Part shown: piece by piece, positions 1 to 64,000 of the stretch | Numbering within the stretch: the first letter of the stretch is position 1 | Layout: each line of letters opens with the position of its first letter | Assembly (NCBI GenBank): GCA_009841405.1 | Contig: VXLV01000093.1 | Span: 1-64,000 of the forward strand | Direction: 5' to 3' | DNA from: Chloroflexota bacterium | GTDB lineage: Bacteria; Chloroflexota; Anaerolineae; Aggregatilineales; Phototrophicaceae | Length of the DNA: 64,000 nt | Translations under genes and position numbers: made by a program | The notes under the pieces: generated by a model | Database searches by the model: none | What the model was told of the DNA's origin: nothing | Seen by the model: the letters and a program-made list of their open reading frames with translations, nothing else

Positions 1-17
1 GGTGGGGGGTTAAAGCC

Positions 18-845
18 TCAGGCGCAGCCGCCGCGCAAGACGCTGTGGTAAAAGCGGCTGATGTAGCCCGCCTGGCCTTCAAACTCGGTTCGGAACCAGT
101 CGCCGCTGACCTCGTATACCGGCACTTCCGAATACAGCCAGACGAGGCCGATGATCGCGCCCCCGGGCGCGTCTCGCAAGAAGAGCGTCTCTTGCAACTT
201 GATCATACAGTCGGCCGGCGGGACGGCGTCGAAGGTGGGCAGTGTGGCGGGCGTTTCATCCACCGGCGGCGGGGCGGATGCCGAGGCTTGGCGCAGCAGC
301 ACGACAGTGCCGGCGCGGTCGATCGCGCCGCAGGTCATGCCGTCGCGATTGAAAGGCGTCAGTTCCATGGCCATGCGCGGCACGTATCCGGCATCCAGAA
401 ACGCCAGCCAGCCTTGACTGCGGAAACAGACTTCGATCCCGCCATTGACGTAGCTCCACACATCCACCGCGTCAACGAAGCCGCGCGCTTCCAATTCCGG
501 ATTCATGGAGATGACCACCGCGCCGACCATCTGGCATTGGGTTCCTCGGACATGCCCATAGACGGCGACCCGTGGCGGCAAGTCAGGACAGGTGACGGCA
601 GTCCGTCTGCGGGCGAGCGCATCGGCGGTTTCCTCATCGTCATCTGATTTTGCATCGCCGGGGCAAGTGCTGTGGTACCACCGGTTGGTTTCTTCATACA
701 TGACGTGGCCACCCGCGCGGACATGGAGCAGCAGGCCCCCACAAGTGAATCCACGGAATTCTTGCGCTTGCGCCGGCCGGGACGGCAGCGCTAGGCAGAC
801 TATGCCAAGGGCAATCGCGGCCAGCGTCAGTCGTTTCGCGTTCAC
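18..845 (-). CDS. Secreted protein with C-terminal SH3-like domain
   Basis: Predicted exported protein of 275 residues. The ORF-track start at 941 is rejected: a GTG at 845 sits 7 nt after AAAGGAG and opens directly into a signal peptide (NAKRLTLAAIALGIV, cleavage near AQA). The last ~60 residues resemble a bacterial SH3 domain (LRDAPGG, GDWFRTEF, GQAGYISRF). The middle (about residues 95-200) is a Cys-containing module with GH, VDAVDVW, VCF, FLDA, PR and IDRAGTVVLL motifs. That module recurs in the same place before an SH3-like domain in the protein at 31997-33952, so it is a real domain. Function is unknown; a cell-envelope role is inferred. The gene lies at the window edge and its downstream neighbour is not visible. 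Confidence 0.8.
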   Translation of the reverse strand: MNAKRLTLAAIALGIVCLALPSRPAQAQEFRGFTCGGLLLHVRAGGHVMYEETNRWYHSTCPGDAKSDDDEETADALARRRTAVTCPDLPPRVAVYGHVRGTQCQMVGAVVISMNPELEARGFVDAVDVWSYVNGGIEVCFRSQGWLAFLDAGYVPRMAMELTPFNRDGMTCGAIDRAGTVVLLRQASASAPPPVDETPATLPTFDAVPPADCMIKLQETLFLRDAPGGAIIGLVWLYSEVPVYEVSGDWFRTEFEGQAGYISRFYHSVLRGGCA

Positions 846-996
846 CGAATCGCTCCTTTCGCCGGATTGCTTTTCGCCAAGCATAAGCCGCCGAGGCTGC
901 GAGTCAAGCAAAATGAGACGATAGTCGCCAAAGCGTCCCACACCCGTAGGCTGGCGGTAGGGTAGCCGAGCGAGCCTCCGCCCGCATGCGCGCCGC

Positions 997-1024
997 TTGC
1001 CATTTCGCGAGCATTGGTTATACT
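997..1024 (+). promoter_or_regulatory. Predicted sigma70-type promoter of the SelW-like gene
   Basis: TTGCCA (997-1002) and TATACT (1019-1024) are separated by 16 nt. Each matches the consensus at 5 of 6 positions. Transcription would start near 1031, about 35 nt before the ATG at 1065. The rest of the 846-1064 gap holds nothing else I recognise. Confidence 0.5.
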
Positions 1025-1064
1025 ATTGCCATCGACAGCTTTTGCGACGAGAAAGGACGCAGTC

Positions 1065-1358
1065 ATGCAAGAAGGTGGAATGGAGATTGTCGTCAAGTAT
1101 TGCGCGACTTGAGGACACCAACCGAATGCCGTCAGTTTGACGGACGAAATCTTGAACGAACGCGAGATCGAGTATTTCATCAGCAGCTGGAAATTGATTC
1201 CCGCCACCGGTGGAGTATTTGACGTCTGGGTCAACGGCGAGTTGATCTTTTCCAAGAAGGAAGTGGGCCGCCACGCGGAACCCGGTGAAGTTCGGGCCGG
1301 CATCCTTAGCGTGCTGGAGACCGTTCGGCCTGCCGATTTTGAATTGGCTGCCAAGTAA
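1065..1358 (+). CDS. SelW/Rdx-family selenoprotein (CxxU, in-frame TGA = Sec16)
   Basis: The reading frame from ATG 1065 passes one TGA (1110-1112) and continues to TAA at 1356-1358, giving 97 residues with Sec at position 16. The context is KYCATU, a CxxU redox motif where family homologues carry CxxC or CxxU. The rest fits the SelT/SelW/SelH (Rdx, thioredoxin-like) family: PATGGVFDVWVNGELIFS, then KKEVGRHAEPGEV. AAGGA lies 7 nt before the ATG, and a terminator follows at 1409. A hairpin with a 3-nt loop starts 17 nt after the TGA, at the distance expected of a bacterial SECIS. The ORF track shows only the part after the TGA. Family function is thiol redox with an unknown substrate. No selA, selB, selC or selD lies in the window. 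A nonsense mutation is the alternative, but the codon sits exactly where Sec occurs in the family. Confidence 0.85.
1129..1143 (+). promoter_or_regulatory. SECIS-like hairpin downstream of the Sec codon
   Basis: CCGTCA-GTT-TGACGG forms a perfect 6-bp stem with a 3-nt loop beginning with G. The stem starts 17 nt and the loop 23 nt after the UGA. Bacterial SECIS elements sit at this distance inside the coding region and bind SelB through a short apical loop. Assignment as SECIS is inferred from position and shape. Confidence 0.6.
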
Positions 1359-1408
1359 GCGGACGCGCGCGAATCAGCGACCACGCTCTGTAACTTGACA
1401 GAGACAGT

Positions 1409-1446
1409 GCCGCCCGGTTAATGTATCAGTAACGGGCGGCGCTTTT
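1409..1446 (+). terminator. Rho-independent terminator after the SelW-like gene
   Basis: GCCGCCCG pairs with CGGGCGGC around an A/T-rich loop, with a further GTTA/TAAC pairing inside, followed by GCTTTT. It lies 50 nt after the stop codon and separates the selenoprotein gene from the transporter locus. Confidence 0.75.
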
Positions 1447-1470
1447 GTGTCAAAAGGCAGCCCATGCAAC

Positions 1471-1499
1471 TTGGCACGGTGGAGTTGGTCATGTAGACT
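1471..1499 (+). promoter_or_regulatory. Predicted promoter of the amino-acid transporter locus
   Basis: TTGGCA (5/6 match) and TAGACT (4/6) are separated by exactly 17 nt. Transcription would start near 1506, leaving a leader of about 85 nt before the binding-protein ATG at 1591, which has AGAGGA 8 nt upstream. Confidence 0.45.
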
Positions 1500-1590
1500 G
1501 AAAATGTGCCGTAAGTTGGAGTTCGCGTTTGAATAGCGCGGCTTCGGCAAAAGTGAAACGACGCGATGAATAGCAGAGAGGAATGAAGCA

Positions 1591-2628
1591 ATGAAGCGTT
1601 TTGTATTGATTGCAGTACTTGTAGTTGCCGTGCTCGCACTGGGTACGGGCCTGACAGCCGCGCAGGATGGTCACATTGTTGAGCGCATTCGTGATCGCGG
1701 CGAATTGATCTGCGGCGTGAATTCTGTACTGCCGGGCTTCGGCACGCAGAATGACGCCGGTGACTTTGAAGGATTTGACGTTGACATTTGCCGCGCTGTC
1801 GCCGCCGCGATTCTGGGCGACTCCAACGCGATCGCGTTCCGCCCGCTTGCCGCTGCCGAGCGCCCGACTGCGCTGGCCAGTGGCGAGATTGACATGCTCA
1901 GCCGCAACACCACCTGGACGCTCAGCCGCGACACCGAATGGGGCGCCACCTTCGGCCCCACGACCTTCTATGACGGCCAGGGCATCATGGTCAAGATTGA
2001 CTTCGGCGTGAGCACCATTGACGAGCTCGGCGACGAGAGCATCACCATGTGCGCCACCGCCGGCACCACCACCGAATTGAATATCACCGACAAAGCCAAC
2101 GCCCTGGGCGCGGACTGGGTACTGAATACCTTCCCGGATTTCGACGCCATTATGGACGCCTACGAAGCGGGCGCCTGCGACGCCTTCACCAGCGATATCA
2201 GCAGCCTGGTCTCGCGCAAAGCCACGTCGGCTGATCCCGCCGCGCACGTGATTCTGCCCGGCGCCATCAGCAAGGAGCCGCTCGGCCCGGTCAGCCCGCA
2301 GAACGACGCCAACTTCGCGGACATTATCCGCTGGGTCGTCTGGGGTCTGCTGTCCGCGGAAGAGTTCGGCATCGACAGCATGAACATTGGCGATTTCATG
2401 GACAGCGATGATGCCGGCATCGGCCGTCTGCTCGGTTTGGGCGACAACGTGGCCGGTGATTACCTGGGCATCAACGATCAGTTCATGGTGGATGTCATTA
2501 CGCAGATGGGCAACTACGCCGAGATCTTTGATCGCAACCTGGGTCCGGATACGATCTTCGGCCTGGAGCGTGGCTTCAACGCGCTCTGGACGGATGGCGG
2601 CCTGATGTACGCGGCCCCCTTCCGTTAA
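1591..2628 (+). CDS. aapJ: Amino-acid ABC transporter substrate-binding protein (AapJ/BztA type), copy 1
   Basis: Exported solute-binding protein of 345 residues, SBP_bac_3 family, general L-amino-acid (Aap/Bzt) subgroup. A signal peptide (MKRFVLIAVLVVAVLAL, cleavage near AAQ) is followed by RGELICGVN and PGFGTQNDAG. Family blocks GFDVDICRAVAAAI, LSRNTTWTLSRDTEWG and FYDGQGIMV come next. It captures amino acids outside the membrane for the permeases encoded downstream. The start is supported by AGAGGA 8 nt before the ATG. A strong terminator follows immediately, before a second paralogous copy, so this copy probably gives the most abundant transcript. Its 3' part is almost identical in DNA to copy 2, with a 221-bp run of perfect identity. 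Confidence 0.9.
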   Translation: MKRFVLIAVLVVAVLALGTGLTAAQDGHIVERIRDRGELICGVNSVLPGFGTQNDAGDFEGFDVDICRAVAAAILGDSNAIAFRPLAAAERPTALASGEIDMLSRNTTWTLSRDTEWGATFGPTTFYDGQGIMVKIDFGVSTIDELGDESITMCATAGTTTELNITDKANALGADWVLNTFPDFDAIMDAYEAGACDAFTSDISSLVSRKATSADPAAHVILPGAISKEPLGPVSPQNDANFADIIRWVVWGLLSAEEFGIDSMNIGDFMDSDDAGIGRLLGLGDNVAGDYLGINDQFMVDVITQMGNYAEIFDRNLGPDTIFGLERGFNALWTDGGLMYAAPFR

Positions 2629-2661
2629 ACCGAAAACGGCTTGTAGCCAAGTACTGTCACG

Positions 2662-2696
2662 CCGGGGTGTGGAAGCTTCCACACCCCGGTTTTTTT
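2662..2696 (+). terminator. Strong terminator between the two binding-protein genes
   Basis: A perfect 28-nt palindrome (CCGGGGTGTGGAAG and its complement) is followed by seven T residues. It lies 33 nt after copy 1 and 40 nt before the copy 2 start codon. The ORF-track start of copy 2 falls inside this T-tract and is therefore wrong. Confidence 0.9.
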
Positions 2697-2736
2697 GTTT
2701 CGACGTTCAGTCAGAATTTCATTGAAGGACGATAAA

Positions 2737-3771
2737 TTGAAGCGCATTTTCCTGATAATCTGGCTTGCGCTGGTGTGGGCCGCCACGCAGCCGGCTATTG
2801 CCCAAAGCGATGGGCGCATCGTGCAGCGGATAATGGATCGCGGCGAATTGATCTGCGGCGTGAATACGGTGCTGCCCGGCTTTGGCGCGCAAAACGACGC
2901 CGGTGATTTCATCGGTTTTGATACCGATATTTGCCGCGCGGTGGCCGCGGCCATCCTCGGCGACGCCAACGCGATTGCCTTCCGCTCGCTTACTGGCGCC
3001 GAACGCCCGACGGCACTGGCTAGCGGCGAGGTCGATATGATTAGCCGCAACACCACCTGGACGCTCAGCCGCGATACCGAGTGGGGCGCGACTTTTGGCC
3101 CCACGACCTTCTATGACGGGCAAGGCATCATGGTCAAGACAGAATTCGGCGTATCGACTATTGATGGACTGACTGAGGAAAGCATCACTATCTGCGCCAA
3201 TGCCGGAAGCACTACCGAGCTAAATATCACCGATCTCATCAACAGCGCGGCAGCGGATTGGATACTGACCACATTCCCGGATACGGATGCCGGCATGGAC
3301 GCCTACCGGGCCGGCGCATGTGACGCGATCACTTCGGATATTAGCGCCTTGATTTCGCGCAAAGCCACCTCGGCTGATCCCGCCGCGCATGTGATTCTGC
3401 CCGGCGCCATCAGCAAAGAGCCGCTCGGCCCGGTCAGCCCGCAGAACGACGCCAACTTCGCCGACATCATCCGCTGGGTCGTCTGGGGTCTGTTAACCGC
3501 GGAAGAGTTCGGCATCGACAGCATGAACATTGGCGATTTCATGGACAGCGATGATGCCGGCATCGGCCGTCTGCTCGGTTTGGGCGACAACGTGGCCGGT
3601 GATTACCTGGGCATCAACGATCAGTTCATGGTGGATGTCATTACGCAGATGGGCAACTACGCCGAGATCTTTGATCGCAACCTGGGTCCGGATACGATCT
3701 TCGGCCTGGAGCGTGGCCTTAACGCGCTCTGGACGGACGGCGGCCTGATGTACGCGGCGCCCTTCCGTTAA
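2737..3771 (+). CDS. aapJ: Amino-acid ABC transporter substrate-binding protein (AapJ/BztA type), copy 2
   Basis: Paralogue of the preceding gene, 344 residues from a TTG start with GAAGGA 7 nt upstream. The new N-terminus MKRIFLIIWLALVW aligns with copy 1 and forms a signal peptide ending near AIAQ. All family blocks are kept (ICGVN, GFDTDICRAVAAAI, LSRNTTWTLSRDTEWG). The N-terminal two thirds has drifted from copy 1, while the last ~135 codons are nearly identical, which points to gene conversion. The two proteins may differ in ligand range because variable ligand-lobe residues lie in the diverged part; that is inference. No separate promoter is evident, so expression probably depends on read-through of the 2662 terminator. 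Confidence 0.88.
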   Translation: MKRIFLIIWLALVWAATQPAIAQSDGRIVQRIMDRGELICGVNTVLPGFGAQNDAGDFIGFDTDICRAVAAAILGDANAIAFRSLTGAERPTALASGEVDMISRNTTWTLSRDTEWGATFGPTTFYDGQGIMVKTEFGVSTIDGLTEESITICANAGSTTELNITDLINSAAADWILTTFPDTDAGMDAYRAGACDAITSDISALISRKATSADPAAHVILPGAISKEPLGPVSPQNDANFADIIRWVVWGLLTAEEFGIDSMNIGDFMDSDDAGIGRLLGLGDNVAGDYLGINDQFMVDVITQMGNYAEIFDRNLGPDTIFGLERGLNALWTDGGLMYAAPFR

Positions 3772-3802
3772 GCCGAAGTTCAGTTAATCATTCGATTCAA
3801 AG

Positions 3803-3840
3803 GGGCGCGCCATCGCCAGGCGGCGCGCCCTCTCTTGTCT
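3803..3840 (+). terminator. Terminator after binding-protein copy 2
   Basis: GGGCGCGCC pairs perfectly with GGCGCGCCC around a 10-nt loop, followed by a T/C-rich tail (TCTCTTGTCT). The tail is imperfect, so termination may be partial. Confidence 0.65.
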
Positions 3841-3878
3841 CAGGTCCCCCTGCGAGGCGCAGATTCTCCAGGCGAGAT

Positions 3879-3907
3879 TTGTCAGTCGTTGGCGGATTGC
3901 ATACAAT
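3879..3907 (+). promoter_or_regulatory. Predicted promoter of the permease/ATPase operon
   Basis: TTGTCA and TACAAT (each 5/6) are separated by exactly 17 nt. Transcription would start near 3914. This places the upstream Met at 3835 outside the transcript and supports the ATG at 3949. Confidence 0.65.
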
Positions 3908-3948
3908 ATACGTTATATTTATTTTGGCTTTTCATCAGGAAACACTTA

Positions 3949-5484
3949 ATGCTCGAAAGCCAGCGTATGGAGAGGCCCGCCGACGGTTCGCCGGTGGAGA
4001 ATGTGCTGCCCGCGATTTTTCGCGACGGCCGTATCCTTCAGGGCATTGCGCAGATAATCTTCGTTGCCGTTGTCGTTCTCGTCCTCAACAACCTGCAAAC
4101 CCGCATCAATACGGCGCTGGAATCCACCAACCAGTCGCCCAATTTCGAGTTTCTGCAAAATCGCGCCGGTTTCGACATCGCCGATTCCGGCAGCTACAGT
4201 TCAAACGACCGCTATATTGACGCCTTCCGCGTCGGCTTCATCAATACGATACGCGTCGTCTTGTTTGGCTTAGCGGCGACTACCGCGCTCGGTATCATGG
4301 TTGGCATCTTCTTGCTGAGTCGCAACTTCCTGCTGCGGACGATCTCGCGCGCCTATGTGGAAGTCTTGCGCAACACGCCGATTTTGCTGCAGATTTTCGC
4401 CTGGTTCTTCATTGTCATCTTTGCCCTGCCGCAGCAGCAGGAGTCGTTCGCCTTCCCGCAAGAAGGCATCCGCAGCCTGCCGCTGATGCAATACGCGCTG
4501 TCGCTATTCGTGATTCTCGTCGTCTGGCAAGCCACCGGCTCCATGCGCCGGCCTGCCTGGCGCAACGGCTTGCGCCAGGCGACAATCGCCGTGGTGGTGC
4601 TGGCGAACTTGCTCGGGATCGTCATCGTTGGCGCCGGCACGCCGATAGAGTTTCGGCCCGGCATCTACGTCAGCATCAAGGGCGTGGCGATCTTTGAATT
4701 GATCCCCTCGTCGCTCTTCGCCGTCTGGATGGTCTTTGTCGTGATCGGGGCGGTGGTCGCCCTGGCCCTGTCGCGCTATTTCAACTTCATCACCGAGACG
4801 ACCGGCAAGCCCATCCCCAAGACGCGCTACGCGTTGCTGGCCTTGGCTGGATTCACGCTGCTGGGCTGGGTGATTATGGGCATGCGGCCCACGCCCTCCA
4901 TCATCACGGTTTTTGACGACGAAAAGGACGAATTCGTCGATTTGCCCTACGATGACGCCTTTGCGTCCGGCATGTTGACCATTGAGCAGGAGCTGGAATA
5001 CACCCGGCAGCCGCTGATTTACCGCCCGCCGACGCTCGACCGCCGCGGCCGCAACATCGAGACCGGCATCGAAATCTCGCCCTCGTATCTGGCGGTCTTC
5101 CTGGGACTGGTTATTTATACTTCCGCCTTCATCGCCGAAATCGTGCGCGCCGGCATCCAGGCGGTGCCCAAAGGCCAGCTAGAAGCCTCGCGCGCGCTCG
5201 GTCTCTCGCAAGGGGACATGCTGCGCCTGATTATCTTGCCGCAGGCCTTGCGCGTGATCATTCCGCCGCTGGGCAATCAATTTCTAAATTTATCCAAAAA
5301 CTCCAGCTTGGCGATCGCGGTCTCATACACCGATATCTATCAAGTGACGAATACGATCATCAACCAGTCGGGGCAGTCAGTGACCGGCATTCTGATGGTC
5401 TTGCTGGCGTACCTGTTTATCAGCCTGGTCATTTCTCTGGGCATGAACCTGGTCAATCAGCGCTTTCAGATTGTGACGAGGTAG
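3949..5484 (+). CDS. aapQ: Amino-acid ABC transporter permease (AapQ/BztB type)
   Basis: Integral membrane subunit of 511 residues. The start at ATG 3949 is chosen over 3835 because AGGAA lies 7 nt upstream and a good promoter lies between the two. A first membrane segment (IAQIIFVAVVVLVL, near residue 35) precedes a periplasmic loop. The paired permease halves follow, with the EAA loop near residues 400-425 (GQLEASRALGLSQGD, then LPQALRVIIPPLG) that docks the ATPase. The long gap between first and last transmembrane groups is typical of the AapQ/BztB subgroup. It forms the channel with the next gene, 7 nt downstream. Confidence 0.9.
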   Translation: MLESQRMERPADGSPVENVLPAIFRDGRILQGIAQIIFVAVVVLVLNNLQTRINTALESTNQSPNFEFLQNRAGFDIADSGSYSSNDRYIDAFRVGFINTIRVVLFGLAATTALGIMVGIFLLSRNFLLRTISRAYVEVLRNTPILLQIFAWFFIVIFALPQQQESFAFPQEGIRSLPLMQYALSLFVILVVWQATGSMRRPAWRNGLRQATIAVVVLANLLGIVIVGAGTPIEFRPGIYVSIKGVAIFELIPSSLFAVWMVFVVIGAVVALALSRYFNFITETTGKPIPKTRYALLALAGFTLLGWVIMGMRPTPSIITVFDDEKDEFVDLPYDDAFASGMLTIEQELEYTRQPLIYRPPTLDRRGRNIETGIEISPSYLAVFLGLVIYTSAFIAEIVRAGIQAVPKGQLEASRALGLSQGDMLRLIILPQALRVIIPPLGNQFLNLSKNSSLAIAVSYTDIYQVTNTIINQSGQSVTGILMVLLAYLFISLVISLGMNLVNQRFQIVTR

Positions 5485-5491
5485 GCGCGCG

Positions 5492-8400
5492 ATGTCGGAA
5501 CAGCGAAACGCGGACGCCAGCCAAACAATCATCAACCGGCACGACGAGGGCACAAGACCGCCGCCGAAGCTGGAAGTCGGCTTAGTCGGCTGGCTGCGGC
5601 AGAATCTCTTCGGCTCGCCGGCCGATGCCGTGGTCACGATTTTGGCGTCCTTGCTGATTCTGGTGCTGGTCTTCGGTTTCTTTGATTGGTCCATCCGCAC
5701 GGCCAACTGGTTCACCATCATCAATAATCAGCGCTTGTTCATGATGGAATCTTTCGAGCCGGAGTTCGAGTGGCGCCTGGCGCTGACAGTGCTGCTATCG
5801 GCTTTGCTGACCGGCGTCAGCCTGGCGGCCTGGGCGCGCCGTTCCTGGCGTTTGCTGGCGGGCGTTTCCGTGATTCTGCTAGCAGCGCTGGCGCTGTTTC
5901 CGCCGATCATCGACGCCCTGATTCCCCAGCCCCTTTCGTATTTCACCGCCGGCAACGTCGAAATCGTTGACCGCGCCTCTACCTTGACGCCGCAGCAGAA
6001 TCTGGCCTTTATTGCCCAGGAAGGCGAAACCGTGTCGCTACGCCTTGCGCTGGACGAAGTGGCCGACATCGAAACGCTGAGCGTATTGGCCGGCTTCTCG
6101 GACCGGGTCACCAATGCCCTCGCCAATGCCGCGCGCAACCGGCTCAATCAGCAGGTCCGGACCGGCGATATCTTCGACCGCATGATCAGCGGCGAATTGA
6201 CCGAGGGGCTGGAAGAACGAACGCGGCTCACCATCCGCACTTTCACGCGCACCAACGATTTGCTGGCGTCGACCGCGCAATTTGTCGAAACCATCAGCGG
6301 CCGCGTCACAGCGAATGACAGCACGGTGGCCGAATTGCGCCTGTGGTTGGGCCGCCTGGAGCGCGCCGCCCGTGGGCTGGACCCGCGCGCCGACGCGATA
6401 CTGACAGCCGTGGAAGCAGTCGAGGATGGCGCGACAAACTTGTCTATGACTGAGCGCGTGCCGACCGACTTGCACGCTGCCATCGCTGATTTGACCGCCA
6501 TTACCCTGGCGAGCGAACAACTGGAAGACCTGGGCGAACTGTTGGTTTTGCAGCTCTCGGAAGACTTGATCGGCGAGCCCGATCAGAGCGACGACCAGGA
6601 AGAACTGATTAATCCGCTGCCGCGCGAAGCCGCGTTCCTGCGCGACATGTGGGTGCGCTTGCTGACGCCGCAGTCGGTGCTCGATTTGTATCAGCTCGGG
6701 CAGACGCCGATGGCCGTGGCCATCCGCGACGCGCAAACCGACGCTGTGCTGGCGGAAGCGCTGCTGAGCGCGGCCGACGACAGCGTCAGCTTCAAGGTCC
6801 CGGCCGACGGCTGGTATATCTTGTCGAAAGACGCCGCTGCGGGCGAGACGGGCACAGCCGTCCTTGCGGCGGGCGGCATCCACCCCATCGTCGAGCGCAC
6901 GCTAAGCGCGACCGAGTCCCGCTTCGTGCGCCTCACCGACAATGAACTGGTCATCACCGACCCGCGACCGATAATTGATGGCAAGAGCGCGCCATTCGTC
7001 GTCTTGATCGACAATCAGTTTCGCGGACTGCGCGACCTCGAAACTTATCTGGTGCACTTTATCCCGCCTTTCTTCGAGCAGGTTGAGCGGCTGCTGCTGC
7101 CCTTCTTCATGACCGTGGCCTGGGGTTTTGCGCTAGGCCGCGCGCTGGCGCATCTCTCCGGCGAGAACTCCATCTTCAACAGCCGCGACAGCCGCTTGAT
7201 CGTACTGGCCTGGTCAGCGACGCCGCTGCTGGTCTTGCTGGCCTACTTCGCGCTGCTGGATGGCCCGAGCGGGTTACAAGGCGCGCCCGCAGTTGGTCTC
7301 AAGATTGCCGCCGCCGTCGGGGTAGTTTACCTGGTTCGCCGTTATGAAAACTGGCTGAGCCGCGCCAACCCGGGGGAAGACGCGGAAGGATCGCTCAACC
7401 GCCTGCTGACCTACGGTTGGGGCGCGTTTCCATTCATCATGTATTTGATGGTATCCGGCGTCGGCGGGCTTTCCGGCGGCGCGCTGGGAAGCATCGTCGG
7501 CGGCTTGTTCTGGCTGCTGCTGATGTATTTCATCGGCCTGAATTTCCGGAACTCGCTGGGTTACGCCTTGTTGATTGGCGGGTTTTTCGCCCAAATCGCG
7601 CAGTCTTTCGTCGTGAATTTGGTCTGGAGCGGCTGGAACAGCGAACCTGTCAGCGCCAGTTTGATCTGGCTGGCCATCGCTGCTGTCGGCGTATTCGCGG
7701 GCCAGCGCGGCGCCATGTTACGGGGCAGCCTTGCGGCCAGCATAAAGCGCTACGGCTATCTGACGTCTTGCATCGTATTCCTGTTTTTGTTCGTGGATAC
7801 CAACACGCTCGCCGCGGACGCGGACGCTTCGGCGACGCTGCTGGCTGGGCTGGCGGTGGTCTTTTGGCTGGCCTGGATGTTCTTCAGCGGGGCGACGCGC
7901 TGGGGCGCCAATCGAATCATCATTGGTTTGCTCCTGCTCACATTCTTGTGGATGCAGGCCTGGACCCCGGTCAACCGTTGGTCAACCATCTACTTCCTGC
8001 TTTGGCTGACGGCCGGCGCGCTGGCATTCAAGCGCGGCGCAAACGCACAGACCGAGCCGCAAAAGGAAGTGGACTCCCTATTCCAGCGACGTCCTGTTCA
8101 GGCGGCGCTGGCGGCGGTCGCCTGGCTGGCGGCGTTGCTCGTCTTGCCCAGCCTGGTCGCCGGCCTGGATGCGCGGGGCATCCTGCAGACATCGCCGCAG
8201 GAGTTGCTCCCGCTGTCGGACAAGCGCATTTGGGGCGGCCTGATGCTGACCATGCAATTGACGATTTTGGGCGTCGGCGCCTCCTTCCCCATCGGGCTGG
8301 CGCTGGCGCTGGGGCGGCGCAGCAATCTGCCCGTAGTGAAGTACGCCTGCATCCTCTACATTGAGGTCGTGCGCGGCGTTCCGCTGATCACGGTGCTCTT

Positions 8401-8875
8401 CCTGGCGGTGCTGATGGTGCCCCTGGTGGACCCGACCCTGGCCGCCATCGAAAACGCCGTGCGCGCCTGGGTGGGCATCACCATGTTTAGCGCCGCCTAT
8501 CTGGCGGAGAATGTCCGCGGCGGTTTGCAGTCGATCGACCGCGGCCAGACGGAAGCGGCGCAAGCCGTGGGCTTGTCGACCTGGCAGACGACCCTGCACA
8601 TCCTGCTGCCGCAAGCCTTGCGCGCGGTCATCCCGGCCCTGGTCGGGCAATTCATCTCCTTGTTCAAAGACACATCGCTGGTCTTTATCGTCGGCCTGGC
8701 GGAGATCGTGGGCATCGCCAACCGCGTCGTCGCCCAGCCGGAATTTCTGGGGCGGCGGCAAGAAACATTCCTGTACGTGGCGATCCTGTTCTTCGTCTTC
8801 AGCTATATCATGTCCTACATCAGCCGCCGGATAGAAGCGACCGGCTCGGGCGCGATAAGGGCGCAGCAACTTTGA
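5492..8875 (+). CDS. aapM: Oversized amino-acid ABC transporter permease (AapM/BztC type with large insertion)
   Basis: Second permease subunit, 1127 residues; AapM/BztC proteins are usually around 400. The N-terminus (GWLRQNLFGSPADAVVTIL, then FDWSI) and the C-terminal ~220 residues are family-like. The C-terminal part has GGLMLTMQLTILGV, EVVRGVPLITVLF and the EAA loop EAAQAVGLSTWQ...LPQALRAVIP. Between them lie a soluble, helix-rich segment (about residues 150-510, possibly extracytoplasmic) and a block of many extra membrane helices (about 530-870). The insertion shows no motif I recognise and the frame is open throughout, so it is not an assembly join visible in sequence. The coupled ATPase lies 54 nt downstream. 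Role of the insertion is unknown. Confidence 0.85.
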   Translation: MSEQRNADASQTIINRHDEGTRPPPKLEVGLVGWLRQNLFGSPADAVVTILASLLILVLVFGFFDWSIRTANWFTIINNQRLFMMESFEPEFEWRLALTVLLSALLTGVSLAAWARRSWRLLAGVSVILLAALALFPPIIDALIPQPLSYFTAGNVEIVDRASTLTPQQNLAFIAQEGETVSLRLALDEVADIETLSVLAGFSDRVTNALANAARNRLNQQVRTGDIFDRMISGELTEGLEERTRLTIRTFTRTNDLLASTAQFVETISGRVTANDSTVAELRLWLGRLERAARGLDPRADAILTAVEAVEDGATNLSMTERVPTDLHAAIADLTAITLASEQLEDLGELLVLQLSEDLIGEPDQSDDQEELINPLPREAAFLRDMWVRLLTPQSVLDLYQLGQTPMAVAIRDAQTDAVLAEALLSAADDSVSFKVPADGWYILSKDAAAGETGTAVLAAGGIHPIVERTLSATESRFVRLTDNELVITDPRPIIDGKSAPFVVLIDNQFRGLRDLETYLVHFIPPFFEQVERLLLPFFMTVAWGFALGRALAHLSGENSIFNSRDSRLIVLAWSATPLLVLLAYFALLDGPSGLQGAPAVGLKIAAAVGVVYLVRRYENWLSRANPGEDAEGSLNRLLTYGWGAFPFIMYLMVSGVGGLSGGALGSIVGGLFWLLLMYFIGLNFRNSLGYALLIGGFFAQIAQSFVVNLVWSGWNSEPVSASLIWLAIAAVGVFAGQRGAMLRGSLAASIKRYGYLTSCIVFLFLFVDTNTLAADADASATLLAGLAVVFWLAWMFFSGATRWGANRIIIGLLLLTFLWMQAWTPVNRWSTIYFLLWLTAGALAFKRGANAQTEPQKEVDSLFQRRPVQAALAAVAWLAALLVLPSLVAGLDARGILQTSPQELLPLSDKRIWGGLMLTMQLTILGVGASFPIGLALALGRRSNLPVVKYACILYIEVVRGVPLITVLFLAVLMVPLVDPTLAAIENAVRAWVGITMFSAAYLAENVRGGLQSIDRGQTEAAQAVGLSTWQTTLHILLPQALRAVIPALVGQFISLFKDTSLVFIVGLAEIVGIANRVVAQPEFLGRRQETFLYVAILFFVFSYIMSYISRRIEATGSGAIRAQQL

Positions 8876-8929
8876 TAGCGGCGCGGCGATTGACGCTGCA
8901 GGCGCCGGCGGGTTACCGCGGAGGTTCCA

Positions 8930-9700
<771 letters not shown>

Positions 9701-9718
9701 CCAAGGCGAAGCGCGCAT

Positions 9719-9750
9719 GTCCCTCCCGTGGGTCAACAGGAGGGACGTTT
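9719..9750. terminator. Shared terminator between convergent genes
   Basis: GTCCCTCC pairs with GGAGGGAC around a 12-nt loop, followed by GTTTG on the + strand. It lies between the ATPase gene and the minus-strand DUF3179-DsbA gene and could serve both. Confidence 0.6.
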
Positions 9751-9762
9751 GTCTCGGCTCAG

Positions 9763-11460
9763 TTATTCAGTGTCCAGTTCGGCTTGCAGCGCCGCTCGCA
9801 GCGATTCTGGACTGGCGCCGTCGATGGTCCGGCCGCCGATGACGAAGGTCGGCGTGCTGCGTATGCCCAGCGCCGCGCCGCGATCGTGGTCGAACTGCAC
9901 CGTCGCCACGTGCGTGCCGGCTTCATAGCAACTGCGCAGGGCCGCCTCATCCAGGCCCGCCGCGCCGCCCAGCTGAATCAAGTCTTCGGCGCTGGCTTTC
10001 CCCTGGTCGGCTTGTACGAATATCGCGTCGTGCATTGTCCAGAATTGCTCGTTGCCCTGGTCAAGCGCGCATTGCGCCACTTCGGCCGCGCGCTGGCTGT
10101 AGGGCGGCACGATGATGGGAATGTCGCGGTAGACGAAGTTCACCTGCCCGCCGAATTCTTCCAGCAACGCTTCGACAATGCCCTCCTCGTGCCAGAACTT
10201 GCAGGCGTGGCAGCCATACGCGCCGTACTCAATCAGCGTGACGGGCGCGTCCGGATCGCCCAGGATCGGGTCCAGCTCCAACCGCGCCATCGTCTCCGCG
10301 CTCGGCGGCTGGTAACCGTAGAGCAGGGTGTCTGGATAGAATGCGGCCCAGGCGAACCAGAAATGCGGGAAAGCATTGATCGCTTGCAGCTGCGCGCCCG
10401 CCAGCTCGCCGCTGGTGGAGCTGCCAAAGATGTTCCAGACGCTGCCGGTCTCGGCGTCGACGATCTGGCCGTCTTCGACCCCGAACGCAAGCGTCCGCCC
10501 GTCAACCTGCCGATCAAATAGCGCCGCCATGCCGACATCGCGCGATTGGTCGATGTGGGCGGCGTCCAGCGCGCTGAAGGCGCCCGGCTGCCAGATGGCG
10601 ACCACATCGCGCTCGGCCAGCCGGTCATTGACGACAACTGACTCGGCGAGTACGGCGAAGGGATATGCCACGCGGACATCGCCTATGGCCGCGCCCAGAA
10701 CGCGCTCGGTCGCCATCAGTCGGCCGTCCGGCGCGCCCATGAACAGGAAGGGGCGCTCACTGCTGTCATAGTTGACATAGGGGTTGCTGCCGTAAAAGCG
10801 CCCTTGCGTCGACAGCACCTCGCCCTGCGGATACTGCGCTTTGAACGCGCCGTAGCCGACCAACTGCGAAGGCACGATATCTAGCAGGGTCCCGGTGTGA
10901 GCCCCAACGATGCCCTCGCCGGTCAATTGCTGCCACAGCGACTGCGTCAGATCGTCCCACATGATCAGGTCGCTGTTGCGCAGCAAACCGCTGACGCCGA
11001 AGCGCAGCGTGTCGCCGCCAACCCGCCGGTCGAAGACGATGGCGCTGTTGCAGAGCGGGCAGAAAGTCACGGCGACCGGCGTATCGCCGATGACATCGTT
11101 AGCGATTTCATGGCGCGTCAGAATCGCCAGCGGATACGCGCGCGCAATACCGTCGATTTCGAGCGCGATGACGGGCGAGTTTGCATGCAGCCACAAGTCG
11201 GCCGTGGCCTGATCGTCAAATTGCGGATTGTCGATCGGCGGGATGCCATCGCGCCCGACTCCGCCCGACATGATCTCGTAGAAGACGCCCTCGGCGCTCT
11301 TGCAAACATCGGTGAGATTCCAGACCCGCTGCCAGTTGGTCAGCAGCGCTTCGTCATTAAATGGCGCCGGCGGCTCGTCGCAACTGAGCTGCGCCAGGGA
11401 GACGGCCGGCAGCAGTGTTACGAGAAGCGCCAGGGCGAAGAGTTTGAGTCCCTTATACAT
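9763..11460 (-). CDS. DUF3179 protein fused to a DsbA-like thioredoxin domain
   Basis: Exported two-domain protein of 565 residues. A signal peptide (KLFALALLVTLLPAVSLAQ) leads into a DUF3179 region (about 55-385) with GRDGIPPIDNP, RAYPLAILTRHEI, TFCPLCNSA and SLWQQLTGEG. The C-terminal ~165 residues are DsbA-like: DAPVTLIEYGAYGCHACKFW (CxxC), VYRDIPI, and the cis-Pro loop STPTFVIGG. DUF3179 has no established function; DsbA-family proteins oxidise or isomerise thiols outside the cytoplasm. The fusion suggests that the conserved CPLC Cys pair of DUF3179 takes part in thiol chemistry or holds a metal; this is inference. Start supported by AAAGGA 6 nt before ATG. Confidence 0.88.
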   Translation of the reverse strand: MYKGLKLFALALLVTLLPAVSLAQLSCDEPPAPFNDEALLTNWQRVWNLTDVCKSAEGVFYEIMSGGVGRDGIPPIDNPQFDDQATADLWLHANSPVIALEIDGIARAYPLAILTRHEIANDVIGDTPVAVTFCPLCNSAIVFDRRVGGDTLRFGVSGLLRNSDLIMWDDLTQSLWQQLTGEGIVGAHTGTLLDIVPSQLVGYGAFKAQYPQGEVLSTQGRFYGSNPYVNYDSSERPFLFMGAPDGRLMATERVLGAAIGDVRVAYPFAVLAESVVVNDRLAERDVVAIWQPGAFSALDAAHIDQSRDVGMAALFDRQVDGRTLAFGVEDGQIVDAETGSVWNIFGSSTSGELAGAQLQAINAFPHFWFAWAAFYPDTLLYGYQPPSAETMARLELDPILGDPDAPVTLIEYGAYGCHACKFWHEEGIVEALLEEFGGQVNFVYRDIPIIVPPYSQRAAEVAQCALDQGNEQFWTMHDAIFVQADQGKASAEDLIQLGGAAGLDEAALRSCYEAGTHVATVQFDHDRGAALGIRSTPTFVIGGRTIDGASPESLRAALQAELDTE

Positions 11461-11805
11461 GATCTGTCCTTTTGATTTGGCCTGCGAGTCTTCAGTGAAT
11501 CCAAGATTGTAATGAGAACCTCTGCTGTTTCAGCGCAACCTCCAATATCGTCGCAAGGTTGTAGGGGCGAGCCAGTGGCTCGTCCGCGCTCGCCAAAAAT
11601 TGGATTTGCCTTTTGCATCACTAACTTGGACTTACTTCTGTCAATCGCTTGTGCTATTTGCGCCGTTAGCATAAAGCAGTCGTCTTACAGATAAGTTACA
11701 AACGATTCCCCGGCCGAAGACGGTTTGCGTCGGCCCGCGCTACAGCTGGCCGCAAGTCAGGAGTCGCGCGCAGCCGCCCTATGAATATCCGCGCGACCCG
11801 ACATA
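11461..11805. other. Intergenic region between divergent DUF3179-DsbA and SGNH genes
   Basis: A 345-nt region containing one short palindromic repeat (11561-11587) and an A/T-richer stretch around 11600-11710 that may hold promoters for either gene. I could not fix a convincing -35/-10 pair. No ORF or RNA gene recognised. Confidence 0.4.
11561..11587 (+). repeat. Short palindromic repeat, family A
   Basis: A 27-nt element GTAGGGGCGAGCC...GGCTCGTCCGC, one of nine copies in the window. Stem halves flank a 3-nt loop. Confidence 0.7.
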
Positions 11806-13170
11806 ATGGAAAAGCTACTTTACGTTGACCGCAAAGGATTGCCAGCGCAAATGACCCGGCCGTCCACTGTGCTTGACCGATCGCTAGGTATTCTGGCGAT
11901 CATTGGATTACTGGTCGCTCTGCTCGGCATCGGGTTTGACCTCGTCCCGGGCAGCAGCCCAGGCTTTAGCGCGCCACAGTTGGCCCTGGTCGCGGGGGGA
12001 GCGGCGCTGTCTGTATTTGGCCTGGCGTTGCGGCGGCCACAAACTCGGGGAGCGCTGCGAAGTTACCTGGGGAAGCATTTTCGGGCCATAGTCATCCTTA
12101 CCGTATTGACGCTCTTGGTTCTGGAGTTCGTACTTACCGCCACGGGGTTTCAGACCTACTTCCCGTACGCAGTGCCGGAAAAGTTCCTGGACCCGGCGCC
12201 CTGGTGGACTTGTGACCAATCAGGCTGTCATTACGTGTATGAGGAAATGGTCGCCGCCTGCGCGCGGGGCGAGCTAAGAGACTTGCGCTGCATTGTCAAC
12301 CGGCAGGGGTTCCATGACACGCAGGACTTTGTAGTCGAGCCCGGGTTTGAGCAACGTCTGCGCGTGCTGGTATTGGGCGACTCATTTACGTTCGGCGGGT
12401 CTGCGGATCCAGGCATGTCATTTGTTGAGCTTGTCGAGCAAGCGCATCCTGAATCCGTGGTCTGGAATACGGCCATTCCGGGTTCCGGCACCAACCAGGC
12501 TGTGATGAGCTTCAATACTTACGCGCCTGTCCTGCAACCGCAGCTTACCATACTCGGCTTCTATATGAATGACTTTGACGATAATATGATGCCTGTCGAC
12601 AGCTACTTCATGGGTGTGGATTCGGTGAAATATCCGCTATCGATTCGCAAATACCAGATTGACTTGCGCGGCAACCTGGTCAAGCTGGATCGGCAGTCGG
12701 ACCTGTATTATCGCTATCACCGCGTCGATCCCCCCGTCAGTGAATTGCACCGCATTGTTGGGATAACGCGCCTCGGCAGCCTCGGATTGCGCACGGTCGA
12801 CGCGGCGCTGCAGATGTTCAGCAAGGCCGAGGGGACTCGCCTGCGCCGACGGGTCGAGGTCACGCGCGGCTACCTGGAGGCGCTGCGCGATACTGCCGCT
12901 GCAAAAGAGACGCAATTGCTCGTCCTGCTGATTCCCACGCGCGATGACATAGCCGAGGCTGGCCCGCTTTATCGGAGCGCGCTTCGCCTGCTCGATGACC
13001 TTGAAATCGCCTACATCGATCCCATCGATATTCTGGATGGCCAGCATGATTATGCGTCGCCGCCCGATGTGCACTGGAGCAACGCCGGGCATCAGAAGAT
13101 CGGATCGCTTCTCTCCGCTTGCCTTGAACGATTTATCGCTGATGCAGATCTTGCCAATTGCGCGGGTTAG
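11806..13170 (+). CDS. Membrane-anchored SGNH/GDSL hydrolase-like protein, copy 1
   Basis: Protein of 454 residues with three N-terminal hydrophobic segments (about 28-50, 56-76, 95-115) and a C-terminal SGNH fold. Family blocks are VLGDSFTFGG (nucleophile Ser), GSGTNQAV, LGFYMNDFDDN and DVHWSNAGHQ (Asp-His). The domain begins with a Cys-rich piece (TCDQSGCHYVYEE, then two more Cys before NRQGFH) shared with the paralogue at 15967. SGNH enzymes are esterases or act on O-acetyl groups of envelope polysaccharides; the substrate here is unknown. No clear ribosome-binding site supports ATG 11806, and ATG 11851 is an alternative. The stop overlaps the convergent DUF3179 gene by 4 nt. Confidence 0.75.
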   Translation: MEKLLYVDRKGLPAQMTRPSTVLDRSLGILAIIGLLVALLGIGFDLVPGSSPGFSAPQLALVAGGAALSVFGLALRRPQTRGALRSYLGKHFRAIVILTVLTLLVLEFVLTATGFQTYFPYAVPEKFLDPAPWWTCDQSGCHYVYEEMVAACARGELRDLRCIVNRQGFHDTQDFVVEPGFEQRLRVLVLGDSFTFGGSADPGMSFVELVEQAHPESVVWNTAIPGSGTNQAVMSFNTYAPVLQPQLTILGFYMNDFDDNMMPVDSYFMGVDSVKYPLSIRKYQIDLRGNLVKLDRQSDLYYRYHRVDPPVSELHRIVGITRLGSLGLRTVDAALQMFSKAEGTRLRRRVEVTRGYLEALRDTAAAKETQLLVLLIPTRDDIAEAGPLYRSALRLLDDLEIAYIDPIDILDGQHDYASPPDVHWSNAGHQKIGSLLSACLERFIADADLANCAG

Positions 13171-14291
13171 CTGCTGACGCCGTCCAGCCGGGTCGCCGGG
13201 TGAAAGGCCGCCCAGGCGAACCAGAAGTGCGTGGCTGCGTGAGTCTGACGAAGTCGCGCGCCGACTAGGGGCCCGGCAAGAGCTTCGCCCAGGATAGACC
13301 AGCGGCTGCCGGTTTCGTAGTCCGCAAAGCCGTCGCCGTCGTGATAAAAGCTCAGGGTCCGCTCGTTGTCCAGTCGGCGCTCAAACATCAGCGCCATGCC
13401 CACATCCCGCGACGAGTCGATGTCGGTTTGGTCCAGCGCGCTGGCGGCGCCCGCCTGCCAGAAGACGACGATGTCGACATCGACGACCCGGTCATTGATG
13501 ACGCGAAGCTCCCGCAGCAGCGGGAAGCTGTAAGCCAGGGGCAGCTTGCCAATCTCGGCGGCCAGGACGCGCTCGGTAGGATGAAGCCGACTGTCGGGCG
13601 CGCCGCGGAAAAGGAAGGGCGCGACGCTGCTGTCATACCCAACGTAGGGGTTGCGGCCGTACGCGCCCAAGGGACCCTGTAGCACGTTGCCCTGCGGATA
13701 GCGCTCGCGGAAGACGCCGAAACTGATCATCTGCGAAGTCACGAACTCAAGTCGCTGTCCGCTGTATTCGCCGGCGATGGCGTAGCCGGTCAGCTGCTGC
13801 CACCAGGATTCAGTCGCGTCGTCCCACATAATCAGGTCGCTGTTGAGCAGATTGCCGGTGACGCCGAAGCGCAGCGTTTTGCCATCCACGCGCCGCTCAT
13901 AGACCAGGGCGCTGTTGCAGAGCGGGCAGAATGTCACCGCGATGGGTATTCCGCCAACGACATCGTTGACGATTTCATGACGCGTCAGCACCTCCAGGGG
14001 ATAGGCGCGGGCATCGCCGGCGACGTTGACTGCGACAAGGGGCGAATTGGCGGAGAGGTGAAATACGCTCTCGACCGGCTGGAAGCGCGGATTGTCTATC
14101 GGCGGGATGCCATCGCGGGGAACGCCGCCGGATACCACGTCGTCCAAATCAATCAGCGACTTGCTGAAGTCGGTCTTCCAGCCGGCTGTCGGTCCGGCCA
14201 TCATCGCATTGCCGAACCACCAGAATGCCGCCAGCGCGATTGCCCCGGCAATAAGCAGCCTAAGCGCGCGTGAACCCGGTATCCGTGACAT
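13167..14291 (-). CDS. DUF3179 protein, membrane-anchored
   Basis: Protein of 374 residues with an N-terminal membrane anchor (LRLLIAGAIALAAFWWFG) and one DUF3179 domain. Conserved stretches are PRDGIPPIDNPRF, RAYPLEVLTRHEIVNDV, TFCPLCNSALVYERR and SWWQQLTGYAI. The end WFAWAAFHPATR matches the other copies. The start was moved from 14339 to ATG 14291, which has AGGAG 5 nt upstream. It follows the next DUF3179 gene by 62 nt on the same strand, so the two are probably one operon. Function is unknown; the conserved CPLC pair may be redox active or bind metal (inference). Confidence 0.85.
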   Translation of the reverse strand: MSRIPGSRALRLLIAGAIALAAFWWFGNAMMAGPTAGWKTDFSKSLIDLDDVVSGGVPRDGIPPIDNPRFQPVESVFHLSANSPLVAVNVAGDARAYPLEVLTRHEIVNDVVGGIPIAVTFCPLCNSALVYERRVDGKTLRFGVTGNLLNSDLIMWDDATESWWQQLTGYAIAGEYSGQRLEFVTSQMISFGVFRERYPQGNVLQGPLGAYGRNPYVGYDSSVAPFLFRGAPDSRLHPTERVLAAEIGKLPLAYSFPLLRELRVINDRVVDVDIVVFWQAGAASALDQTDIDSSRDVGMALMFERRLDNERTLSFYHDGDGFADYETGSRWSILGEALAGPLVGARLRQTHAATHFWFAWAAFHPATRLDGVSS

Positions 14292-14353
14292 CAAGTCTCC
14301 TGCGGCAAAGCGCAATCGCGGCGCGGCCGCTCCGTCCAAAACCGAGCCGCAGC

Positions 14354-15523
14354 TTAGCTGCTGTAGATTCGCGTCTCTGGATAGAAAGCGGCCCAGGCAA
14401 ACCAGAAGTGCGGGAAGGCGTTTATCCAGCGCAGTTGGCGGCCTGCGAGCTCGCCGGAGATGGCTTCGCCAAATGCGTTCCAGGTCGATCCCGTTTCTTC
14501 GTCGCGAAATCCGCCGGCGCCCTCGGCGACGAAGCTCAGCCGTCTACCGTCCAAGGTTGCTTCGTACATGCCGGCGGCGCCCGTGTCGCGGGCGTTGTCG
14601 ATGAGTCGGTCGCCAAGCGCGCTGGCGACGCCGCCCTGATAAAATATCACGAGCGGCGTATCCGCTACGACGTCGTTGATGACCCGCTCCGCCCGCAGCG
14701 CTTTGAAGGGATAAGCGACTGCGACTTCGCCGATGGTCGCGGCCAGCACGCGGTCAACCGGCGAATCAAGCCGCGGGTCAATTTCGCCCCGATACAAGAA
14801 GGGGCGGCCGGGTTGCGAATCGTAGTCGCCGTAGGGATTGACGCCGTATCGGCGGTTGTAGCCGGTCTCGCGCGACATCACCAGGCCATCGGGGTATCTC
14901 GCTGCGAAGCTGCCGAAGCCGATCACTTGCGACGGCACGATATCCAGCAGCGTTCCCGCATAGGCGCCAACCAGGCCTTCGCCCGTCAGCTGCTGCCACC
15001 AGGATTCGCTCTGCCGGTCGAACATGATCAGATCGCTGTTGCGCAACATACCGCTGACGCCGAAGTCCAGCAGCTCGCCAGCGACCGTTCGCGCGAAAGT
15101 GACGGCGCTATTGCAGAGCGGGCAGAAGGTCACGGCAATGGGCAGACCGGCGATCTCGTCATTGGCGATTTCGTGCCACATCAAAATCGCCAGCGGGTAG
15201 GCGCGCGCATCGCCGTCGATCTCCACGGCAATCACGGGCGAGCGCTGGCTGAGCCATTCGCCCGCGCTTTCGATGGTTTCCAAGGCCGGGTCGGTGACCG
15301 AGGGGATGCCGTCCTTGACCGGATTGCCAACCGAAATCTCAGCGAAGTCTACGATACTCTGGCAGAAGTCGGTCGACCAGTTGACTGTGCGCAGATTGGT
15401 CGGGCGGCAATCCTGTTCATCCGCGCTTAAGACCTGCGCCGCGCCGAGTAGAAACGCGCCGGCGACGAGGACGAAGAGACGCAGTAGATGGCTCGCGCGA
15501 GGCGAAGTCTCGATAGCGCTCAT
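14354..15523 (-). CDS. DUF3179 protein, secreted
   Basis: Exported DUF3179 protein of 389 residues with an N-terminal signal segment (LLRLFVLVAGAFLLGAAQ). It shares RAYPLAILMWHEIANDEI, TFCPLCNSAVTFAR, SWWQQLTGEGLVG and HFWFAWAAFYPET with its neighbours. Before the domain it carries Cys residues in EQDCRP and TDFCQS. AAGGA lies 10 nt before the ATG. First gene of a probable two-gene operon with the membrane-anchored copy. Function unknown. Confidence 0.85.
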   Translation of the reverse strand: MSAIETSPRASHLLRLFVLVAGAFLLGAAQVLSADEQDCRPTNLRTVNWSTDFCQSIVDFAEISVGNPVKDGIPSVTDPALETIESAGEWLSQRSPVIAVEIDGDARAYPLAILMWHEIANDEIAGLPIAVTFCPLCNSAVTFARTVAGELLDFGVSGMLRNSDLIMFDRQSESWWQQLTGEGLVGAYAGTLLDIVPSQVIGFGSFAARYPDGLVMSRETGYNRRYGVNPYGDYDSQPGRPFLYRGEIDPRLDSPVDRVLAATIGEVAVAYPFKALRAERVINDVVADTPLVIFYQGGVASALGDRLIDNARDTGAAGMYEATLDGRRLSFVAEGAGGFRDEETGSTWNAFGEAISGELAGRQLRWINAFPHFWFAWAAFYPETRIYSS

Positions 15524-15966
15524 GCGGTGATTTTCCTTGCCGGCCGGTCACTGCCTCACAGGTTAACGCACGCTCATTACGATTAAGTTACGTCTTTTCG
15601 CGTGCTGTTGACATACTGCAGCGGCCGGACTGCTGCCTGTGCAAGCCGCCGGGCTCATGGCGTGTAGACTGCAGCCTATATGCTATATTAATCTTCTGAC
15701 CTTGATTAGGCACATATAACGCTCTTCGAATTATCGGCGACCCTGGGACGGTACGCACGCTGCAAGCCTATAATCGTCATGCGCCCTCCCATGAGCCGCA
15801 GCTTGCCACTCTCGGCTTTGCGATGAACGATTTCGATGACAATTAGAGATTGGACCGCGCCGGCGAAACAGTCTTCGGCCGCTCGCTTGCGGCGCACGTG
15901 TTCGCGGCATTGAGCGTTAAATCGTGGTATAGTTGGGCGCGCTCAATAAAATGTGCCAAACTGCAA
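15524..15966. other. A/T-richer intergenic region
   Basis: About 440 nt between a minus-strand DUF3179 gene and the second SGNH gene. It is noticeably richer in A/T than its surroundings, particularly 15660-15720. The ORF track extends the SGNH frame into it, but the composition and an extended -10 element at 15925 argue that the first ~115 nt of that frame are not translated. No repeat or RNA gene recognised. Confidence 0.4.
15925..15933 (+). promoter_or_regulatory. Extended -10 promoter element for SGNH copy 2
   Basis: TGGTATAGT matches the TGnTATAAT extended -10 with one mismatch; the -35 region is weak. Transcription would start near 15940, favouring translation starts at 15967 (GTG) or 16015 (TTG). 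Confidence 0.4.
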
Positions 15967-17328
15967 GTGTTGCGAGGTTGGCGACTTGTACACGGCAGAG
16001 GGCGGCGAACGCTCTTGAAACCCGTCACGTCTTTGCTCTTCTTCTTCGGCGTCTTGATTGCTCTCTTCGGCATCGGCGTCGATTACTTGTTGCCAGACGC
16101 CAGCCCCGGTATCAATCTGCCTCAGCTGCTCGTTATCCTGGCTGGATTGGCAGTCAGTTTACTTGCGACGCGGGTTCAAAGCGCTAGATTCCAGCGGGCG
16201 GTAACTAGCCGGCTCGGACGTAGCTTGGCGGCGGCTCTTATTGTCGCGTTGACCACCATCATTGCGCTTGAAGTTGCGCTGGCGGCCGCCGACATACGCA
16301 CGCATTATCGCGATTTCTCAACCGATACCACGCTCACTGCTCGGCCCATGTGGACATGCGGCGCAGCCGGCTGCCACTACGTCTACGAGGCGGTTCAAGC
16401 CGGCTGCGCGATCGGCGAGTTCAGCGGGCGACTCTGCAGCCTCAACAAGCAGGGCTACGCAAGCGCCGTAGATTTCGCGCGGCCAGCCGACTGGGAAGGC
16501 AGACAGCGTATTTTGCTTCTGGGCGACTCCTTTACCTGGGGTTTGTCCTCGACTATGGGCTGGTCGTTTGCAGAATTCTTGGAGAGGGAATTGCCGGACG
16601 CGCTCATCTGGAATACCGGCATCCCTGGCGCGGGCACCAACCAAGCGCTCTTGGCCTTCGAGGTATACGCCCCGGTCCTGCGCCCGCAGCTGACAATCCT
16701 GGGTTTCGTCCTCAATGACTTCAACGATAATTTGCTGCCAATCGACTCGTGGCTGAACGCGCTTGACGCCGATGGACAAGCGATCCACATTCGGAAATAC
16801 GCCATTGACGAACGTGAAAATGTTACTGCGCTCGACCTCGAAACGCTCGGCTTCATCAGCGCGCATGGCCGGCAACCGCCTTCTCACCCGCTGGAAAGAT
16901 ATCTGGGCGTCACGCGCTTGGGCACCTTGCTGCTTCGATTTAGAGACATGACCGCGGGCCCGACGGAACCGCAAGTTTACGAGCGCCGCCGCCAGGTCAC
17001 GAAGCAGTATCTGCTTGAATTGAAACAGGCAGTTTCGGCGAGCGGCTCGGAACTGCTCGTCATCATGGTCCCCTACGCGGCCGATGTTAAAAGAATTGAG
17101 AGCCCTAATCGGCGCTTTCGGATTGCCACAGAGTTGATGCGAGAACTGGAAATTCCATACCTGAACCCGATCCATATCCTTGATCCAGTATCCGATTACT
17201 ATTCGGGCGACGAAGGCCACTGGACCAACTCCGGCCATCAAAAGGTCGGCGAGCTGCTCAGCGAGTGCGTCCAGCGATTCCTTGCCAGCGGCGCGTTCGC
17301 CGATTGCGCGCACATCGTGACGCCCTGA
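15967..17328 (+). CDS. Membrane-anchored SGNH/GDSL hydrolase-like protein, copy 2
   Basis: Paralogue of the protein at 11806, with the same order of parts. N-terminal hydrophobic segments (SLLFFFGVLIALFGIGV and two more) lead to the Cys-rich piece TCGAAGCHYVYEAVQAGC. SGNH blocks LLLGDSFTWG, GAGTNQAL, LGFVLNDFNDN and GHWTNSGHQ follow. The catalytic Asp equivalent (copy 1: DVHW) is less clear here, since the stretch reads DEGHW. The start is uncertain: the track Met at 15850 is upstream of the likely promoter. GTG 15967 was chosen, and TTG 16015 is the alternative. Probably an envelope esterase or acyl-transfer enzyme; substrate unknown. Confidence 0.72.
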   Translation: MLRGWRLVHGRGRRTLLKPVTSLLFFFGVLIALFGIGVDYLLPDASPGINLPQLLVILAGLAVSLLATRVQSARFQRAVTSRLGRSLAAALIVALTTIIALEVALAAADIRTHYRDFSTDTTLTARPMWTCGAAGCHYVYEAVQAGCAIGEFSGRLCSLNKQGYASAVDFARPADWEGRQRILLLGDSFTWGLSSTMGWSFAEFLERELPDALIWNTGIPGAGTNQALLAFEVYAPVLRPQLTILGFVLNDFNDNLLPIDSWLNALDADGQAIHIRKYAIDERENVTALDLETLGFISAHGRQPPSHPLERYLGVTRLGTLLLRFRDMTAGPTEPQVYERRRQVTKQYLLELKQAVSASGSELLVIMVPYAADVKRIESPNRRFRIATELMRELEIPYLNPIHILDPVSDYYSGDEGHWTNSGHQKVGELLSECVQRFLASGAFADCAHIVTP

Positions 17329-17361
17329 ATGCCCGCCCGCTAGAGACGAGGATGCCGACGG

Positions 17362-18738
17362 ATGGCAAAAGCGCGCAGCGCCTTCGTATGTGCCAGTTGC
17401 GGCCGGCGCAGCCCGGCTTACTTCGGGCGCTGCCCGCAATGCGGCGAGTTCGGCACGATGAAGGAGCAGGTTGAGCAGAGGCGCCGCGGCCCCGACGTGG
17501 GCAGCGTCGCCCGCGGCCCTGGCGCTCCGTCGCCGCAGCGGCTCGGCGATATCGAAATGAGCGCGGACGCGCGCATCGCGCTGCCGATTGAAGAATTCAG
17601 CCGCGTGCTTGGCGGCGGCCTAGTGCCGGGCTCGCTGGTGCTGCTGGGCGGCGAGCCCGGCATTGGAAAATCCACGCTGGTCCTGGAGCTTTCGGCCAAG
17701 CTGGCGGCGGCGAGCGGCCCCGTCCTCTATGTCAGCGGCGAGGAGAGCGCGCGCCAGATCAAGCTGCGCGCCGAGCGTCTGGGCCTTGGCGCGCCTGACC
17801 TGTATTTGCTCACCGAGACCGATATCAGCGAGATCATCAGCCAGGCGCGGGCGCTGGATCCGGTGCTTGTCGTTATCGATTCGATTCAGACGACCCACGA
17901 CCCTGAGTTGAACTCGGCGCCCGGTTTGGTCGCGCAGGTGCGCCATTGCGCGACCGCCTTGCAGAAGCTGGCAAAGGGCAGCGGCCCCAGTATTCTCATG
18001 ATCGGCCACGTGACCAAGGACGGCAATATCGCCGGCCCGCGCGTCCTGGAGCATATCGTTGACGCCGTTCTCTACCTGGAAGGCGATCCCTTCCAGCAGT
18101 ATCGGTTGCTGCGCGGCGTCAAGAATCGCTTCGGCGCGACCAGCGAAGTCGGCGTCTTTGAGATGCGCGGCAGCGGCCTGGCGCAAGTGCCCAACCCGTC
18201 GGAGGCCTTTCTGGAAGAGCGCATGATTAACGCGGCCGGGTCCGCCATCGCCATCACGCTCGAAGGTACGCGCCCGCTGTTGGTCGAACTGCAGGCGCTG
18301 ACCAGTCCGTCGGCCTTTGGCAATCCACGGCGCACGCCCAATGGCATTGATCTGAATCGCCTGCTGCTGATCAGCGCCGTGTTGAGCAAACGCGTCGGTT
18401 TGAAACTCTGGGAGCAGGATATCTTTGTCAACGTGATTGGCGGGCTGCGGATCACCGAGCCGGCTTCGGATTTGGCGATGGCGCTGGCGATCGCGTCCAG
18501 CTATCACGATCGGGCGTTGCCGGCTGATCTCGCCATAGTCGGCGAGGTTGGGCTCAGCGGCGAAGTGCGCCGGGTCGGGCAACTGTCGGAGCGGCTGAAC
18601 GAGGCGCGGAAGATCGGCTTCAAACGCGCGCTTGTTCCCAAGCTGCGGCGGCGCGCCCGGGATTTTCCCGCCGACATCCAGCTTATTGAAGCGCGCAGTG
18701 TGCGGGAGGCGCTGCGCGCGGCGCTCTCGGGCGCTTGA
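17362..18738 (+). CDS. radA: DNA repair protein RadA (Sms)
   Basis: RecA-like ATPase of 458 residues, the usual length, acting in recombination intermediate processing. In order: N-terminal zinc ribbon CASCGRRSPAYFGRCPQCG, Walker A GGEPGIGKST, Walker B region LVVIDSIQT, RadA-specific KNRFGATSEVG, and a C-terminal Lon-like domain (IVGEVGLSGEVRRVGQL). GAGGA precedes the ATG by 9 nt. It lies 33 nt after the SGNH gene on the same strand and could be co-transcribed, though no functional link is evident. Confidence 0.95.
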   Translation: MAKARSAFVCASCGRRSPAYFGRCPQCGEFGTMKEQVEQRRRGPDVGSVARGPGAPSPQRLGDIEMSADARIALPIEEFSRVLGGGLVPGSLVLLGGEPGIGKSTLVLELSAKLAAASGPVLYVSGEESARQIKLRAERLGLGAPDLYLLTETDISEIISQARALDPVLVVIDSIQTTHDPELNSAPGLVAQVRHCATALQKLAKGSGPSILMIGHVTKDGNIAGPRVLEHIVDAVLYLEGDPFQQYRLLRGVKNRFGATSEVGVFEMRGSGLAQVPNPSEAFLEERMINAAGSAIAITLEGTRPLLVELQALTSPSAFGNPRRTPNGIDLNRLLLISAVLSKRVGLKLWEQDIFVNVIGGLRITEPASDLAMALAIASSYHDRALPADLAIVGEVGLSGEVRRVGQLSERLNEARKIGFKRALVPKLRRRARDFPADIQLIEARSVREALRAALSGA

Positions 18739-18888
18739 ATTTGCGACAAACCAAGCTAGAAATGCAAATGCCGTACCAACGAAATCCTCTATCACCACAG
18801 AGGAAAATGAGATTACAAAGCACTAATCGAAGGCAAGTAAGCGAAAACTATTCTCGCGAAACAGAATCCCCAAAATCATCGAGTGCGT

Positions 18889-18915
18889 GTAGGGGCGAGC
18901 CATTGGCTCGCCCGC
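18889..18915 (+). repeat. Short palindromic repeat, family A
   Basis: GTAGGGGCGAGCC-ATT-GGCTCGCCCGC. The ~30 nt upstream (GAATCCCCA...GAGTGCGT) also match the copy at 22677, so the repeat unit is longer at these two loci. Confidence 0.75.
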
Positions 18916-19049
18916 AAATCTCAAGATTTGTAGGACATGATTTGCAAGACTTACTCGCGTCTACTGAGGGCACAGATGCAGTCGTACTTTTTCTACCGAA
19001 ATCCAGACAGCCGTTCAACAGATGAAGACTTTTGCCGGGATACCATCAA

Positions 19050-19103
19050 TTCATTGCTTTACTCGGCGCCCTCTGTGTATCCTCTGTGTACTCTGTGGTA
19101 AGG
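19050..19103 (-). repeat. ACAGAG-type repeat, family B
   Basis: On the minus strand this reads CTTACCACAGAG with two further CACAGAGG units. It is nearly identical over ~54 nt to 63083-63136. Confidence 0.7.
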
Positions 19104-19128
19104 CTTGATGGTACACGACCGCGCTTGT

Positions 19129-20466
19129 TTAGGGGTATTTGCGGTTGAGCAGGCGGGCGTAGGGAATCGTCTCGCGGACGTGATTCAAGCCGCAGACCCA
19201 GGCGACCGTGCGCTCGATGCCGATGCCGAATCCGGCGTGCGGCACCGAGCCGAATCGCCGCAATTCCAGGTACCACTGGTAGGCTTCGCGGCCCAAGCCC
19301 ATCTGGTCGATATTCTTCGCCAGCAGGTCCAAGTCGTGGATGCGCTCGCTGCCGCCGATAATCTCGCCGTAACCCTCGGGCGCCAGCAGATCGACGCTTC
19401 GGCAGACCTCGGGCCGTCCCGCCACGGGCGACATATAAAAGGCTTTGACGGCCGTGGGGTAGTGGTAGACGAAGACCGGCTTGTCAAACATCTCGGCCAG
19501 CGCGGTTTCGTGCGGGCTGCCAAAGTCCTCGCCCCAGTCAATCGCCAACTCGGCGCGTTGCTGCGGGTCGTCCAGTTGGGCGTGTAGCGCCTGCAAGCGC
19601 GTCACCGCGTCATCGTAGCTGATGCGGGCGAAGGGCGCCGCAATCGCCTCCAGCTTGGCGGTATCGCGTTCGATGATGGCCAGCTCCCGCGGATGTTTCT
19701 CCAGCACGCGCTCGACGACGGCGCAGACCAGGCCTTCTTCGATGTCCATCAGTTCTTCGAGGGAGCAGAAGGCAATCTCCGGCTCAAGCATCCAGAATTC
19801 GATCAAGTGACGGCGCGTCTTGGATTTCTCGGCGCGGAAGGTCGGCCCGAAGCAGTAGACCTTGCCAAACGCCATGATATTGGCTTCGTTGTAGAGTTGG
19901 CCGGTCTGGGCGAGATAGGCGGTATCGCCAAAGTAATCGACATCGAAAAGCGTCGTCGTCTCTTCGCCGGCGGCGGGCGTGATGATGGGCGTGTCAACCA
20001 GCAGAAAGCCTTGATCGTCCAGCCAGTCGCGCATGGCTTTGATGATGGTGGCGCGGATGCGCAAGATTGCCCACTGTCGGTTGCTGCGCACCCAAAGGTG
20101 ACGATGATTCATCAGGAATTCGGTGCCGTGCTCCTTGGGCGTGATGGGATAGTCATCAGCTTGCTGCACCAACTCCAGCCGCTGGATGCCTATTTCGTAG
20201 CCGCCGGGGAAGCCGGGCGCGCGCTCGTCGGCGCGAACCGTGCCGGTAATGATCACTGACGACTCTTGCGAGAGCGAGCGGGCGATTTCAAATTCGTCCG
20301 GGGCCATCTCTCGTTTGAAGGCGACGCACTGCGCTTGCCCGCTGCCATCGCGCAGCAGAATGAATTGCAGGCGACCTTTGCCGGTCCGGTTGTAGACCCA
20401 GCCCCGAACTGTGACCTCCTCGCCGTCGTAGTCAGCGATGTCTTTGATTTGCATGACCTTGGTCAC
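19129..20466 (-). CDS. asnS: Asparaginyl-tRNA synthetase
   Basis: Class IIb aminoacyl-tRNA synthetase of 445 residues that charges tRNA-Asn in the cytoplasm. An N-terminal OB-fold ([24 protein letters not shown]) precedes the catalytic core. Motif 2 is [21 protein letters not shown] and motif 3 is [15 protein letters not shown], with the AsnRS-like ending [15 protein letters not shown]. The ORF track begins at a TTG abutting AAGGAA. GTG 20466, 7 nt after AAGGA, is a better start. An extended -10 promoter lies at 20506-20514. Confidence 0.93.
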
Positions 20467-20505
20467 TGGCAATTCCTTGCTTCTTGATTTGGCTGCGCCA
20501 GCGCG

Positions 20506-20514
20506 ATTATAGCA
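20506..20514 (-). promoter_or_regulatory. Extended -10 promoter of asnS
   Basis: On the minus strand TGCTATAAT is a perfect extended -10 element. Transcription would start near 20499, about 33 nt before the GTG start. No good -35 is seen. Confidence 0.55.
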
Positions 20515-20554
20515 TAGGCGTCAAACCGGATTGCTACGCCAGCCCGTCGGCCGT

Positions 20555-21454
20555 TCAGACTTGCAGCCAAAGACTTCCGCCGCCGATTCCCTGGCTGCCA
20601 GGGAGGCTGCGTTCCATGAGCGCGGGGTGTCGACTGGTCATAAAACTGTTGGCGAACAGTATGCGCGTCCGTCGATTGTGCATCAGGTATGCTTGAATCA
20701 GATATTGCTCATTCCAGAACATACGCCTGTCTTCGAGCCAACTGCGCGGATATTCGAAAGGTAGGAATATGTCATGAAAATGCACGATTACGCCTTTCTG
20801 CAGGCGCGGCAGAACCTCCAACACCAGATAGCAGACGTCACTACCCAATTTGACGACGTGCGAGCTATCGATAAACAAGATGTCATTTTTCTGCAGCTTG
20901 TCAAAGAAAGACAACTCCACAGCTTGAACCATGCGCTTGATCAGGCGGATCTCGGCCGCCAGCGATTTCAGATAGTCATTGGCGTAAGGTTCAATTGCCA
21001 AGACCTCGGTATCGCCATTTAGCGCGGCGGCGTTGGCGGCTACCAGAGTCGAAAAGCCGGCGCCGACCTCGATGATTCTCCGCGGCTGAAAATGGCGAAT
21101 CACGCCGTGATATACTGCCGGGTCGTGCCCCACAAATTCCAGACGGTCGCCTGCAAATTGTCCCTCCGTCTGGAAACGTTGGAAGAATTCGTGGTATTCC
21201 GCGGCGTAAGAAGACAGAGCTTCACGGAGCAGTTGCAGCTGCGATTCTTCGTTCCAGTCAATGCCGGCCATCGCTGATTCGGGTCGATAAGTCTCGTCCA
21301 GCGTCCGGGTGTCCGGAATAGGCTGGTAGAAGTGCACCGGGGTAACGTGGTAACCTCGCGATTCGACATAGCGCCACAGCTCCGGATTGTGATAGATGAA
21401 GCGCAAGCGAGGCGCCATCCATCGGACCAGATGCTTGATTATCAGCTGCTTCAT
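20555..21454 (-). CDS. Class I SAM-dependent methyltransferase
   Basis: Protein of 299 residues with a Rossmann methyltransferase core. Motif I is RIIEVGAGFST (near 135-145), the acidic strand 2 end is VLAIEPYAN, and NDILFIDSSHVVKLG and GVIVHFHDIFLPF follow. This pattern is seen in Methyltransf_24-like enzymes often encoded in glycan or secondary-metabolite loci. The substrate is unknown. The start has GAGG 9 nt upstream and lies 20 nt after the Sua5 gene on the same strand, so the two are likely co-transcribed. Confidence 0.82.
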   Translation of the reverse strand: MKQLIIKHLVRWMAPRLRFIYHNPELWRYVESRGYHVTPVHFYQPIPDTRTLDETYRPESAMAGIDWNEESQLQLLREALSSYAAEYHEFFQRFQTEGQFAGDRLEFVGHDPAVYHGVIRHFQPRRIIEVGAGFSTLVAANAAALNGDTEVLAIEPYANDYLKSLAAEIRLIKRMVQAVELSFFDKLQKNDILFIDSSHVVKLGSDVCYLVLEVLPRLQKGVIVHFHDIFLPFEYPRSWLEDRRMFWNEQYLIQAYLMHNRRTRILFANSFMTSRHPALMERSLPGSQGIGGGSLWLQV

Positions 21455-21474
21455 GACGCTCTGCCTCTTGCGGG

Positions 21475-22569
21475 CTAGGCTTCGATAAGCGTTCCCTCAG
21501 CGGCGCGCAGCAGCCGGTCCCAGACTGCCAGGCCCAAGCCATGTTTCTCCGGCGCGCGCGCAAGGATCAGGTCGACGCCGGCGCTGTCCAGGGCGCGCAT
21601 GGCGGCGAACAGGCGCAGCGCGCTTTGCGCGACATCGCGGCCCAGGCATTCGACGGCGACATCGAGGTCGGCGAACGCGGCGGCATCGGCATTGCTTAGT
21701 ATCAAGCCGACGCGCCTATTGCCGGCGATCTCCGCGCGCATGGCGGCGTAGACCGCGGTATCGTCGCTGCCCTGGAATAGCAGAAGCCGGGCGCGCGGCG
21801 AGTAATGTTTTAGCAGCGTGCCGGGCGCCGGCGCGGCGTCGTCCTCGCGCAGGAAGCGCGGCTCGAAGCGCAAGTCGGGGATGATCTGTCGTAGCGCTTC
21901 CAATGGCACGCCGCCCGGCCGCAGCAGTCGCGGCGGATTGTCCACGAGGCTGAGGATGGTGGATTCCAGGCCGATTGCCGTCGGGCCGGCGTCCAGCAGC
22001 ATATCGAAATCGCCAGCGAGGTCGTCAAGGACATGCTGAGCGGTCGTTGGGCTGGGACGGCTGAAGCGGTTGGCGCTGGGCGCGGCGATTGGGACGCCGG
22101 CGGCTTCGATCAGGGCTACGGCGACGGCGTGATCGGGCATGCGCGCCGCTACCGTGTCCAGACCGGCGGTCAGGTTGGCTGGTACTTTGTGCGACTTCTC
22201 CAGCACCAGGGTCAGCGGGCCGGGCCAGAAGCGGCGGCAGAGCTCATGCGCCTGCTCGGGCACAGCGCGCGCGAGTTCATCGAGTTGGGCGCGGCGGGCG
22301 ATATGCGCGATTAGCGGGTCGCTGGCCGGGCGTCCTTTGGCGCGGAAGATCCCGGCGACGGCGCCTGCGTCCCAGGCGTTGGCGCCCAGGCCGTAGACCG
22401 TCTCCGTGGGAAAGGCGACCAAGCCGCCGGCCTGGATTGCAGCAGCGGCGATGGCAATGTCGCCCGCGTCCGGCTGAGTCGCGCCGACGCGAAGATGCTG
22501 GAATACCTTCGGTATCGTGTCGGATGCTTGCTTCAAGATGCCGCCTCGCGCCTGTTGTCGCGCTTGCAT
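21475..22569 (-). CDS. sua5: Threonylcarbamoyl-AMP synthase (Sua5/YwlC type)
   Basis: Enzyme that makes threonylcarbamoyl-AMP from Thr, bicarbonate and ATP for the t6A37 modification of ANN-decoding tRNAs. The YrdC domain shows GGLVAFPTETVYGLGANA, KGRPASDPLIAHI, RFWPGPLTLVLE and APSANRFSRPSPTT. The C-terminal ~120 residues form the Sua5 domain (RLLLFQGSD, LDSAGVDLILARAPE). The start was moved to ATG 22569. A TTG 33 nt further in, behind GAGGCGG, is an equally plausible start. First gene of a pair with the methyltransferase. Confidence 0.92.
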   Translation of the reverse strand: MQARQQARGGILKQASDTIPKVFQHLRVGATQPDAGDIAIAAAAIQAGGLVAFPTETVYGLGANAWDAGAVAGIFRAKGRPASDPLIAHIARRAQLDELARAVPEQAHELCRRFWPGPLTLVLEKSHKVPANLTAGLDTVAARMPDHAVAVALIEAAGVPIAAPSANRFSRPSPTTAQHVLDDLAGDFDMLLDAGPTAIGLESTILSLVDNPPRLLRPGGVPLEALRQIIPDLRFEPRFLREDDAAPAPGTLLKHYSPRARLLLFQGSDDTAVYAAMRAEIAGNRRVGLILSNADAAAFADLDVAVECLGRDVAQSALRLFAAMRALDSAGVDLILARAPEKHGLGLAVWDRLLRAAEGTLIEA

Positions 22570-22676
22570 TCTACCACGCCGCTGTCGCCAAGCGGCGGCG
22601 ATTCTGATGTGAATGCAGCGAACATCGCGCAATTATGCCCTTCGCGAACCAGAATCCCCAATATCATCGAGTGCGT

Positions 22677-22808
22677 GTAGGGGCGACCAACCTGGTCGCC
22701 CGCGTATGCGAAGAGAGTTGACTGCGGGCGACTTGATAAGTCGCCCCTACGGCATTCAGAGAGGAGGAGAAGTCGTGACGCGTGGGCGACTCACAGAGTC
22801 GCCCCTAC
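22677..22808. repeat. Cluster of three family A palindromic repeats
   Basis: Copies lie at 22677-22703 (GTAGGGGCGACC orientation), 22724-22750 and 22782-22808 (both in the opposite orientation, ending TCGCCCCTAC). Their stem cores differ (ACC/GGT, ACTT/AAGT, ACTC/GAGT) but each remains self-complementary. They fill the 22570-22914 gap between sua5 and the SDR gene; nothing else is recognised there. Confidence 0.8.
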
Positions 22809-22914
22809 GTCTTTGGCGGGGTGGAGTTGTGAGAGGTGGGCGGGCACAGGTTTAGGTTCCCATCATTGTTGCGCATTATAATGAGGGCAGGCGTGGACGC
22901 GAAGGAGGGCGGAA

Positions 22915-23868
22915 ATGACGATCTTGGTGACCGGCGCGGCCGGCTATCTGGGCAACCAAACCGTGAAGAAACTGGTCGCGCAGGGGCGGCCGGTGCGGGC
23001 GCTGGCGCGCAGGCGGGCGAAGGCGGCGCTGCGACTGGCCGATGTCGCCGGGCAGATCGAGATTGTCGATGGCGATGTCACGCGCCCGGAGAGCCTGGCG
23101 CCGGCCATGCGCGATGTTAGCGCCGTGATCCACTTTGTCGCCATCGCTATGGAAAAGGGCGGGCAGACTTACGAATCGGTCAACTACCAGGGCACGGTCA
23201 ATGTGCTGCAAGCGGCGGAATCGGCCGGCGTAAGACGTTTCATCAATATGAGCCAGAACGGCGCCAGCAGCGCGCTGCCGTATCGTTTCCTGGCCAGCAA
23301 AGGCCGCGCGCAAGAATACGTCGCCGCTTCGGACATGGAGTGGACGGCGCTGCGGCCCTCGGCCATATTCGGCCCGCAGGACGAGTTCTTCAACTCATTC
23401 GCGCGCCTGCTCAAAATCACGCCGCTGATTTTCCCGCTGATCGGCGGCGGCAAGGCGGTATTCCAGCCGGTGTCGGTTTACGATGTGGTGGAAGCGGTGG
23501 TCCGCTGCCTGGACGATGCGGGCACGATCGGCGCGGAATTGGCGCTGGGCGGGCCCGAGGTGCTGACGCTCGGCGAAATTGAGCGCCGCGTCATGGCTGC
23601 GCTCGGCGCTCGGCGGCTGCTTGTGCCTGTGCCGGTGGCGCTGCTGCGGCCCGCTGTGCGGGTGATGCAGGCGCTCTTGCCGGGCTCGCCGGTCAGCACG
23701 AGTCTGCTTGATCTGCTGGCTGTGCCAAATACCGTGCCGGACAACGCGCTGGTCAAGCGCTTCGGCATGACGCCGATTCCATTCGCCGGCGAGCACATCC
23801 AGTATTTGAATGACAATACGCTGGGCGATACCTTGGCCATATTCTTGCGGAACGCAACCGTCAATTGA
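22915..23868 (+). CDS. Atypical SDR / NAD(P)-binding epimerase-like protein (NDUFA9-type)
   Basis: Protein of 317 residues with an N-terminal Rossmann fold (VTGAAGYLGNQTV) and a family pattern resembling NDUFA9-like or NmrA-like atypical SDRs. Visible stretches are ALARRRAKA, VDGDVTRPESL, NYQGTVNVLQAAESAGVRRFI and LRPSAIFGPQDEF. The classical YxxxK is not clear, since the position reads YRFLASKG. Such proteins bind NAD(P)H and act as reductases, chaperones or sensors; no specific role can be assigned. AAGGAGG precedes the ATG by 7 nt. Its stop codon lies in the 8-bp palindrome TCAATTGA that also holds the stop of the convergent glycosyltransferase. Confidence 0.82.
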   Translation: MTILVTGAAGYLGNQTVKKLVAQGRPVRALARRRAKAALRLADVAGQIEIVDGDVTRPESLAPAMRDVSAVIHFVAIAMEKGGQTYESVNYQGTVNVLQAAESAGVRRFINMSQNGASSALPYRFLASKGRAQEYVAASDMEWTALRPSAIFGPQDEFFNSFARLLKITPLIFPLIGGGKAVFQPVSVYDVVEAVVRCLDDAGTIGAELALGGPEVLTLGEIERRVMAALGARRLLVPVPVALLRPAVRVMQALLPGSPVSTSLLDLLAVPNTVPDNALVKRFGMTPIPFAGEHIQYLNDNTLGDTLAIFLRNATVN

Positions 23869-25003
23869 GGCGCAGCAGGTCATCGAAATAGCGCTTTTGC
23901 GCGGCGGCGGTCGCGCTGGCGGAGAAGCGGACGGTGGCGTGCTCGGCCGCGGCCCAGCCCATTTGGTGGCGCAAGTCGCCCTCGCGCAGCAGGCGCAGCA
24001 CCTGGGCGGCCATGGCGGCGACGTCGCCGCTGTCGACGAGGAAGCCGGTGACGTTATCCAGGATCGTCTCGGAGGGGCCGCCGCGCCGGCTGCTCACGAC
24101 GGGCCGGCCGCAAGCCATCGCTTCGAGATTGGCGATGCCGTAACTTTCGAAATCGGAAGCGCAGACGACGACATCGGCCGCGGCGTAGACCGACTCGACA
24201 TCGGCGCGGAAGCCGATGTAATGCAGGCGGTCGCGCAGCAGCGGGCTGGCCTGCGCGCGTTCCAGCATTTGGTCGCGGTAGCGTTGGTCAGCGGCGACGC
24301 CGAAGACATCGTCGCCGGCGATGATGAATTGCGTCTGCGGCGCTTCCGCCAGGACCAACTCCGCCATGGCCTGGAAAGTGTGGTGGCCCTTGACCCGCTG
24401 GAAGCGCGCCGCCATCGCCACCACGAGCGCGTCCTGGCGCAGGCCCAGTTCGCGGCGCAGCGCGGCGCCATCGAGGCGCGGATGAAAGCGGCTCGTGTCG
24501 ATGCCGGTGTAGATCACGGGCAGTTGTTCAGGCGGCATGAAGGGCGGCTCGCCCAGAAAGCCGGCGCGGATGGCTTTGGAGCGCGCGACGGTCGACTGGC
24601 CGCGGAAGAACGCGCGCTGCCAGGGCTTGGGTCGGAACCACCAGCCCCAGACTGTCCAGCACAGCGGTACGCCGGCCCGGCCCGCGGCCGGCGCGATCAT
24701 GGGGAGGGTGTGGTAGTCGGCGTGTACCAGGTCGATTCTTTCGCGAACCAGTAAGTCGGTGAAACGCCTGACGACTGGGAAACGCGCCCAGAGCGCCGGT
24801 ATGAACCAGGTTGACGCGCCGCGGTAGGCGATGATATGCATCTGCCGGCCGGCTTGACGCCAACGTTGCCCGAGCGGGCCGTCGCGCGGCAGCAGCAGCC
24901 GGCAATCGTATTCGCTGGGCGGCAGGGCATCGGCCAGCGTCAGCAGGTCGGTTTCGCCGCCGCCCAGCCCGCGATACCAGGATGTGAACAGAATTCGCTT
25001 CAT
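23861..25003 (-). CDS. GT4-type glycosyltransferase
   Basis: Cytoplasmic GT-B glycosyltransferase of 380 residues. [27 protein letters not shown] is the typical N-terminal lobe start. The C-terminal nucleotide-sugar lobe shows VVVCASDFESYGIANLEAMACGRPVVSSRRGG with the E-x7-E pattern. ATG 25003 overlaps the stop of the TIR-WD40 gene as ATGA, so translation is probably coupled and the longer track ORF is wrong. Donor and acceptor sugars are unknown. No polysaccharide cluster surrounds it, and the link to a TIR protein is unusual. Confidence 0.87.
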   Translation of the reverse strand: MKRILFTSWYRGLGGGETDLLTLADALPPSEYDCRLLLPRDGPLGQRWRQAGRQMHIIAYRGASTWFIPALWARFPVVRRFTDLLVRERIDLVHADYHTLPMIAPAAGRAGVPLCWTVWGWWFRPKPWQRAFFRGQSTVARSKAIRAGFLGEPPFMPPEQLPVIYTGIDTSRFHPRLDGAALRRELGLRQDALVVAMAARFQRVKGHHTFQAMAELVLAEAPQTQFIIAGDDVFGVAADQRYRDQMLERAQASPLLRDRLHYIGFRADVESVYAAADVVVCASDFESYGIANLEAMACGRPVVSSRRGGPSETILDNVTGFLVDSGDVAAMAAQVLRLLREGDLRHQMGWAAAEHATVRFSASATAAAQKRYFDDLLRLN

Positions 25004-28000
25004 GGGGATTGCTCGCAGAGCGGCAGCACGAGGTACTGCTCGCGTTCGGCGCAAGTCAAATCGCGGGGCGGGTGCTGGGCTTCGATCCGCCGCAGCAGAT
25101 CGGCCGGGCTTTCCACCTGCCACAGGCGGGCGCTGCCGTTATCGTCGATGGTCAAGAAGCGCTGGGCATCGGCGCTGTGGCTGTAGCCGGCGACAGGCTG
25201 CGCCTGGACGAATTGCTGGTCAAGGGCGGCGGCGGCGGTATCCCAGACGGTCAGGTCCGCGCCCGATGACGCGAGCAGCAAGCCATGCTGCGGCAGCAAA
25301 CGCAGCGATTGAATCCCGGCAGCGCCCAGCGGCAGCGTATGCAGAACCTGGCCGGATGCTGTGCCGACGATCTGCAGCGCGCCCGTTCGCAGCGCCAGCA
25401 GCAGGAATTGGCCGTCAGGCGACAGCTCGCCATATTCCACATTCAAGTAAGTGTGGCGGCGGACGGCGTTGTCGGCGATTTTGACCGCCGTGAGACCAGC
25501 CAGGCCGCTTTCTATGCGCAGGAAAAAGTACAACGTTTCGCCATCGGCGCTAAAGGCCAGGTCGAGGTCCGCAGCCGCCGCAGCGCCCAGCGGATATGCG
25601 CCCAAGGCTTCTGCGCTGGCGGAATCCCAGAGCAGGACGCGCTGGGCATGGAGGGTGGCGAAATGCGCGCCGCCGGCCGCGAATGCGACGCCCAGGGGCG
25701 GGCCTTCGCCGCCGCCGCTTAAACGCGCGGGCGAGTCGCTCTCCGTCCGCAGCAGCCAGAGCGCGCCGTCGGCATGCGCGAGCAGCAGTTCGCCCTCCGA
25801 GGAGAGACGCATCCAGAGCGCGGCGTCCCAATCGGCGGGCCAAGCGCGCAGTTCGTCGCCCGTCTCAATGTCGTTGACCGTGATGCGGTCGTCGATCGCG
25901 AGCGCGAAGAAAGCGCCGGCGCTGCTGACCAGGCGCGCCTCGTATTGGCTGACGATCTCGCCGGCGTCGCCGTCACTCCAAGGACGCAGGGTCGCGCCGT
26001 TTTCGTGCGCCAGCAGCAGGGTGTTGCCGCTGGGGCTGAGCGCCGTGCCGGGCAGTGCGCTGGGGAAGGTCGCCTTCGGCGCCGCCCGGCGCTGGTTCAG
26101 GCGCCACAAAAAGACGCTGCCATCAGTAGAGCGGCCGACGACGGCGCCCCCGTCCGCGCTGAGGTCGACTTCAATGAGCGCTTGCGGCGCCGCGCCAATC
26201 TCGCGCAAGAGCCTGCCGTCAGCGCTGGACCAAACGACGATGCGATGGTCGCGCGTTGCGGACAGAAGCGTGCTCGCGTCGAGGAAGTCGGCGGTGGCCA
26301 GGCTCGCGGCCAGCTCGTCCTCAAAGCTGCCGACAAGGCTGCCGTCGCTCGTCTTAATCAAGGCGGCGCGCTGCCCGCCGTCGCTGGCGCGGACGCCCAA
26401 TAGCGCCAGGTCCTCGTGGAAGGCGATGAAGAGCAGTTCGTCGGTGGCGGCGGTCAAATCGCCGCCGGATAGCAGGGACCAGTTGAAGCCCGCGGTTACG
26501 GTCGTGATCGCATCGCCCGAGGCCAGGTCCCAGAGGGTGAGATCGCCGGTATGGGGGTCGTTGGGGTAGGCGGGCAAGCTGCGACCGCCGCTGTAGCCGA
26601 TGCCGACGTCGGCGTCGTAGCCGCGGTAGACGCGCGCGCGCGCGACGGGTTCCAGGGCCTCGGCCGTAAACTGGCGGATTTGCGCGCGGCCGCCAGCCTC
26701 GGTCCGGGCGATTAGCTGGCCGCCGTCGGCCGTTGCCAGCAGTTCGCTGATCGTCAGCGTCTCATTCGCCTGAGTCGCCAGGAACGCCAGCTCCTCGCCG
26801 CGCTCGCTGTCCCAGGCCACCAGTAGCGGGTCAGCGCCCGCGCTGAAGAGCTTGTCGCCGGAGGGACTAAAGGCGAGCGCGGTGACGGCGGCCTGATGCC
26901 GCTGCAGCCGATGGATTGCCGCGCCGGATTGGACGGCGCGAATGACGAGCTCGCCCGAGGCGGCGCCGGTGGCCAGCAGACGCCCGTCGGGGCTGTAGGC
27001 CAGGGCGGTGATGGGCGCGGCGCCCGCGGGCACTTCGCGCCGCAGCGTCCAGCTCCCGCCGTCAAAGATTTGCAGCGTGTCCGCAGACTGTGGAACGATA
27101 GCGAAGCCGCCGCCAACCGGCTGAAACGCCAGCAGCGCGACATCATCCAGGGTGAGGCTGCCGCCGCTGGCCACCGCCCGCCGCAAGACGCGATAAGCCG
27201 GCTTTGGATCTTCCAAGGCGTCTTTCGCCGTCCAGGCCAAAGCCAGCGCGAGTTCGCTGTCGCCGGCCGCCAAGGCGGTTTCGGCAGCGCGCGCGAGGCG
27301 CATGGCGTCGGCGTCGCGCGCCAGTTGATAGACCTCAGTGGCGCGCGCGCTGGTGGCGATGGCTTGGGCCGTGCCTGCGGCGTATGCGGCTTGCGTGGCC
27401 GCGGCCGCTTCGGCTTGCGCGGTTTGCATGACGGAGTCGGCGATGCTTTCGCTGGTGGCGGCCAGCAGATCGACCAGGCCGACGGCGCTGTCGCTGGCGG
27501 CCGTGGCGGCTGCCGCGGTCAGCGCCAATTGCGCGCGCGCGGCGCTGGTTTGGGCGGCCGCCGCCTGCGCCGCGGCATTGGCGTCAAGCGCGGCCCGCAG
27601 CGCGATAAATACGCCGACCAGCAGGATAACGACCAGCAGCGCCAGGCTCAGCCGCGCGAAGGGAATTGCCGTTCGGCTTGGGGCGCGCTGACGGCGGCTG
27701 CCGTGAATGTACTCCACCAGCAGCGGCGAGGGTTTGACCGTTCGGAGGGTGTCGTTGGTCAGCCACTTGCGGGCTTCAAAGACGCGTTCGGGCGGCAGCA
27801 GTTGGCTGGGCCGGCGGCCGCGGCGCTGCCAGCGATCGGCGGCCACCAGCAACTCGGTGTGGAGCCGCACCTCGTAATCGACCGCCATATAGTGGCGCGC
27901 TTCTTCGACGCGGTCGGCCAGATGGTCTTGCTCCCGGAAGAAGACGTAGGGGTGGTCGGCGACGGCGGGATGCACGTCGACCTCAATGTCCTCGTCCAGG

Positions 28001-28284
28001 ATCAGGCTGACGATGCGTTTGCTGTTGGTGACGGCGTGCTGGATCAGCTCGTTGCAGAGTTGGCTGGCGGCCGAGGCCGGCGACAGCACAACAGCAACGG
28101 CGTGGGAGCGCAAGATATCTGCTTTGAGCAGGCCGGTGTCGACGGCGCCGGCGCCGAACTCGTCTTCGTCGAAGCGGCAGGCGCTGCCGAGCGCGGTCAG
28201 CTGTGCGGCGATGCGCCGCACGACAGCGATATCATCGGGATGATAAACGAAAAAAATGTCGAAGAATTGTTCGGAATCGACCAC
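25000..28284 (-). CDS. TIR domain - transmembrane - WD40 repeat protein
   Basis: Protein of 1094 residues from GTG 28284 (track start 28350). An N-terminal TIR-like domain (about 8-140) shows [12 protein letters not shown], and [14 protein letters not shown] keeps the Glu used for NAD cleavage in TIR enzymes. One membrane helix follows (about 211-229, [18 protein letters not shown]), then an Ala-rich helical segment. About 700 residues of WD40-type beta-propeller repeats come next ([39 protein letters not shown]). Topology would put TIR in the cytoplasm and the propellers outside, which suggests sensing and signalling; this is inference. The -10 element TGCTATATT at 28324-28332 favours the downstream GTG start, although no clear Shine-Dalgarno is seen. 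Confidence 0.82.
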
Positions 28285-28323
28285 GCCAATGCCAGGTTGT
28301 TGCTGTGATACGCTGCTACAGTG

Positions 28324-28332
28324 AATATAGCA
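28324..28332 (-). promoter_or_regulatory. Extended -10 promoter of the TIR-WD40 gene
   Basis: TGCTATATT on the minus strand matches the extended -10 with one mismatch. Transcription would begin near 28317, leaving a ~33-nt leader before GTG 28284. Confidence 0.45.
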
Positions 28333-28374
28333 TAGAAGCCAGCGTGGCATGTCCGCATCGGCGGGTCATCGTCA

Positions 28375-28410
28375 GCAAGAAAAAACCGCCGACAAGAGCC
28401 GGCGGTTTTG
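28375..28410 (-). terminator. Terminator of the 5'-nucleotidase gene
   Basis: ACCGCCG pairs with CGGCGGT around an 8-nt loop; on the minus strand a run of T follows. It separates the nucleotidase from the downstream TIR gene. Confidence 0.8.
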
Positions 28411-28437
28411 GTCTGCGGCGCTGGAGCGCCCTCGGGA

Positions 28438-30027
28438 TTATTCGGCGGCTTGATGGGTGATGCGCCCTTCAAGCGCGGCGCTGAGCGGGCTGCTGGCGGC
28501 GATATAGTCGGCCACGACCTGATCCAGCGGGCTGCCTTGATCATAGGGATTCATGGCATTTGTCACCAGGATCGCATAGCCATCGCCGCCGCTGCGCATG
28601 TAGTCGTTGGTGGCGACGCGGTAGACTGCTTCTGGATCCAGCGCGGTGAATTCGCCGTCGCTCATCACTTCGGCGCTAACGATGCGGCTGCCGGCTTCTT
28701 GCGTGGCGTCAAAGGTATAGCGCATGCCCGCCACCTGCGGGAAGCGACCCGCCGCGCCATCGACCAGCGGGTTGCCGTCGGCGTCGACAGCCACTTGGCT
28801 GACGCCGTTTTCCAGCGCGGCCAAGACATCGGCGCCAGTCAAATCCAGCGTGCTGATCAGGTTGCCAAAGGGCAGCACATTCAGCACCTCGCCCAAGGTG
28901 ACTTCGCCTACGTCGATGTCAGCGCGTATGCCGCCGCCATTTTGGATCACAATATCGGCGCCGGTGTTTTCCAACATGGCATCGGTGATGACATTGCCGA
29001 GCAGGCATTCTTCAATACGGCAGAGACGCGGGCTGGTGCCGGTCAACTCCACGCTGGTTTCGCCCACGCGCTGCGAGGTCAACTCGGCGATCGGCGCTGC
29101 CAAGTCCGCGATCAATTCGCTGAGGTCGGGGTCGGGCGTGATGTAACGACTCAGCAAGATGGCGTCGCCGTCCCAGTCGGTCAGCAAGCCATCGGCGTCA
29201 AACTCCAGATCCAGCCGGCCCAGATAGATAGTCTTCGTATCCGCCTGGACGACCAGCACAGGCTCGCCGTTGGCGCTTTCGAGCACCGTCGGGTAATCGC
29301 CTAGCGCGCCGGCATAGGTATTGCTGAGGAAGGTGTTGGTATGGCCGCCGACGACGACATCGACGCCGCTGACAGCCTGTGCGACCTCAAGATCCGGCCC
29401 ATAGCCGAGATGTGAAAGCGCGATGATCTTGTTGACGCCCTGGGCGCTCAAGCCGTCGACCTGCGCCTGCGTGATTTCAGCCAGATTCTCGTGGAAGACG
29501 AGATCTTTGCTGGGCAGGTTCAGGATCACGGTGTCTGGCGTAGTCAGCCCGATGATGCCGATTAACTCGCCGCCCACATCCAAGACGACCGACGGCGCGA
29601 CCAGACCCGCCAGATAGGGGTCTGCGCTGAAGTCGATGTTGGCGCTCACAGTGGGCATTTCCAGCGCCTGGACGAATGCCGCCAGATTTTCGCTGCCTTC
29701 ATTAAACTCATGGTTGCCCAGCACGAAAGCATCGTAGCCGATGGCGTTCATGATTTGTACGCTGTCTTGCCCGCGATGCTGGACATGGAAGAGCGTCCCA
29801 GTGTAGCGGTCGCCGGCATCCAGCAGCAAACTGTTGCCGCCTTCAGCGCGGATTTGGTTGACGACAGTCGCCTGGCGGGCGGCGCCGCCATCGCCGTTGC
29901 GCTGCGGCTCGTGATGGCCGTGCACATCGTTGGTGTGCATGATGGTTAATTCATAGCTGTCTTGCGCGCCGACCAGGCTGACGAGCAACATGGCCAAGGC
30001 CATAACAAATAGAAGCTTGCGGTACAT
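28438..30027 (-). CDS. Secreted 5'-nucleotidase / cyclic phosphodiesterase (UshA-NutA type)
   Basis: Exported metallophosphoesterase of 529 residues with a signal peptide (LLFVMALAMLLVSLVGAQ). Metal-binding motifs of the N-terminal domain are TIMHTNDVHGHH, LLDAGDRYTG, VLGNHEFNEG, ALSHLG and VVGGHTN. The C-terminal substrate-binding domain (5_nucleotid_C) shows IQNGGGIRADI and NDYMRSGGDGY. It would release phosphate and nucleosides from nucleotides outside the cell. GGGAGA lies 5 nt before the ATG. It is monocistronic, with its own terminator. Confidence 0.92.
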   Translation of the reverse strand: MYRKLLFVMALAMLLVSLVGAQDSYELTIMHTNDVHGHHEPQRNGDGGAARQATVVNQIRAEGGNSLLLDAGDRYTGTLFHVQHRGQDSVQIMNAIGYDAFVLGNHEFNEGSENLAAFVQALEMPTVSANIDFSADPYLAGLVAPSVVLDVGGELIGIIGLTTPDTVILNLPSKDLVFHENLAEITQAQVDGLSAQGVNKIIALSHLGYGPDLEVAQAVSGVDVVVGGHTNTFLSNTYAGALGDYPTVLESANGEPVLVVQADTKTIYLGRLDLEFDADGLLTDWDGDAILLSRYITPDPDLSELIADLAAPIAELTSQRVGETSVELTGTSPRLCRIEECLLGNVITDAMLENTGADIVIQNGGGIRADIDVGEVTLGEVLNVLPFGNLISTLDLTGADVLAALENGVSQVAVDADGNPLVDGAAGRFPQVAGMRYTFDATQEAGSRIVSAEVMSDGEFTALDPEAVYRVATNDYMRSGGDGYAILVTNAMNPYDQGSPLDQVVADYIAASSPLSAALEGRITHQAAE

Positions 30028-30226
30028 GTGGTTCTCCCCTATTGATGGACTTCCGAATCAGTGGACATGCGGCGGGCTGAGTTCGACTCTGAAGTGCAGC
30101 CCGCGCATCTGATGCCGCTGATTATAGCGTAAATCACGCGATGATTCATTACTGACCTGGCGCGCGCAGGCCAGCTAAAGGCGTCAAAGTTCCTGGCGTA
30201 CGGGACAGGATATACAAATATAAAAT

Positions 30227-30310
30227 TAACCACAGAGATCACGGAGATCACAGAGGAAAAGCCATTTATATTCTGAACTTTGTGCCCTTTGCGCCTTTGA
30301 GTCTTTGTGA
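30227..30310. repeat. ACAGAG/CTTTGTG repeat pair, family B-like
   Basis: The left part reads TTAACCACAGAGATCACGG and continues with another CACAGAGG unit. After ~22 nt a CTTTGTGCCCTTTGCG-type segment follows and runs up to the stop codon of the acetyltransferase. The remainder of 30028-30226 holds no feature I recognise. Confidence 0.55.
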
Positions 30311-30889
30311 TCAATTCGGCGCCACGCGTTTGCCCACGCGTGGATGCTGGATCAGCCCGACGACCTGGCGCCAGCGCGGTTCGGCGGTCGGGCTGTGCAG
30401 CAGGGTCATGCCCAGCTTTTCCATCACGCGCTGCGAGGCGATGTTGTCGCGCTCGGTGGTCGCGACCACCTGCCGCGCCTTCAGTTCGGTAAACAGGTAA
30501 TCGAGCAGGGCAGCGGCGGCTTCGCCCGCGTAGCCGCGCCGGCGGCAGGCGGGCATGATACCCCAGAACAAGCCGATCTCGGGGCTGAGCAGGGCATCGG
30601 ACGGCTCGCCGCGCAGCGCGCCCCAGGGCACGACTGTCGGCACGATGCCCACCGCGCCGACGAAGCAGCCGTCGCCGCGCCGCTCGACGGCGTAGTCGGC
30701 GTAAGGCGGCTGCCCCAAGCCGGCGAGTTCGCGGTAACTGTCGATGGTCCAGGTTAGCCAGCGCTGCGCGTTCGCCTCCCCGTCGTCGACGCCGAAGACC
30801 TCGCGGCGAAAGCGAAGGCAGTTGTCCAGGTCGTCGAGGGAGAATTGCCGAATGCGCAGGCGCGCTGTTTCGAGCGCTTCGAGCTTCAT
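30311..30889 (-). CDS. GNAT-family N-acetyltransferase (RimJ/RimL-like)
   Basis: Acetyl-CoA-dependent acetyltransferase of 192 residues. TARLRIRQFSLDDL is the usual start of this subgroup. Acetyl-CoA-loop motif A is visible in GLFWGIMPACRRRGYAGEAAAALLDYLF, followed by QVVATTERDNIASQRVMEKLGM. The 31087 track start is rejected: ATG 30889 begins 5 nt after the SDR stop codon, so the two genes are coupled. The substrate is unknown. Confidence 0.85.
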   Translation of the reverse strand: MKLEALETARLRIRQFSLDDLDNCLRFRREVFGVDDGEANAQRWLTWTIDSYRELAGLGQPPYADYAVERRGDGCFVGAVGIVPTVVPWGALRGEPSDALLSPEIGLFWGIMPACRRRGYAGEAAAALLDYLFTELKARQVVATTERDNIASQRVMEKLGMTLLHSPTAEPRWRQVVGLIQHPRVGKRVAPN

Positions 30890-30893
30890 GGCG

Positions 30894-31652
30894 TCAACTG
30901 CGCAGATACGAGGCGCCGTTGACATCGACGATGGTTCCGGTGGTGAATTCCGCGCCTTCGGATGCCAGGAAGAGCGCGACATGCGCGACTTCTTCGGGCT
31001 TGGCGACGCGGTTAAGCGGCGACTGCCGGCGGATTTCGTCGCCGTCCGGCTGCGCCAGGCGCTCGGCGGCCATATCGGTCTCGACAAAGCCGGGGGCCAC
31101 TGTCCCGATGAAAATATTGTGCGGGGCCAGCAGCTTCGCCAGCGACTGTCCCAGGCTGTTTAAGCCGGCTTTGCTGGCGCCGTAAGCCGGGGCGATCGGC
31201 TCGCCGCGGAAGGCGCCGCGCGACGAGATGTTGACGATGCGGCCGCCGCCTTGTTTGATCATGGCGTGCGCCGCGCAATAGATGGCGTTGGCCGCGCCGT
31301 ACAAGTTGACGCGGGCGATGCGCGGGAAATACGCGACCCATTCGGCGTAGCTGGTTTCCGTCAGCGGCCGCTCTTCGTAGATGCCGGCGTTGTTGACCAG
31401 AATGTCCAGCCGTCCGTAGCGCTCGACGACAGTGTCCACCATGTTCTTGACCGCTGCCGGGTCGCCGATGTCGGCCTGCGCGAGCGAATGCCCGTCCCCT
31501 TCAAGCAGCGCGTCCGTAGCTTGGGCGGCGGCCAGATTGCTGTGGTAATGGATGGCGACTTTGGCGCCGCGCGCCGCGAACGCCCGCGCAATTTCACGGC
31601 CGATCCCGCGTGAGGCGCCGGTGACCAGGACGACCTTGTCATCAAAGCGCAT
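30894..31652 (-). CDS. Short-chain dehydrogenase/reductase (FabG-like)
   Basis: Classical SDR of 252 residues: cofactor motif TGASRGIG, NNAGI, catalytic Ser in NISSRG, YGASK (YxxxK) near residue 155, and the C-terminal GTIVDVNGASYLRS. Substrate cannot be named; FabG-like fatty-acid or sugar-type reductases share this pattern. AAGGA lies 8 nt before the ATG. First gene of a pair with the acetyltransferase. Confidence 0.88.
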   Translation of the reverse strand: MRFDDKVVLVTGASRGIGREIARAFAARGAKVAIHYHSNLAAAQATDALLEGDGHSLAQADIGDPAAVKNMVDTVVERYGRLDILVNNAGIYEERPLTETSYAEWVAYFPRIARVNLYGAANAIYCAAHAMIKQGGGRIVNISSRGAFRGEPIAPAYGASKAGLNSLGQSLAKLLAPHNIFIGTVAPGFVETDMAAERLAQPDGDEIRRQSPLNRVAKPEEVAHVALFLASEGAEFTTGTIVDVNGASYLRS

Positions 31653-31729
31653 GAGATTTTCCTTTTGACTCGCGGATTCGCAGCCGGATTATAGGCCGGC
31701 TGCGCCTGGCGCAACAGGGCGGCGCCAAC

Positions 31730-31763
31730 AAAAAACGCCCTTCCCAGTCGGTCGGGACGGGCG
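31730..31763 (-). terminator. Terminator of the beta-helix protein gene
   Basis: On the minus strand GCCCGTCCC pairs with GGGAAGGGC (one mismatch) around a short loop, followed by GTTTTTTG. It lies between the beta-helix gene and the SDR gene. Confidence 0.7.
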
Positions 31764-31784
31764 CTGTCGCAGCCGAGAGGATCC

Positions 31785-31853
31785 GCCCCCCCGGCCCCGT
31801 CCTGCCATCTCTATGGCAGGCATCCGGCAAGCCAGGGAGGGGGAGCGAATTGA
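31785..31853. repeat. CCCCGGCCCC / GGGAGGGG repeat, family C
   Basis: C-rich left end, central hairpin CCTGCCAT-CTCT-ATGGCAGG and G-rich right end. The same architecture, with a compensated central stem, occurs at 63747-63808. Confidence 0.6.
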
Positions 31854-31921
31854 AAGAACTTCTCAAGATGTGGCGTAACCTGAGTAGAGGCTGTGATGGA
31901 AGCGGATATAAGTTTTGAAGT

Positions 31922-31962
31922 CACCCTTCCCCATTCAAATGGGGAAGGGCCGGGGATGGGGT
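31922..31962. repeat. Family C repeat (short form)
   Basis: CCCTTCCCCATT pairs with AATGGGGAAGGG, followed by CCGGGGATGGGG. Related copies lie at 46113 and 51195. Confidence 0.6.
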
Positions 31963-31996
31963 AGAATAACTGCGCTGTCGCAGCCGAGCGTCAGCG

Positions 31997-33952
31997 CTAG
32001 CCGCAATCGCCTGAGGTCGTGAGATAGTCCTGGCTCAGCCAGCCGTCGATCCCGTAATAGTTGACGCGGATCCAGTAGGTTGCGCGCTGGTCGGCCGTCA
32101 ACTGAACGTCGTTGAGTACTTTGGCGAGGATGCTGCTCTCGGTGCTTGGTTTCTCGCGCAAGTTGAGGATATCGGTGGTTGTGATCTGACAGTCGGCCAG
32201 CGGCCAAATCGGTTCGGGAATCGCGCCGGACACGAAGAATGCCCGCGGCATCAACACGACGCTGCCAACACGATCAACGGAGGCGCAGCGCTGGTCGGCC
32301 TCGGTCCAAGTTCGCAGCGGCACGATATTGCGGGGCGAATTGGCGGCGTCCAGCAAGACGATGCCGCCGTCGTCATGCTCGAAGCAGACGGTCAGCGGAT
32401 CGGCGATCCAGCCGAAGATATCGACGGCTTGCATCGCGCCGTGATTGACGAGCGTGCGATCGCCCAAGCCAACGTAGTCCAGGTGCGTGCAATTGACATT
32501 GCTGCCATTGTCATGGCCGATAACCACTATATGCGCCGGCAACAAGACGCAATTTGACTCTTCCTGGGAGGGCGACGGGTCTGCCGCTTCATTTTCTTCA
32601 GCGACGCCTTCGCCGCCACCGCCGCCTTCGTCGGTTGACGTCAGCAAAGCCATCGCGCTTTGAATCTGGAAGTTGAAGACGCCTTGCTCATATTCAGCGG
32701 CGCCGATATCGCAGGACTCCGGCAGGCGGGCGAGGCCGCGCTGGTCCACGGCCAGGCAATATTCGGCGTTTGCGGCGTCGATAGCCGGGCTGCCTTCCTG
32801 CAGCGTGTAGTAGGCCGGCAACCCGCTGAGCAGCAGCAGGCCGGGGTCGGCCGTCGCGCCATCGTGGTTGCAGGAACCGTCTTTGATGATATTGGCCAGG
32901 TTGGCGTTCAACGCGCCTTCACAGTCTCCGCCGCTGTTGTCGCTGAGGATGCTGTTGTATAGCTGGAGTTGGGCCGCGTCCAAAATGCCGCCGCCAGAGT
33001 TGGCGGAGTTGCCGGTAATCGTCGCGTGTTTTACGATGCTGGTGCCGGCGTTGTAGATGCCGCCGCCGTCCCCGGATGCGCTATTGGCGCTGATGGTCGA
33101 GTTGTGGATGGTTGCGCTGCCGGCTGCGATGTAGAGGCCGCCGCCGCTTTCCGGCGTGCTGTTGTTGTCGACGCCGCTGCGTTCAATGACGAGACTGTTG
33201 GCAGCGCCGTTGAAGTAGATACCGGCGCCACTCGTGCCGTCAACTTCGGGCAGGACGAGCTCTTCATCGCTTTCGGCCTGCGCCTCCGCTTCAATAACGG
33301 CGTCTTCGGTTTGGGCTTCAAGATCTAAGAGCCCGGTCGCGTCGTCCGCCGCCTGGGCTGTGCCCTCAGCCTGCTCGGCGTCGTCATCCGCTTCTTCGAC
33401 CGGCTCAAAGTCTTCGGCATTGGCATTGGTCATATTACCGGTGACCGCGCTGTCGGCCAGCGTGACATCGCTGTCCAGCGCGTAGATGCCGCCGCCGAAG
33501 CCGCGCGCTCCGCTGTTGCTGACGACGCTGTTGTTGAGCGTCAGCGCCGCGTTGGACACCGCGATGGCGCCGCCATTGGCAACGCTGAAACCGCCGCTCA
33601 GCGTAAGATCATTGAGCGTCAGCGAGCCGGCTGTGACATTGAAGATTTGGTTGCCGCCGCCGCTGAGGCTGTAGCCATTGCCGTTGATGACTATCGCGGA
33701 GCTAACAGGCAAGGTCGCGCCAAGCAGGATATTGCCTTCGTCTGTTCCTGCGAAATCAATGCTGATCGTATCCTGGCTGTCGGGCAAGGTATCGCCGGCC
33801 TTGCAATCGGTTTGCGGCTCGACAGGCGCCTCGCCATTGGCCGAACGGAAGGCATTGGCAAGGCTGCAATCGGCGTCGACCGTGATATCCGCGGCAAGGG
33901 CTTGAGCGGTGGGCAGCAGACAGATTGTCAACACAATGCAAAGGTATTTCAT
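31997..33952 (-). CDS. Secreted beta-helix protein with C-terminal SH3-like domain
   Basis: Exported protein of 651 residues with a signal peptide (MKYLCIVLTICLLPTAQALA). Right-handed beta-helix-type repeats follow (about 60-400), e.g. GGFSVANGGAIAVSNAAL, SGDGGGIYNAGTS and NSGGGILDAAQ. A choice-of-anchor-type segment ends in CLAVDQRGLARL...CDIGAAEYE. The last ~150 residues repeat the module of the protein at 18-845 (VIGH, VCFEHD, LLDAANSPR, DRVGSVVL) and end in an SH3-like domain (LNLREKPSTESSI). A ~65-residue acidic Ala/Glu/Asp-rich stretch interrupts the helix near residue 190. Start set at ATG 33952 because of the signal peptide; upstream GTG codons are possible. Probably a surface protein; ligand unknown. 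Confidence 0.8.
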   Translation of the reverse strand: MKYLCIVLTICLLPTAQALAADITVDADCSLANAFRSANGEAPVEPQTDCKAGDTLPDSQDTISIDFAGTDEGNILLGATLPVSSAIVINGNGYSLSGGGNQIFNVTAGSLTLNDLTLSGGFSVANGGAIAVSNAALTLNNSVVSNSGARGFGGGIYALDSDVTLADSAVTGNMTNANAEDFEPVEEADDDAEQAEGTAQAADDATGLLDLEAQTEDAVIEAEAQAESDEELVLPEVDGTSGAGIYFNGAANSLVIERSGVDNNSTPESGGGLYIAAGSATIHNSTISANSASGDGGGIYNAGTSIVKHATITGNSANSGGGILDAAQLQLYNSILSDNSGGDCEGALNANLANIIKDGSCNHDGATADPGLLLLSGLPAYYTLQEGSPAIDAANAEYCLAVDQRGLARLPESCDIGAAEYEQGVFNFQIQSAMALLTSTDEGGGGGEGVAEENEAADPSPSQEESNCVLLPAHIVVIGHDNGSNVNCTHLDYVGLGDRTLVNHGAMQAVDIFGWIADPLTVCFEHDDGGIVLLDAANSPRNIVPLRTWTEADQRCASVDRVGSVVLMPRAFFVSGAIPEPIWPLADCQITTTDILNLREKPSTESSILAKVLNDVQLTADQRATYWIRVNYYGIDGWLSQDYLTTSGDCG

Positions 33953-34221
33953 GAGATTGAGCCTTGAGTTGTTCACGGCGGGTTCCACTCCTCAACTTTG
34001 GCCAACGGGCGAACGCGACTGGCTTGCGCCGCCGCAGGGCGATAGGCCGATGAATATGCGCCAAGAGCAGCGAGCGCAAAGCTCGCAAGCGACTTAATCC
34101 GCGCCTGCGTTGGCTGCTGACAGATCTCATTTAAGTACGATTCTTTGTATCGCACAAACGCTTGCGCCACTTATTTGCGGGGTGGGCGGGTCAAGCGCGG
34201 CGGGGGGCGTGTTAAATCGCG

Positions 34222-34800
34222 TTAGCTGGTTTCCGCCATCTTCTTGATCAGCGCGAGCGTCATCCTGGCGTCGTCGAGCGCGTCATGGGCTTTCATCAGG
34301 GCCAGGCCCTCTTGGCGCATGGCATTGCCGAGCTTGTGCGGGGTGTAATTGCGACCCTGCTTGCCGCGAGCGCCCTTGTAGCGGGCGTACTGTTTCATGG
34401 CGCAGTGGCGCTTGCCCAGGCGCAAGTCCGGCAGGCGATAGCGCGCGGCGGTTTGCTGCAGCATGCGCCAGTCGAAGTCCATGTTGTATGCCACTACCAC
34501 CTGGCCGGCCAGCAGCGCCGACAAGCGAATGTAGACTTGTTTGAAGCTGGGGGCGGCGGCCACATCGCGGTCGAAAAATCCATGCACGGCCGACGCGCCG
34601 GCGGGGATGGGAATGGTCGGCTTGATGAGCTGATTCAAGACCGTTGCGCCATCATGGTCGATAATACCGATTTGCACGATTTCGTCGGTCGCGCTCAAGC
34701 CGGTGGTTTCAGTATCGAGCACGAAATATGGACGGCGGAGCAGATTCTGCGCCCATTGAATCGCTTGCCGGCGGTGCGCCGGGTGGTAGTGCCTGGTCAA
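34222..34800 (-). CDS. DnaQ-like 3'-5' exonuclease (DEDDh)
   Basis: Exonuclease-fold protein of 192 residues. Exo I is FVLDTETTGL with the two acidic residues. Exo II is VVAYNMDFDWRML and Exo III is AHDALDDARMTLAL, with the His and Asp of the DEDDh type. Such stand-alone proteins may proofread for a polymerase or trim RNA or DNA; the target is not clear. The track start is a TTG with weak support. A + strand RNA gene begins 130 nt beyond its start. Confidence 0.85.
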   Translation of the reverse strand: MTRHYHPAHRRQAIQWAQNLLRRPYFVLDTETTGLSATDEIVQIGIIDHDGATVLNQLIKPTIPIPAGASAVHGFFDRDVAAAPSFKQVYIRLSALLAGQVVVAYNMDFDWRMLQQTAARYRLPDLRLGKRHCAMKQYARYKGARGKQGRNYTPHKLGNAMRQEGLALMKAHDALDDARMTLALIKKMAETS

Positions 34801-34892
34801 TGCGCGGACGTCCCATTGTAATCGATTTCCAATTATAGCACAGGCGGCCCGGGCGGCGGCGCGGCGCGCGGGGATTGGCGCTTCAGGGAAAC

Positions 34893-34921
34893 TTGCATAA
34901 TCAGCCTGGCCGTGTTATGCT
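34893..34921 (+). promoter_or_regulatory. Promoter of the structured RNA unit
   Basis: TTGCAT and TATGCT are separated by exactly 17 nt, and TGT precedes the -10 as an extended element. Transcription would start near 34928. No protein gene on this strand starts between here and 38303. Confidence 0.6.
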
Positions 34922-34959
34922 GTGCCCATCGTCGGACGAGTAAAGGAGGTGATTTGATC

Positions 34960-34989
34960 ATGTTAGGTTCTAAGGGGGCTACCCTCTAA
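34960..34989 (+). CDS. Nine-codon ORF inside the structured RNA
   Basis: ATG to TAA encodes MLGSKGATL. The Shine-Dalgarno AAAGGAGGTGAT ends 6 nt upstream, an unusually strong site for such a short frame. The stop codon (34987-34989) lies within the 5' strand of the long-range helix. A terminating ribosome would cover that strand and change the fold. Whether the peptide matters or only ribosome occupancy is unknown. Confidence 0.5.
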   Translation: MLGSKGATL

Positions 34990-35076
34990 CCGATTCACAC
35001 CTCTAGTTCACTCCACTGACGTGGATCTCGTTAGAGGGTGAACCCGAAAACCGCAAGACTGTGATTTTGACAGTCG

Positions 35077-35116
35077 AGGGGCCGCAGACTAATCCTCTGC
35101 GGCCTCTTTTCTTTTT
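35077..35116 (+). terminator. Terminator of the structured RNA
   Basis: AGGGGCCGCAGA pairs with TCTGCGGCCTCT (12 bp including one G-T) around a 7-nt loop, followed by TTTCTTTTTG. The stop codon of the convergent minus-strand acetyltransferase lies in the loop. Confidence 0.9.
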
Positions 35117-35664
35117 GTTGTCGCAAGCGCCTCGTAATCCTCACGCAGAATGGCGCGCCAAAGGACATCCTTGTATTGCTCGTGATGTCGCATGTATTGA
35201 CGCCGCCGGCCTTCCAGGCGCATGCCTGCCTTTTCCATCACCCGGCCCGAGGCCGGATTGTAGACGAAGTGGCCAGCTTCAATCCGGTTGAGCTTGAGGG
35301 TTTCGAATCCGAATTTCACCAGCAGGCGCAAGGCCGCTGTCGCCAGACCGCGCCCCCAATACGGTAGCCCGATCCAGTAGCCGACATCGGCCCGGCCGTG
35401 GTTCGGGTCGAGATGAATGCCCATGCAGCCGGCGAAGCGCCCCGAAGACTTCTCGATGATGGCGAAGACATAGGCTTCGTCGGCGCGCCAGCGCTCCCGC
35501 CCCATCTGAATGAACTCGCCGGCCGCGTCCGGGGGGTAGGGATGCGGTACGAAGGTATTGGCCGCGATCTCCGGCGCGGCCGCCAGCTCCTGAATGGCGC
35601 TGGCGTCGCCGTCTTCCAGCGGGCGCATGAAAAGCAGTTCGTTCTCCAGCGTGACCTTGTCCAT
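35089..35664 (-). CDS. GNAT-family N-acetyltransferase (RimJ/RimL-like)
   Basis: Acetyltransferase of 191 residues: NELLFMRPLEDGDASAI at the N-terminus, VGYWIGLPYWGRGLATAALRLL for acetyl-CoA binding, and VYNPASGRVMEKAGMRLEG. ATG 35664 lies 11 nt after the stop of the HtrA gene with AGGG in between, so it is the second gene of that operon. The track start lies inside the upstream gene. The 3' end runs into the terminator of the + strand RNA. Substrate unknown. Confidence 0.87.
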   Translation of the reverse strand: MDKVTLENELLFMRPLEDGDASAIQELAAAPEIAANTFVPHPYPPDAAGEFIQMGRERWRADEAYVFAIIEKSSGRFAGCMGIHLDPNHGRADVGYWIGLPYWGRGLATAALRLLVKFGFETLKLNRIEAGHFVYNPASGRVMEKAGMRLEGRRRQYMRHHEQYKDVLWRAILREDYEALATTKRKEAAED

Positions 35665-35675
35665 TTTGTTCGCCC

Positions 35676-36887
35676 TTACTTCGCCTGATGGCAATCGAGC
35701 GTGCGGCCGCCATCCAGCGCCCGGCTCGCCAATGTCAGCGGGATCTCCAGGGTCAGGCGGTCTCTGATGACCAGCAACTCGACCTCGTCATCCGGGCGCG
35801 TTTGCTGCACCAGGTAGGTCACCAGGTCATCCAGGTTGCCGAAGTGATAGTCGTTGATGGCGACGATCAGATCGCCGCCGGCGCAGACCTCCTCGCCGCG
35901 AACTTCGACAATGCGGTCGCCGCCGCGCAGACCGGCGCGGTAAGCGGGCGAGCCCTCGGTAACGCCGCGCAGCAGAACGCCGCGTTCGACCGGCAGGTCC
36001 AGCGCGTCGCTAAGCCCGGCGACGCCGAATCCACCGTCCTCGCGCATAACCGAGATGCCCATCCAGGCGTAATCAACGCGGCCCTGCCCGATCAAGTCGG
36101 GGATTACGCGGCGCATGGTATCGGCCGGCACCGCGAAGCCGATGCCTTGAAAGCGGCCGTTGTCCGAACGAATGGCGGTGGTGATGCCAATCACCAATCC
36201 TTGCGAGTCGAGCAGAGGCCCGCCCGAGTTGCCCGGGTTGATGATGGCGTCTATCTGGATGATGGACGGGTTGTCGAAGCCGGGCGCTACGCTGCTGTCG
36301 CCGGGATCGACAGCGGGCAATGCGCGCCCCAATCCGCTGATGATACCAGTCGTCATGGAGCTGCTCAAGCCAAAGGGATTGCCGATGACGATGGCGCGCT
36401 GGCCGACCTTGACCGTGGCCGATTCGCCGATTCGCAGCGGCGCCAGGCGCTCGGCCTCGGCCGAAATCTTGAGCGCGGCCAGGTCGCTGAAGCTATCGAA
36501 GGCCAGGACTTGCGCTGGATATACCCGGGCGTTTTGCAGCGTCACGGTGACCGAATCGGCAGCGTTAACGAGGTGGGCATTGGTGATGATATGGCCCTGC
36601 TGGTCGTAGACGAAGCCGGAACCGCGGCTGGTGTCGCTCGCCGACGCGACGTCTGCTTCGATCCGCGCTTCGATATTGACCACCGATAGGCTGGCGCGTT
36701 CATAGATGTTGCTGAGCAGCCGGTAATCGGCATCGGCGGCGCTGACGATTTCGTCGGGCAGGGCGGTCGGCGCGGGCAGGCTGGCGCGCGCGGCATCGCT
36801 GGCGTCGCGCGCCTTGGATTGCAGATCCGTGAAGTTGCAAGCGATCAGCAGTTGGGCACTGAGGCAGAGCATAATTGCAAAACGCAT
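35676..36887 (-). CDS. HtrA/DegP-type serine protease, predicted lipoprotein
   Basis: Envelope serine protease of 403 residues. MRFAIMLCLSAQLLIAC ends in a lipobox (LLIAC), so the mature protein would be lipid-anchored at the Cys. The trypsin-like domain keeps the triad: ITNAHLV (His), SDLAALKI (Asp) and INPGNSGGPLL (Ser). One PDZ domain follows (RGVLLRGVTEGSPAYRAGLRGGDRIVEV). Family members degrade or refold damaged exported proteins. ATG 36887 was chosen for the lipoprotein signal, and ATG 36920 is possible. First gene of an operon with an acetyltransferase. Confidence 0.9.
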   Translation of the reverse strand: MRFAIMLCLSAQLLIACNFTDLQSKARDASDAARASLPAPTALPDEIVSAADADYRLLSNIYERASLSVVNIEARIEADVASASDTSRGSGFVYDQQGHIITNAHLVNAADSVTVTLQNARVYPAQVLAFDSFSDLAALKISAEAERLAPLRIGESATVKVGQRAIVIGNPFGLSSSMTTGIISGLGRALPAVDPGDSSVAPGFDNPSIIQIDAIINPGNSGGPLLDSQGLVIGITTAIRSDNGRFQGIGFAVPADTMRRVIPDLIGQGRVDYAWMGISVMREDGGFGVAGLSDALDLPVERGVLLRGVTEGSPAYRAGLRGGDRIVEVRGEEVCAGGDLIVAINDYHFGNLDDLVTYLVQQTRPDDEVELLVIRDRLTLEIPLTLASRALDGGRTLDCHQAK

Positions 36888-37001
36888 CGGCGACACTCGG
36901 ATTTCTGTTTCGCTCTCCATTCTAACAGCAATTGTAGCGTAGCCGCAGCGGACGGTTTGCCTGCGGGCGGGCGGTGGTTGGGACCGTTCATGTTGTGACC
37001 G

Positions 37002-37113
37002 GCGGGCGACTCACAGAGTCGCCCCTACAGTTTTCGACGGGGAGGGGGAGATACGGGCTGGCAGACGCATGGGATTTTGTATGGGCGTTGGGCGAGCCAA
37101 GGCTCGCCCCTAC
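37002..37113. repeat. Two family A palindromic repeats
   Basis: Copies at 37002-37028 (core ACTC-ACA-GAGT) and 37087-37113 (core AGCC-AA-GGCT), both in the orientation ending TCGCCCCTAC. They occupy the gap between the HtrA and DnaJ-like genes (36888-37173), where nothing else is recognised. Confidence 0.8.
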
Positions 37114-37173
37114 AGCGGCAGGTTATATCGGAGAGCCATTCATAACAAGCAGACGGCAAGAGGGGCGACGAGC

Positions 37174-38028
37174 TTAGCGCTTGTCGAAGCTGGCGCGCAG
37201 CCGCTCGGCCAAATCGCGCTGGGCCGCGTCCAGCGTGGCCGGTACGGTGATGACGAGCCGCGCAAGGAGGTCGCCGAAAGCTCCGTCCTGGCGGAGCTTG
37301 GGCATGCCTTTGCCGCCGAGGCGCAATTTTTGCCCCGGCTGGGCGCCGGGCGGGATAGTCAGCCGCAGCGGGCGATCCAGCGTCGGCACGTTGACCTGTC
37401 CGCCCAGCATCGCGGTGAAGGCATCGACTTTCACATCCACCAGGAGGTCGTCACCTTGGCGCTCGAATTGCGGGTCCGGGCTGACATCGACGACAAGGTA
37501 AAGATGCCCGGCCGGTCCGCCATTGCTGCCGGGCTGGCCTTCGCCGGCCAGACGCACTTTGGTTCCCGTGGCCGCGCCGCGCGGGATCTGCACGGTGATA
37601 TCGCGCCCGCCTTTGCTGACGATGCGTTGGGTGCCTTCGTAAGCTTCGCGCAGACTGATCGTGAGCGCCTGTTCGATATCTTGCCCGGCGCGCGGAAAAT
37701 TGCCGCCGCGCTGGTAGCCGCCGCCGAAGAAACTCTCAAAAATGTCCGAGAAGTCGGCAGCCTCCGCCCCGCCGGCGTAGGGATGCTGTCCGTTGAAGCC
37801 TTGATATTGCTGCCAGTTTTCGCCGAAGCGGTCGTAGGCCGAGCGCTTTTCATCGTCTCCCAGCACTTCGTAGGCTTCGCTGACTTCCTTGAAGCGCGCT
37901 TCGGCCGTCGGGCTGTCGGGATTGGCGTCAGGATGGTACTGCTTCGCCTTCTGGCGAAAGGCGCGTTTGATTTCGTCATCGTCGGCGTTCCGCGCGACGC
38001 CGAGCACGTCGTAGTAATTTCTGCTCAT
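37174..38028 (-). CDS. CbpA-type DnaJ co-chaperone
   Basis: J-domain protein of 284 residues without the Cys-rich zinc finger, as in CbpA. The J domain (about 1-68) shows NYYDVLGV and the HPD motif in QYHPDANP. It is followed by a Gly/Phe-rich stretch (FFGGGYQRGG) and two C-terminal substrate-binding beta domains (ALTISLREAYEGT, VRLAGEGQPGSNGG, LGGQVNVPTL). It stimulates DnaK ATPase; no dnaK or grpE is in the window. Start moved to ATG 38028, where the J domain begins. Confidence 0.93.
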   Translation of the reverse strand: MSRNYYDVLGVARNADDDEIKRAFRQKAKQYHPDANPDSPTAEARFKEVSEAYEVLGDDEKRSAYDRFGENWQQYQGFNGQHPYAGGAEAADFSDIFESFFGGGYQRGGNFPRAGQDIEQALTISLREAYEGTQRIVSKGGRDITVQIPRGAATGTKVRLAGEGQPGSNGGPAGHLYLVVDVSPDPQFERQGDDLLVDVKVDAFTAMLGGQVNVPTLDRPLRLTIPPGAQPGQKLRLGGKGMPKLRQDGAFGDLLARLVITVPATLDAAQRDLAERLRASFDKR

Positions 38029-38209
38029 GGCACTGGTCCGCACCGATTGAATGCTTGCGCCCCACGCGCTTATTGTATGGGTTGGGGGCGCGGCGGTCAA
38101 CTGACGCGCTGGAAGCTATGACGAGGCGGCGGCGCGTCTACCGGAAGTATACGCCGTTTTCGTTAGAATCGCGTCAGCGGCTGGGCGCGAACGGAGCGCC
38201 ATCCACCTG

Positions 38210-38218
38210 TGATATGAT
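38210..38218 (+). promoter_or_regulatory. Extended -10 promoter of the DtxR-family gene
   Basis: TGATATGAT matches the extended -10 with one mismatch and the -35 is poor. Transcription would start near 38225, ruling out nothing but favouring the ATG at 38303. No clear metal-box palindrome was found nearby. Confidence 0.4.
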
Positions 38219-38302
38219 AGGCTTGCGCAGTTGGACGGGCTCCGACGGCGCGCGCGGATTGGACAACATCGGGCCAGACGCTGGTCGAGTTGGGGCAGGG
38301 GC

Positions 38303-38983
38303 ATGACCAGGCGAAATATGCCGGCCGGTTCTTCGCAATCGGTGGAGGATTTTCTCAAGGCGGTCTATCGCTTGCAGCGCGAGTCGGATCGCGTTTCGAC
38401 CAGCGCCCTGGCCGTGGCCCTGGATATTAGCGCGCCGGCCGTTACGGATATGGCGCAGCGCTTAATGGAAGACGGAAGGGTCGACTATCTGAAGTATCGC
38501 GGTGTGCGCCTCACCGCCGAAGGCGAGCGTGTGGCGCTGAAGATGCTGCGCCGCCACCGGCTGATTGAGGCGTATCTTGTGCAAGACCTCGGCTATCAGT
38601 TGCACGAAGTGCACGACGAAGCCGAGGCGCTTGAGCATACAGTTTCGGATCGCTTCGTGGAGGCGATCTCGCGGAAACTGAACAATCCGCGCTACGACCC
38701 GCATGGCGACCCGATCCCGGATCTGAAAGGCGTCATGCCGGTTCGCGAGCTCCAGCCTTTGTCGCAGCTGGCGCTGAGAACGCCAGCGCGCATTCGCCGC
38801 CTGGTAATGGACGACTCGGCCATGCTGCGTGACACGCAGGTGCGGGGACTGGAGATCGGGCGGACGCTGGAGGTGGTGGCGCGCGATGAATTTGACGGAC
38901 CCATCCAGGTAGTCGTCGAGCCGCGGAATGCCCAAACTATCGGCTTCAAAATGGCGTCTTTCATCCTTGTTGAATTTGTCTGA
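38303..38983 (+). CDS. DtxR/MntR-family metal-dependent transcriptional regulator
   Basis: Protein of 226 residues. An N-terminal winged helix (SVEDFLKAVYRLQ, VSTSALAVALDISAPAVTDMAQRL) is followed by the metal-binding dimerisation domain. RRHRLIEAYLVQDLGYQLHEVHDEAEALEHTVSDRF holds the His/Glu ligands of this family. A C-terminal FeoA/SH3-like domain follows (GRTLEVVARDEFDGPIQV). Family members repress iron or manganese uptake when the metal is bound; which metal is used here is not decidable by eye. The track start at 38231 lacks support; ATG 38303 or 38318 is likely. Confidence 0.9.
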   Translation: MTRRNMPAGSSQSVEDFLKAVYRLQRESDRVSTSALAVALDISAPAVTDMAQRLMEDGRVDYLKYRGVRLTAEGERVALKMLRRHRLIEAYLVQDLGYQLHEVHDEAEALEHTVSDRFVEAISRKLNNPRYDPHGDPIPDLKGVMPVRELQPLSQLALRTPARIRRLVMDDSAMLRDTQVRGLEIGRTLEVVARDEFDGPIQVVVEPRNAQTIGFKMASFILVEFV

Positions 38984-38998
38984 GCAATGTGTTAGTAT
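38970..38998 (+). promoter_or_regulatory. Predicted promoter of the Nudix gene
   Basis: TTGAAT and TAGTAT (each 4/6) are separated by 17 nt and overlap the 3' end of the DtxR-family gene. Transcription would start near 39005. Confidence 0.4.
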
Positions 38999-39085
38999 CC
39001 AAAGCCCTTTTTCGCAGCCGAGCGTTGCGAGGGGACGCCGCAGGCGAGGGACCGGGAACCCAATCAAACATACTGGCAAAGTACG

Positions 39086-39574
39086 ATGTTCGTGGAAATC
39101 AGGCCTCATACCGGGGTGAACCAACGTGTGCGCGCGATACTCCTGACGGGTAATGACTCCGTGCTGCTGATTAAGCGCGTCAAGCCCAACAAGCCCGCGT
39201 CATTTTGGGTGGCGCCGGGCGGCGGTGTTGAGATTCAGGACGCCGACCTCATGGCAACCCTGGAGCGCGAGCTTTACGAAGAGTTGGGCGCCTATGCGAC
39301 TGTCCTGGACACCGCATTCGTGCTGGAACATCAGAAAGCCGGAAAGCAGCTGGAAGAACATTTCTTCATCTGCCGTCTGCACGATTACGATCTCAGCAAG
39401 CGCTACGGACCGGAATTCTTGGATCCGGCGCGCGGCGAATACATTCCGCACGAAGTTCCGCTTGATGCCTACGCGCTGCGCCGCATCAACTTCAAAACGC
39501 CCGAGCTCCGCAACTGGATGCTCGCCCGGCTGGAATACCTTCGCGCTCTTCAAGGCGCGGAAGTCCCCGTCTAG
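39086..39574 (+). CDS. Nudix hydrolase
   Basis: Protein of 162 residues that would hydrolyse a nucleoside diphosphate linked to another group. The Nudix box reads GGGVEIQDADLMATLERELYEELG and keeps the catalytic RELYEE core. The first Glu (Gx5E) is replaced by Ala, with Asp on both sides. PASFWVAPGGGV precedes the box as usual. The start has no clear ribosome-binding site. Substrate unknown; no metabolic neighbour gives a clue. Confidence 0.87.
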   Translation: MFVEIRPHTGVNQRVRAILLTGNDSVLLIKRVKPNKPASFWVAPGGGVEIQDADLMATLERELYEELGAYATVLDTAFVLEHQKAGKQLEEHFFICRLHDYDLSKRYGPEFLDPARGEYIPHEVPLDAYALRRINFKTPELRNWMLARLEYLRALQGAEVPV

Positions 39575-39855
39575 CGCGCTGGCATCGCCTTCCGTTTCGT
39601 AAGCCGACGCGCTGCGTATTGGCGGCGCGCGGACAGGCTCGCTGCGCGTAGTCAGCGCTTGCGCCTCGCCGGGACCTTAGCGCTTGCGCTGGCGCGTTGG
39701 CGAATCGTATGAACAATGGTTTGTGAATTTAGCGATGTTCTCTAACGTGCCGCCAATGGGCGCTAGCGTACGTGTACTTGTTAAACTGTTGCATTCCGCT
39801 AAATTAGCATTGCATTAGTTTGTCGTCAACATTCGCTGAGTGGTTCTGATTTAGT
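39575..39855. other. Intergenic region upstream of the response regulator promoter
   Basis: About 280 nt whose 3' half becomes A/T-rich. No ORF, repeat or hairpin of note was recognised; the promoter and inverted repeat of the next gene follow. Confidence 0.3.
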
Positions 39856-39884
39856 TTGACGACTGGTCTAAACCGTTGTATATT
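39856..39884 (+). promoter_or_regulatory. Strong promoter of the response regulator gene
   Basis: TTGACG and TATATT (each 5/6) are separated by exactly 17 nt. Transcription would start near 39891, about 52 nt before the ATG. Confidence 0.7.
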
Positions 39885-39896
39885 TCTTAACGGTTT
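39870..39896. promoter_or_regulatory. Inverted repeat overlapping the -10, putative operator
   Basis: AAACCGTT and AACGGTTT form a perfect 8-bp inverted repeat separated by 11 nt that contain the -10 element. Its position fits repression, possibly by the regulator encoded next. Binding by that protein is inferred only from proximity. Confidence 0.5.
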
Positions 39897-39942
39897 GTCC
39901 GGCTGAACGACTGCCCCATAGTAACCCAAGGCGAGATTCACC

Positions 39943-40662
39943 ATGAAACGATCCACTGTACTCGTTATCGAGGCGGACACAAGGCTTAGCCGATCGATCG
40001 CCGAATTCCTTGAGACTCATACTTACCAGGTGACCATATTTGCTGACGCGCCTGACGCGCTCGATTACCTGCAGGATGAAGTTTTGCCCAACATCGTGCT
40101 GCTTGGCATGAACTTGCCCAGCATAAGCGGATTCGAGACCGCCAGGCGCTTGAAGATGACTGCGGATGTGCCGATTATCTTTTTGATGTCGCGGTCGGAC
40201 AGGCAGTATTTGGTCGAAGGCTTGAAGAAATACGCTGAAGACTTCGTCATCAAGCCGGTGGAATTGCACGAATTGGAAACGCGGATTCAGATAGTGCTTG
40301 GTCGCCTGCCCGCGCTGGATTATAGCGCCGAACCAATTATCCGCATTGACGCGCAGCTTAGCATCGACCTGGCGCAAAACCGCGCATTGGTGGCCGGGCG
40401 CGCGGTGCGGCTGACGCCAACCGAAGCGGTGCTGATGCACGTGCTTCTGCGTCATGCGCCGCGCGTTGTGCAGAACCATGCCTTGCTTGCGCGTGTTTGG
40501 CCCACAGAAGAAGTCTATGAAGACACGCTGCGTGTGCATATGCATCGGCTTCGGCGCAAACTGGAAGCGGATTCCCATCACCCGCGCTATATCCGCACCG
40601 AGCGCGGTGTCGGTTATCGGTTTACAATACGCCCAGCGAATTGGCCCGCCGATGAAAGCTGA
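39943..40662 (+). CDS. OmpR/PhoB-type response regulator lacking the phospho-acceptor Asp
   Basis: Protein of 239 residues. The receiver domain (1-120) keeps an acidic pair (VIEAD), the Ser (LMSRSD) and the Lys (VIKPVE). The site of phosphorylation reads VLLGMNLP where family members have LLD, so Asp is replaced by Gly. The C-terminal winged helix (about 135-235) is intact: LTPTEAVLMHVLLRH, DTLRVHMHRLRRKL and IRTERGVGYRF. No histidine kinase lies nearby. It therefore probably works without phosphorylation, for example by dimerisation or ligand binding; this is inference. The next gene starts 5 nt after its stop. Confidence 0.9.
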   Translation: MKRSTVLVIEADTRLSRSIAEFLETHTYQVTIFADAPDALDYLQDEVLPNIVLLGMNLPSISGFETARRLKMTADVPIIFLMSRSDRQYLVEGLKKYAEDFVIKPVELHELETRIQIVLGRLPALDYSAEPIIRIDAQLSIDLAQNRALVAGRAVRLTPTEAVLMHVLLRHAPRVVQNHALLARVWPTEEVYEDTLRVHMHRLRRKLEADSHHPRYIRTERGVGYRFTIRPANWPADES

Positions 40663-40667
40663 ACGCC

Positions 40668-41237
40668 GTGCCAGAAAGCGCCGACAGGGGACTGAGCCGA
40701 GCGCCCCTCACCGAAATCATCTTCATATTGCTGCAGCATTTTCGGCCCGTACTGACGGAAGCTGACCTGATCCTCGGCGCGGATGAAGCGCGCGAATTGG
40801 CGGGGGCGATAGCCGCCGGTCGGTCGCATGTCAAAGCCGAAGCCGTGACGCGGACCATCGCCGAGCGCGTGGATAGCCGCCTGGACGCGCTGCAATCGCG
40901 TTGGGGGTTGGACTTCGCGGCGTCTTTGCGCGCGGACATGGCAGCCATCGGGCCCTGGAGCAGCACGGCCGAATTTCTTGCGCTGGCGAACGACAAAGCT
41001 GAAGCCGAGACCGACATCGCGCTGGGCGCTTCGCTCTTGCTGGCGGTCGGGCGGCGCGAATACGGGCGCTACCTGCTGGAGACGCTCGAGCATGACGCCG
41101 GCGCCCTGGACATCGAAGCCGCCATCGCCCGGCGCATCCTGCTGCATGTCAGCGGCATCGATGGCGCGCGCGACAACGGGCTGGCGCGGCTGCGGCGCTG
41201 GCTGGCGGATCAGCCACCGCGCGACGCCGGCGCATAG
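40668..41237 (+). CDS. Uncharacterised helical protein coupled to the response regulator
   Basis: Protein of 189 residues from GTG 40668, 5 nt after the regulator stop codon, so translation is probably coupled. It is predicted to be mostly alpha-helical (LTEIIFILLQHF, LILGADEARELAGAIAAG, SLLLAVGRREYGRYLLETLEHD) with no signal peptide or membrane segment. I do not recognise a domain. The coupling suggests it modulates the aspartate-less regulator, as antagonist or co-factor, but nothing in the sequence proves it. Confidence 0.7.
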   Translation: MPESADRGLSRAPLTEIIFILLQHFRPVLTEADLILGADEARELAGAIAAGRSHVKAEAVTRTIAERVDSRLDALQSRWGLDFAASLRADMAAIGPWSSTAEFLALANDKAEAETDIALGASLLLAVGRREYGRYLLETLEHDAGALDIEAAIARRILLHVSGIDGARDNGLARLRRWLADQPPRDAGA

Positions 41238-41318
41238 CCGTCCATCTATCTACAGAATTGCCGCATCATCCGGGCTGCATTATGATGTGCGCTGGCACTG
41301 ATATCAGGAGCGGCGATC

Positions 41319-42176
41319 ATGCGCATCACGATTGGCCTGGCGCAGATTTACCCCAAACTCGGCGACCTGCGGCACAACCTGGCCATCCACCTGGATTATG
41401 CGGCGCGAGCGCGCGCGCAAGGCGTCGATCTGCTGGTCTTTCCCGAGCTGTCGCTGACCGGCTATCAGGTCCAGGACCTTGTGCCGGAGGTGGCGCTGCG
41501 GGCGGATGCGGAGGATCCCGTCTATGCCCAGCTGTTGAAAGCGAGCCGCGACATTGACCTCGTGGTCAGCTTCGTGCATGAGGACTTCCGCAACCGCTTC
41601 TATATCGCGGACGCCTATCTGTCCGGCGGCGAGACGCGGCATCTGCATCACAAGCTCTACCTGCCCACTTACGCCATGTTCGACGAGTCGCGCTATTTCG
41701 CCCAGGGCAACAGCGTGCGCGCCTTCGATACGCGTTTCGGGCGCGTCGGCATGTTGATCTGTGAAGACTTCTGGCATGTGTCGCCGCCTTATCTGCTCTG
41801 GCTGGACGGCGCCGATATCTTCATTCTCAACAGCGCCAGTCCCTCGCGCGGGCTCAACAGCAGCGACCGGCTGATGGGCACGCGCTGGGTCGAGCTGGTC
41901 AACCAGGCTTACGGCAGCATGTTCACTTCGTACATCCTGCACTGCAATCGCGTGGGGTATGAGGACGGCAAGAATTTCTGGGGCGGCTCGTCAGTGGTCG
42001 ATCCCGATGGCGAGTTCATGACGCACGGGCTGTATTTTGACGAGGCGCTGATCACGCAGGCGATTGACATGAATCAGCTGCATCGGACGCGGGCGCGGCT
42101 GCCGCTGCTGCGGGATGAGCGGCCGGGATTGGTCCGGCGGGAGCTGGGCCGGATTCTGAGCGAGAATTTGGGGTAG
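41319..42176 (+). CDS. Nitrilase-superfamily amidohydrolase
   Basis: Carbon-nitrogen hydrolase of 285 residues. The catalytic triad is visible: Glu in LLVFPELSLTGY, Lys in HHKLYLPTYAMFDE and Cys in GMLICEDFWH. The YLPTY...FDE and CEDFWH forms resemble the glutaminase domain of NAD synthetases, but no synthetase domain follows, so it acts alone or with a partner elsewhere. AGGAG lies 8 nt before the ATG. The next gene starts 6 nt downstream. Substrate unknown. Confidence 0.88.
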   Translation: MRITIGLAQIYPKLGDLRHNLAIHLDYAARARAQGVDLLVFPELSLTGYQVQDLVPEVALRADAEDPVYAQLLKASRDIDLVVSFVHEDFRNRFYIADAYLSGGETRHLHHKLYLPTYAMFDESRYFAQGNSVRAFDTRFGRVGMLICEDFWHVSPPYLLWLDGADIFILNSASPSRGLNSSDRLMGTRWVELVNQAYGSMFTSYILHCNRVGYEDGKNFWGGSSVVDPDGEFMTHGLYFDEALITQAIDMNQLHRTRARLPLLRDERPGLVRRELGRILSENLG

Positions 42177-42182
42177 GGTGGG

Positions 42183-43202
42183 ATGATACCTGACTTCAGC
42201 GAATCGAGAGTTCGCCCAACCGAAGTAACGACGGCGAAGGAACTCTACGATCTCTTGGACGAGAACAACCCGCTGTGGCGACACGGTGATTGGGTCTTCC
42301 GCGGGCAGCCTGACGCAAGCAAAGCGCTATTGCCGACAGCGCTGCGACCTGAATTCATGAAGAAGTATGTAGTGCCCGTGGCAGAGCCGTGTTTACATGA
42401 ATTCATGGAACGGCAGAGGGATAAGCCATCTAATTTCAATGACTTTAGGTATCGGCGTAATCGTTTTCCGGGCGACTTGCACTTTGACTCAGAAGAGTAC
42501 TTAGAGCGATACTTTCGATTGGCGACTCATACCGCGGTAGAAAAGTGCATTGTATGGGCATTCGAACGACTTGCTGATCGAGCGGCACTTGATGTTCCCC
42601 ACGAGCGTGGTTCCACTTGGGGTGGTAGCGGAAGACGTTCTCTTGATGATGAACTCGAAAAGATAATTGAAGAGAAACCGCGCAGGCAGCAGTTCTTGCC
42701 AAATCATAATGTATTCGCATTGGCGCGCCACCATGCTCTGCCAGTTCGAATGCTCGACTGGACTGTGCGTCCTCACAAAGCGGCGTTCTTCGCAGCCGAC
42801 CAAAGCACCTCTTGCAATCAGAGTTCCGACGATTTGGTAGTGTGGGCCGTAGACCGTGAAACTTTGGAGAGTTCCGGCTCTCTGAGATTATTTGAACCGC
42901 TGCGCACTCCAATAGGTTTCTTAAGATCGCAAGAAGGCCTATTCATGTACGATCTGGATGCCGACGAAACATTTATGATGAATGGGAATTGGCAACCATT
43001 CGACGATAGGTTGTTTCAGTTTCCGAATCATAATCAAGCTTATAAATTCGTTTTGCCACGTATGGAGGCAGACGAACTGCTATTTCTCCTCCGCTCGAAG
43101 GGCATTACGAAGTCTAATTTGATGCCGTCTTATGACAACGTTGCCTGGGAGATTACCTCCGGACGTATAGATTGGAAACGTATCCATATGGACTCGAAAT
43201 GA
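42183..43202 (+). CDS. FRG-domain protein
   Basis: Protein of 339 residues with an FRG domain: DWVFRGQPDAS near residue 36 and FALARHHALPVRMLDWTVRPHKAAFFAA near residue 178. FRG domains take their name from the FRGQ-like motif, and their function is poorly known. Base composition is clearly more A/T-rich than both neighbours and codon use differs, which suggests recent acquisition. Yet it is packed tightly: 6 nt after the nitrilase stop, with its own stop overlapping the next start as ATGA. No conserved catalytic triad is evident to me. Confidence 0.85.
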   Translation: MIPDFSESRVRPTEVTTAKELYDLLDENNPLWRHGDWVFRGQPDASKALLPTALRPEFMKKYVVPVAEPCLHEFMERQRDKPSNFNDFRYRRNRFPGDLHFDSEEYLERYFRLATHTAVEKCIVWAFERLADRAALDVPHERGSTWGGSGRRSLDDELEKIIEEKPRRQQFLPNHNVFALARHHALPVRMLDWTVRPHKAAFFAADQSTSCNQSSDDLVVWAVDRETLESSGSLRLFEPLRTPIGFLRSQEGLFMYDLDADETFMMNGNWQPFDDRLFQFPNHNQAYKFVLPRMEADELLFLLRSKGITKSNLMPSYDNVAWEITSGRIDWKRIHMDSK

Positions 43203-44821
43203 CCCCCACCACAACCCTCCTCCGAAACGGCACGCTCTACAACGGTACGGGCAGCCCGCCCGTCCGTGGCGACATCCTCATCCGCGGCGACCGCATCGCC
43301 GCCATCGGCGACCTGCGCGCGGAATCCGCCGCGCGCGTCATCGACCTCGACGGCCTGGCGGCCGCGCCCGGTTTCATCAACATGCTCAGCTGGGCCACCG
43401 AATCACTGATCGAAGACGGCCGCTCCATGAGCGACATCAAGCAGGGTGTCACGCTCGAAGTCATGGGCGAGGGCACCTCGATGGGCCCGCTCAACGACGA
43501 GATGAAGCAGGCCCGCGATACCATCCTGTCCACCGCCGATATCACTTATGACATCGAGTGGACCACGCTGGGCGAATACCTGGAATTTCTGGAGCGCAAA
43601 GGCGTGGCGACCAATGTGGCGTCATTCGTCGGCTCGTCCACGCTGCGCATCCACGCCGCCGGATACGATGACCGGCCCGTGACCGCGGACGAACTGGCGG
43701 GGATGAAGCGCCTGCTGCACGAAGCCATGCGCGAGGGCGCCATGGGCATGTCGGCCGCGCTCATCTACCCGCCCGCGACGTATCAAAGCACCGAGGAGTT
43801 GGTTGAGCTTTGCCGGGTAGTCGCCCAATACGACGGCATGTATATCACCCATTTGCGCAGCGAGGGCGCGGCATTCCTGGAAGCGCTGGAAGAGTTGTTG
43901 ACCATCATGCGCGCCACCGGCGTGAGCGGGGAGATCTACCATCTCAAGGCGGCCGGCAAAGCCAATTGGCATAAGATGGACGCGGTCATCGCCGTGGTCG
44001 AAGCGGCGCGCGCCGAGGGGCTGCCGCTGACCGCCGATATGTACACCTATCCCTACAGCGGCACGGGGCTGGCGTCCTGCATCCCCGCCTGGGCGCACGA
44101 TGGCGGCTTCGACGCCTTGATCGCGCGCCTCAAAGACCCGGGCACACGTGAGCGCATCAAGGCCGATATGCGCGATCCGTCCGCGCGTTGGGAGAATCTC
44201 TATCACGAGCAGGGCGCGGACGGCATTATGCTGGCTGGTTTCGCCAAGCCGGAAATGCGGCATTATCAGGGGCGGCGGCTGAGCGAGGTGGTGGCCGAGC
44301 GCGGCACATCGGCCGAAGACACTGCCATGGACCTGCTGATCGAGGACAACAGCCGCATCTTCTCGCTTTACTTCGGCATGTCCGAGGACAATCTGCGGAC
44401 GCAGGTAAGGCTGCCCTGGGTCAGCTTCTGCTCCGACGCCGGCTCGATCGCCACTGAGGGCGCTTTTCTCAGTTATCACCCTCATCCGCGCGCTTACGGC
44501 AGCTTCGCGCGGGTGCTCGGCAAGTACGTCCGTGATGAAGGTTTGCTGAGACTTGAAGAGGCGGTGCGCCGGCTGTCCGGTTTCGCGGCGGACAACCTCA
44601 AACTGAAGGCGCGCGGCTACCTCAAGCCGGGATATTTCGCTGATATCGCAGTATTCGACCCGGACAAAGTGCAAGACTTCTCAGTCCCGGGCGACCCGCA
44701 TCATTACAGCACGGGCATGGTTCACGTCTTTGTCAACGGCGCGCAGGCGCTGCGAGATGGCGAGCATACGGGGGATCTGCCCGGGCGCGTTGTTCGTGGT
44801 CCGGGCTGGGCGGGCGCCTAG
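43199..44821 (+). CDS. D-aminoacylase-like amidohydrolase (no N-terminal HxH)
   Basis: Amidohydrolase-superfamily protein of 540 residues, similar to N-acyl-D-amino-acid deacylases. It starts at ATG 43199, overlapping the FRG stop. Family features are LLRNGTLYNGTG, APGFIN, YITHLRSEG and EIYHLKAAGK (two His ligands), FCSDAGSIA (Asp) and the C-terminal LKPGYFADIAVFDPDKV. The usual PGFIDxHxH is replaced by PGFINMLSWA, so one metal site is missing. The Cys of GNCG in typical enzymes reads GEGT here. It may be a mononuclear enzyme with another amide substrate. Confidence 0.85.
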   Translation: MTPTTTLLRNGTLYNGTGSPPVRGDILIRGDRIAAIGDLRAESAARVIDLDGLAAAPGFINMLSWATESLIEDGRSMSDIKQGVTLEVMGEGTSMGPLNDEMKQARDTILSTADITYDIEWTTLGEYLEFLERKGVATNVASFVGSSTLRIHAAGYDDRPVTADELAGMKRLLHEAMREGAMGMSAALIYPPATYQSTEELVELCRVVAQYDGMYITHLRSEGAAFLEALEELLTIMRATGVSGEIYHLKAAGKANWHKMDAVIAVVEAARAEGLPLTADMYTYPYSGTGLASCIPAWAHDGGFDALIARLKDPGTRERIKADMRDPSARWENLYHEQGADGIMLAGFAKPEMRHYQGRRLSEVVAERGTSAEDTAMDLLIEDNSRIFSLYFGMSEDNLRTQVRLPWVSFCSDAGSIATEGAFLSYHPHPRAYGSFARVLGKYVRDEGLLRLEEAVRRLSGFAADNLKLKARGYLKPGYFADIAVFDPDKVQDFSVPGDPHHYSTGMVHVFVNGAQALRDGEHTGDLPGRVVRGPGWAGA

Positions 44822-44904
44822 CGCAACCGCCGCCCAGCTTCCACGTATCACAAATGTTAGCGGCATCCCCGAATAATTGGGGCGTCCGACGCACGCGTCG
44901 ACTG

Positions 44905-44913
44905 TGCTATAAT
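44905..44913 (+). promoter_or_regulatory. Extended -10 promoter of the SPFH gene
   Basis: TGCTATAAT is a perfect extended -10 element; no good -35 is seen at 17 nt. Transcription would start near 44920, 43 nt before the ATG. Confidence 0.6.
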
Positions 44914-44962
44914 CATTCTGTACACGAGTGAGTAAGAAGCGAATCGCTGTAAAGGAGCGGTC

Positions 44963-46009
44963 ATGAATTTTGGAGGTCTACTTGGAATTGTCGCGGTGCT
45001 GGCATTTGGCGTGGGCATCTTGGGCGTCGCCTTCGCCTTCACGCTGGCGTCGCAGGGCCGGTCAGCGCGCGGGGGCATGCTGCTCGCGCTGGTGGGTTTC
45101 GCCGGCGGCGTGGTGCTCTTCGTCATCAGTTCGGGCATCTTGATCGTGCAGCCGGCGCGGGCGGCGGTCATCGTCAATGTTTTGTCGGGCGAGTTGGAAG
45201 ATCCAGCGCGGGCGCCGGGCACGTCGATCATCATCCCGGGCTTGCAGGAATACATCATCTACCAGACCGATCAGCGCGAATACACCATGTCCGGCATCAG
45301 CACCGAGGGGCGCCTGCAAGGCAATGACGCGGTGGAAGCGCTGTCCGCAGACGGGCAGGAAGTCCGGCTGGATATCACCGTGCTCTATCGAATCGAGCGG
45401 GGGGATGTCAATCAGATACACCTGAATTGGCAAAACCGCTACGAAGCCGACTTCATCCGGCCCACCGTGCGCGCGGTCGCCCGCGATATCGTTTCGCAAT
45501 TCGAGGCGGAAGCGATCTACGGCGAAAAGCGCGAGGAACTCGGCAATCAGATCGAAGCGGCGGTCGAATTGCAGATGAAGGCGGAAGGCTTGACGCTGAC
45601 CTCGCTACTGGTGCGCCAGATCGAATTCACGGATGCCTTTTCACAGTCCATTGAAGAAAAGCAAATTGAGGAACAGCGGCTGCTGCGCGCCCGCACCGAA
45701 GCCGAGCGCGTCCAGACCGAGGCCGGCGGTCGCGCTGACGCCGCCGAGCAGGAAGCCCGCGGTCGCGCTAACGCCCGCCTGATTGAGGCGCAAGCCGAAG
45801 CCGAAGCGCTGCGCGTCATCAGCGACCAGATCGCTGCCAATCCCAACTTGATCCAGTATCTGTATGTCGCCAACTTGTCGGATAACGTCTCCTTTGCGCT
45901 TTTGCCGTCGAACGCGCCCTTCATCTTCAACGTCGACGACTTCGCTCAACTAGGCGCGGACTTTGAGGCGCCTGAGGCGTCAGTCCGGTTGACCGAAGCC
46001 GGCAGCTGA
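44963..46009 (+). CDS. SPFH/Band 7 (prohibitin-like) membrane protein
   Basis: Protein of 348 residues. Two N-terminal membrane segments (about 5-28 and 38-60) precede an SPFH domain (VQPARAAVIVNVLSG, GTSIIIPGLQEY, DGQEVRLDITVLYRI). A long helical region rich in Glu, Arg and Ala follows (EEKQIEEQRLLRARTEAERVQTEAGGRADAAEQEARG). Such proteins form ring-like oligomers that organise membrane domains or control proteases. AAAGGAGC precedes the ATG and a terminator follows, so it is monocistronic. Confidence 0.9.
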   Translation: MNFGGLLGIVAVLAFGVGILGVAFAFTLASQGRSARGGMLLALVGFAGGVVLFVISSGILIVQPARAAVIVNVLSGELEDPARAPGTSIIIPGLQEYIIYQTDQREYTMSGISTEGRLQGNDAVEALSADGQEVRLDITVLYRIERGDVNQIHLNWQNRYEADFIRPTVRAVARDIVSQFEAEAIYGEKREELGNQIEAAVELQMKAEGLTLTSLLVRQIEFTDAFSQSIEEKQIEEQRLLRARTEAERVQTEAGGRADAAEQEARGRANARLIEAQAEAEALRVISDQIAANPNLIQYLYVANLSDNVSFALLPSNAPFIFNVDDFAQLGADFEAPEASVRLTEAGS

Positions 46010-46038
46010 CGCGACAGTCGCAGTCGACTATAGCCATG

Positions 46039-46072
46039 AGGACGCTCGCTTCTGGGCGTCCTTTTCATTTTC
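46039..46072 (+). terminator. Terminator of the SPFH gene
   Basis: AGGACGC pairs with GCGTCCT around a 10-nt loop, followed by TTTCATTTTC. Confidence 0.8.
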
Positions 46073-46112
46073 TTCGCCGAATAGGATGCCTTGCTTCGCC
46101 GGCGCGTCTACA

Positions 46113-46155
46113 ACCCCTCACCCCCCGGCCCCCTCTCCCACAAGGGGAGAGGGGG
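46113..46155. repeat. Family C repeat within a falsely extended ORF
   Basis: CCCCTCACCCCCCGGCC is followed by a CCCTCTCCC-ACAA-GGGGAGAGGG hairpin. The track ORF translates it as PHPPAPSPTRGEGE, a sign that the true start of the next gene lies further in. Confidence 0.75.
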
Positions 46156-46187
46156 AGCAAAGCAAGCGTGATGTATGGTGTTTTGCA

Positions 46188-47483
46188 GTGAGTGCGGCTT
46201 TGCCACGCGCGTGTCTCTTAACCCTGTTTCTACTCTCTGTTACACTGGCGCGCGCGCAGGAGGAGGCGACCTTGCTTGACCGCTACTTTTACACCTTTCA
46301 CAACCCGGCCGGGAATCGTTTTGTGCGCGGCGGCGGGCGCTTCCCCGATGTCCAGGCCATCGACATACCGCTTCGTGGCGCGCCGGCCTGGGCGGTCGGC
46401 TACGCGATGGAGACGGCGGTCTGGCACGTCGTGCTGCGCAACGGCGACCTGCAGGTGGTCGAAGTCGCGCCCGACGGCGCCGCGCGGACGCTGACGTTTG
46501 AATCGGGCTGGTTTGCCCCGGCGCAGCCGCCGCTGGTGGGCGTCTCCATGATCGAGGGCGCCTACGTCTTGCGGGGCGACGCCAGCGTGTCCGCGCTGAC
46601 GCATCCGATCCCGGTCAACGACTTTGAGGCGCTCTACATCAATCGCGACGGCGATCTGGTCTTGGGGCGCGAGGATGGCGAACGCGCGCGCTTGCCGATT
46701 GCCGCGCAGCCGGACGCGCGCCTGGTGATGAACAGCCGGGGGCAAGTCGCGCTCTATGCTAACGCAACCGACCAGCGTTATACGCATGGCATCATGGGCG
46801 ACCTGCTGGAAGCGGCGACCTTGCTCGTGATTGAAGCACTCGAGGGGCGGCTTCGCTTGCTTGCCCGCGTTGATTTGCCTGGCGCGGACGTTTACGAGGG
46901 CATCGCGCCCTTCTGGGCGGATGTCGATGGCGATGGCGTGGAAGACTTGGTGACGACCGTCTCCAACGGGTCGCTGGGCGCGCGCTTGCGGGCTTATCTC
47001 TGGGACGGCGCCGGCATCCGGCAGGAGGCGGACAGTCCGCCGATCGGGCAGGGCAATCGCTGGCGGCATCAGTTGAGCGCGGCGCCATTTGGTCCGGCGG
47101 GGGAAATCGAGATTGCGGCGACGCTGACGCCGAATATCGCCGGCGCGCTGGAGTTCTTTCATTTCAGCGGCGGCGCGCTGGAACAGACGGTGAGATTCCC
47201 GGGTGTGACGACGCACGCGCTTGGCTCGCGCAATCTCGACCAAACGGCGGCCGGCGACTTCAACGGCGATGGCCGGCCCGAAGTCCTGGCGATGGACGCG
47301 GCGCGGCGCGCGGTAGTTGCCGTGCAACGGGACGACAAGGCGGGCGCGCGCGAAGTCTGGCGCCTGGATGCCGACAGCGAAATCGTCAGCAACTTCGCGC
47401 CGGTCGAATTGTTGGATGGCGGGCTGGCGCTGGCGGTGGGCGTGGCTGATCGGCGCTTGCGCGTCTGGCTGCCGCGCGGCTAG
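46188..47483 (+). CDS. Secreted FG-GAP/VCBS-like repeat protein
   Basis: Exported beta-propeller-like protein of 431 residues. The start at GTG 46188 is chosen because the track Met lies before a repeat element, whereas this GTG opens into a signal peptide (ALPRACLLTLFLLSVTLARAQ). Calcium-binding-type repeats are seen: PFWADVDGDGVEDLVTTVS and AAGDFNGDGRPEVLAMD. Function unknown; such proteins often bind ligands or mediate adhesion. It ends 33 nt before the beta-lactamase-fold gene on the same strand. Confidence 0.75.
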   Translation: MSAALPRACLLTLFLLSVTLARAQEEATLLDRYFYTFHNPAGNRFVRGGGRFPDVQAIDIPLRGAPAWAVGYAMETAVWHVVLRNGDLQVVEVAPDGAARTLTFESGWFAPAQPPLVGVSMIEGAYVLRGDASVSALTHPIPVNDFEALYINRDGDLVLGREDGERARLPIAAQPDARLVMNSRGQVALYANATDQRYTHGIMGDLLEAATLLVIEALEGRLRLLARVDLPGADVYEGIAPFWADVDGDGVEDLVTTVSNGSLGARLRAYLWDGAGIRQEADSPPIGQGNRWRHQLSAAPFGPAGEIEIAATLTPNIAGALEFFHFSGGALEQTVRFPGVTTHALGSRNLDQTAAGDFNGDGRPEVLAMDAARRAVVAVQRDDKAGAREVWRLDADSEIVSNFAPVELLDGGLALAVGVADRRLRVWLPRG

Positions 47484-47516
47484 AATCGGCGGCGTAGCGC
47501 AAGGAGAATCGAGCCA

Positions 47517-48743
47517 ATGAACGTACATCCCGCCGAAGCAGTCGGCATGTCAAGCGAGCGGCTCCAAAGAGTAAGCGCATATCTGGACCGGGCGGTATCG
47601 AACGACCAGCTGCCCGGCATCATCGCCGTGGCCGCGCGGCGCGGGTCCATCGTGCATCACAGTATGCACGGCAAGATGGACATCGAAGCGGGCCGCGCCA
47701 TGGAAGCGGACGCGATCTTCCGCATTTACAGCATGACCAAGCCGGTCGTCAGCCTGGCGCTGATGATGTTGCACGACGAAGGCCGGGTGATGCTGCACGA
47801 TCCGGTCAGCCGTTTCATCCCCGGCTTTGGCAAGACCATGGTCTACAGCCACATCAGCGACGGGCGGCTGCGGCTCGCCGAGCAAGATCCGCCGATGAGC
47901 GTCTTCCACCTGCTGACGCACACGGCCGGCTTGAGTTATGGCGGCGAGCCATATCACCCGGTGGACGAGCAGTTTCGCCTGGCATCCGAGCGGCACGACT
48001 TCTTCCAGCGCCATGTGCCCTTGGCGGATATGGTGGGGCGCATTGCCGAATTGCCGCTGAAATATCAGCCCGGCAGCGACTGGGAATACAGCGTCGCCAC
48101 CGATGTTCTTGGCTACCTTGTGCAGGTGATTGCGGACATGCCGCTAGCCGAGTTCTTGCAGGAGCGCATCTTCGCGCCGCTGGGCATGGTCGATACCGGC
48201 TTCCATGTACCGCCCGCGCAAGCCGGGCGGCTCTGCGCCATTTATGGCTCGGATGCCTCCGGCGTTCCGCTGCTGATTGACCACGCCGATGTCGCCAATG
48301 GCGATGTTCGCCTGCCGACTGTTTGTCCGTCGGGCGGCGGCGGCTTGGTCTCGACAACGGCGGACTATCTGCGCTTCGCGGCCATGCTGCTGAATGGCGG
48401 CGAGCTGGATGGGGCGCGCCTGGTCAGCCCGCTGACCATCAAGCGCATGGCGACCAACGCTGTGCCGCGCGCGTGGCTGCCCCTGCGCATCGGCATTGAG
48501 CGCTACGGCTACGGCTTCGGCCTGGGCTTCCGCGTTATGCTGGATTACGGGCGCGCCAACGGCTACAGCTCGCCAGGCGAATTTGGCTGGGCCGGCGCCG
48601 CCAGCACGCATTTTGTCATCGACCCGGTCGAAGAGCTGGTGACGCTGATGATGACGCAGATGTGGTCCGAGGAGCCGCACCGTCCCCGATCCATCTTCCC
48701 CAATCTGGTCTATCAAGCGATTGAAGAAAGCTACGCCAACTGA
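47517..48743 (+). CDS. Serine hydrolase of the class C beta-lactamase/PBP4* fold
   Basis: Protein of 408 residues. The nucleophile motif SxxK is visible in YSMTKPVVSL near residue 70, and a Tyr motif in WEYSVATDVLGYL near residue 180. GAASTHFVIDP takes the place of the third KTG-like motif. No signal peptide is seen, so it probably acts in the cytoplasm as an esterase or peptidase rather than on peptidoglycan. AAGGAG lies 9-10 nt before the ATG. Confidence 0.88.
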   Translation: MNVHPAEAVGMSSERLQRVSAYLDRAVSNDQLPGIIAVAARRGSIVHHSMHGKMDIEAGRAMEADAIFRIYSMTKPVVSLALMMLHDEGRVMLHDPVSRFIPGFGKTMVYSHISDGRLRLAEQDPPMSVFHLLTHTAGLSYGGEPYHPVDEQFRLASERHDFFQRHVPLADMVGRIAELPLKYQPGSDWEYSVATDVLGYLVQVIADMPLAEFLQERIFAPLGMVDTGFHVPPAQAGRLCAIYGSDASGVPLLIDHADVANGDVRLPTVCPSGGGGLVSTTADYLRFAAMLLNGGELDGARLVSPLTIKRMATNAVPRAWLPLRIGIERYGYGFGLGFRVMLDYGRANGYSSPGEFGWAGAASTHFVIDPVEELVTLMMTQMWSEEPHRPRSIFPNLVYQAIEESYAN

Positions 48744-48753
48744 AAGTGCCGGC

Positions 48754-49836
48754 CTAAAGGTCGACTTCCATCACATCAAGCACGGTTTGAATCGGCGTGA
48801 AGATGGTGGCGCGGCGCGACCCGGCGAAGAGCAGCCCGACCGCCTTCAAGCTGTCCCGCTCAACGATCAAGGCGCCGGAATCGCCACCTTGGCTCATCGG
48901 CGTGGCGATGACCTGGCCAGCAAAGCGCGCCTGCAAATTCTCGCCGTAGGAGACGTCAACCGTGGCGTTCATCAGCGTGACGTGGCCCTCGGTATAGCCG
49001 GTCGTTCGGCCTTGCTTGCGGATGTTCATCCCGAGCTGCGCCAGCCGGGCGCCGTTGGGGCGGCCGATATTGACGATGCTCTGCTGAAAGAGCATGGGGT
49101 TGACGGGGCGGGCGAGGGCGGCGTCGACTCGGTTGGCGTAAATCGGCCCGCGCTCGACCTGCGCTTTGGGCGCTTGCACGGTGGTCAGGCGTTTGGACGA
49201 GCCGCTGATTTTGCTCAGCGCATTGCCGACCGAGACGAATAGCTCGGCCACGTCGCAGCCGCCGGGCGGGAAGAGCGGCGTGCGGGTTGGCGGCGCGGGC
49301 CCCGAGCCCGAATCGGAATAGAAGCGCAACATTTCAAAGCGGTGCAGCTTCGCCACGACGTCGTCGGGGCGGGCGCCATGATCGGTGGGGCCCGGCTGCA
49401 GGATGGCGTCGCCGATCTCGGCTTCGTTGCTATTCGCCAGCACGTGATTATTGGACAAGATTAGCGGCTCGCCGGTGCTGCGATCCATCACGATCGCGCC
49501 CAGCGTGCCGGCCGTCACCATATAGTGCCCGATGCTGACGCCGGCCGGGATATTGGGACGAAAGCGGTCGCGCGGGTTGGTGAAAGCCTCGAGCCGGCCA
49601 ACCTCCACCACGTCGGTGCGCGCGCCATTGACATCGGGCGGGATGAGGTCGTCGGCGCTTAGCGCTTCGACCGGTTTCTTCTGTTCGACCAGCACTGACA
49701 TCGCCAACTGGTCGGTCGCCTGTTCTTTGTAATTGCGATAGCCGATAGCGACGCCGACGACGCCGCGCCGCCGCAGCAAGTCCGCTTGGGAGATGCGCTG
49801 CGCTTCCAGCAATTGCCGGAATATATCCATCGACAT
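48754..49836 (-). CDS. Trypsin-like serine protease without signal peptide
   Basis: Protein of 360 residues with a chymotrypsin-like core: His in LILSNNHVLANSN, probable Asp in NRVDAALARP and Ser in MSQGGDSGALIVE. The N-terminal ~70 residues (RRRGVVGVAIGYRNYK, LAMSVLVEQKKP) form an extra region. No signal peptide or membrane segment is seen, which is unusual for this fold in bacteria. GAGG precedes the ATG by 10 nt. It is convergent with the previous gene, with only 10 nt between stops. Target unknown. Confidence 0.8.
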   Translation of the reverse strand: MSMDIFRQLLEAQRISQADLLRRRGVVGVAIGYRNYKEQATDQLAMSVLVEQKKPVEALSADDLIPPDVNGARTDVVEVGRLEAFTNPRDRFRPNIPAGVSIGHYMVTAGTLGAIVMDRSTGEPLILSNNHVLANSNEAEIGDAILQPGPTDHGARPDDVVAKLHRFEMLRFYSDSGSGPAPPTRTPLFPPGGCDVAELFVSVGNALSKISGSSKRLTTVQAPKAQVERGPIYANRVDAALARPVNPMLFQQSIVNIGRPNGARLAQLGMNIRKQGRTTGYTEGHVTLMNATVDVSYGENLQARFAGQVIATPMSQGGDSGALIVERDSLKAVGLLFAGSRRATIFTPIQTVLDVMEVDL

Positions 49837-49917
49837 TCCGCGTCAACCTCGTCGTTGGCCGGCAGATGAACGCCACAACATTATACGACAGAACGGATGA
49901 AGGGGATAACGCGCCCC

Positions 49918-51003
49918 TTAGTGAGAATCGCTAATAGCCTTGAGGCCGCTGCCGGTGAAAGCCAGCGCGAGCGTGGCGGAGGCGCCGATGCGCGCGCGGA
50001 TCTGCGGGAGCGCGGCGCTGGTCACGGCGCTGGTAGTCTCGATCATGAAGCCGGCCGCGTGCATGGCTCGCTGCGCACGCAGAATGGCCTCGTTGTCGAC
50101 GTGCAGGGCGAAGCCGTCAGTCGCGTAGAGCGCCGCCAGGATTTGCTCGCCGCGCACCGGCTGATCAACCAGGATGCCGTCGGCGACGCTGTGGGCGGGG
50201 GTGACGCGGGGCGGTCGTTGCGCGCGCGCTTCCCAGGCGCGGACGATGGGGTCGACTCCGGCGGACTGGACAGCGATCATGCGCGGCAGATTCTCGATCA
50301 GCCCGGCGTCTTGCAGCGCGCGGAAGCCGCGGTAGAAGCCGAGGAAAAGCCCGCCATGCCCGACCGGCGTCGCGACAGCGTCAGGCGCGCGCCGGCCCAG
50401 TTGCTCCCAGGTTTCCCAAGCGGCGGTCTGTTGGCCCAGCACAAAATATGGATTCCAGGCGTGGCTGGCGTAGGTGGCGGTCTTGGCAGCGGCGTAGACA
50501 TCGGCCAGGTAATCGTGCGATTCGACGATCGCGCCGCCAAAGGCTCGGATCAGCCGTTTCTTGCTGGCGACTGCGGTTGCGGCCGGCACGTAAACCGTGG
50601 CCGGCAGCCCGGCCGCGCCGGCATAGGCGGCCAGCGATGCGCCGGCGTTGCCCGACGAATTGTCGATTGCGTCGGCGGCGCCGTTCGCGGCCAGGTGGTT
50701 CAGCATGACAGCCGTGCCGCGATCTTTGAATGAGCCGCTGGGGTTGAGGTATTCCAGCTTGGCGTGAAAATCAATGCCGTCGATTCGGGCGGGCGCAAGG
50801 GGCGTCAAGCCTTCCCCCAGGCTAAAGCGCCGCGGGGCAGGCAGCATTGCCGCGTAGCGCCAGAGCGAGAAGTCGTTCGCGATGATCGCCGCCTCGTCGA
50901 AGGGCGGCAGGTCAATGAGATCAAGCGAGCCCGCGCAAGCGCGGCAGCGCCACGCCAGCGCGTCCGCTATTGAGCCGCATAAGTTACATTGGGCGCTTGC
51001 CAT
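49918..51003 (-). CDS. thrC: Threonine synthase
   Basis: PLP-dependent fold-type II enzyme of 361 residues converting O-phosphohomoserine to threonine. An N-terminal zinc-ribbon-like piece (CNLCG...CRAC) is followed by SLGEGLTPL, the PLP Lys in NPSGSFKDRG, and NSSGNAGASLAAYAG. GHGGLFLGFYRGF binds the cofactor phosphate. GGGAGG precedes the ATG by 8 nt. Related PLP enzymes (cysteate or diaminopropionate synthases) are less likely alternatives. The 49837-49917 gap holds nothing notable. Confidence 0.85.
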   Translation of the reverse strand: MASAQCNLCGSIADALAWRCRACAGSLDLIDLPPFDEAAIIANDFSLWRYAAMLPAPRRFSLGEGLTPLAPARIDGIDFHAKLEYLNPSGSFKDRGTAVMLNHLAANGAADAIDNSSGNAGASLAAYAGAAGLPATVYVPAATAVASKKRLIRAFGGAIVESHDYLADVYAAAKTATYASHAWNPYFVLGQQTAAWETWEQLGRRAPDAVATPVGHGGLFLGFYRGFRALQDAGLIENLPRMIAVQSAGVDPIVRAWEARAQRPPRVTPAHSVADGILVDQPVRGEQILAALYATDGFALHVDNEAILRAQRAMHAAGFMIETTSAVTSAALPQIRARIGASATLALAFTGSGLKAISDSH

Positions 51004-51406
51004 TGCCGGTCCTCCCAGAGCGTTTCCATGGGGTTAGCCTAACAAGCGCGGCGCCTCGCGGCAATGGCGTGTCCGCCAAGGCTTGTCTGCTACTGCTTTT
51101 TCTGCGCTGAATTCGCTCGGTTTGGGCGATAACAACACTTATGAGAGCGTGGCCCCGAACGGCAACTGAAGTCTACGGAGTTCGCCAGGACAAGCTCCCC
51201 CTCTCCAATGATTCGGAGAGGGGGCCGGGGGGTGAGGTAGAAAAGGGCGCGAACGCGACCTACTTCCGGATAAGCCTACTAGCTTTATGCCCAACGCCAA
51301 CCCGCATATCGAATTCTAATGCAAATCGGCTATACTTAATGCGAGCCGGACAAGGGCCGGCCGCCCTGCTTCACTGAAACGTCTATCTGTGGATTGAAGC
51401 CCGCCC
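51004..51406. other. Intergenic region upstream of moaA
   Basis: About 400 nt between the divergent threonine synthase and moaA genes. It contains a family C repeat (51195-51238) and, closer to moaA, an A/T-richer stretch with a TATACT box (51331-51336) but a poor -35. I looked for a molybdenum-cofactor riboswitch and could not recognise one. Confidence 0.4.
51195..51238. repeat. Family C repeat
   Basis: CTCCCCCTCTCC pairs with GGAGAGGGGG, followed by CCGGGGGGTGAGG; inverse orientation to the copy at 46113. Confidence 0.7.
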
Positions 51407-52426
51407 ATGAGCGTGACCGACCAGTTTGACAGACCCTTGCGCGATCTGCGGATTTCGGTAACGGACCGCTGCAATTTCCGCTGTCCCTATTGCATGCCGG
51501 CGGCTGTTTTCGGCGAGCGCTATCAATTCTTGCCGAAGCCGCAGCTGCTGACCTTTGAAGAAATTGCGCGGCTGACGCGCATCATCGTTCGCCTGGGCGC
51601 GGTGAAGATCCGCCTGACCGGCGGCGAGCCGCTGCTGCGCCAGGACATCGAAGACCTGGTCGCCATGCTCGGCGCTATTGACGGCGTGGGCGACCTGGCG
51701 ATGACGACCAACGCCTATTTGCTGCCGCAGAAGCTTGATGCGCTGAAAGCCGCCGGCCTCAAGCGCTTGACCATCAGTCTGGATACCTTGGACGACGAGA
51801 TATTCCGTGTTATGAACGGCGGCCGCTCCGGCGTCGACAAGGTGCTGGCGGGCGTTTGCGCCGCTGAAGACGCCGGCTATACGCCGCTGAAGATCAACGC
51901 TGTAGTCCAGCGCGGACTGAACGATCATACCCTGGTGGACCTGGCGCGCTTCTTCAAGGAGCGCGGTCATATTCTGCGCTTCATCGAGTATATGGACGTC
52001 GGCAACCGCAACGGCTGGAAGATGGACGAGGTTGTGCCGTCGGCGGAGATCGTCGAGCGCATCCACGCCGCGATGCCGCTGGAGCCGGTCGCCGGCAACT
52101 ATTTCGGCGAGGTGGCGCGGCGCTATCGTTACGCCGATGGCGCGGGCGAGATCGGCCTGATCAGCTCGGTGACGCAGCCTTTCTGCGGCTCCTGCACGCG
52201 CATGCGCCTGTCCCCGGAAGGCGAGATCTTCACCTGCCTCTTCGCCACCGAAGGCCGCAGCCTGCGCGATCCTATGCGCGCCGGCGCCAGCGACGCCGAG
52301 CTAGAGGCGATCATCCGCGGGACCTGGGGCGCGCGCATTGACCGCTACTCGGAGATCCGCAGCTCGCTGACCGACGATGTCCGCGACCGCCGCAAAAAAG
52401 TCGAGATGTACCATATCGGCGGCTAG
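51407..52426 (+). CDS. moaA: GTP 3',8-cyclase MoaA
   Basis: Radical-SAM enzyme of 339 residues, first step of molybdopterin synthesis with MoaC. The N-terminal [4Fe-4S] motif is CNFRCPYC, with the SAM motif LTGGEPLLR. The C-terminal cluster ligands are FCGSCTRMRL...FTCLF, and the protein ends in the GG dipeptide needed for activity. No other moa or mog gene is in the window. Ribosome-binding site is weak, but the start matches the family N-terminus. Confidence 0.96.
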   Translation: MSVTDQFDRPLRDLRISVTDRCNFRCPYCMPAAVFGERYQFLPKPQLLTFEEIARLTRIIVRLGAVKIRLTGGEPLLRQDIEDLVAMLGAIDGVGDLAMTTNAYLLPQKLDALKAAGLKRLTISLDTLDDEIFRVMNGGRSGVDKVLAGVCAAEDAGYTPLKINAVVQRGLNDHTLVDLARFFKERGHILRFIEYMDVGNRNGWKMDEVVPSAEIVERIHAAMPLEPVAGNYFGEVARRYRYADGAGEIGLISSVTQPFCGSCTRMRLSPEGEIFTCLFATEGRSLRDPMRAGASDAELEAIIRGTWGARIDRYSEIRSSLTDDVRDRRKKVEMYHIGG

Positions 52427-52503
52427 AAGCCGCAATTTGGAGAGAGAGCCACTTTACACTCGTAGCACACTGGCTGACTTCCATCTTCAACTCAATCGAA
52501 ATT

Positions 52504-52578
52504 GTAGGGGCGACTTATCAAGTCGCCCGCCTCCTTCTGCCGCGAAGTTGGTACGGGCGAGCCAAGGCTCGCCCCTAC
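52504..52578. repeat. Two family A palindromic repeats
   Basis: Copies at 52504-52530 (core ACTT-ATC-AAGT) and 52551-52578 (core AGCC-AA-GGCT, opposite orientation) in the gap between moaA and the SDR gene. Confidence 0.8.
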
Positions 52579-52682
52579 AAAGCCTCGTCGTTGGCGTCAT
52601 CTCTTGTGTGAGCCAGGTTGTGACTTGCGAGCGGCTGTGGTTAAATGCTGGAATTATCGGGCTAGAGTCGATGAGGAAACTG

Positions 52683-53453
52683 ATGACCAATTCGGACTTT
52701 GAACTCACTGGACAGACCGCGCTGATCACGGGGGCGGGGCGCGGCATTGGCTTGGCGACGGCGCGGCGTCTGGCGGCAGCCGGGGCCGATGTCATCATTG
52801 CCGAGTTTGACATCGAGAACGGGCGGAAAGCCGCGGTCGAAATCGAGCGTATGGGCCGCAAATCGCTATTCATCGAAGTTGACGTCCGCTGCTCCGACAG
52901 CGTTGAGCGGATGGCGGCGGCGGCGCTGCAGGCATTCCCGCGGATCGACATACTGGTCTGCAACGCCGGCATCGCCCAGGCTGTGCCCGCTGAAGACTGC
53001 AGCGATGAAGACTGGCTTAATATGATGGCGGTCAACTTGAATGGCGTCTTCTGGTGCTGCCGGGCGATCGGGCGGCACATGCTTGAACGCGGCAGCGGCG
53101 CCATCGTCAATACCGCCTCCATGTCCGGCATGGTTTCCAATACGCCGCAGCCGCAGGCGCATTACAACGCAGCCAAAGCCGGCGTCATCCTGCTCACCAA
53201 GTCGCTGGCCGGCGAATGGGCCGATCGCGGCGTGCGCGTCAATTGCGTATCGCCGGGTTACATCGGCACGGATATGACCGCCGAGGGCATGGCGAATATG
53301 GACTGGTATCCGACCTGGCTGGCGATGACGCCGCAGAAGCGCGTTGGCGCGCCCGAAGATGTGGCCGCGGCCATCTATTACCTGGCCTCGCCGGCGGCCA
53401 ATTACACCACCGGCAGCAACCTGGTCGTAGACGGCGGCTATACCGCCTGGTAA
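52683..53453 (+). CDS. Short-chain dehydrogenase/reductase
   Basis: Classical SDR of 256 residues: TGAGRGIG cofactor motif, CNAGI, catalytic Ser in NTASMSG, YNAAK (YxxxK), and C-terminal NLVVDGGYTAW. The pattern resembles polyol/gluconate-type dehydrogenases, but the substrate is not decidable. The track ORF starts inside moaA; ATG 52683 has GAGGA 5 nt upstream. Confidence 0.9.
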   Translation: MTNSDFELTGQTALITGAGRGIGLATARRLAAAGADVIIAEFDIENGRKAAVEIERMGRKSLFIEVDVRCSDSVERMAAAALQAFPRIDILVCNAGIAQAVPAEDCSDEDWLNMMAVNLNGVFWCCRAIGRHMLERGSGAIVNTASMSGMVSNTPQPQAHYNAAKAGVILLTKSLAGEWADRGVRVNCVSPGYIGTDMTAEGMANMDWYPTWLAMTPQKRVGAPEDVAAAIYYLASPAANYTTGSNLVVDGGYTAW

Positions 53454-53475
53454 GCGCTGGGCGGCCCAGAGGCGA

Positions 53476-55848
53476 TTAGCGGAAAGCCGGGCAGGGTTTG
53501 GCGCGGTCAGGCACCACGGTGTCGTTGCGAATCCAGCCCGATATCGAACCGTCGTCGACGGCGACATTGACGAAATACCAGATCTCGCCGACTGGATTCC
53601 GCTCTTCACGTTCTTGTCTCAGGATGGATACGACGGTGCCCGTTGGCAGGTAGCCGACGATAGGCGTGCCGGTGCGGGTCGTTGGCCGGGCGCGCACGTT
53701 GATCGAATTAAGGTTAAGCACAACCGCGCGGCAAAGCTCCTGCGGCGTCGGCGTCTCTGTGGGCGTGATGGTGGCGGTGGGCGTATCGGTCGCCGTCGGC
53801 GTGATCGTGCTGGTGGGCGTGAGCGTAGCCGTTTGCGTGGCCGTGTAGGTGGCGGTGGGCGTCAGCGTATCGGTTGGGGTGCCGGTTTCGGTTGGCGTCA
53901 GCGTGTCGGTCGGCGTGTGCGAGGGCGTGAATGTGGCAGTCGGAGTTGGCGTGATCGTCGGCGTATCGGTAGGGGTCGGCGTGAAGGTGGCGGTCGGGAA
54001 GAGGATCGCCTCCCACTGTGGCCGGGTCATGGCGACGCCTGTGCCGCCGACGGCGATGAAGATGAACAAGATGAACAGCGCCACGAGACGCCCGCGGTTG
54101 CGGCGGGCGCGGATGACGCCGTCGATGCGGGAGATATCGGCGCGGCGCCCGAGGATGCGGAAGGGATCTTCGCGCAAGGTATCGAGCCAGGTCTGGGCTT
54201 CGCGGTTATTTCCCTCTTGCAGCGCCTCTTCCGCCCGCTCGAGATAGCGGGTGAACAGGTCGTTCACGGTGCTGCGGTAGCGCTCGTCTTGCGCGTAAAT
54301 GCCCACCATATCCGCCAGCATCTGCCGCGCTTGCGCCAGTTCGGCATCGAAGTTCTGCGAGACCAGCGCCTGCGCCCGACGGATGGCCTGCTGCGCGCGG
54401 GTGATATCGGCCTGCTGGTTGCGCGTGCGCATCAGCAGCTCGGAGAAGGTGCTGTCGGTGGGGTCGAGCTCGAGGCCCAGTTCCATGAGCTTGATCGCCG
54501 CGTTCATCAGCAGGATGCGTTCGTCGAGGGTAGTCGAGTTACTGGCGTGGTTCAGCGACATTTGCGCCTGGTCGCTAACCTGGCTGCGAATGCCGGCCAG
54601 CTTGTTGTCCATCTCCTTTTGCATCTGCGCCAGGCGCTGGCTGTTGGGCAGCAATTGCCGCGCGTGCGACAGCAGCGAGCTTACGCTGGCGACTTGCGCC
54701 ACCTGTTCTTCCAGCGAGCCGCCGATGGTATTCATGTTGACGGCGACCTGGTCGTAGTCGCGCTGGATGCGCCGCAGCGTCTCAAGCCGTTCTTCGGCTT
54801 GGGGATCGTTGGGCACGACGCGCAGCGCGCCTTCATATTTGCGCAGGGCTTCGGTCCAATTGTCATTGGCCATGAGCCGGTCGCCATCGGCCAGCAACTC
54901 GCGCGCCAGCGCCAAATCTTGAATGTCCAGCAGGGCCTGCTCGACATCCTTCCAGGTGAGGATGCCGCCGCGCTCAGCCAATTCACGCGCTTCGCGGTAC
55001 AAGCCGGAGGCTTGTTCGTAGTTGCCGGCCCGCACCAGCGAATTGGCGCGGTTGTATGCGACGCGCGCTTCAAAGGGAATGCGATGATCGGGCACGATGC
55101 CGCGGATCAGATTGTCTTCCGCCTTTTCGCGGTATTCGAGGGCGGTGGGGTTGTTGGCCTGGATTGCCAAAATACGGTTGGCGACATCAATTGTCTGCTG
55201 GTACTCGCCGGAGTAATAGCTTTCAGTCAACGATTTCAGCAGTTCGTCAATCGCGGTGGAGGCGGGCACTGCGCGCTCCGCGGGCGGTTGCGCGGCGCGC
55301 TCTCGCGCGGGTTCGTCACGCGGCGGGTAGTCGCGCGACCGGCTGTAGGCGGACGGCGGCTCTCGGTGGCTATCAGCTGCGGGCGCGGGCCGTGATGGCG
55401 GCGCTGCGCGCTGGCCGCTGTCGCTGGCGGGCGCGGAGCGGACATCGTGGCGCGCGAAAATATCTTGCACGCGTTGTCTGGCTTGGGCGCTGTGCGCGCC
55501 GGCTTGCTGCAGCAGGCTGATGGCGTCTTGATTGCCGGCGTCCATGCGCAGAGCGTCTGCCAGGATATCGATGGCTTCGTCGATGTCGTCGTCGTCGCCG
55601 GCGATCTCGATGCGAATGCGGGCGCGCCGCACAAGACCGCGCAGGGCCGCGGTATTGGGGCGCGTTTGCGTGGTTTGGCTGCCCGCGATCTCGGCGAACA
55701 AGTCTTGCGCCACTTGCTCCAGGGGCGTATTCTTCGCCTCCATCAGCAGGTCGCGCGCTTCTTGCGCCAGCTCGCTGAGCGTTTGCGCGTCAACGGTTGC
55801 GCGGGCGCGCTGTCGAAGGTCCTCGATTGCCCTCTGCAAGTCTTGCAT
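53476..55848 (-). CDS. Large coiled-coil/TPR-like protein with membrane helix, Thr/Pro stalk and SH3-like domain
   Basis: Protein of 790 residues. A long cytoplasmic helical part (about 1-590) has TPR-like character (SYYSGEYQQTIDVANRILAIQANNPTALEYREKAE, VRAGNYEQASGLYREARELAERGG). One membrane helix (LVALFILFIFIAVGGTGVAM, near 595) leads to a Thr/Pro-rich stalk of about 90 residues built from TPT-like repeats. A terminal SH3-like domain follows (SINVRARPTTRTGTPIVGYL). The outside part probably binds cell wall or ligand, and the inside part may scaffold. AGGA lies 9 nt before the ATG. Function unknown. Confidence 0.8.
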   Translation of the reverse strand: MQDLQRAIEDLRQRARATVDAQTLSELAQEARDLLMEAKNTPLEQVAQDLFAEIAGSQTTQTRPNTAALRGLVRRARIRIEIAGDDDDIDEAIDILADALRMDAGNQDAISLLQQAGAHSAQARQRVQDIFARHDVRSAPASDSGQRAAPPSRPAPAADSHREPPSAYSRSRDYPPRDEPARERAAQPPAERAVPASTAIDELLKSLTESYYSGEYQQTIDVANRILAIQANNPTALEYREKAEDNLIRGIVPDHRIPFEARVAYNRANSLVRAGNYEQASGLYREARELAERGGILTWKDVEQALLDIQDLALARELLADGDRLMANDNWTEALRKYEGALRVVPNDPQAEERLETLRRIQRDYDQVAVNMNTIGGSLEEQVAQVASVSSLLSHARQLLPNSQRLAQMQKEMDNKLAGIRSQVSDQAQMSLNHASNSTTLDERILLMNAAIKLMELGLELDPTDSTFSELLMRTRNQQADITRAQQAIRRAQALVSQNFDAELAQARQMLADMVGIYAQDERYRSTVNDLFTRYLERAEEALQEGNNREAQTWLDTLREDPFRILGRRADISRIDGVIRARRNRGRLVALFILFIFIAVGGTGVAMTRPQWEAILFPTATFTPTPTDTPTITPTPTATFTPSHTPTDTLTPTETGTPTDTLTPTATYTATQTATLTPTSTITPTATDTPTATITPTETPTPQELCRAVVLNLNSINVRARPTTRTGTPIVGYLPTGTVVSILRQEREERNPVGEIWYFVNVAVDDGSISGWIRNDTVVPDRAKPCPAFR

Positions 55849-55996
55849 AACCGAATATCCTGTAACAGCGCAGCCTGCTCACGAGAAGTTGCAGGGGCGC
55901 TTGCGGCGATCGCCTAAGCTGACAAGCGCCATACCAAGACGAGGGATTCTGTGATAGAGTTGGGCGAGATCAACTTCCGACTGCGGTCAACCAATT

Positions 55997-56323
55997 ATGG
56001 CATCATTTCAGCATATCAGACCCAGATACAAACTTATCTTATTCTATAATATCAAACCCGAGAAACAAGACCAATACTATCGCTACATGCTCAGCAGTTT
56101 TGTGCCGGCGATACAGAAATTGGGCGTTTATATGCACATGGTGTGGCATATCGCCTATGGCGACCACCCGCGCCGCAAGATCGAATTTGTTACCGAAAGC
56201 AGCGATATACTCCGCCGGCTGTTTCTCAGCGACGAATGGGAAGAACTCGAAAATAAGCTGCGCCGTTATGTCGACGACTACGAGCGCAAAGTGGTCGATT
56301 ACCGCAACGGCTTCCAGGTGTGA
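55997..56323 (+). CDS. Small uncharacterised protein, possible ferredoxin-like fold
   Basis: Protein of 108 residues with no signal or membrane segment. The arrangement KLILFYNIKPEKQDQYYRYMLSSFVPAIQKLG followed by a His-rich strand MHMVWHIAYG resembles a dimeric alpha-beta barrel subunit. DEWEELENKLRRYVDDYERKV would be a helix. No catalytic motif is recognised. No ribosome-binding site is obvious. Regular codon use and its own intergenic space support it as real. Confidence 0.65.
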   Translation: MASFQHIRPRYKLILFYNIKPEKQDQYYRYMLSSFVPAIQKLGVYMHMVWHIAYGDHPRRKIEFVTESSDILRRLFLSDEWEELENKLRRYVDDYERKVVDYRNGFQV

Positions 56324-56421
56324 CAGGCGACGCGCTATGCCCCGCGCATCCGCTTGCAATCGACAGCGGCGGACGTAGAATGAAATAAGCAGCCGGAATA
56401 GAATCGAGGTCGGCGCCCCCA

Positions 56422-57570
56422 ATGGATCTACTGGACTTGCTGCCATTTTTGCGCGAACTGCCAGCGTGGATACAGTGGCTCGTCATCGACATTGTGCCTT
56501 TCCTCGCGGCGCTGGCGCTGATCATCTTTCTGCGCTGGCTGCTGACCGGGATCTTGCTGCGCCCCTTGCGCCGTCTAGCGGCCCGTTCCAGCAGCGATAT
56601 CGACGACCGCTTGCTGGAAGCCAGCGTATCGCCGCTGCGGCTGGCGGTCGTGGGCTTCTCCTTGATGTTGGTCACCTTGATCTTCGCATTTGACGCGCAG
56701 GTCAAAAGTATCGCGGTGACGGTCGGCCGCGCCACGTTGATCAGCGCGTTGTTCTTTGGCGTTGTGCGCTGGTTTGAGGTGCTGACGCTGCGGCCGGAGG
56801 CTTTCGCGCGCATCACGGGCTGGACGATTCCCGAACGTTTGCTGCCCTTTCTCAATACGCTGGTCAAGTATCTCATCATCGCGCTGGGCTTCATCTTCGT
56901 CTTGCAAGAGTTGAACTTTGACGTCGCCGCCTTGATCGCCTCGCTCGGCGTCGTGGGCATCGGCATCTCCCTGGCGTCGCAGAATACCGTCAGCAATATG
57001 TTTGGCTTTGCCGCCATCGTCTCGGACAACCCTTTTAAAGTGGGCGATTTCATTCGTACGCCCGATATCACCGGCATCGTCGAAAATGTCGGCGTCCGCT
57101 CCACCCGCGTGCGGCAGCTTGATCAGGCGCTGATTACCGTGCCCAACAATGCGCTTACGGACGCGGTGGTTGTGAATTTGTCGCGCATGGAGAAACGGCG
57201 TCTCGACGCGACCTTGACTTTCACCTACAGTACGACCGTCGACCAGATGCGCCAGGCTGTCGCCGCGATTCGCGAATTGCTGCAAAACACCGACGATATT
57301 GACCCCGAATCCGTCGTCGTTCACTTCGTCGACTTCAACGCCAGTTCGCTGGATGTGCGCGTCATCGCCCAAGTGCTGCTGGCGGATTTCCGCGAATTTA
57401 CCGCCAAAAGAGAAGCCGTGTATCTGGACATCATGGAGATTGTGGAGTCGCTGGGCATGAGCTTCGCCTTCCCCAGCCGCTCGCTCTATATTGAGTCGGC
57501 GCCAGATAACGCGGCTGCTCAAACGCAGGCGGACGACGAGGCGACCGCCCCGGTTTCCCCCCAGTCATGA
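56422..57570 (+). CDS. Mechanosensitive channel, MscS family
   Basis: Protein of 382 residues. Four hydrophobic segments precede the MscS pore and beta domain: DVAALIASLGVVGIGISLASQNTVSNMFGFAAI, then DNPFKVGDFIRTPDITGIVENVGVRSTRVRQLDQALITVPN. It relieves osmotic pressure by opening under membrane tension. Its stop overlaps the start of the next gene by 4 nt, so the two are coupled. Confidence 0.93.
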   Translation: MDLLDLLPFLRELPAWIQWLVIDIVPFLAALALIIFLRWLLTGILLRPLRRLAARSSSDIDDRLLEASVSPLRLAVVGFSLMLVTLIFAFDAQVKSIAVTVGRATLISALFFGVVRWFEVLTLRPEAFARITGWTIPERLLPFLNTLVKYLIIALGFIFVLQELNFDVAALIASLGVVGIGISLASQNTVSNMFGFAAIVSDNPFKVGDFIRTPDITGIVENVGVRSTRVRQLDQALITVPNNALTDAVVVNLSRMEKRRLDATLTFTYSTTVDQMRQAVAAIRELLQNTDDIDPESVVVHFVDFNASSLDVRVIAQVLLADFREFTAKREAVYLDIMEIVESLGMSFAFPSRSLYIESAPDNAAAQTQADDEATAPVSPQS

Positions 57571-58067
57571 CGAGCGCGTTGATGTCGGCGCTCGGTTTCA
57601 GCGAAGCCGATCTTGAGGCGAACCGGCGGGGCGAGCTCAGCCCATCCCAGACGGCGCGCTTGCGGGCGTCGCGCCGGCGCCAGTTGGCTGCCGGCTTGCT
57701 GCTTTTCGCCAGCCTGGTCATCGCGGCGACGATATTCATTTATCTTGGGCAGGCCAGCGGCAACGCCATTCTCGGCTGGGCCGGCGCGCTGCTGATACTG
57801 ATCAACGCCGTGGTCGTGGGCGTGATGGCGCGCGGATACATGCGCGTCGGCGGCGACTTGCGGCCCGGCAATGTAGAGGTTCTGGCGGGCGAGGTTGAGC
57901 GCGTGCTGCGGCGCGGGCGGCAGGCGGACAATTATTTGATTCGCATTGACGGCGCCAGCCTGGCGGTGAGCAAAGAAGTGTTCTTGAGCTTTCGGCACGA
58001 GGCGCCGTATCGGATTTATCGCAGCGTTCATGCCTGCCTGCTGTTATCGGCTGAAGCGATCGATTGA
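57567..58067 (+). CDS. Uncharacterised two-helix membrane protein coupled to MscS
   Basis: Protein of 166 residues beginning in the ATGA overlap with the channel gene. An N-terminal basic segment (LRASRRRQL) precedes two membrane helices (LLLFASLVIAATIFIYLG and AILGWAGALLILINAVVVGVMA). A soluble C-terminal domain follows (GEVERVLRRGRQADNYLIRIDG...FRHEAPYRIYRS). No family recognised. The coupling suggests a channel-associated subunit, by inference only. Confidence 0.75.
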   Translation: MTSALMSALGFSEADLEANRRGELSPSQTARLRASRRRQLAAGLLLFASLVIAATIFIYLGQASGNAILGWAGALLILINAVVVGVMARGYMRVGGDLRPGNVEVLAGEVERVLRRGRQADNYLIRIDGASLAVSKEVFLSFRHEAPYRIYRSVHACLLLSAEAID

Positions 58068-58153
58068 AGGTCTGTGAATTTGTCCAAAGTAAAGTTGGGG
58101 CCAGAATTCTATATTCACCCGCGTCCAATGTCCGCCATTGAGGATGACCATCG

Positions 58154-60550
58154 TTGAGACGTCTAGACTATCGACTCGCTTTGCCTGTCGTCGCATACGC
58201 GCTCGTTGCGGTCTATCTGGCATCGCCTGTCATCGGTTCGTTTTCGACGCGCTTCCTCGGCGGTGAAACCGGCGATGTCTATGAGATGGCGCGCCATATC
58301 TGGTGGTACAAGACGGCGGTGCAAACGGGCGAGGACATTCTTACGCAGTCTCTGCTGGGCCATCCGGAAGGCTTCGCTGCGATACAGCTTTGGGCTCATC
58401 CTCTTCAATTCTTTCCCTATTGGTTATTCGCCTACGTGATGCCGCTCGCTTCCGCCTACAACTTAGGCATCATCCTGACGCTTTGTATGAATGGCGCGTC
58501 GTTGTTTCTGCTGGCTCGGCGCTGGTTGCCGACGGAGCAAGCTTTCCCGCCGTTTTTCGCCGGTCTGGTTTTCATGGTTTTCCCGGCGATGCAGGGGCAT
58601 CTCTTTGACGGGCACATTGGCTTGCTGGCGCAGTGGCCACTGCCTTTGTTCATCATTTTTCTTTATGAATACGCTGACTATGGCGGGGCGCGTCGCTACC
58701 TTGTCGCGCTGCTATTCTTTCTATTGGCCGCCATGGGTCACAGCTTGCAACTCATTTACACGCTAGCGCCATTCACGGGGCTATTCATGATGGCGCGCCT
58801 TTATCACCGCGATTATGTCGGTCTGGCTCGCTGCGTTGGCGTTGCTATCGTGGGCTGCTTGCTCTTGCTGATATTCCTGTCGCCAATCCTTGCCTCAACC
58901 CTAAGCGCAACAGCCGTCATCTCGGCGGGTGGCCACGTTCGTTACAGCATTGATCTGCTGGGCCTTGTTTCACCCTCCTTTGCCAATCCATTCTGGGCGG
59001 ATATCGCCCGGCATTCGGCACAGGTACTAGGCGCCAATCTGGGAGAAGGCTCCAGCTATGTCGGGGTCATAGGCGGCGTATTGGCGTTTGTCGGCATCAT
59101 GCGTCGGCGTGACGCGCGCTGGTGGCTGTTTGTCGCCTTTGTCGCCTGGCTGCTGGCTTTGGGTCCGGTGCTGAAAATCTACGATCAAGCATTTACGGCA
59201 AAAGTCGCGGGCTATGATACGGTCTTGCCTCTTCCTTTTGCTCTCATTATGAACTTGCCTGTCTTCGAGCTGGCGCGCACGCCGGGCCGGTTTATGTTTC
59301 TCTTTGCCGCGATGTTCGCGCTATTGGCCGGCATTGGACTGGCCGAAGTCTTGTCCAGCCGCTTGCTAGCCAGGCGACTCCCGGTCGTCCGCATGGCATT
59401 TGCCGTGCTTTGCGCCATCTTGCTCATTGAAGATTACAAACTATTTGCCCGGTTTCCTACTGTGCCGGCAGAGATACCCCGGCCTATCCATAGCCTGCGA
59501 CCACGGCGAGATATACGCGCCATATACAATGCCCCTTATGACGATCTGCTGGCGGCGAAGGAAGCAATGTATCTGCAGACTGCCCATAACAAGCCTTTGA
59601 TCGCGGGGCATGATACCCGCATCACACCGGTTGATCCCGCCCGTCTCGAATTACTCGCCAGTTTTCGCCCGACGCTGCTAAACGATGCTGATGCTGATGT
59701 GGTGATCGTCAACAAGATTCGCGCGCTGGCTAGCGGGCAACCGGAACTCTTGCCGCGAGCGGGGCAGTGGCTTGGCGAACCAATTTACGAAGACGAGCGG
59801 TTCGCCGTCTTCGAGACGCCGTTCTCGCCGGAGCGCACGCCGAAACTGCACTCGACGAAGTGGGACGATCAATCTCATGTGACCTACATTTACAAAGAAC
59901 AACCCGGCTGGATGGAGTTCAGTGCGGTATTGGAAGCGGCCAATAGGCGCGTAAACTTGTCGCTGAACGGCACGCCGCTGGAGACGCTCCAGGTCAACGG
60001 TCGCATTCCCTTCTCTATTCCGCTGCCGATAGCGCGCAGCGGCTATCACAGCTTTCGCATCGCGCTTGACCCCCCTTGTCCAGAACGTATTGATACCGAG
60101 TTGCTTTTCTGTCAGTCGGTCGATGTCGACAGCGTGGACACGCGCATCCTGACCAACGGCGCCATTTATGACCCGATACGCATCGCCGACGGCATCGTGC
60201 TGGCGGGTTATTACCTGCCCAAGCAATTCGAAGACGAAGTCGCCATACGACTTTGGTGGCGCTTCGAATCGGACCGCAGCCACAATGATGTGCGCTTCGT
60301 GCACATCCTGGACGAGGCTGGCCTGCCCGTGCGCGACCGCCCCGATGACCATTCCTTTGGGGCAGTCGCCGCCGGCAGCGAATTAACGGAAACATTGAGG
60401 CTCGATGCGAGCCAGTTGGCGGATGGTGAATACAGCGTCTTGACCGGTTGGTACAAATTACCCTTAGCTATCCGGTATGATGTTTTGACTAATGTCGAGG
60501 GGGCCGAAAACGACACCGTCGTGCTGGGTCAAATCCGCGTGCGCAGCTGA
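58154..60550 (+). CDS. Multi-pass membrane protein, GT-C glycosyltransferase-like
   Basis: Protein of 798 residues from TTG 58154 (GAGGA 9 nt upstream). About 10-12 membrane helices fill residues 10-440. The first extracytoplasmic loop carries acidic residues in FLGGETGDVYEMARHIWW and SLLGHPEGF, as in GT-C enzymes that use lipid-linked sugars. The remaining ~350 residues are a soluble, beta-rich extracytoplasmic part. Likely adds sugars to lipid or protein outside the membrane. The donor is unknown and no glycan cluster surrounds it. Confidence 0.75.
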   Translation: MRRLDYRLALPVVAYALVAVYLASPVIGSFSTRFLGGETGDVYEMARHIWWYKTAVQTGEDILTQSLLGHPEGFAAIQLWAHPLQFFPYWLFAYVMPLASAYNLGIILTLCMNGASLFLLARRWLPTEQAFPPFFAGLVFMVFPAMQGHLFDGHIGLLAQWPLPLFIIFLYEYADYGGARRYLVALLFFLLAAMGHSLQLIYTLAPFTGLFMMARLYHRDYVGLARCVGVAIVGCLLLLIFLSPILASTLSATAVISAGGHVRYSIDLLGLVSPSFANPFWADIARHSAQVLGANLGEGSSYVGVIGGVLAFVGIMRRRDARWWLFVAFVAWLLALGPVLKIYDQAFTAKVAGYDTVLPLPFALIMNLPVFELARTPGRFMFLFAAMFALLAGIGLAEVLSSRLLARRLPVVRMAFAVLCAILLIEDYKLFARFPTVPAEIPRPIHSLRPRRDIRAIYNAPYDDLLAAKEAMYLQTAHNKPLIAGHDTRITPVDPARLELLASFRPTLLNDADADVVIVNKIRALASGQPELLPRAGQWLGEPIYEDERFAVFETPFSPERTPKLHSTKWDDQSHVTYIYKEQPGWMEFSAVLEAANRRVNLSLNGTPLETLQVNGRIPFSIPLPIARSGYHSFRIALDPPCPERIDTELLFCQSVDVDSVDTRILTNGAIYDPIRIADGIVLAGYYLPKQFEDEVAIRLWWRFESDRSHNDVRFVHILDEAGLPVRDRPDDHSFGAVAAGSELTETLRLDASQLADGEYSVLTGWYKLPLAIRYDVLTNVEGAENDTVVLGQIRVRS

Positions 60551-60658
60551 CGACGCATTTGGATTCGTCGCCGGCTTTGACTTAGAGACGACAAGACTTT
60601 GATAAGATTTGTCCATTATTCTGCGGGCTACAAGTTTAATAATCGGGGAGGCTCTGCC

Positions 60659-62416
60659 ATGAAACGCGTCGCGGGAATGGTTTTGGCGCTCTGCTTGCTG
60701 CTCGCGCAGTCAGCCGGCGCGCTTGATTATGACACCGCCAATTGTCGCAAGACCATGATACAGATGCTGGGCGCCGCCCATGACGCCAGCCGCGGGCGCC
60801 TCATTGATGTGGCGGTCTACGACGCGGTAGCCGCGTCCGGCGATCCGCTCTATATCGCGCCGCTCATCGACATCGCCTACTTCGGTCGCAGCGCGGAGAT
60901 CAACCGGGCGGTCATTTCCACCCTGAATATCCTGACCGGCGAGAATATGGGCTGGAAAGGCTACTTCGAGTGGGCCGGGGCGAATGATATCGCGCTGCCG
61001 CCACATTACGACGAATTCAAAGGGCAGCTGCTGGCGAGCTTCGTCGATGCCGAATTCACGCGTTTCTTTGCGCCGGGCGTGGCGCAGTCCGCCGCGATCA
61101 ATCTGGTCGAGCCGGTTTGGGGCGGCGTCACCGTCGATGGCATTCCCTCACTGGTCAACGCGCGGCAAATCAGCCCGAAGGACGCCATTGACGAGGGCTA
61201 CCAACATGCGGATTTCTGCCGCGATGGCGATTGCAGCTATCCGGCCGCGGATGAACTGGTCTTCGGGCTCAGCTTCGGCGGCGATAGCCGCGCCTACCCG
61301 TTGCGCCTGCTGAATTGGCACGAGATGTTCAACGATGTCATCGGCCGCGCGCCGCTCTACGATGAGCCCGGCGGCGAGCAGGTCTGCCACTTTCGAGCGC
61401 CAACGCCATTCGAAATTCGCGCGCGATCAGGCGCGGACTGGCTGCTGATTTACGGCCGCTCGGCCGATTGCCCGCGCTCGGGTTGGTTGCGAAGCGCGGA
61501 TGTCGTCTGGCTTGTGGCGGAGGGCGGGGATGCCGGGCCCGAGCTGCCGGATCTCGCGGAGGGCGAAGAGGCGCTGAGCGTCGGGCTGCGCGGCCGCGTG
61601 GACGGCGCGCCAGTTATGCTGGCCTACTGCACGCTCTGCGGCGCCGGCGTGCTCTACGATGTCAGCATACCCGACCTGGCTTATACGACCCTTACCGGAG
61701 AACGCGTCGAAATGGGCGACACGGTGCTGGAATTCGGCTCCACCGGCATGCTGATGCGCTCGAACAAGCTGATGTACGATCGCAATACCGATACCGTCTG
61801 GAACGCCATCACCGGCGAGCCCGCCTTCGGTCCGCTTGTAACGAGCGGCGTCGTGTTGGATGTGCTGCCGGTGGTGGTGACTGATTGGGCGAGCTGGCTG
61901 GAGGCGCATCCGGATACCAGCGTGCTCAGCCTGGATACCGGCTTCCTGCGCAACTACACAAACGGCGCCGCCTACAGCGACTACTTCAACAGCGCCGACC
62001 TGATGTTCCCGTCCTGGCAGCAAGATACGGCGCTGATCGAAAACAAGGACATGGTCTTCGCGCTGCGCTTGCAAGGCGAGGCCAAAGCCTACCCGCTGGA
62101 GACGATCATTCCCATGCGGATTGTCAACGACCGGGTGGGGCAGACTGACCTGGTGATCATCGCCGAGGCGACGCCGGAGCGCGACTTCTTTGAACCGGGC
62201 GGCGCTGCGGTCCGCTCCTACGAGAGTGGTGGGCTGGCATTCAGCGCCGGCGACGACAGCATGACGCTTGTCAGCGACGATGGCCGCCGCTGGCAGATCA
62301 GTGAAGGCGCGCTGGTTGCGGATGACGGCGAGCGCCGTGAACGCATCGGCGGGCACCTGGCATTCTGGTTCGGCTGGTTCGGCTTTTATCCGGACACGCT
62401 GGTTTACGGCGAGTAA
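60659..62416 (+). CDS. DUF3179 protein with inserted SH3-like segment
   Basis: Exported protein of 585 residues with a signal peptide (MKRVAGMVLALCLLLAQSAGA). ATG 60659 has GGGGAGG 7 nt upstream. An N-terminal helical part (30-150) is absent from the other copies. The DUF3179 domain begins (GVTVDGIPSLVN, RAYPLRLLNWHEMFNDVIG), is interrupted by ~90 residues resembling an SH3 domain (APTPFEIRARSGADWLLIYGRS), then resumes at VMLAYCTLCGAGVLYD. The Cys pair is kept as CTLC. It ends HLAFWFGWFGFYPDTLVY like the others. It is the most divergent of the four copies and stands alone, 45 kb from them. Function unknown. Confidence 0.82.
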   Translation: MKRVAGMVLALCLLLAQSAGALDYDTANCRKTMIQMLGAAHDASRGRLIDVAVYDAVAASGDPLYIAPLIDIAYFGRSAEINRAVISTLNILTGENMGWKGYFEWAGANDIALPPHYDEFKGQLLASFVDAEFTRFFAPGVAQSAAINLVEPVWGGVTVDGIPSLVNARQISPKDAIDEGYQHADFCRDGDCSYPAADELVFGLSFGGDSRAYPLRLLNWHEMFNDVIGRAPLYDEPGGEQVCHFRAPTPFEIRARSGADWLLIYGRSADCPRSGWLRSADVVWLVAEGGDAGPELPDLAEGEEALSVGLRGRVDGAPVMLAYCTLCGAGVLYDVSIPDLAYTTLTGERVEMGDTVLEFGSTGMLMRSNKLMYDRNTDTVWNAITGEPAFGPLVTSGVVLDVLPVVVTDWASWLEAHPDTSVLSLDTGFLRNYTNGAAYSDYFNSADLMFPSWQQDTALIENKDMVFALRLQGEAKAYPLETIIPMRIVNDRVGQTDLVIIAEATPERDFFEPGGAAVRSYESGGLAFSAGDDSMTLVSDDGRRWQISEGALVADDGERRERIGGHLAFWFGWFGFYPDTLVYGE

Positions 62417-62420
62417 CGTT

Positions 62421-62906
62421 CTATCGGAAGCGCTTGCGTTTGGGTTTGCGTTTGCGCTTTTCGAACGCCGGCGGCAGCTGCAGGTCATGGGATTGCGCCC
62501 GCTCCAGCGGCGACAGCCCATGTCCTCGCTGCCGGTATTCGAGGCGTTGAATCTCTTCAGCCAAGTCCAATTGCGGCTCGGCATCGGCCAGCAAGCGGCC
62601 GCGCGCGCTGCCCAGCCGGCGCTCCATGTCCGCCCGGGGCGAGCGCTCAAAGGTCTGCCGATAAGCGTCGCGGACTAGATTGCGGCGGGCGGTGGTGGTC
62701 AGATTATCGTCGTGGATGCCAGCCGCTTCGTATTCAAAGGCGGCCGCGGAATCGCCCGCGCCACTTTGCACCGCTACCAGCAAGCCCAGGCTCCCGCCGA
62801 TTACCAAGCCGACGACGGCGCCCTCCGGCAGCGCTCCCGACAGCAAGTAGGCAACAAGCGCGCCGGCCAATGCGCCGATGATGGTGTATTGAGCGAGCCT
62901 GATCAC
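62421..62906 (-). CDS. Small membrane protein with glycine-rich helices
   Basis: Protein of 161 residues from GTG 62906 (GAGG 8 nt upstream). Two Gly/Ala-rich membrane helices (YTIIGALAGALVAYLLSG and GAVVGLVIGGSLGLLVAV) precede a charged helical cytoplasmic tail ending KRKRKPKRKRFR. No family recognised. The highly basic tail could contact nucleic acid or acidic lipids. It is convergent with the DUF3179 gene, 4 nt between stops. Confidence 0.65.
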   Translation of the reverse strand: MIRLAQYTIIGALAGALVAYLLSGALPEGAVVGLVIGGSLGLLVAVQSGAGDSAAAFEYEAAGIHDDNLTTTARRNLVRDAYRQTFERSPRADMERRLGSARGRLLADAEPQLDLAEEIQRLEYRQRGHGLSPLERAQSHDLQLPPAFEKRKRKPKRKRFR

Positions 62907-62966
62907 TTGTCGCGCCTCAGTAGAACAAACTAAATCTTGCTAATCAGGTCTCATGATACATTTCTT

Positions 62967-63136
62967 TTACCACAGAGGAAATCGAGGGTACACAGAGGTC
63001 ATAGAGGGATTCCTATCGGCTAAACTCAGATGCAATGTTAGTAGCCATCCATCAAATGACAGCGTTCGCTGGCGTACGTTCATTTCATTGCTTTACTCGG
63101 TGTCCTCTGTGTATCCTCGGTGTTCTCTGTGGTAAG
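62967..63136. repeat. MITE-like element with ACAGAG-type inverted ends
   Basis: A ~170-nt intergenic element whose ends are inverted copies over ~40 nt: left TTACCACAGAGG with further GAGG/CACAGAGG units, right ...CCTCTGTGTATCCTCGG and CTCTGTGGTAAG. The interior has no ORF of note. The right end is nearly identical to 19050-19103. It fills the 62907-63188 gap. Confidence 0.65.
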
Positions 63137-63188
63137 CATTTGAAGGCTCCACTTGCGGTTTCTGAGATTGCTCAGATGTAGGCGCATC

Positions 63189-63713
63189 TCAAATGTCGCA
63201 GATTTCGCGGACTTGCGCGCCGCTAAGCGCAAACCATTCGCCGCGCTTGCGACTCTCGGCATAGCGCTGATGCAACTGCCATTCGAGGGCGGGGGCGTCC
63301 TGCGCGTCTATAATGGCGACCACGTCGGACGCGCCCGGGAGACTGTTGCGAATCTCGGCCAGGCGTCGCGCCGGGCTGTTGGTCCGGCCGATCTTGTAGA
63401 ATCCGCTGAACTCGACGTCCTGGATGACATAGACGTAACCGGCCGGGTGCGGCAGGGTGAGCAGATCAACCGGATCGCCAAATTCACAGCGCACACTCTG
63501 GTTGACGCCCAGCCACGAGACCGCGAACGCCAGCAGCAGACCCATGCCAAGCCCGACCAGCGCGCCGGCAAATCTACTCTTGCCAAGCAGCCCCGCAATC
63601 CCCAACCCGCAGGCGACGCCCAGCGCGACGGCGACTAACGAAAGCAAGCCGAATCCGATGCCAAGCAAGGCGCCCGAAAATGTGATGGCGCTGGCTACAA
63701 CAGCAAGTTTCAT
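63189..63713 (-). CDS. Membrane-anchored GIY-YIG (T5orf172/MUG113-type) protein
   Basis: Protein of 174 residues. Hydrophobic, Gly-rich helices occupy residues 1-70 (SAITFSGALLGIGFGLLSLVAVALGVACGLGIAGLLG, FAGALVGLGMGLLLAFAVSWLGV). A GIY-YIG-like domain follows: GYVYVIQD, FSGFYKIGRTNSPARRLAEI with the Arg, the Glu in PALEWQLHQRY, and RGEWFAL. The catalytic Tyr, Arg and Glu positions appear kept. Such domains usually cut DNA and are soluble, so fusion to membrane helices is odd. AGGAG lies 8 nt before the ATG. Confidence 0.78.
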   Translation of the reverse strand: MKLAVVASAITFSGALLGIGFGLLSLVAVALGVACGLGIAGLLGKSRFAGALVGLGMGLLLAFAVSWLGVNQSVRCEFGDPVDLLTLPHPAGYVYVIQDVEFSGFYKIGRTNSPARRLAEIRNSLPGASDVVAIIDAQDAPALEWQLHQRYAESRKRGEWFALSGAQVREICDI

Positions 63714-63746
63714 TCACACGGCTCCTGAATACGTTACGAGCGATTT

Positions 63747-63808
63747 ACCCCACCCCCGGCCCCTCCCGACATCTCTATGTCGGGCATCCGACGAGTCAAG
63801 GAGGGGAG
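63747..63808. repeat. Family C repeat
   Basis: CCCCACCCCCGGCCCC left end, central hairpin CCCGACAT-CTCT-ATGTCGGG, right end GAGGGGAG. Same build as 31785-31853 with a compensated central stem. The rest of 63714-63905 holds nothing recognised. Confidence 0.65.
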
Positions 63809-63905
63809 CAATCCGCTTCGTGAAGCAAGGTAATTTGCGCGGGCTGTGTCTCCGCCGCGCGTGAGTCTACTGTACGTATACGCTGTCGAAGCGCCCGGCG
63901 TCGCG

Positions 63906-64000
63906 TCAGCGCGGTTTTGCGCGCCGAGCGAAGAAGGCTTGCATGATGGCCCGTACTTCATCCGAGACCAGCCGCTCGCCGATCATTTCCAGTTCCAGGT
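63906..64000 (-). CDS. 3' end of a probable enoyl-CoA hydratase/isomerase (partial)
   Basis: An open frame enters from the right edge and ends at TGA (63906-63908). The visible 30 residues are LELEMIGERLVSDEV, then RAIMQAFFARRAKPR. The pattern S(D/E)EVRxxMxAFxxRRxP is typical of the C-terminus of crotonase-fold enoyl-CoA hydratases. It is absent from the ORF track because it is short. The gene continues beyond the window, and the assignment rests on the tail only. Confidence 0.5.
   Translation of the reverse strand, partial: LELEMIGERLVSDEVRAIMQAFFARRAKPR

Follow-up and report, generated by a model that had tools for sequence, protein, structure and literature searches.

A previously unclassified, single-copy RNA gene in an order of Chloroflexota, with an extended Shine-Dalgarno sequence and a mini-ORF that ends inside its main helix

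What might a small RNA do that offers the ribosome a 12-nt match to the 3' tail of 16S rRNA, encodes nine codons and then terminates, with no gene following on its strand? The question is raised by one locus in the 64,000-nucleotide stretch of Chloroflexota DNA that was analysed here (the window). The sequence-only reading of this DNA had described a stand-alone RNA, neither leader nor UTR and not recognised as a known class, whose ORF ends within a long-range helix that competes with a local hairpin. It had also proposed looking for Rfam matches, for homologues, and for covariation between 34981-34990 and 35030-35039. The features of the locus as we now map them are these:

34893-34921, + strand: promoter from sequence, TTGCAT (34893-34898), 17-nt spacer and TATGCT (34916-34921), with a TG-extended -10 (TG at 34913-34914)
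34928-35110, + strand: structured RNA, its start inferred from the promoter position, its end set at the terminator U-tract
34942-34953, + strand: extended Shine-Dalgarno (SD) AAAGGAGGTGAT, a 12-nt anti-SD match, from sequence, uniqueness and match lengths in homologues
34960-34989, + strand: 9-codon mini-ORF, ATG TTA GGT TCT AAG GGG GCT ACC CTC TAA, encoding MLGSKGATL, with its stop TAA at 34987-34989
34966-34969, + strand: 5' strand of helix P1b, GGUU, codons 3-4, from covariation
34974-34986, + strand: local hairpin GGGGG-CUA-CCCUC (34974-34978:34982-34986), -6.0 kcal/mol, a rival of P1 for the 5' strand
34975-34990, + strand: 5' strand of helix P1, GGG (34975-34977) and UACCCUCUAAC (34980-34990), carrying the ORF end and stop codon, from covariation and the MFE fold
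34998-35003, + strand: internal anti-SD mimic CACCUC in the P2 region, complement of the SD segment GAGGUG (34946-34951)
35030-35045, + strand: 3' strand of P1, GUUAGAGGGUG (35030-35040) and CCC (35043-35045), from covariation and the MFE fold
35049-35052, + strand: 3' strand of P1b, AACC, from covariation
35057-35075, + strand: small hairpin P3 (GACUGU...ACAGUC), missing in some genera
35076-35116, + strand: terminator, a hairpin at 35076-35108 with loop CUAAUCC and then a T-rich tail, from covariation and sequence

Each element that had been claimed was recovered: the promoter is present just as described, the terminator corresponds to the hairpin at about 35076-35108 with its T-rich stretch, and the anti-SD match and the 9-codon ORF lie at 34942-34953 and 34960-34989. 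The promoter is also recognizable in relatives, with the TG extension in 56 of 79 homologues and a distance of 9 nt from the -10 box to the first modelled base in 58 of the same 79; the position of this box is the reason for placing the 5' end near 34928. The RNA of the window folds with z = -4.05, and none of 200 dinucleotide shuffles was equally stable. At the other end the terminator overlaps the 3' end of a convergent GNAT ORF, which stops at 35089. The terminator loop CUAAUCC (35089-35095) is nearly invariant across the genus, while order-wide roughly half of the sequences do not keep the motif; CUAA- or GACUCUAC-type loops do reappear elsewhere in the order, which is odd for a plain terminator loop. 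As a separate observation, confined to the genus and a few other members, ACCGCAAGACU ahead of P3 (35050-35060) is nearly a copy of ACCGCAGACU in the terminator 5' strand (35082-35090), giving the terminator 3' strand, in principle, a choice of two partners.

The homologue search found related copies throughout the genus and across the order, with compensatory changes in the helices. By DNA search there is one copy per genome in 34 of 34 genus genomes, plus one in another genus. Covariance models matched 66 and then 97 of 154 order genomes (E<=0.001). By our own count from the covariance search, 89 of the 98 genomes of the window's family match, and several of the non-matching ones are incomplete assemblies; a single genome has one more match, which is partial and lies at the end of a contig. 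Judged by its sequence, this is a previously unclassified RNA gene, single-copy across the order. Its spread over the order, and further over the phylum, had escaped the sequence-only reading, as had the internal anti-SD mimic.

The genes around the RNA change from genus to genus. Downstream in the window is the convergent GNAT acetyltransferase gene on the - strand, and beyond it a trypsin/PDZ (HtrA-like) protease; upstream is a divergent RNase_T-family (DnaQ-like) exonuclease (34222-34800, - strand). Most relatives likewise have a convergent gene downstream, and where a gene does follow on the same strand, these followers are mutually unrelated (a DNA methylase, an FAD/Fe-S protein, a kinase-STAND protein). 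Comparing the window with its relatives, we found no consistent same-strand gene 3' of the RNA. Given the varying neighbours, the mostly convergent downstream genes and the unrelated same-strand followers, we regard the RNA as a free-standing gene, and the claim that it is neither a leader nor a UTR stands. The exonuclease neighbour is common to 22 genus loci and is not retained in other genera; a link to RNA turnover is possible. In five genus genomes (L013, L026-L029) a same-strand gene pair lies directly past the terminator, displacing the GNAT gene. The pair in L027 (1160-2958, - strand) consists of an N6/N4 DNA methylase and a NotI-like restriction endonuclease, apparently a restriction-modification insertion, and L026 (3359-5235, + strand) has the same arrangement.

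The core helix 34981-34990:35030-35039 is fully complementary in the window, the stop codon at 34987-34989 does lie within its 5' strand, and the covariation check that had been proposed for it revealed strong compensatory changes. Because the alignment of 84 distinct sequences was fitted to a model of this same structure, its pairing percentages are inflated; read with that in mind, P1b, P1, P3 and the terminator together have 90.4% of cells paired, with 76% in P1b (3/3 modelled pairs compensated, by GC, AU, GU, CG and UA types), 90.5% in P3 where it is present (5/5 pairs compensated) and 97% in the terminator (12/12), and slid controls drop to 37-48%. Every pair of P1 is compensated across the order. 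In total a compensatory change was found in all 34 pairs, with 562 double-change cells against 134.5 in shuffles, although the sequences of the order are related and neither these pairing counts nor the ORF counts below are independent events. The same helices, with 9 compensated pairs, also emerged from an independent MAFFT alignment of the genus with one outgroup.

The competing local hairpin exists as well, at 34974-34978:34982-34986. In 60 of 62 homologues the corresponding segment forms its own local hairpin of <=-2 kcal/mol, modestly better than shuffles (of which a median of 13% are as stable), while the long-range P1 duplex is more stable than two local hairpins together in all 62. Two further pairings were noticed in several genera by visual inspection: the 3' half of the SD could pair with codons 3-4 (GUGAUC:GGUCAU), rivalling P1b, and the 5' end could pair with the region past P1 (L078, L083, L086). 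A third candidate, GGGUUAG:CUAACCC between the 5' leader and the terminator loop, is perfect in L078 but was dropped, being inconsistent by eye among members.

Within this structure the reading frame is kept. An ORF of 9-13 codons stands at SD distance in 77 of 80 homologues, against 4.7 in dinucleotide shuffles, or 13.0 when the start region is kept. The start is ATG, GTG or TTG, each of the three stop codons is used, and many genera share the same length classes and stop codons. The distance from the start codon to the GGG of P1 is 14, 17, 20 or 23 nt, with 60 of 64 in one phase, and the distance from GGG to the stop is 13, 16 or 19 nt, again in 60 of 64; the distance from the SD to GGG is scattered over the phases (27/19/18). 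Since phase is kept on both sides of GGG within the ORF and is not kept from the SD, indels inside the ORF must be codon-sized. Sequence conservation thus strongly supports both the existence of the RNA gene and translation of its mini-ORF.

The encoded peptides diverge strongly (MLGHKGVSPN, MKNETMVRVQT, MFSRSHKGATP). Length and frame persist while the peptides vary, which suggests that the act of translation outweighs the peptide. The order peptides do share a recurring [HS]-[KM]-G-[VA] core, much of which coincides with paired P1 nucleotides. Among good matches L104 alone clearly breaks the length rule: compared with L106 and L165 of the same genus, it has lost the usual stop (CGC CAG for CGC TAG), giving an ORF of 21 codons. 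Immediately before the stop, 34 of the 77 mini-ORFs encode Leu and 16 encode Pro; a C-terminal Pro slows termination.

The extended SD is as distinctive as the frame. In the whole 4.24-Mb genome this RNA gene has the only copy of the 12-mer AARGGAGGTGAT. Matches to the 16S tail in homologues are typically 10-15 nt, most commonly 11-13, and reach at least 10 nt in 72 of 84 sequences, the longest taking in the entire tail. The tail used for this matching, GGATCACCTCCTTTC, was read from relatives, the window's own assembly being without a 16S gene; same-order relatives have the expected tail GGATCACCTCCTTTCTA.

The RNA also appears to carry its own rival for this SD. A copy of the 16S tail of at least 6 nt is found in the P2 region of 55 of 80 homologues, where about 12.6 would be expected; in the window it is the mimic CACCUC at 34998-35003. 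For the window RNA the P1 fold, which leaves the SD free, is predicted at -73.1 kcal/mol (pair probability 0.37) and the fold with the SD:anti-SD pairing at -72.6 kcal/mol (0.62). The two predicted folds are thus almost isoenergetic, and nested folding treats P1 and the SD:anti-SD pairing as exclusive, where a pseudoknot with both formed is possible. Among homologues, SDs are predicted to be accessible to an intermediate and varying degree (mean unpaired 0.53), not clearly different from that of ordinary genes with the same SD. The mimic may also be a by-product of hairpin P2.

What, then, is the partner of this RNA? Its most constant sequence beyond plain helix strands is the complement of the 16S tail, and since the other strands drift together with their partners, a constant partner in trans would be the 16S 3' tail. 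The evidence, which is comparative throughout, favours ribosome-directed readings over pairing with a conserved mRNA target. The RNA may sense ribosomes, park them or act on mRNAs. The reading that we prefer, tentatively, is a translated, ribosome-gated RNA switch whose only constant partner is the ribosome. In the P1 fold the SD would be free and a 30S subunit could dock by up to 15 base pairs; in the alternative fold the internal mimic would close the SD. A docked or translating ribosome would displace the mimic and open P1 up to the stop codon; the fold of the RNA, and probably its lifetime too, would then report or buffer the availability of ribosomes or the state of translation.

Several other readings draw on the same features. 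The RNA might be a dual-function regulatory sRNA, in which a ribosome translating the mini-ORF would unfold P1 and free C-rich strands (the CUCC-type P1 3' strand, CACCUC of P2 and the terminator loop) to pair with the SDs of target mRNAs. Such anti-SD-like strands do exist: the P2 CACCUC is found in most homologues, and CUCCC-type P1 3' strands together with a conserved terminator loop CUAAYCC are found in the genus and some other genera. However, the strands of P1 and P2 change along with their partners order-wide, which is unexpected if mRNA targets were fixed, and the loop motif is absent from about half of the sequences; we consider this reading rather unlikely. The clear conservation of the reading frame could instead mark an mRNA for a functional micropeptide, its translation merely controlled by the structure, and the shared peptide core of the order, like the MDSSHC/MNDSSHC starts seen elsewhere in the phylum, fits that idea. 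Peptides of 9-12 residues that are very variable between genera, accompanied by neither export nor partner genes, and whose common core largely overlaps paired P1 nucleotides, make it improbable, and the SD match goes far beyond what translation needs.

Anatomy alone might also suggest a toxic or regulatory minigene, in which abortive rounds on the tiny ORF capture ribosomes and tRNA and the structure only stabilises the transcript. Toxic minigenes are typically 2-5 codons long, a size that the ORF here exceeds, and both the elaborate conserved helix and the anti-SD mimic would be superfluous in one. The combination of a strong SD with a short ORF is nevertheless the minigene layout (compare PMC8708949), and 50 of 77 peptides end in Leu or Pro; on balance we give this reading little credence. 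Finally, SD, short ORF, alternative hairpins and terminator together have the anatomy of a leader or attenuator. With the gene beyond mostly convergent and the same-strand followers unrelated, no conserved gene follows for it to control, and on this ground we reject a leader of a downstream gene as highly improbable.

The ribosome-gated switch that we prefer also draws support from divergent RNAs of similar design elsewhere in the phylum. Our models are weak outside the order's main families, although clear thematic relatives were found: L179 and L187 in the same class, L180 in a further family of the order, and L139, L171, L172, L175 and L177 in the rest of the phylum. Other model matches, in the phylum (L173, L176) and the class (L181-L186), look like chance or ordinary genes. 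The pattern of AAAGGAGGTGAT followed by a start codon was matched in 67 of 149 phylum genomes, whereas the reversed pattern gave only 4 hits. We examined 40 extended-SD loci of the phylum, a selection biased to recurring motifs, and by our reading 31 of these 40 combine hairpins and a terminator-like stem with a short ORF, of 14-28 codons in all but one, which has 43; the remaining 9 lack the theme and are mostly ordinary protein genes. Scanning named genomes, a set in which close relatives of the window's own genome may be missing, for the pattern yielded 12 matches, all of them ordinary genes or chance, and none convincingly fits the model.

Many of the phylum variants begin with a Ser/Cys-rich stretch such as MDSSHC or MNDSSHC. 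In L240, L241 and L250 a copy of the 16S tail lies inside the ORF and pairs with the SD over 11-12 nt. In L228, L229 and L230 a second SD-like sequence, GGAGGTGA, occurs within the mini-ORF, and the ORFs of the order have GGUGGAGGUG or AAGGGGGUG; such a motif might pause the translating ribosome. Because the anatomy is shared, homology of these variants to the order RNA is likely. More speculatively, and with some doubt on our part, the whole set could represent a phylum-wide housekeeping RNA, whose overlong SD would read the full 16S tail in rivalry with the RNA's own copy of it. Such an RNA would sense or buffer free small subunits, and its throw-away mini-ORF would let translation reset the fold.

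The locus adds to the phylum a deeply conserved single-copy RNA gene outside Rfam whose conservation points to the ribosome. Were the proposed mechanism true, bacteria would have an RNA that mimics the 16S tail and thereby monitors or buffers ribosomes at initiation, and the locus would be a clean case of an ORF kept for being translated and not for its peptide. The locus also opens translation control to concrete tests in a phylum that is large and poorly studied.

How does this RNA compare with known classes? The suggestion that it falls outside them agrees with the Rfam search: no family of Rfam 15 reached its gathering threshold in the whole window and 37 related loci. Our literature search, which covered open papers, found no published description. 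The best Rfam score was that of BjrC68 (RF02353), at 24.6 bits against a cut-off of 39, covering only the 3' hairpins, essentially the terminator; a sub-threshold match to CsrC was likewise limited to 3' hairpins, and both were set aside. The RNA resembles 6S RNA in its similar length and in being single-copy and free-standing, but its fold is different and 6S RNA has no such ORF; moreover the window has no RF00013 match, and 15 of 16 genomes tested have a separate 6S gene (G000: C32), so we rejected this identity also.

With leader-peptide attenuators and inducible leaders of the trp and erm type it shares the SD, the short ORF, competing hairpins that translation would switch, and the terminator. 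A conserved short frame and competing folds are thus present, whereas a regulated same-strand gene is absent; here, moreover, the ORF end and stop lie within the long helix, and the RNA is free-standing and single-copy across the order. SgrS, RNAIII and SR1 are dual-function sRNAs, and like them this is a free-standing, terminated RNA with a short ORF (here known by sequence conservation), but its ORF is much shorter, its frame is kept over its sequence and its 16S match is maximal; in this RNA we found no conserved target-like sequence. The nearest published anatomy that we found is that of yfr6, or Downstream-peptide RNA, of cyanobacteria, a short RNA with a short ORF and a conserved structure, there a 5' UTR ahead of that ORF (PMC2864571); here the ORF itself forms half of the main helix. 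Minigenes, such as that in axe-txe, combine a strong SD with a very short ORF (PMC8708949), a layout seen here in the 10-15-nt SD match and 9-13 codons, to which this RNA adds its own transcript, an order-wide conserved fold and an anti-SD mimic. Antisense action, if found, would make it a variant of the dual-function sRNAs; as it stands, no known class combines these features.
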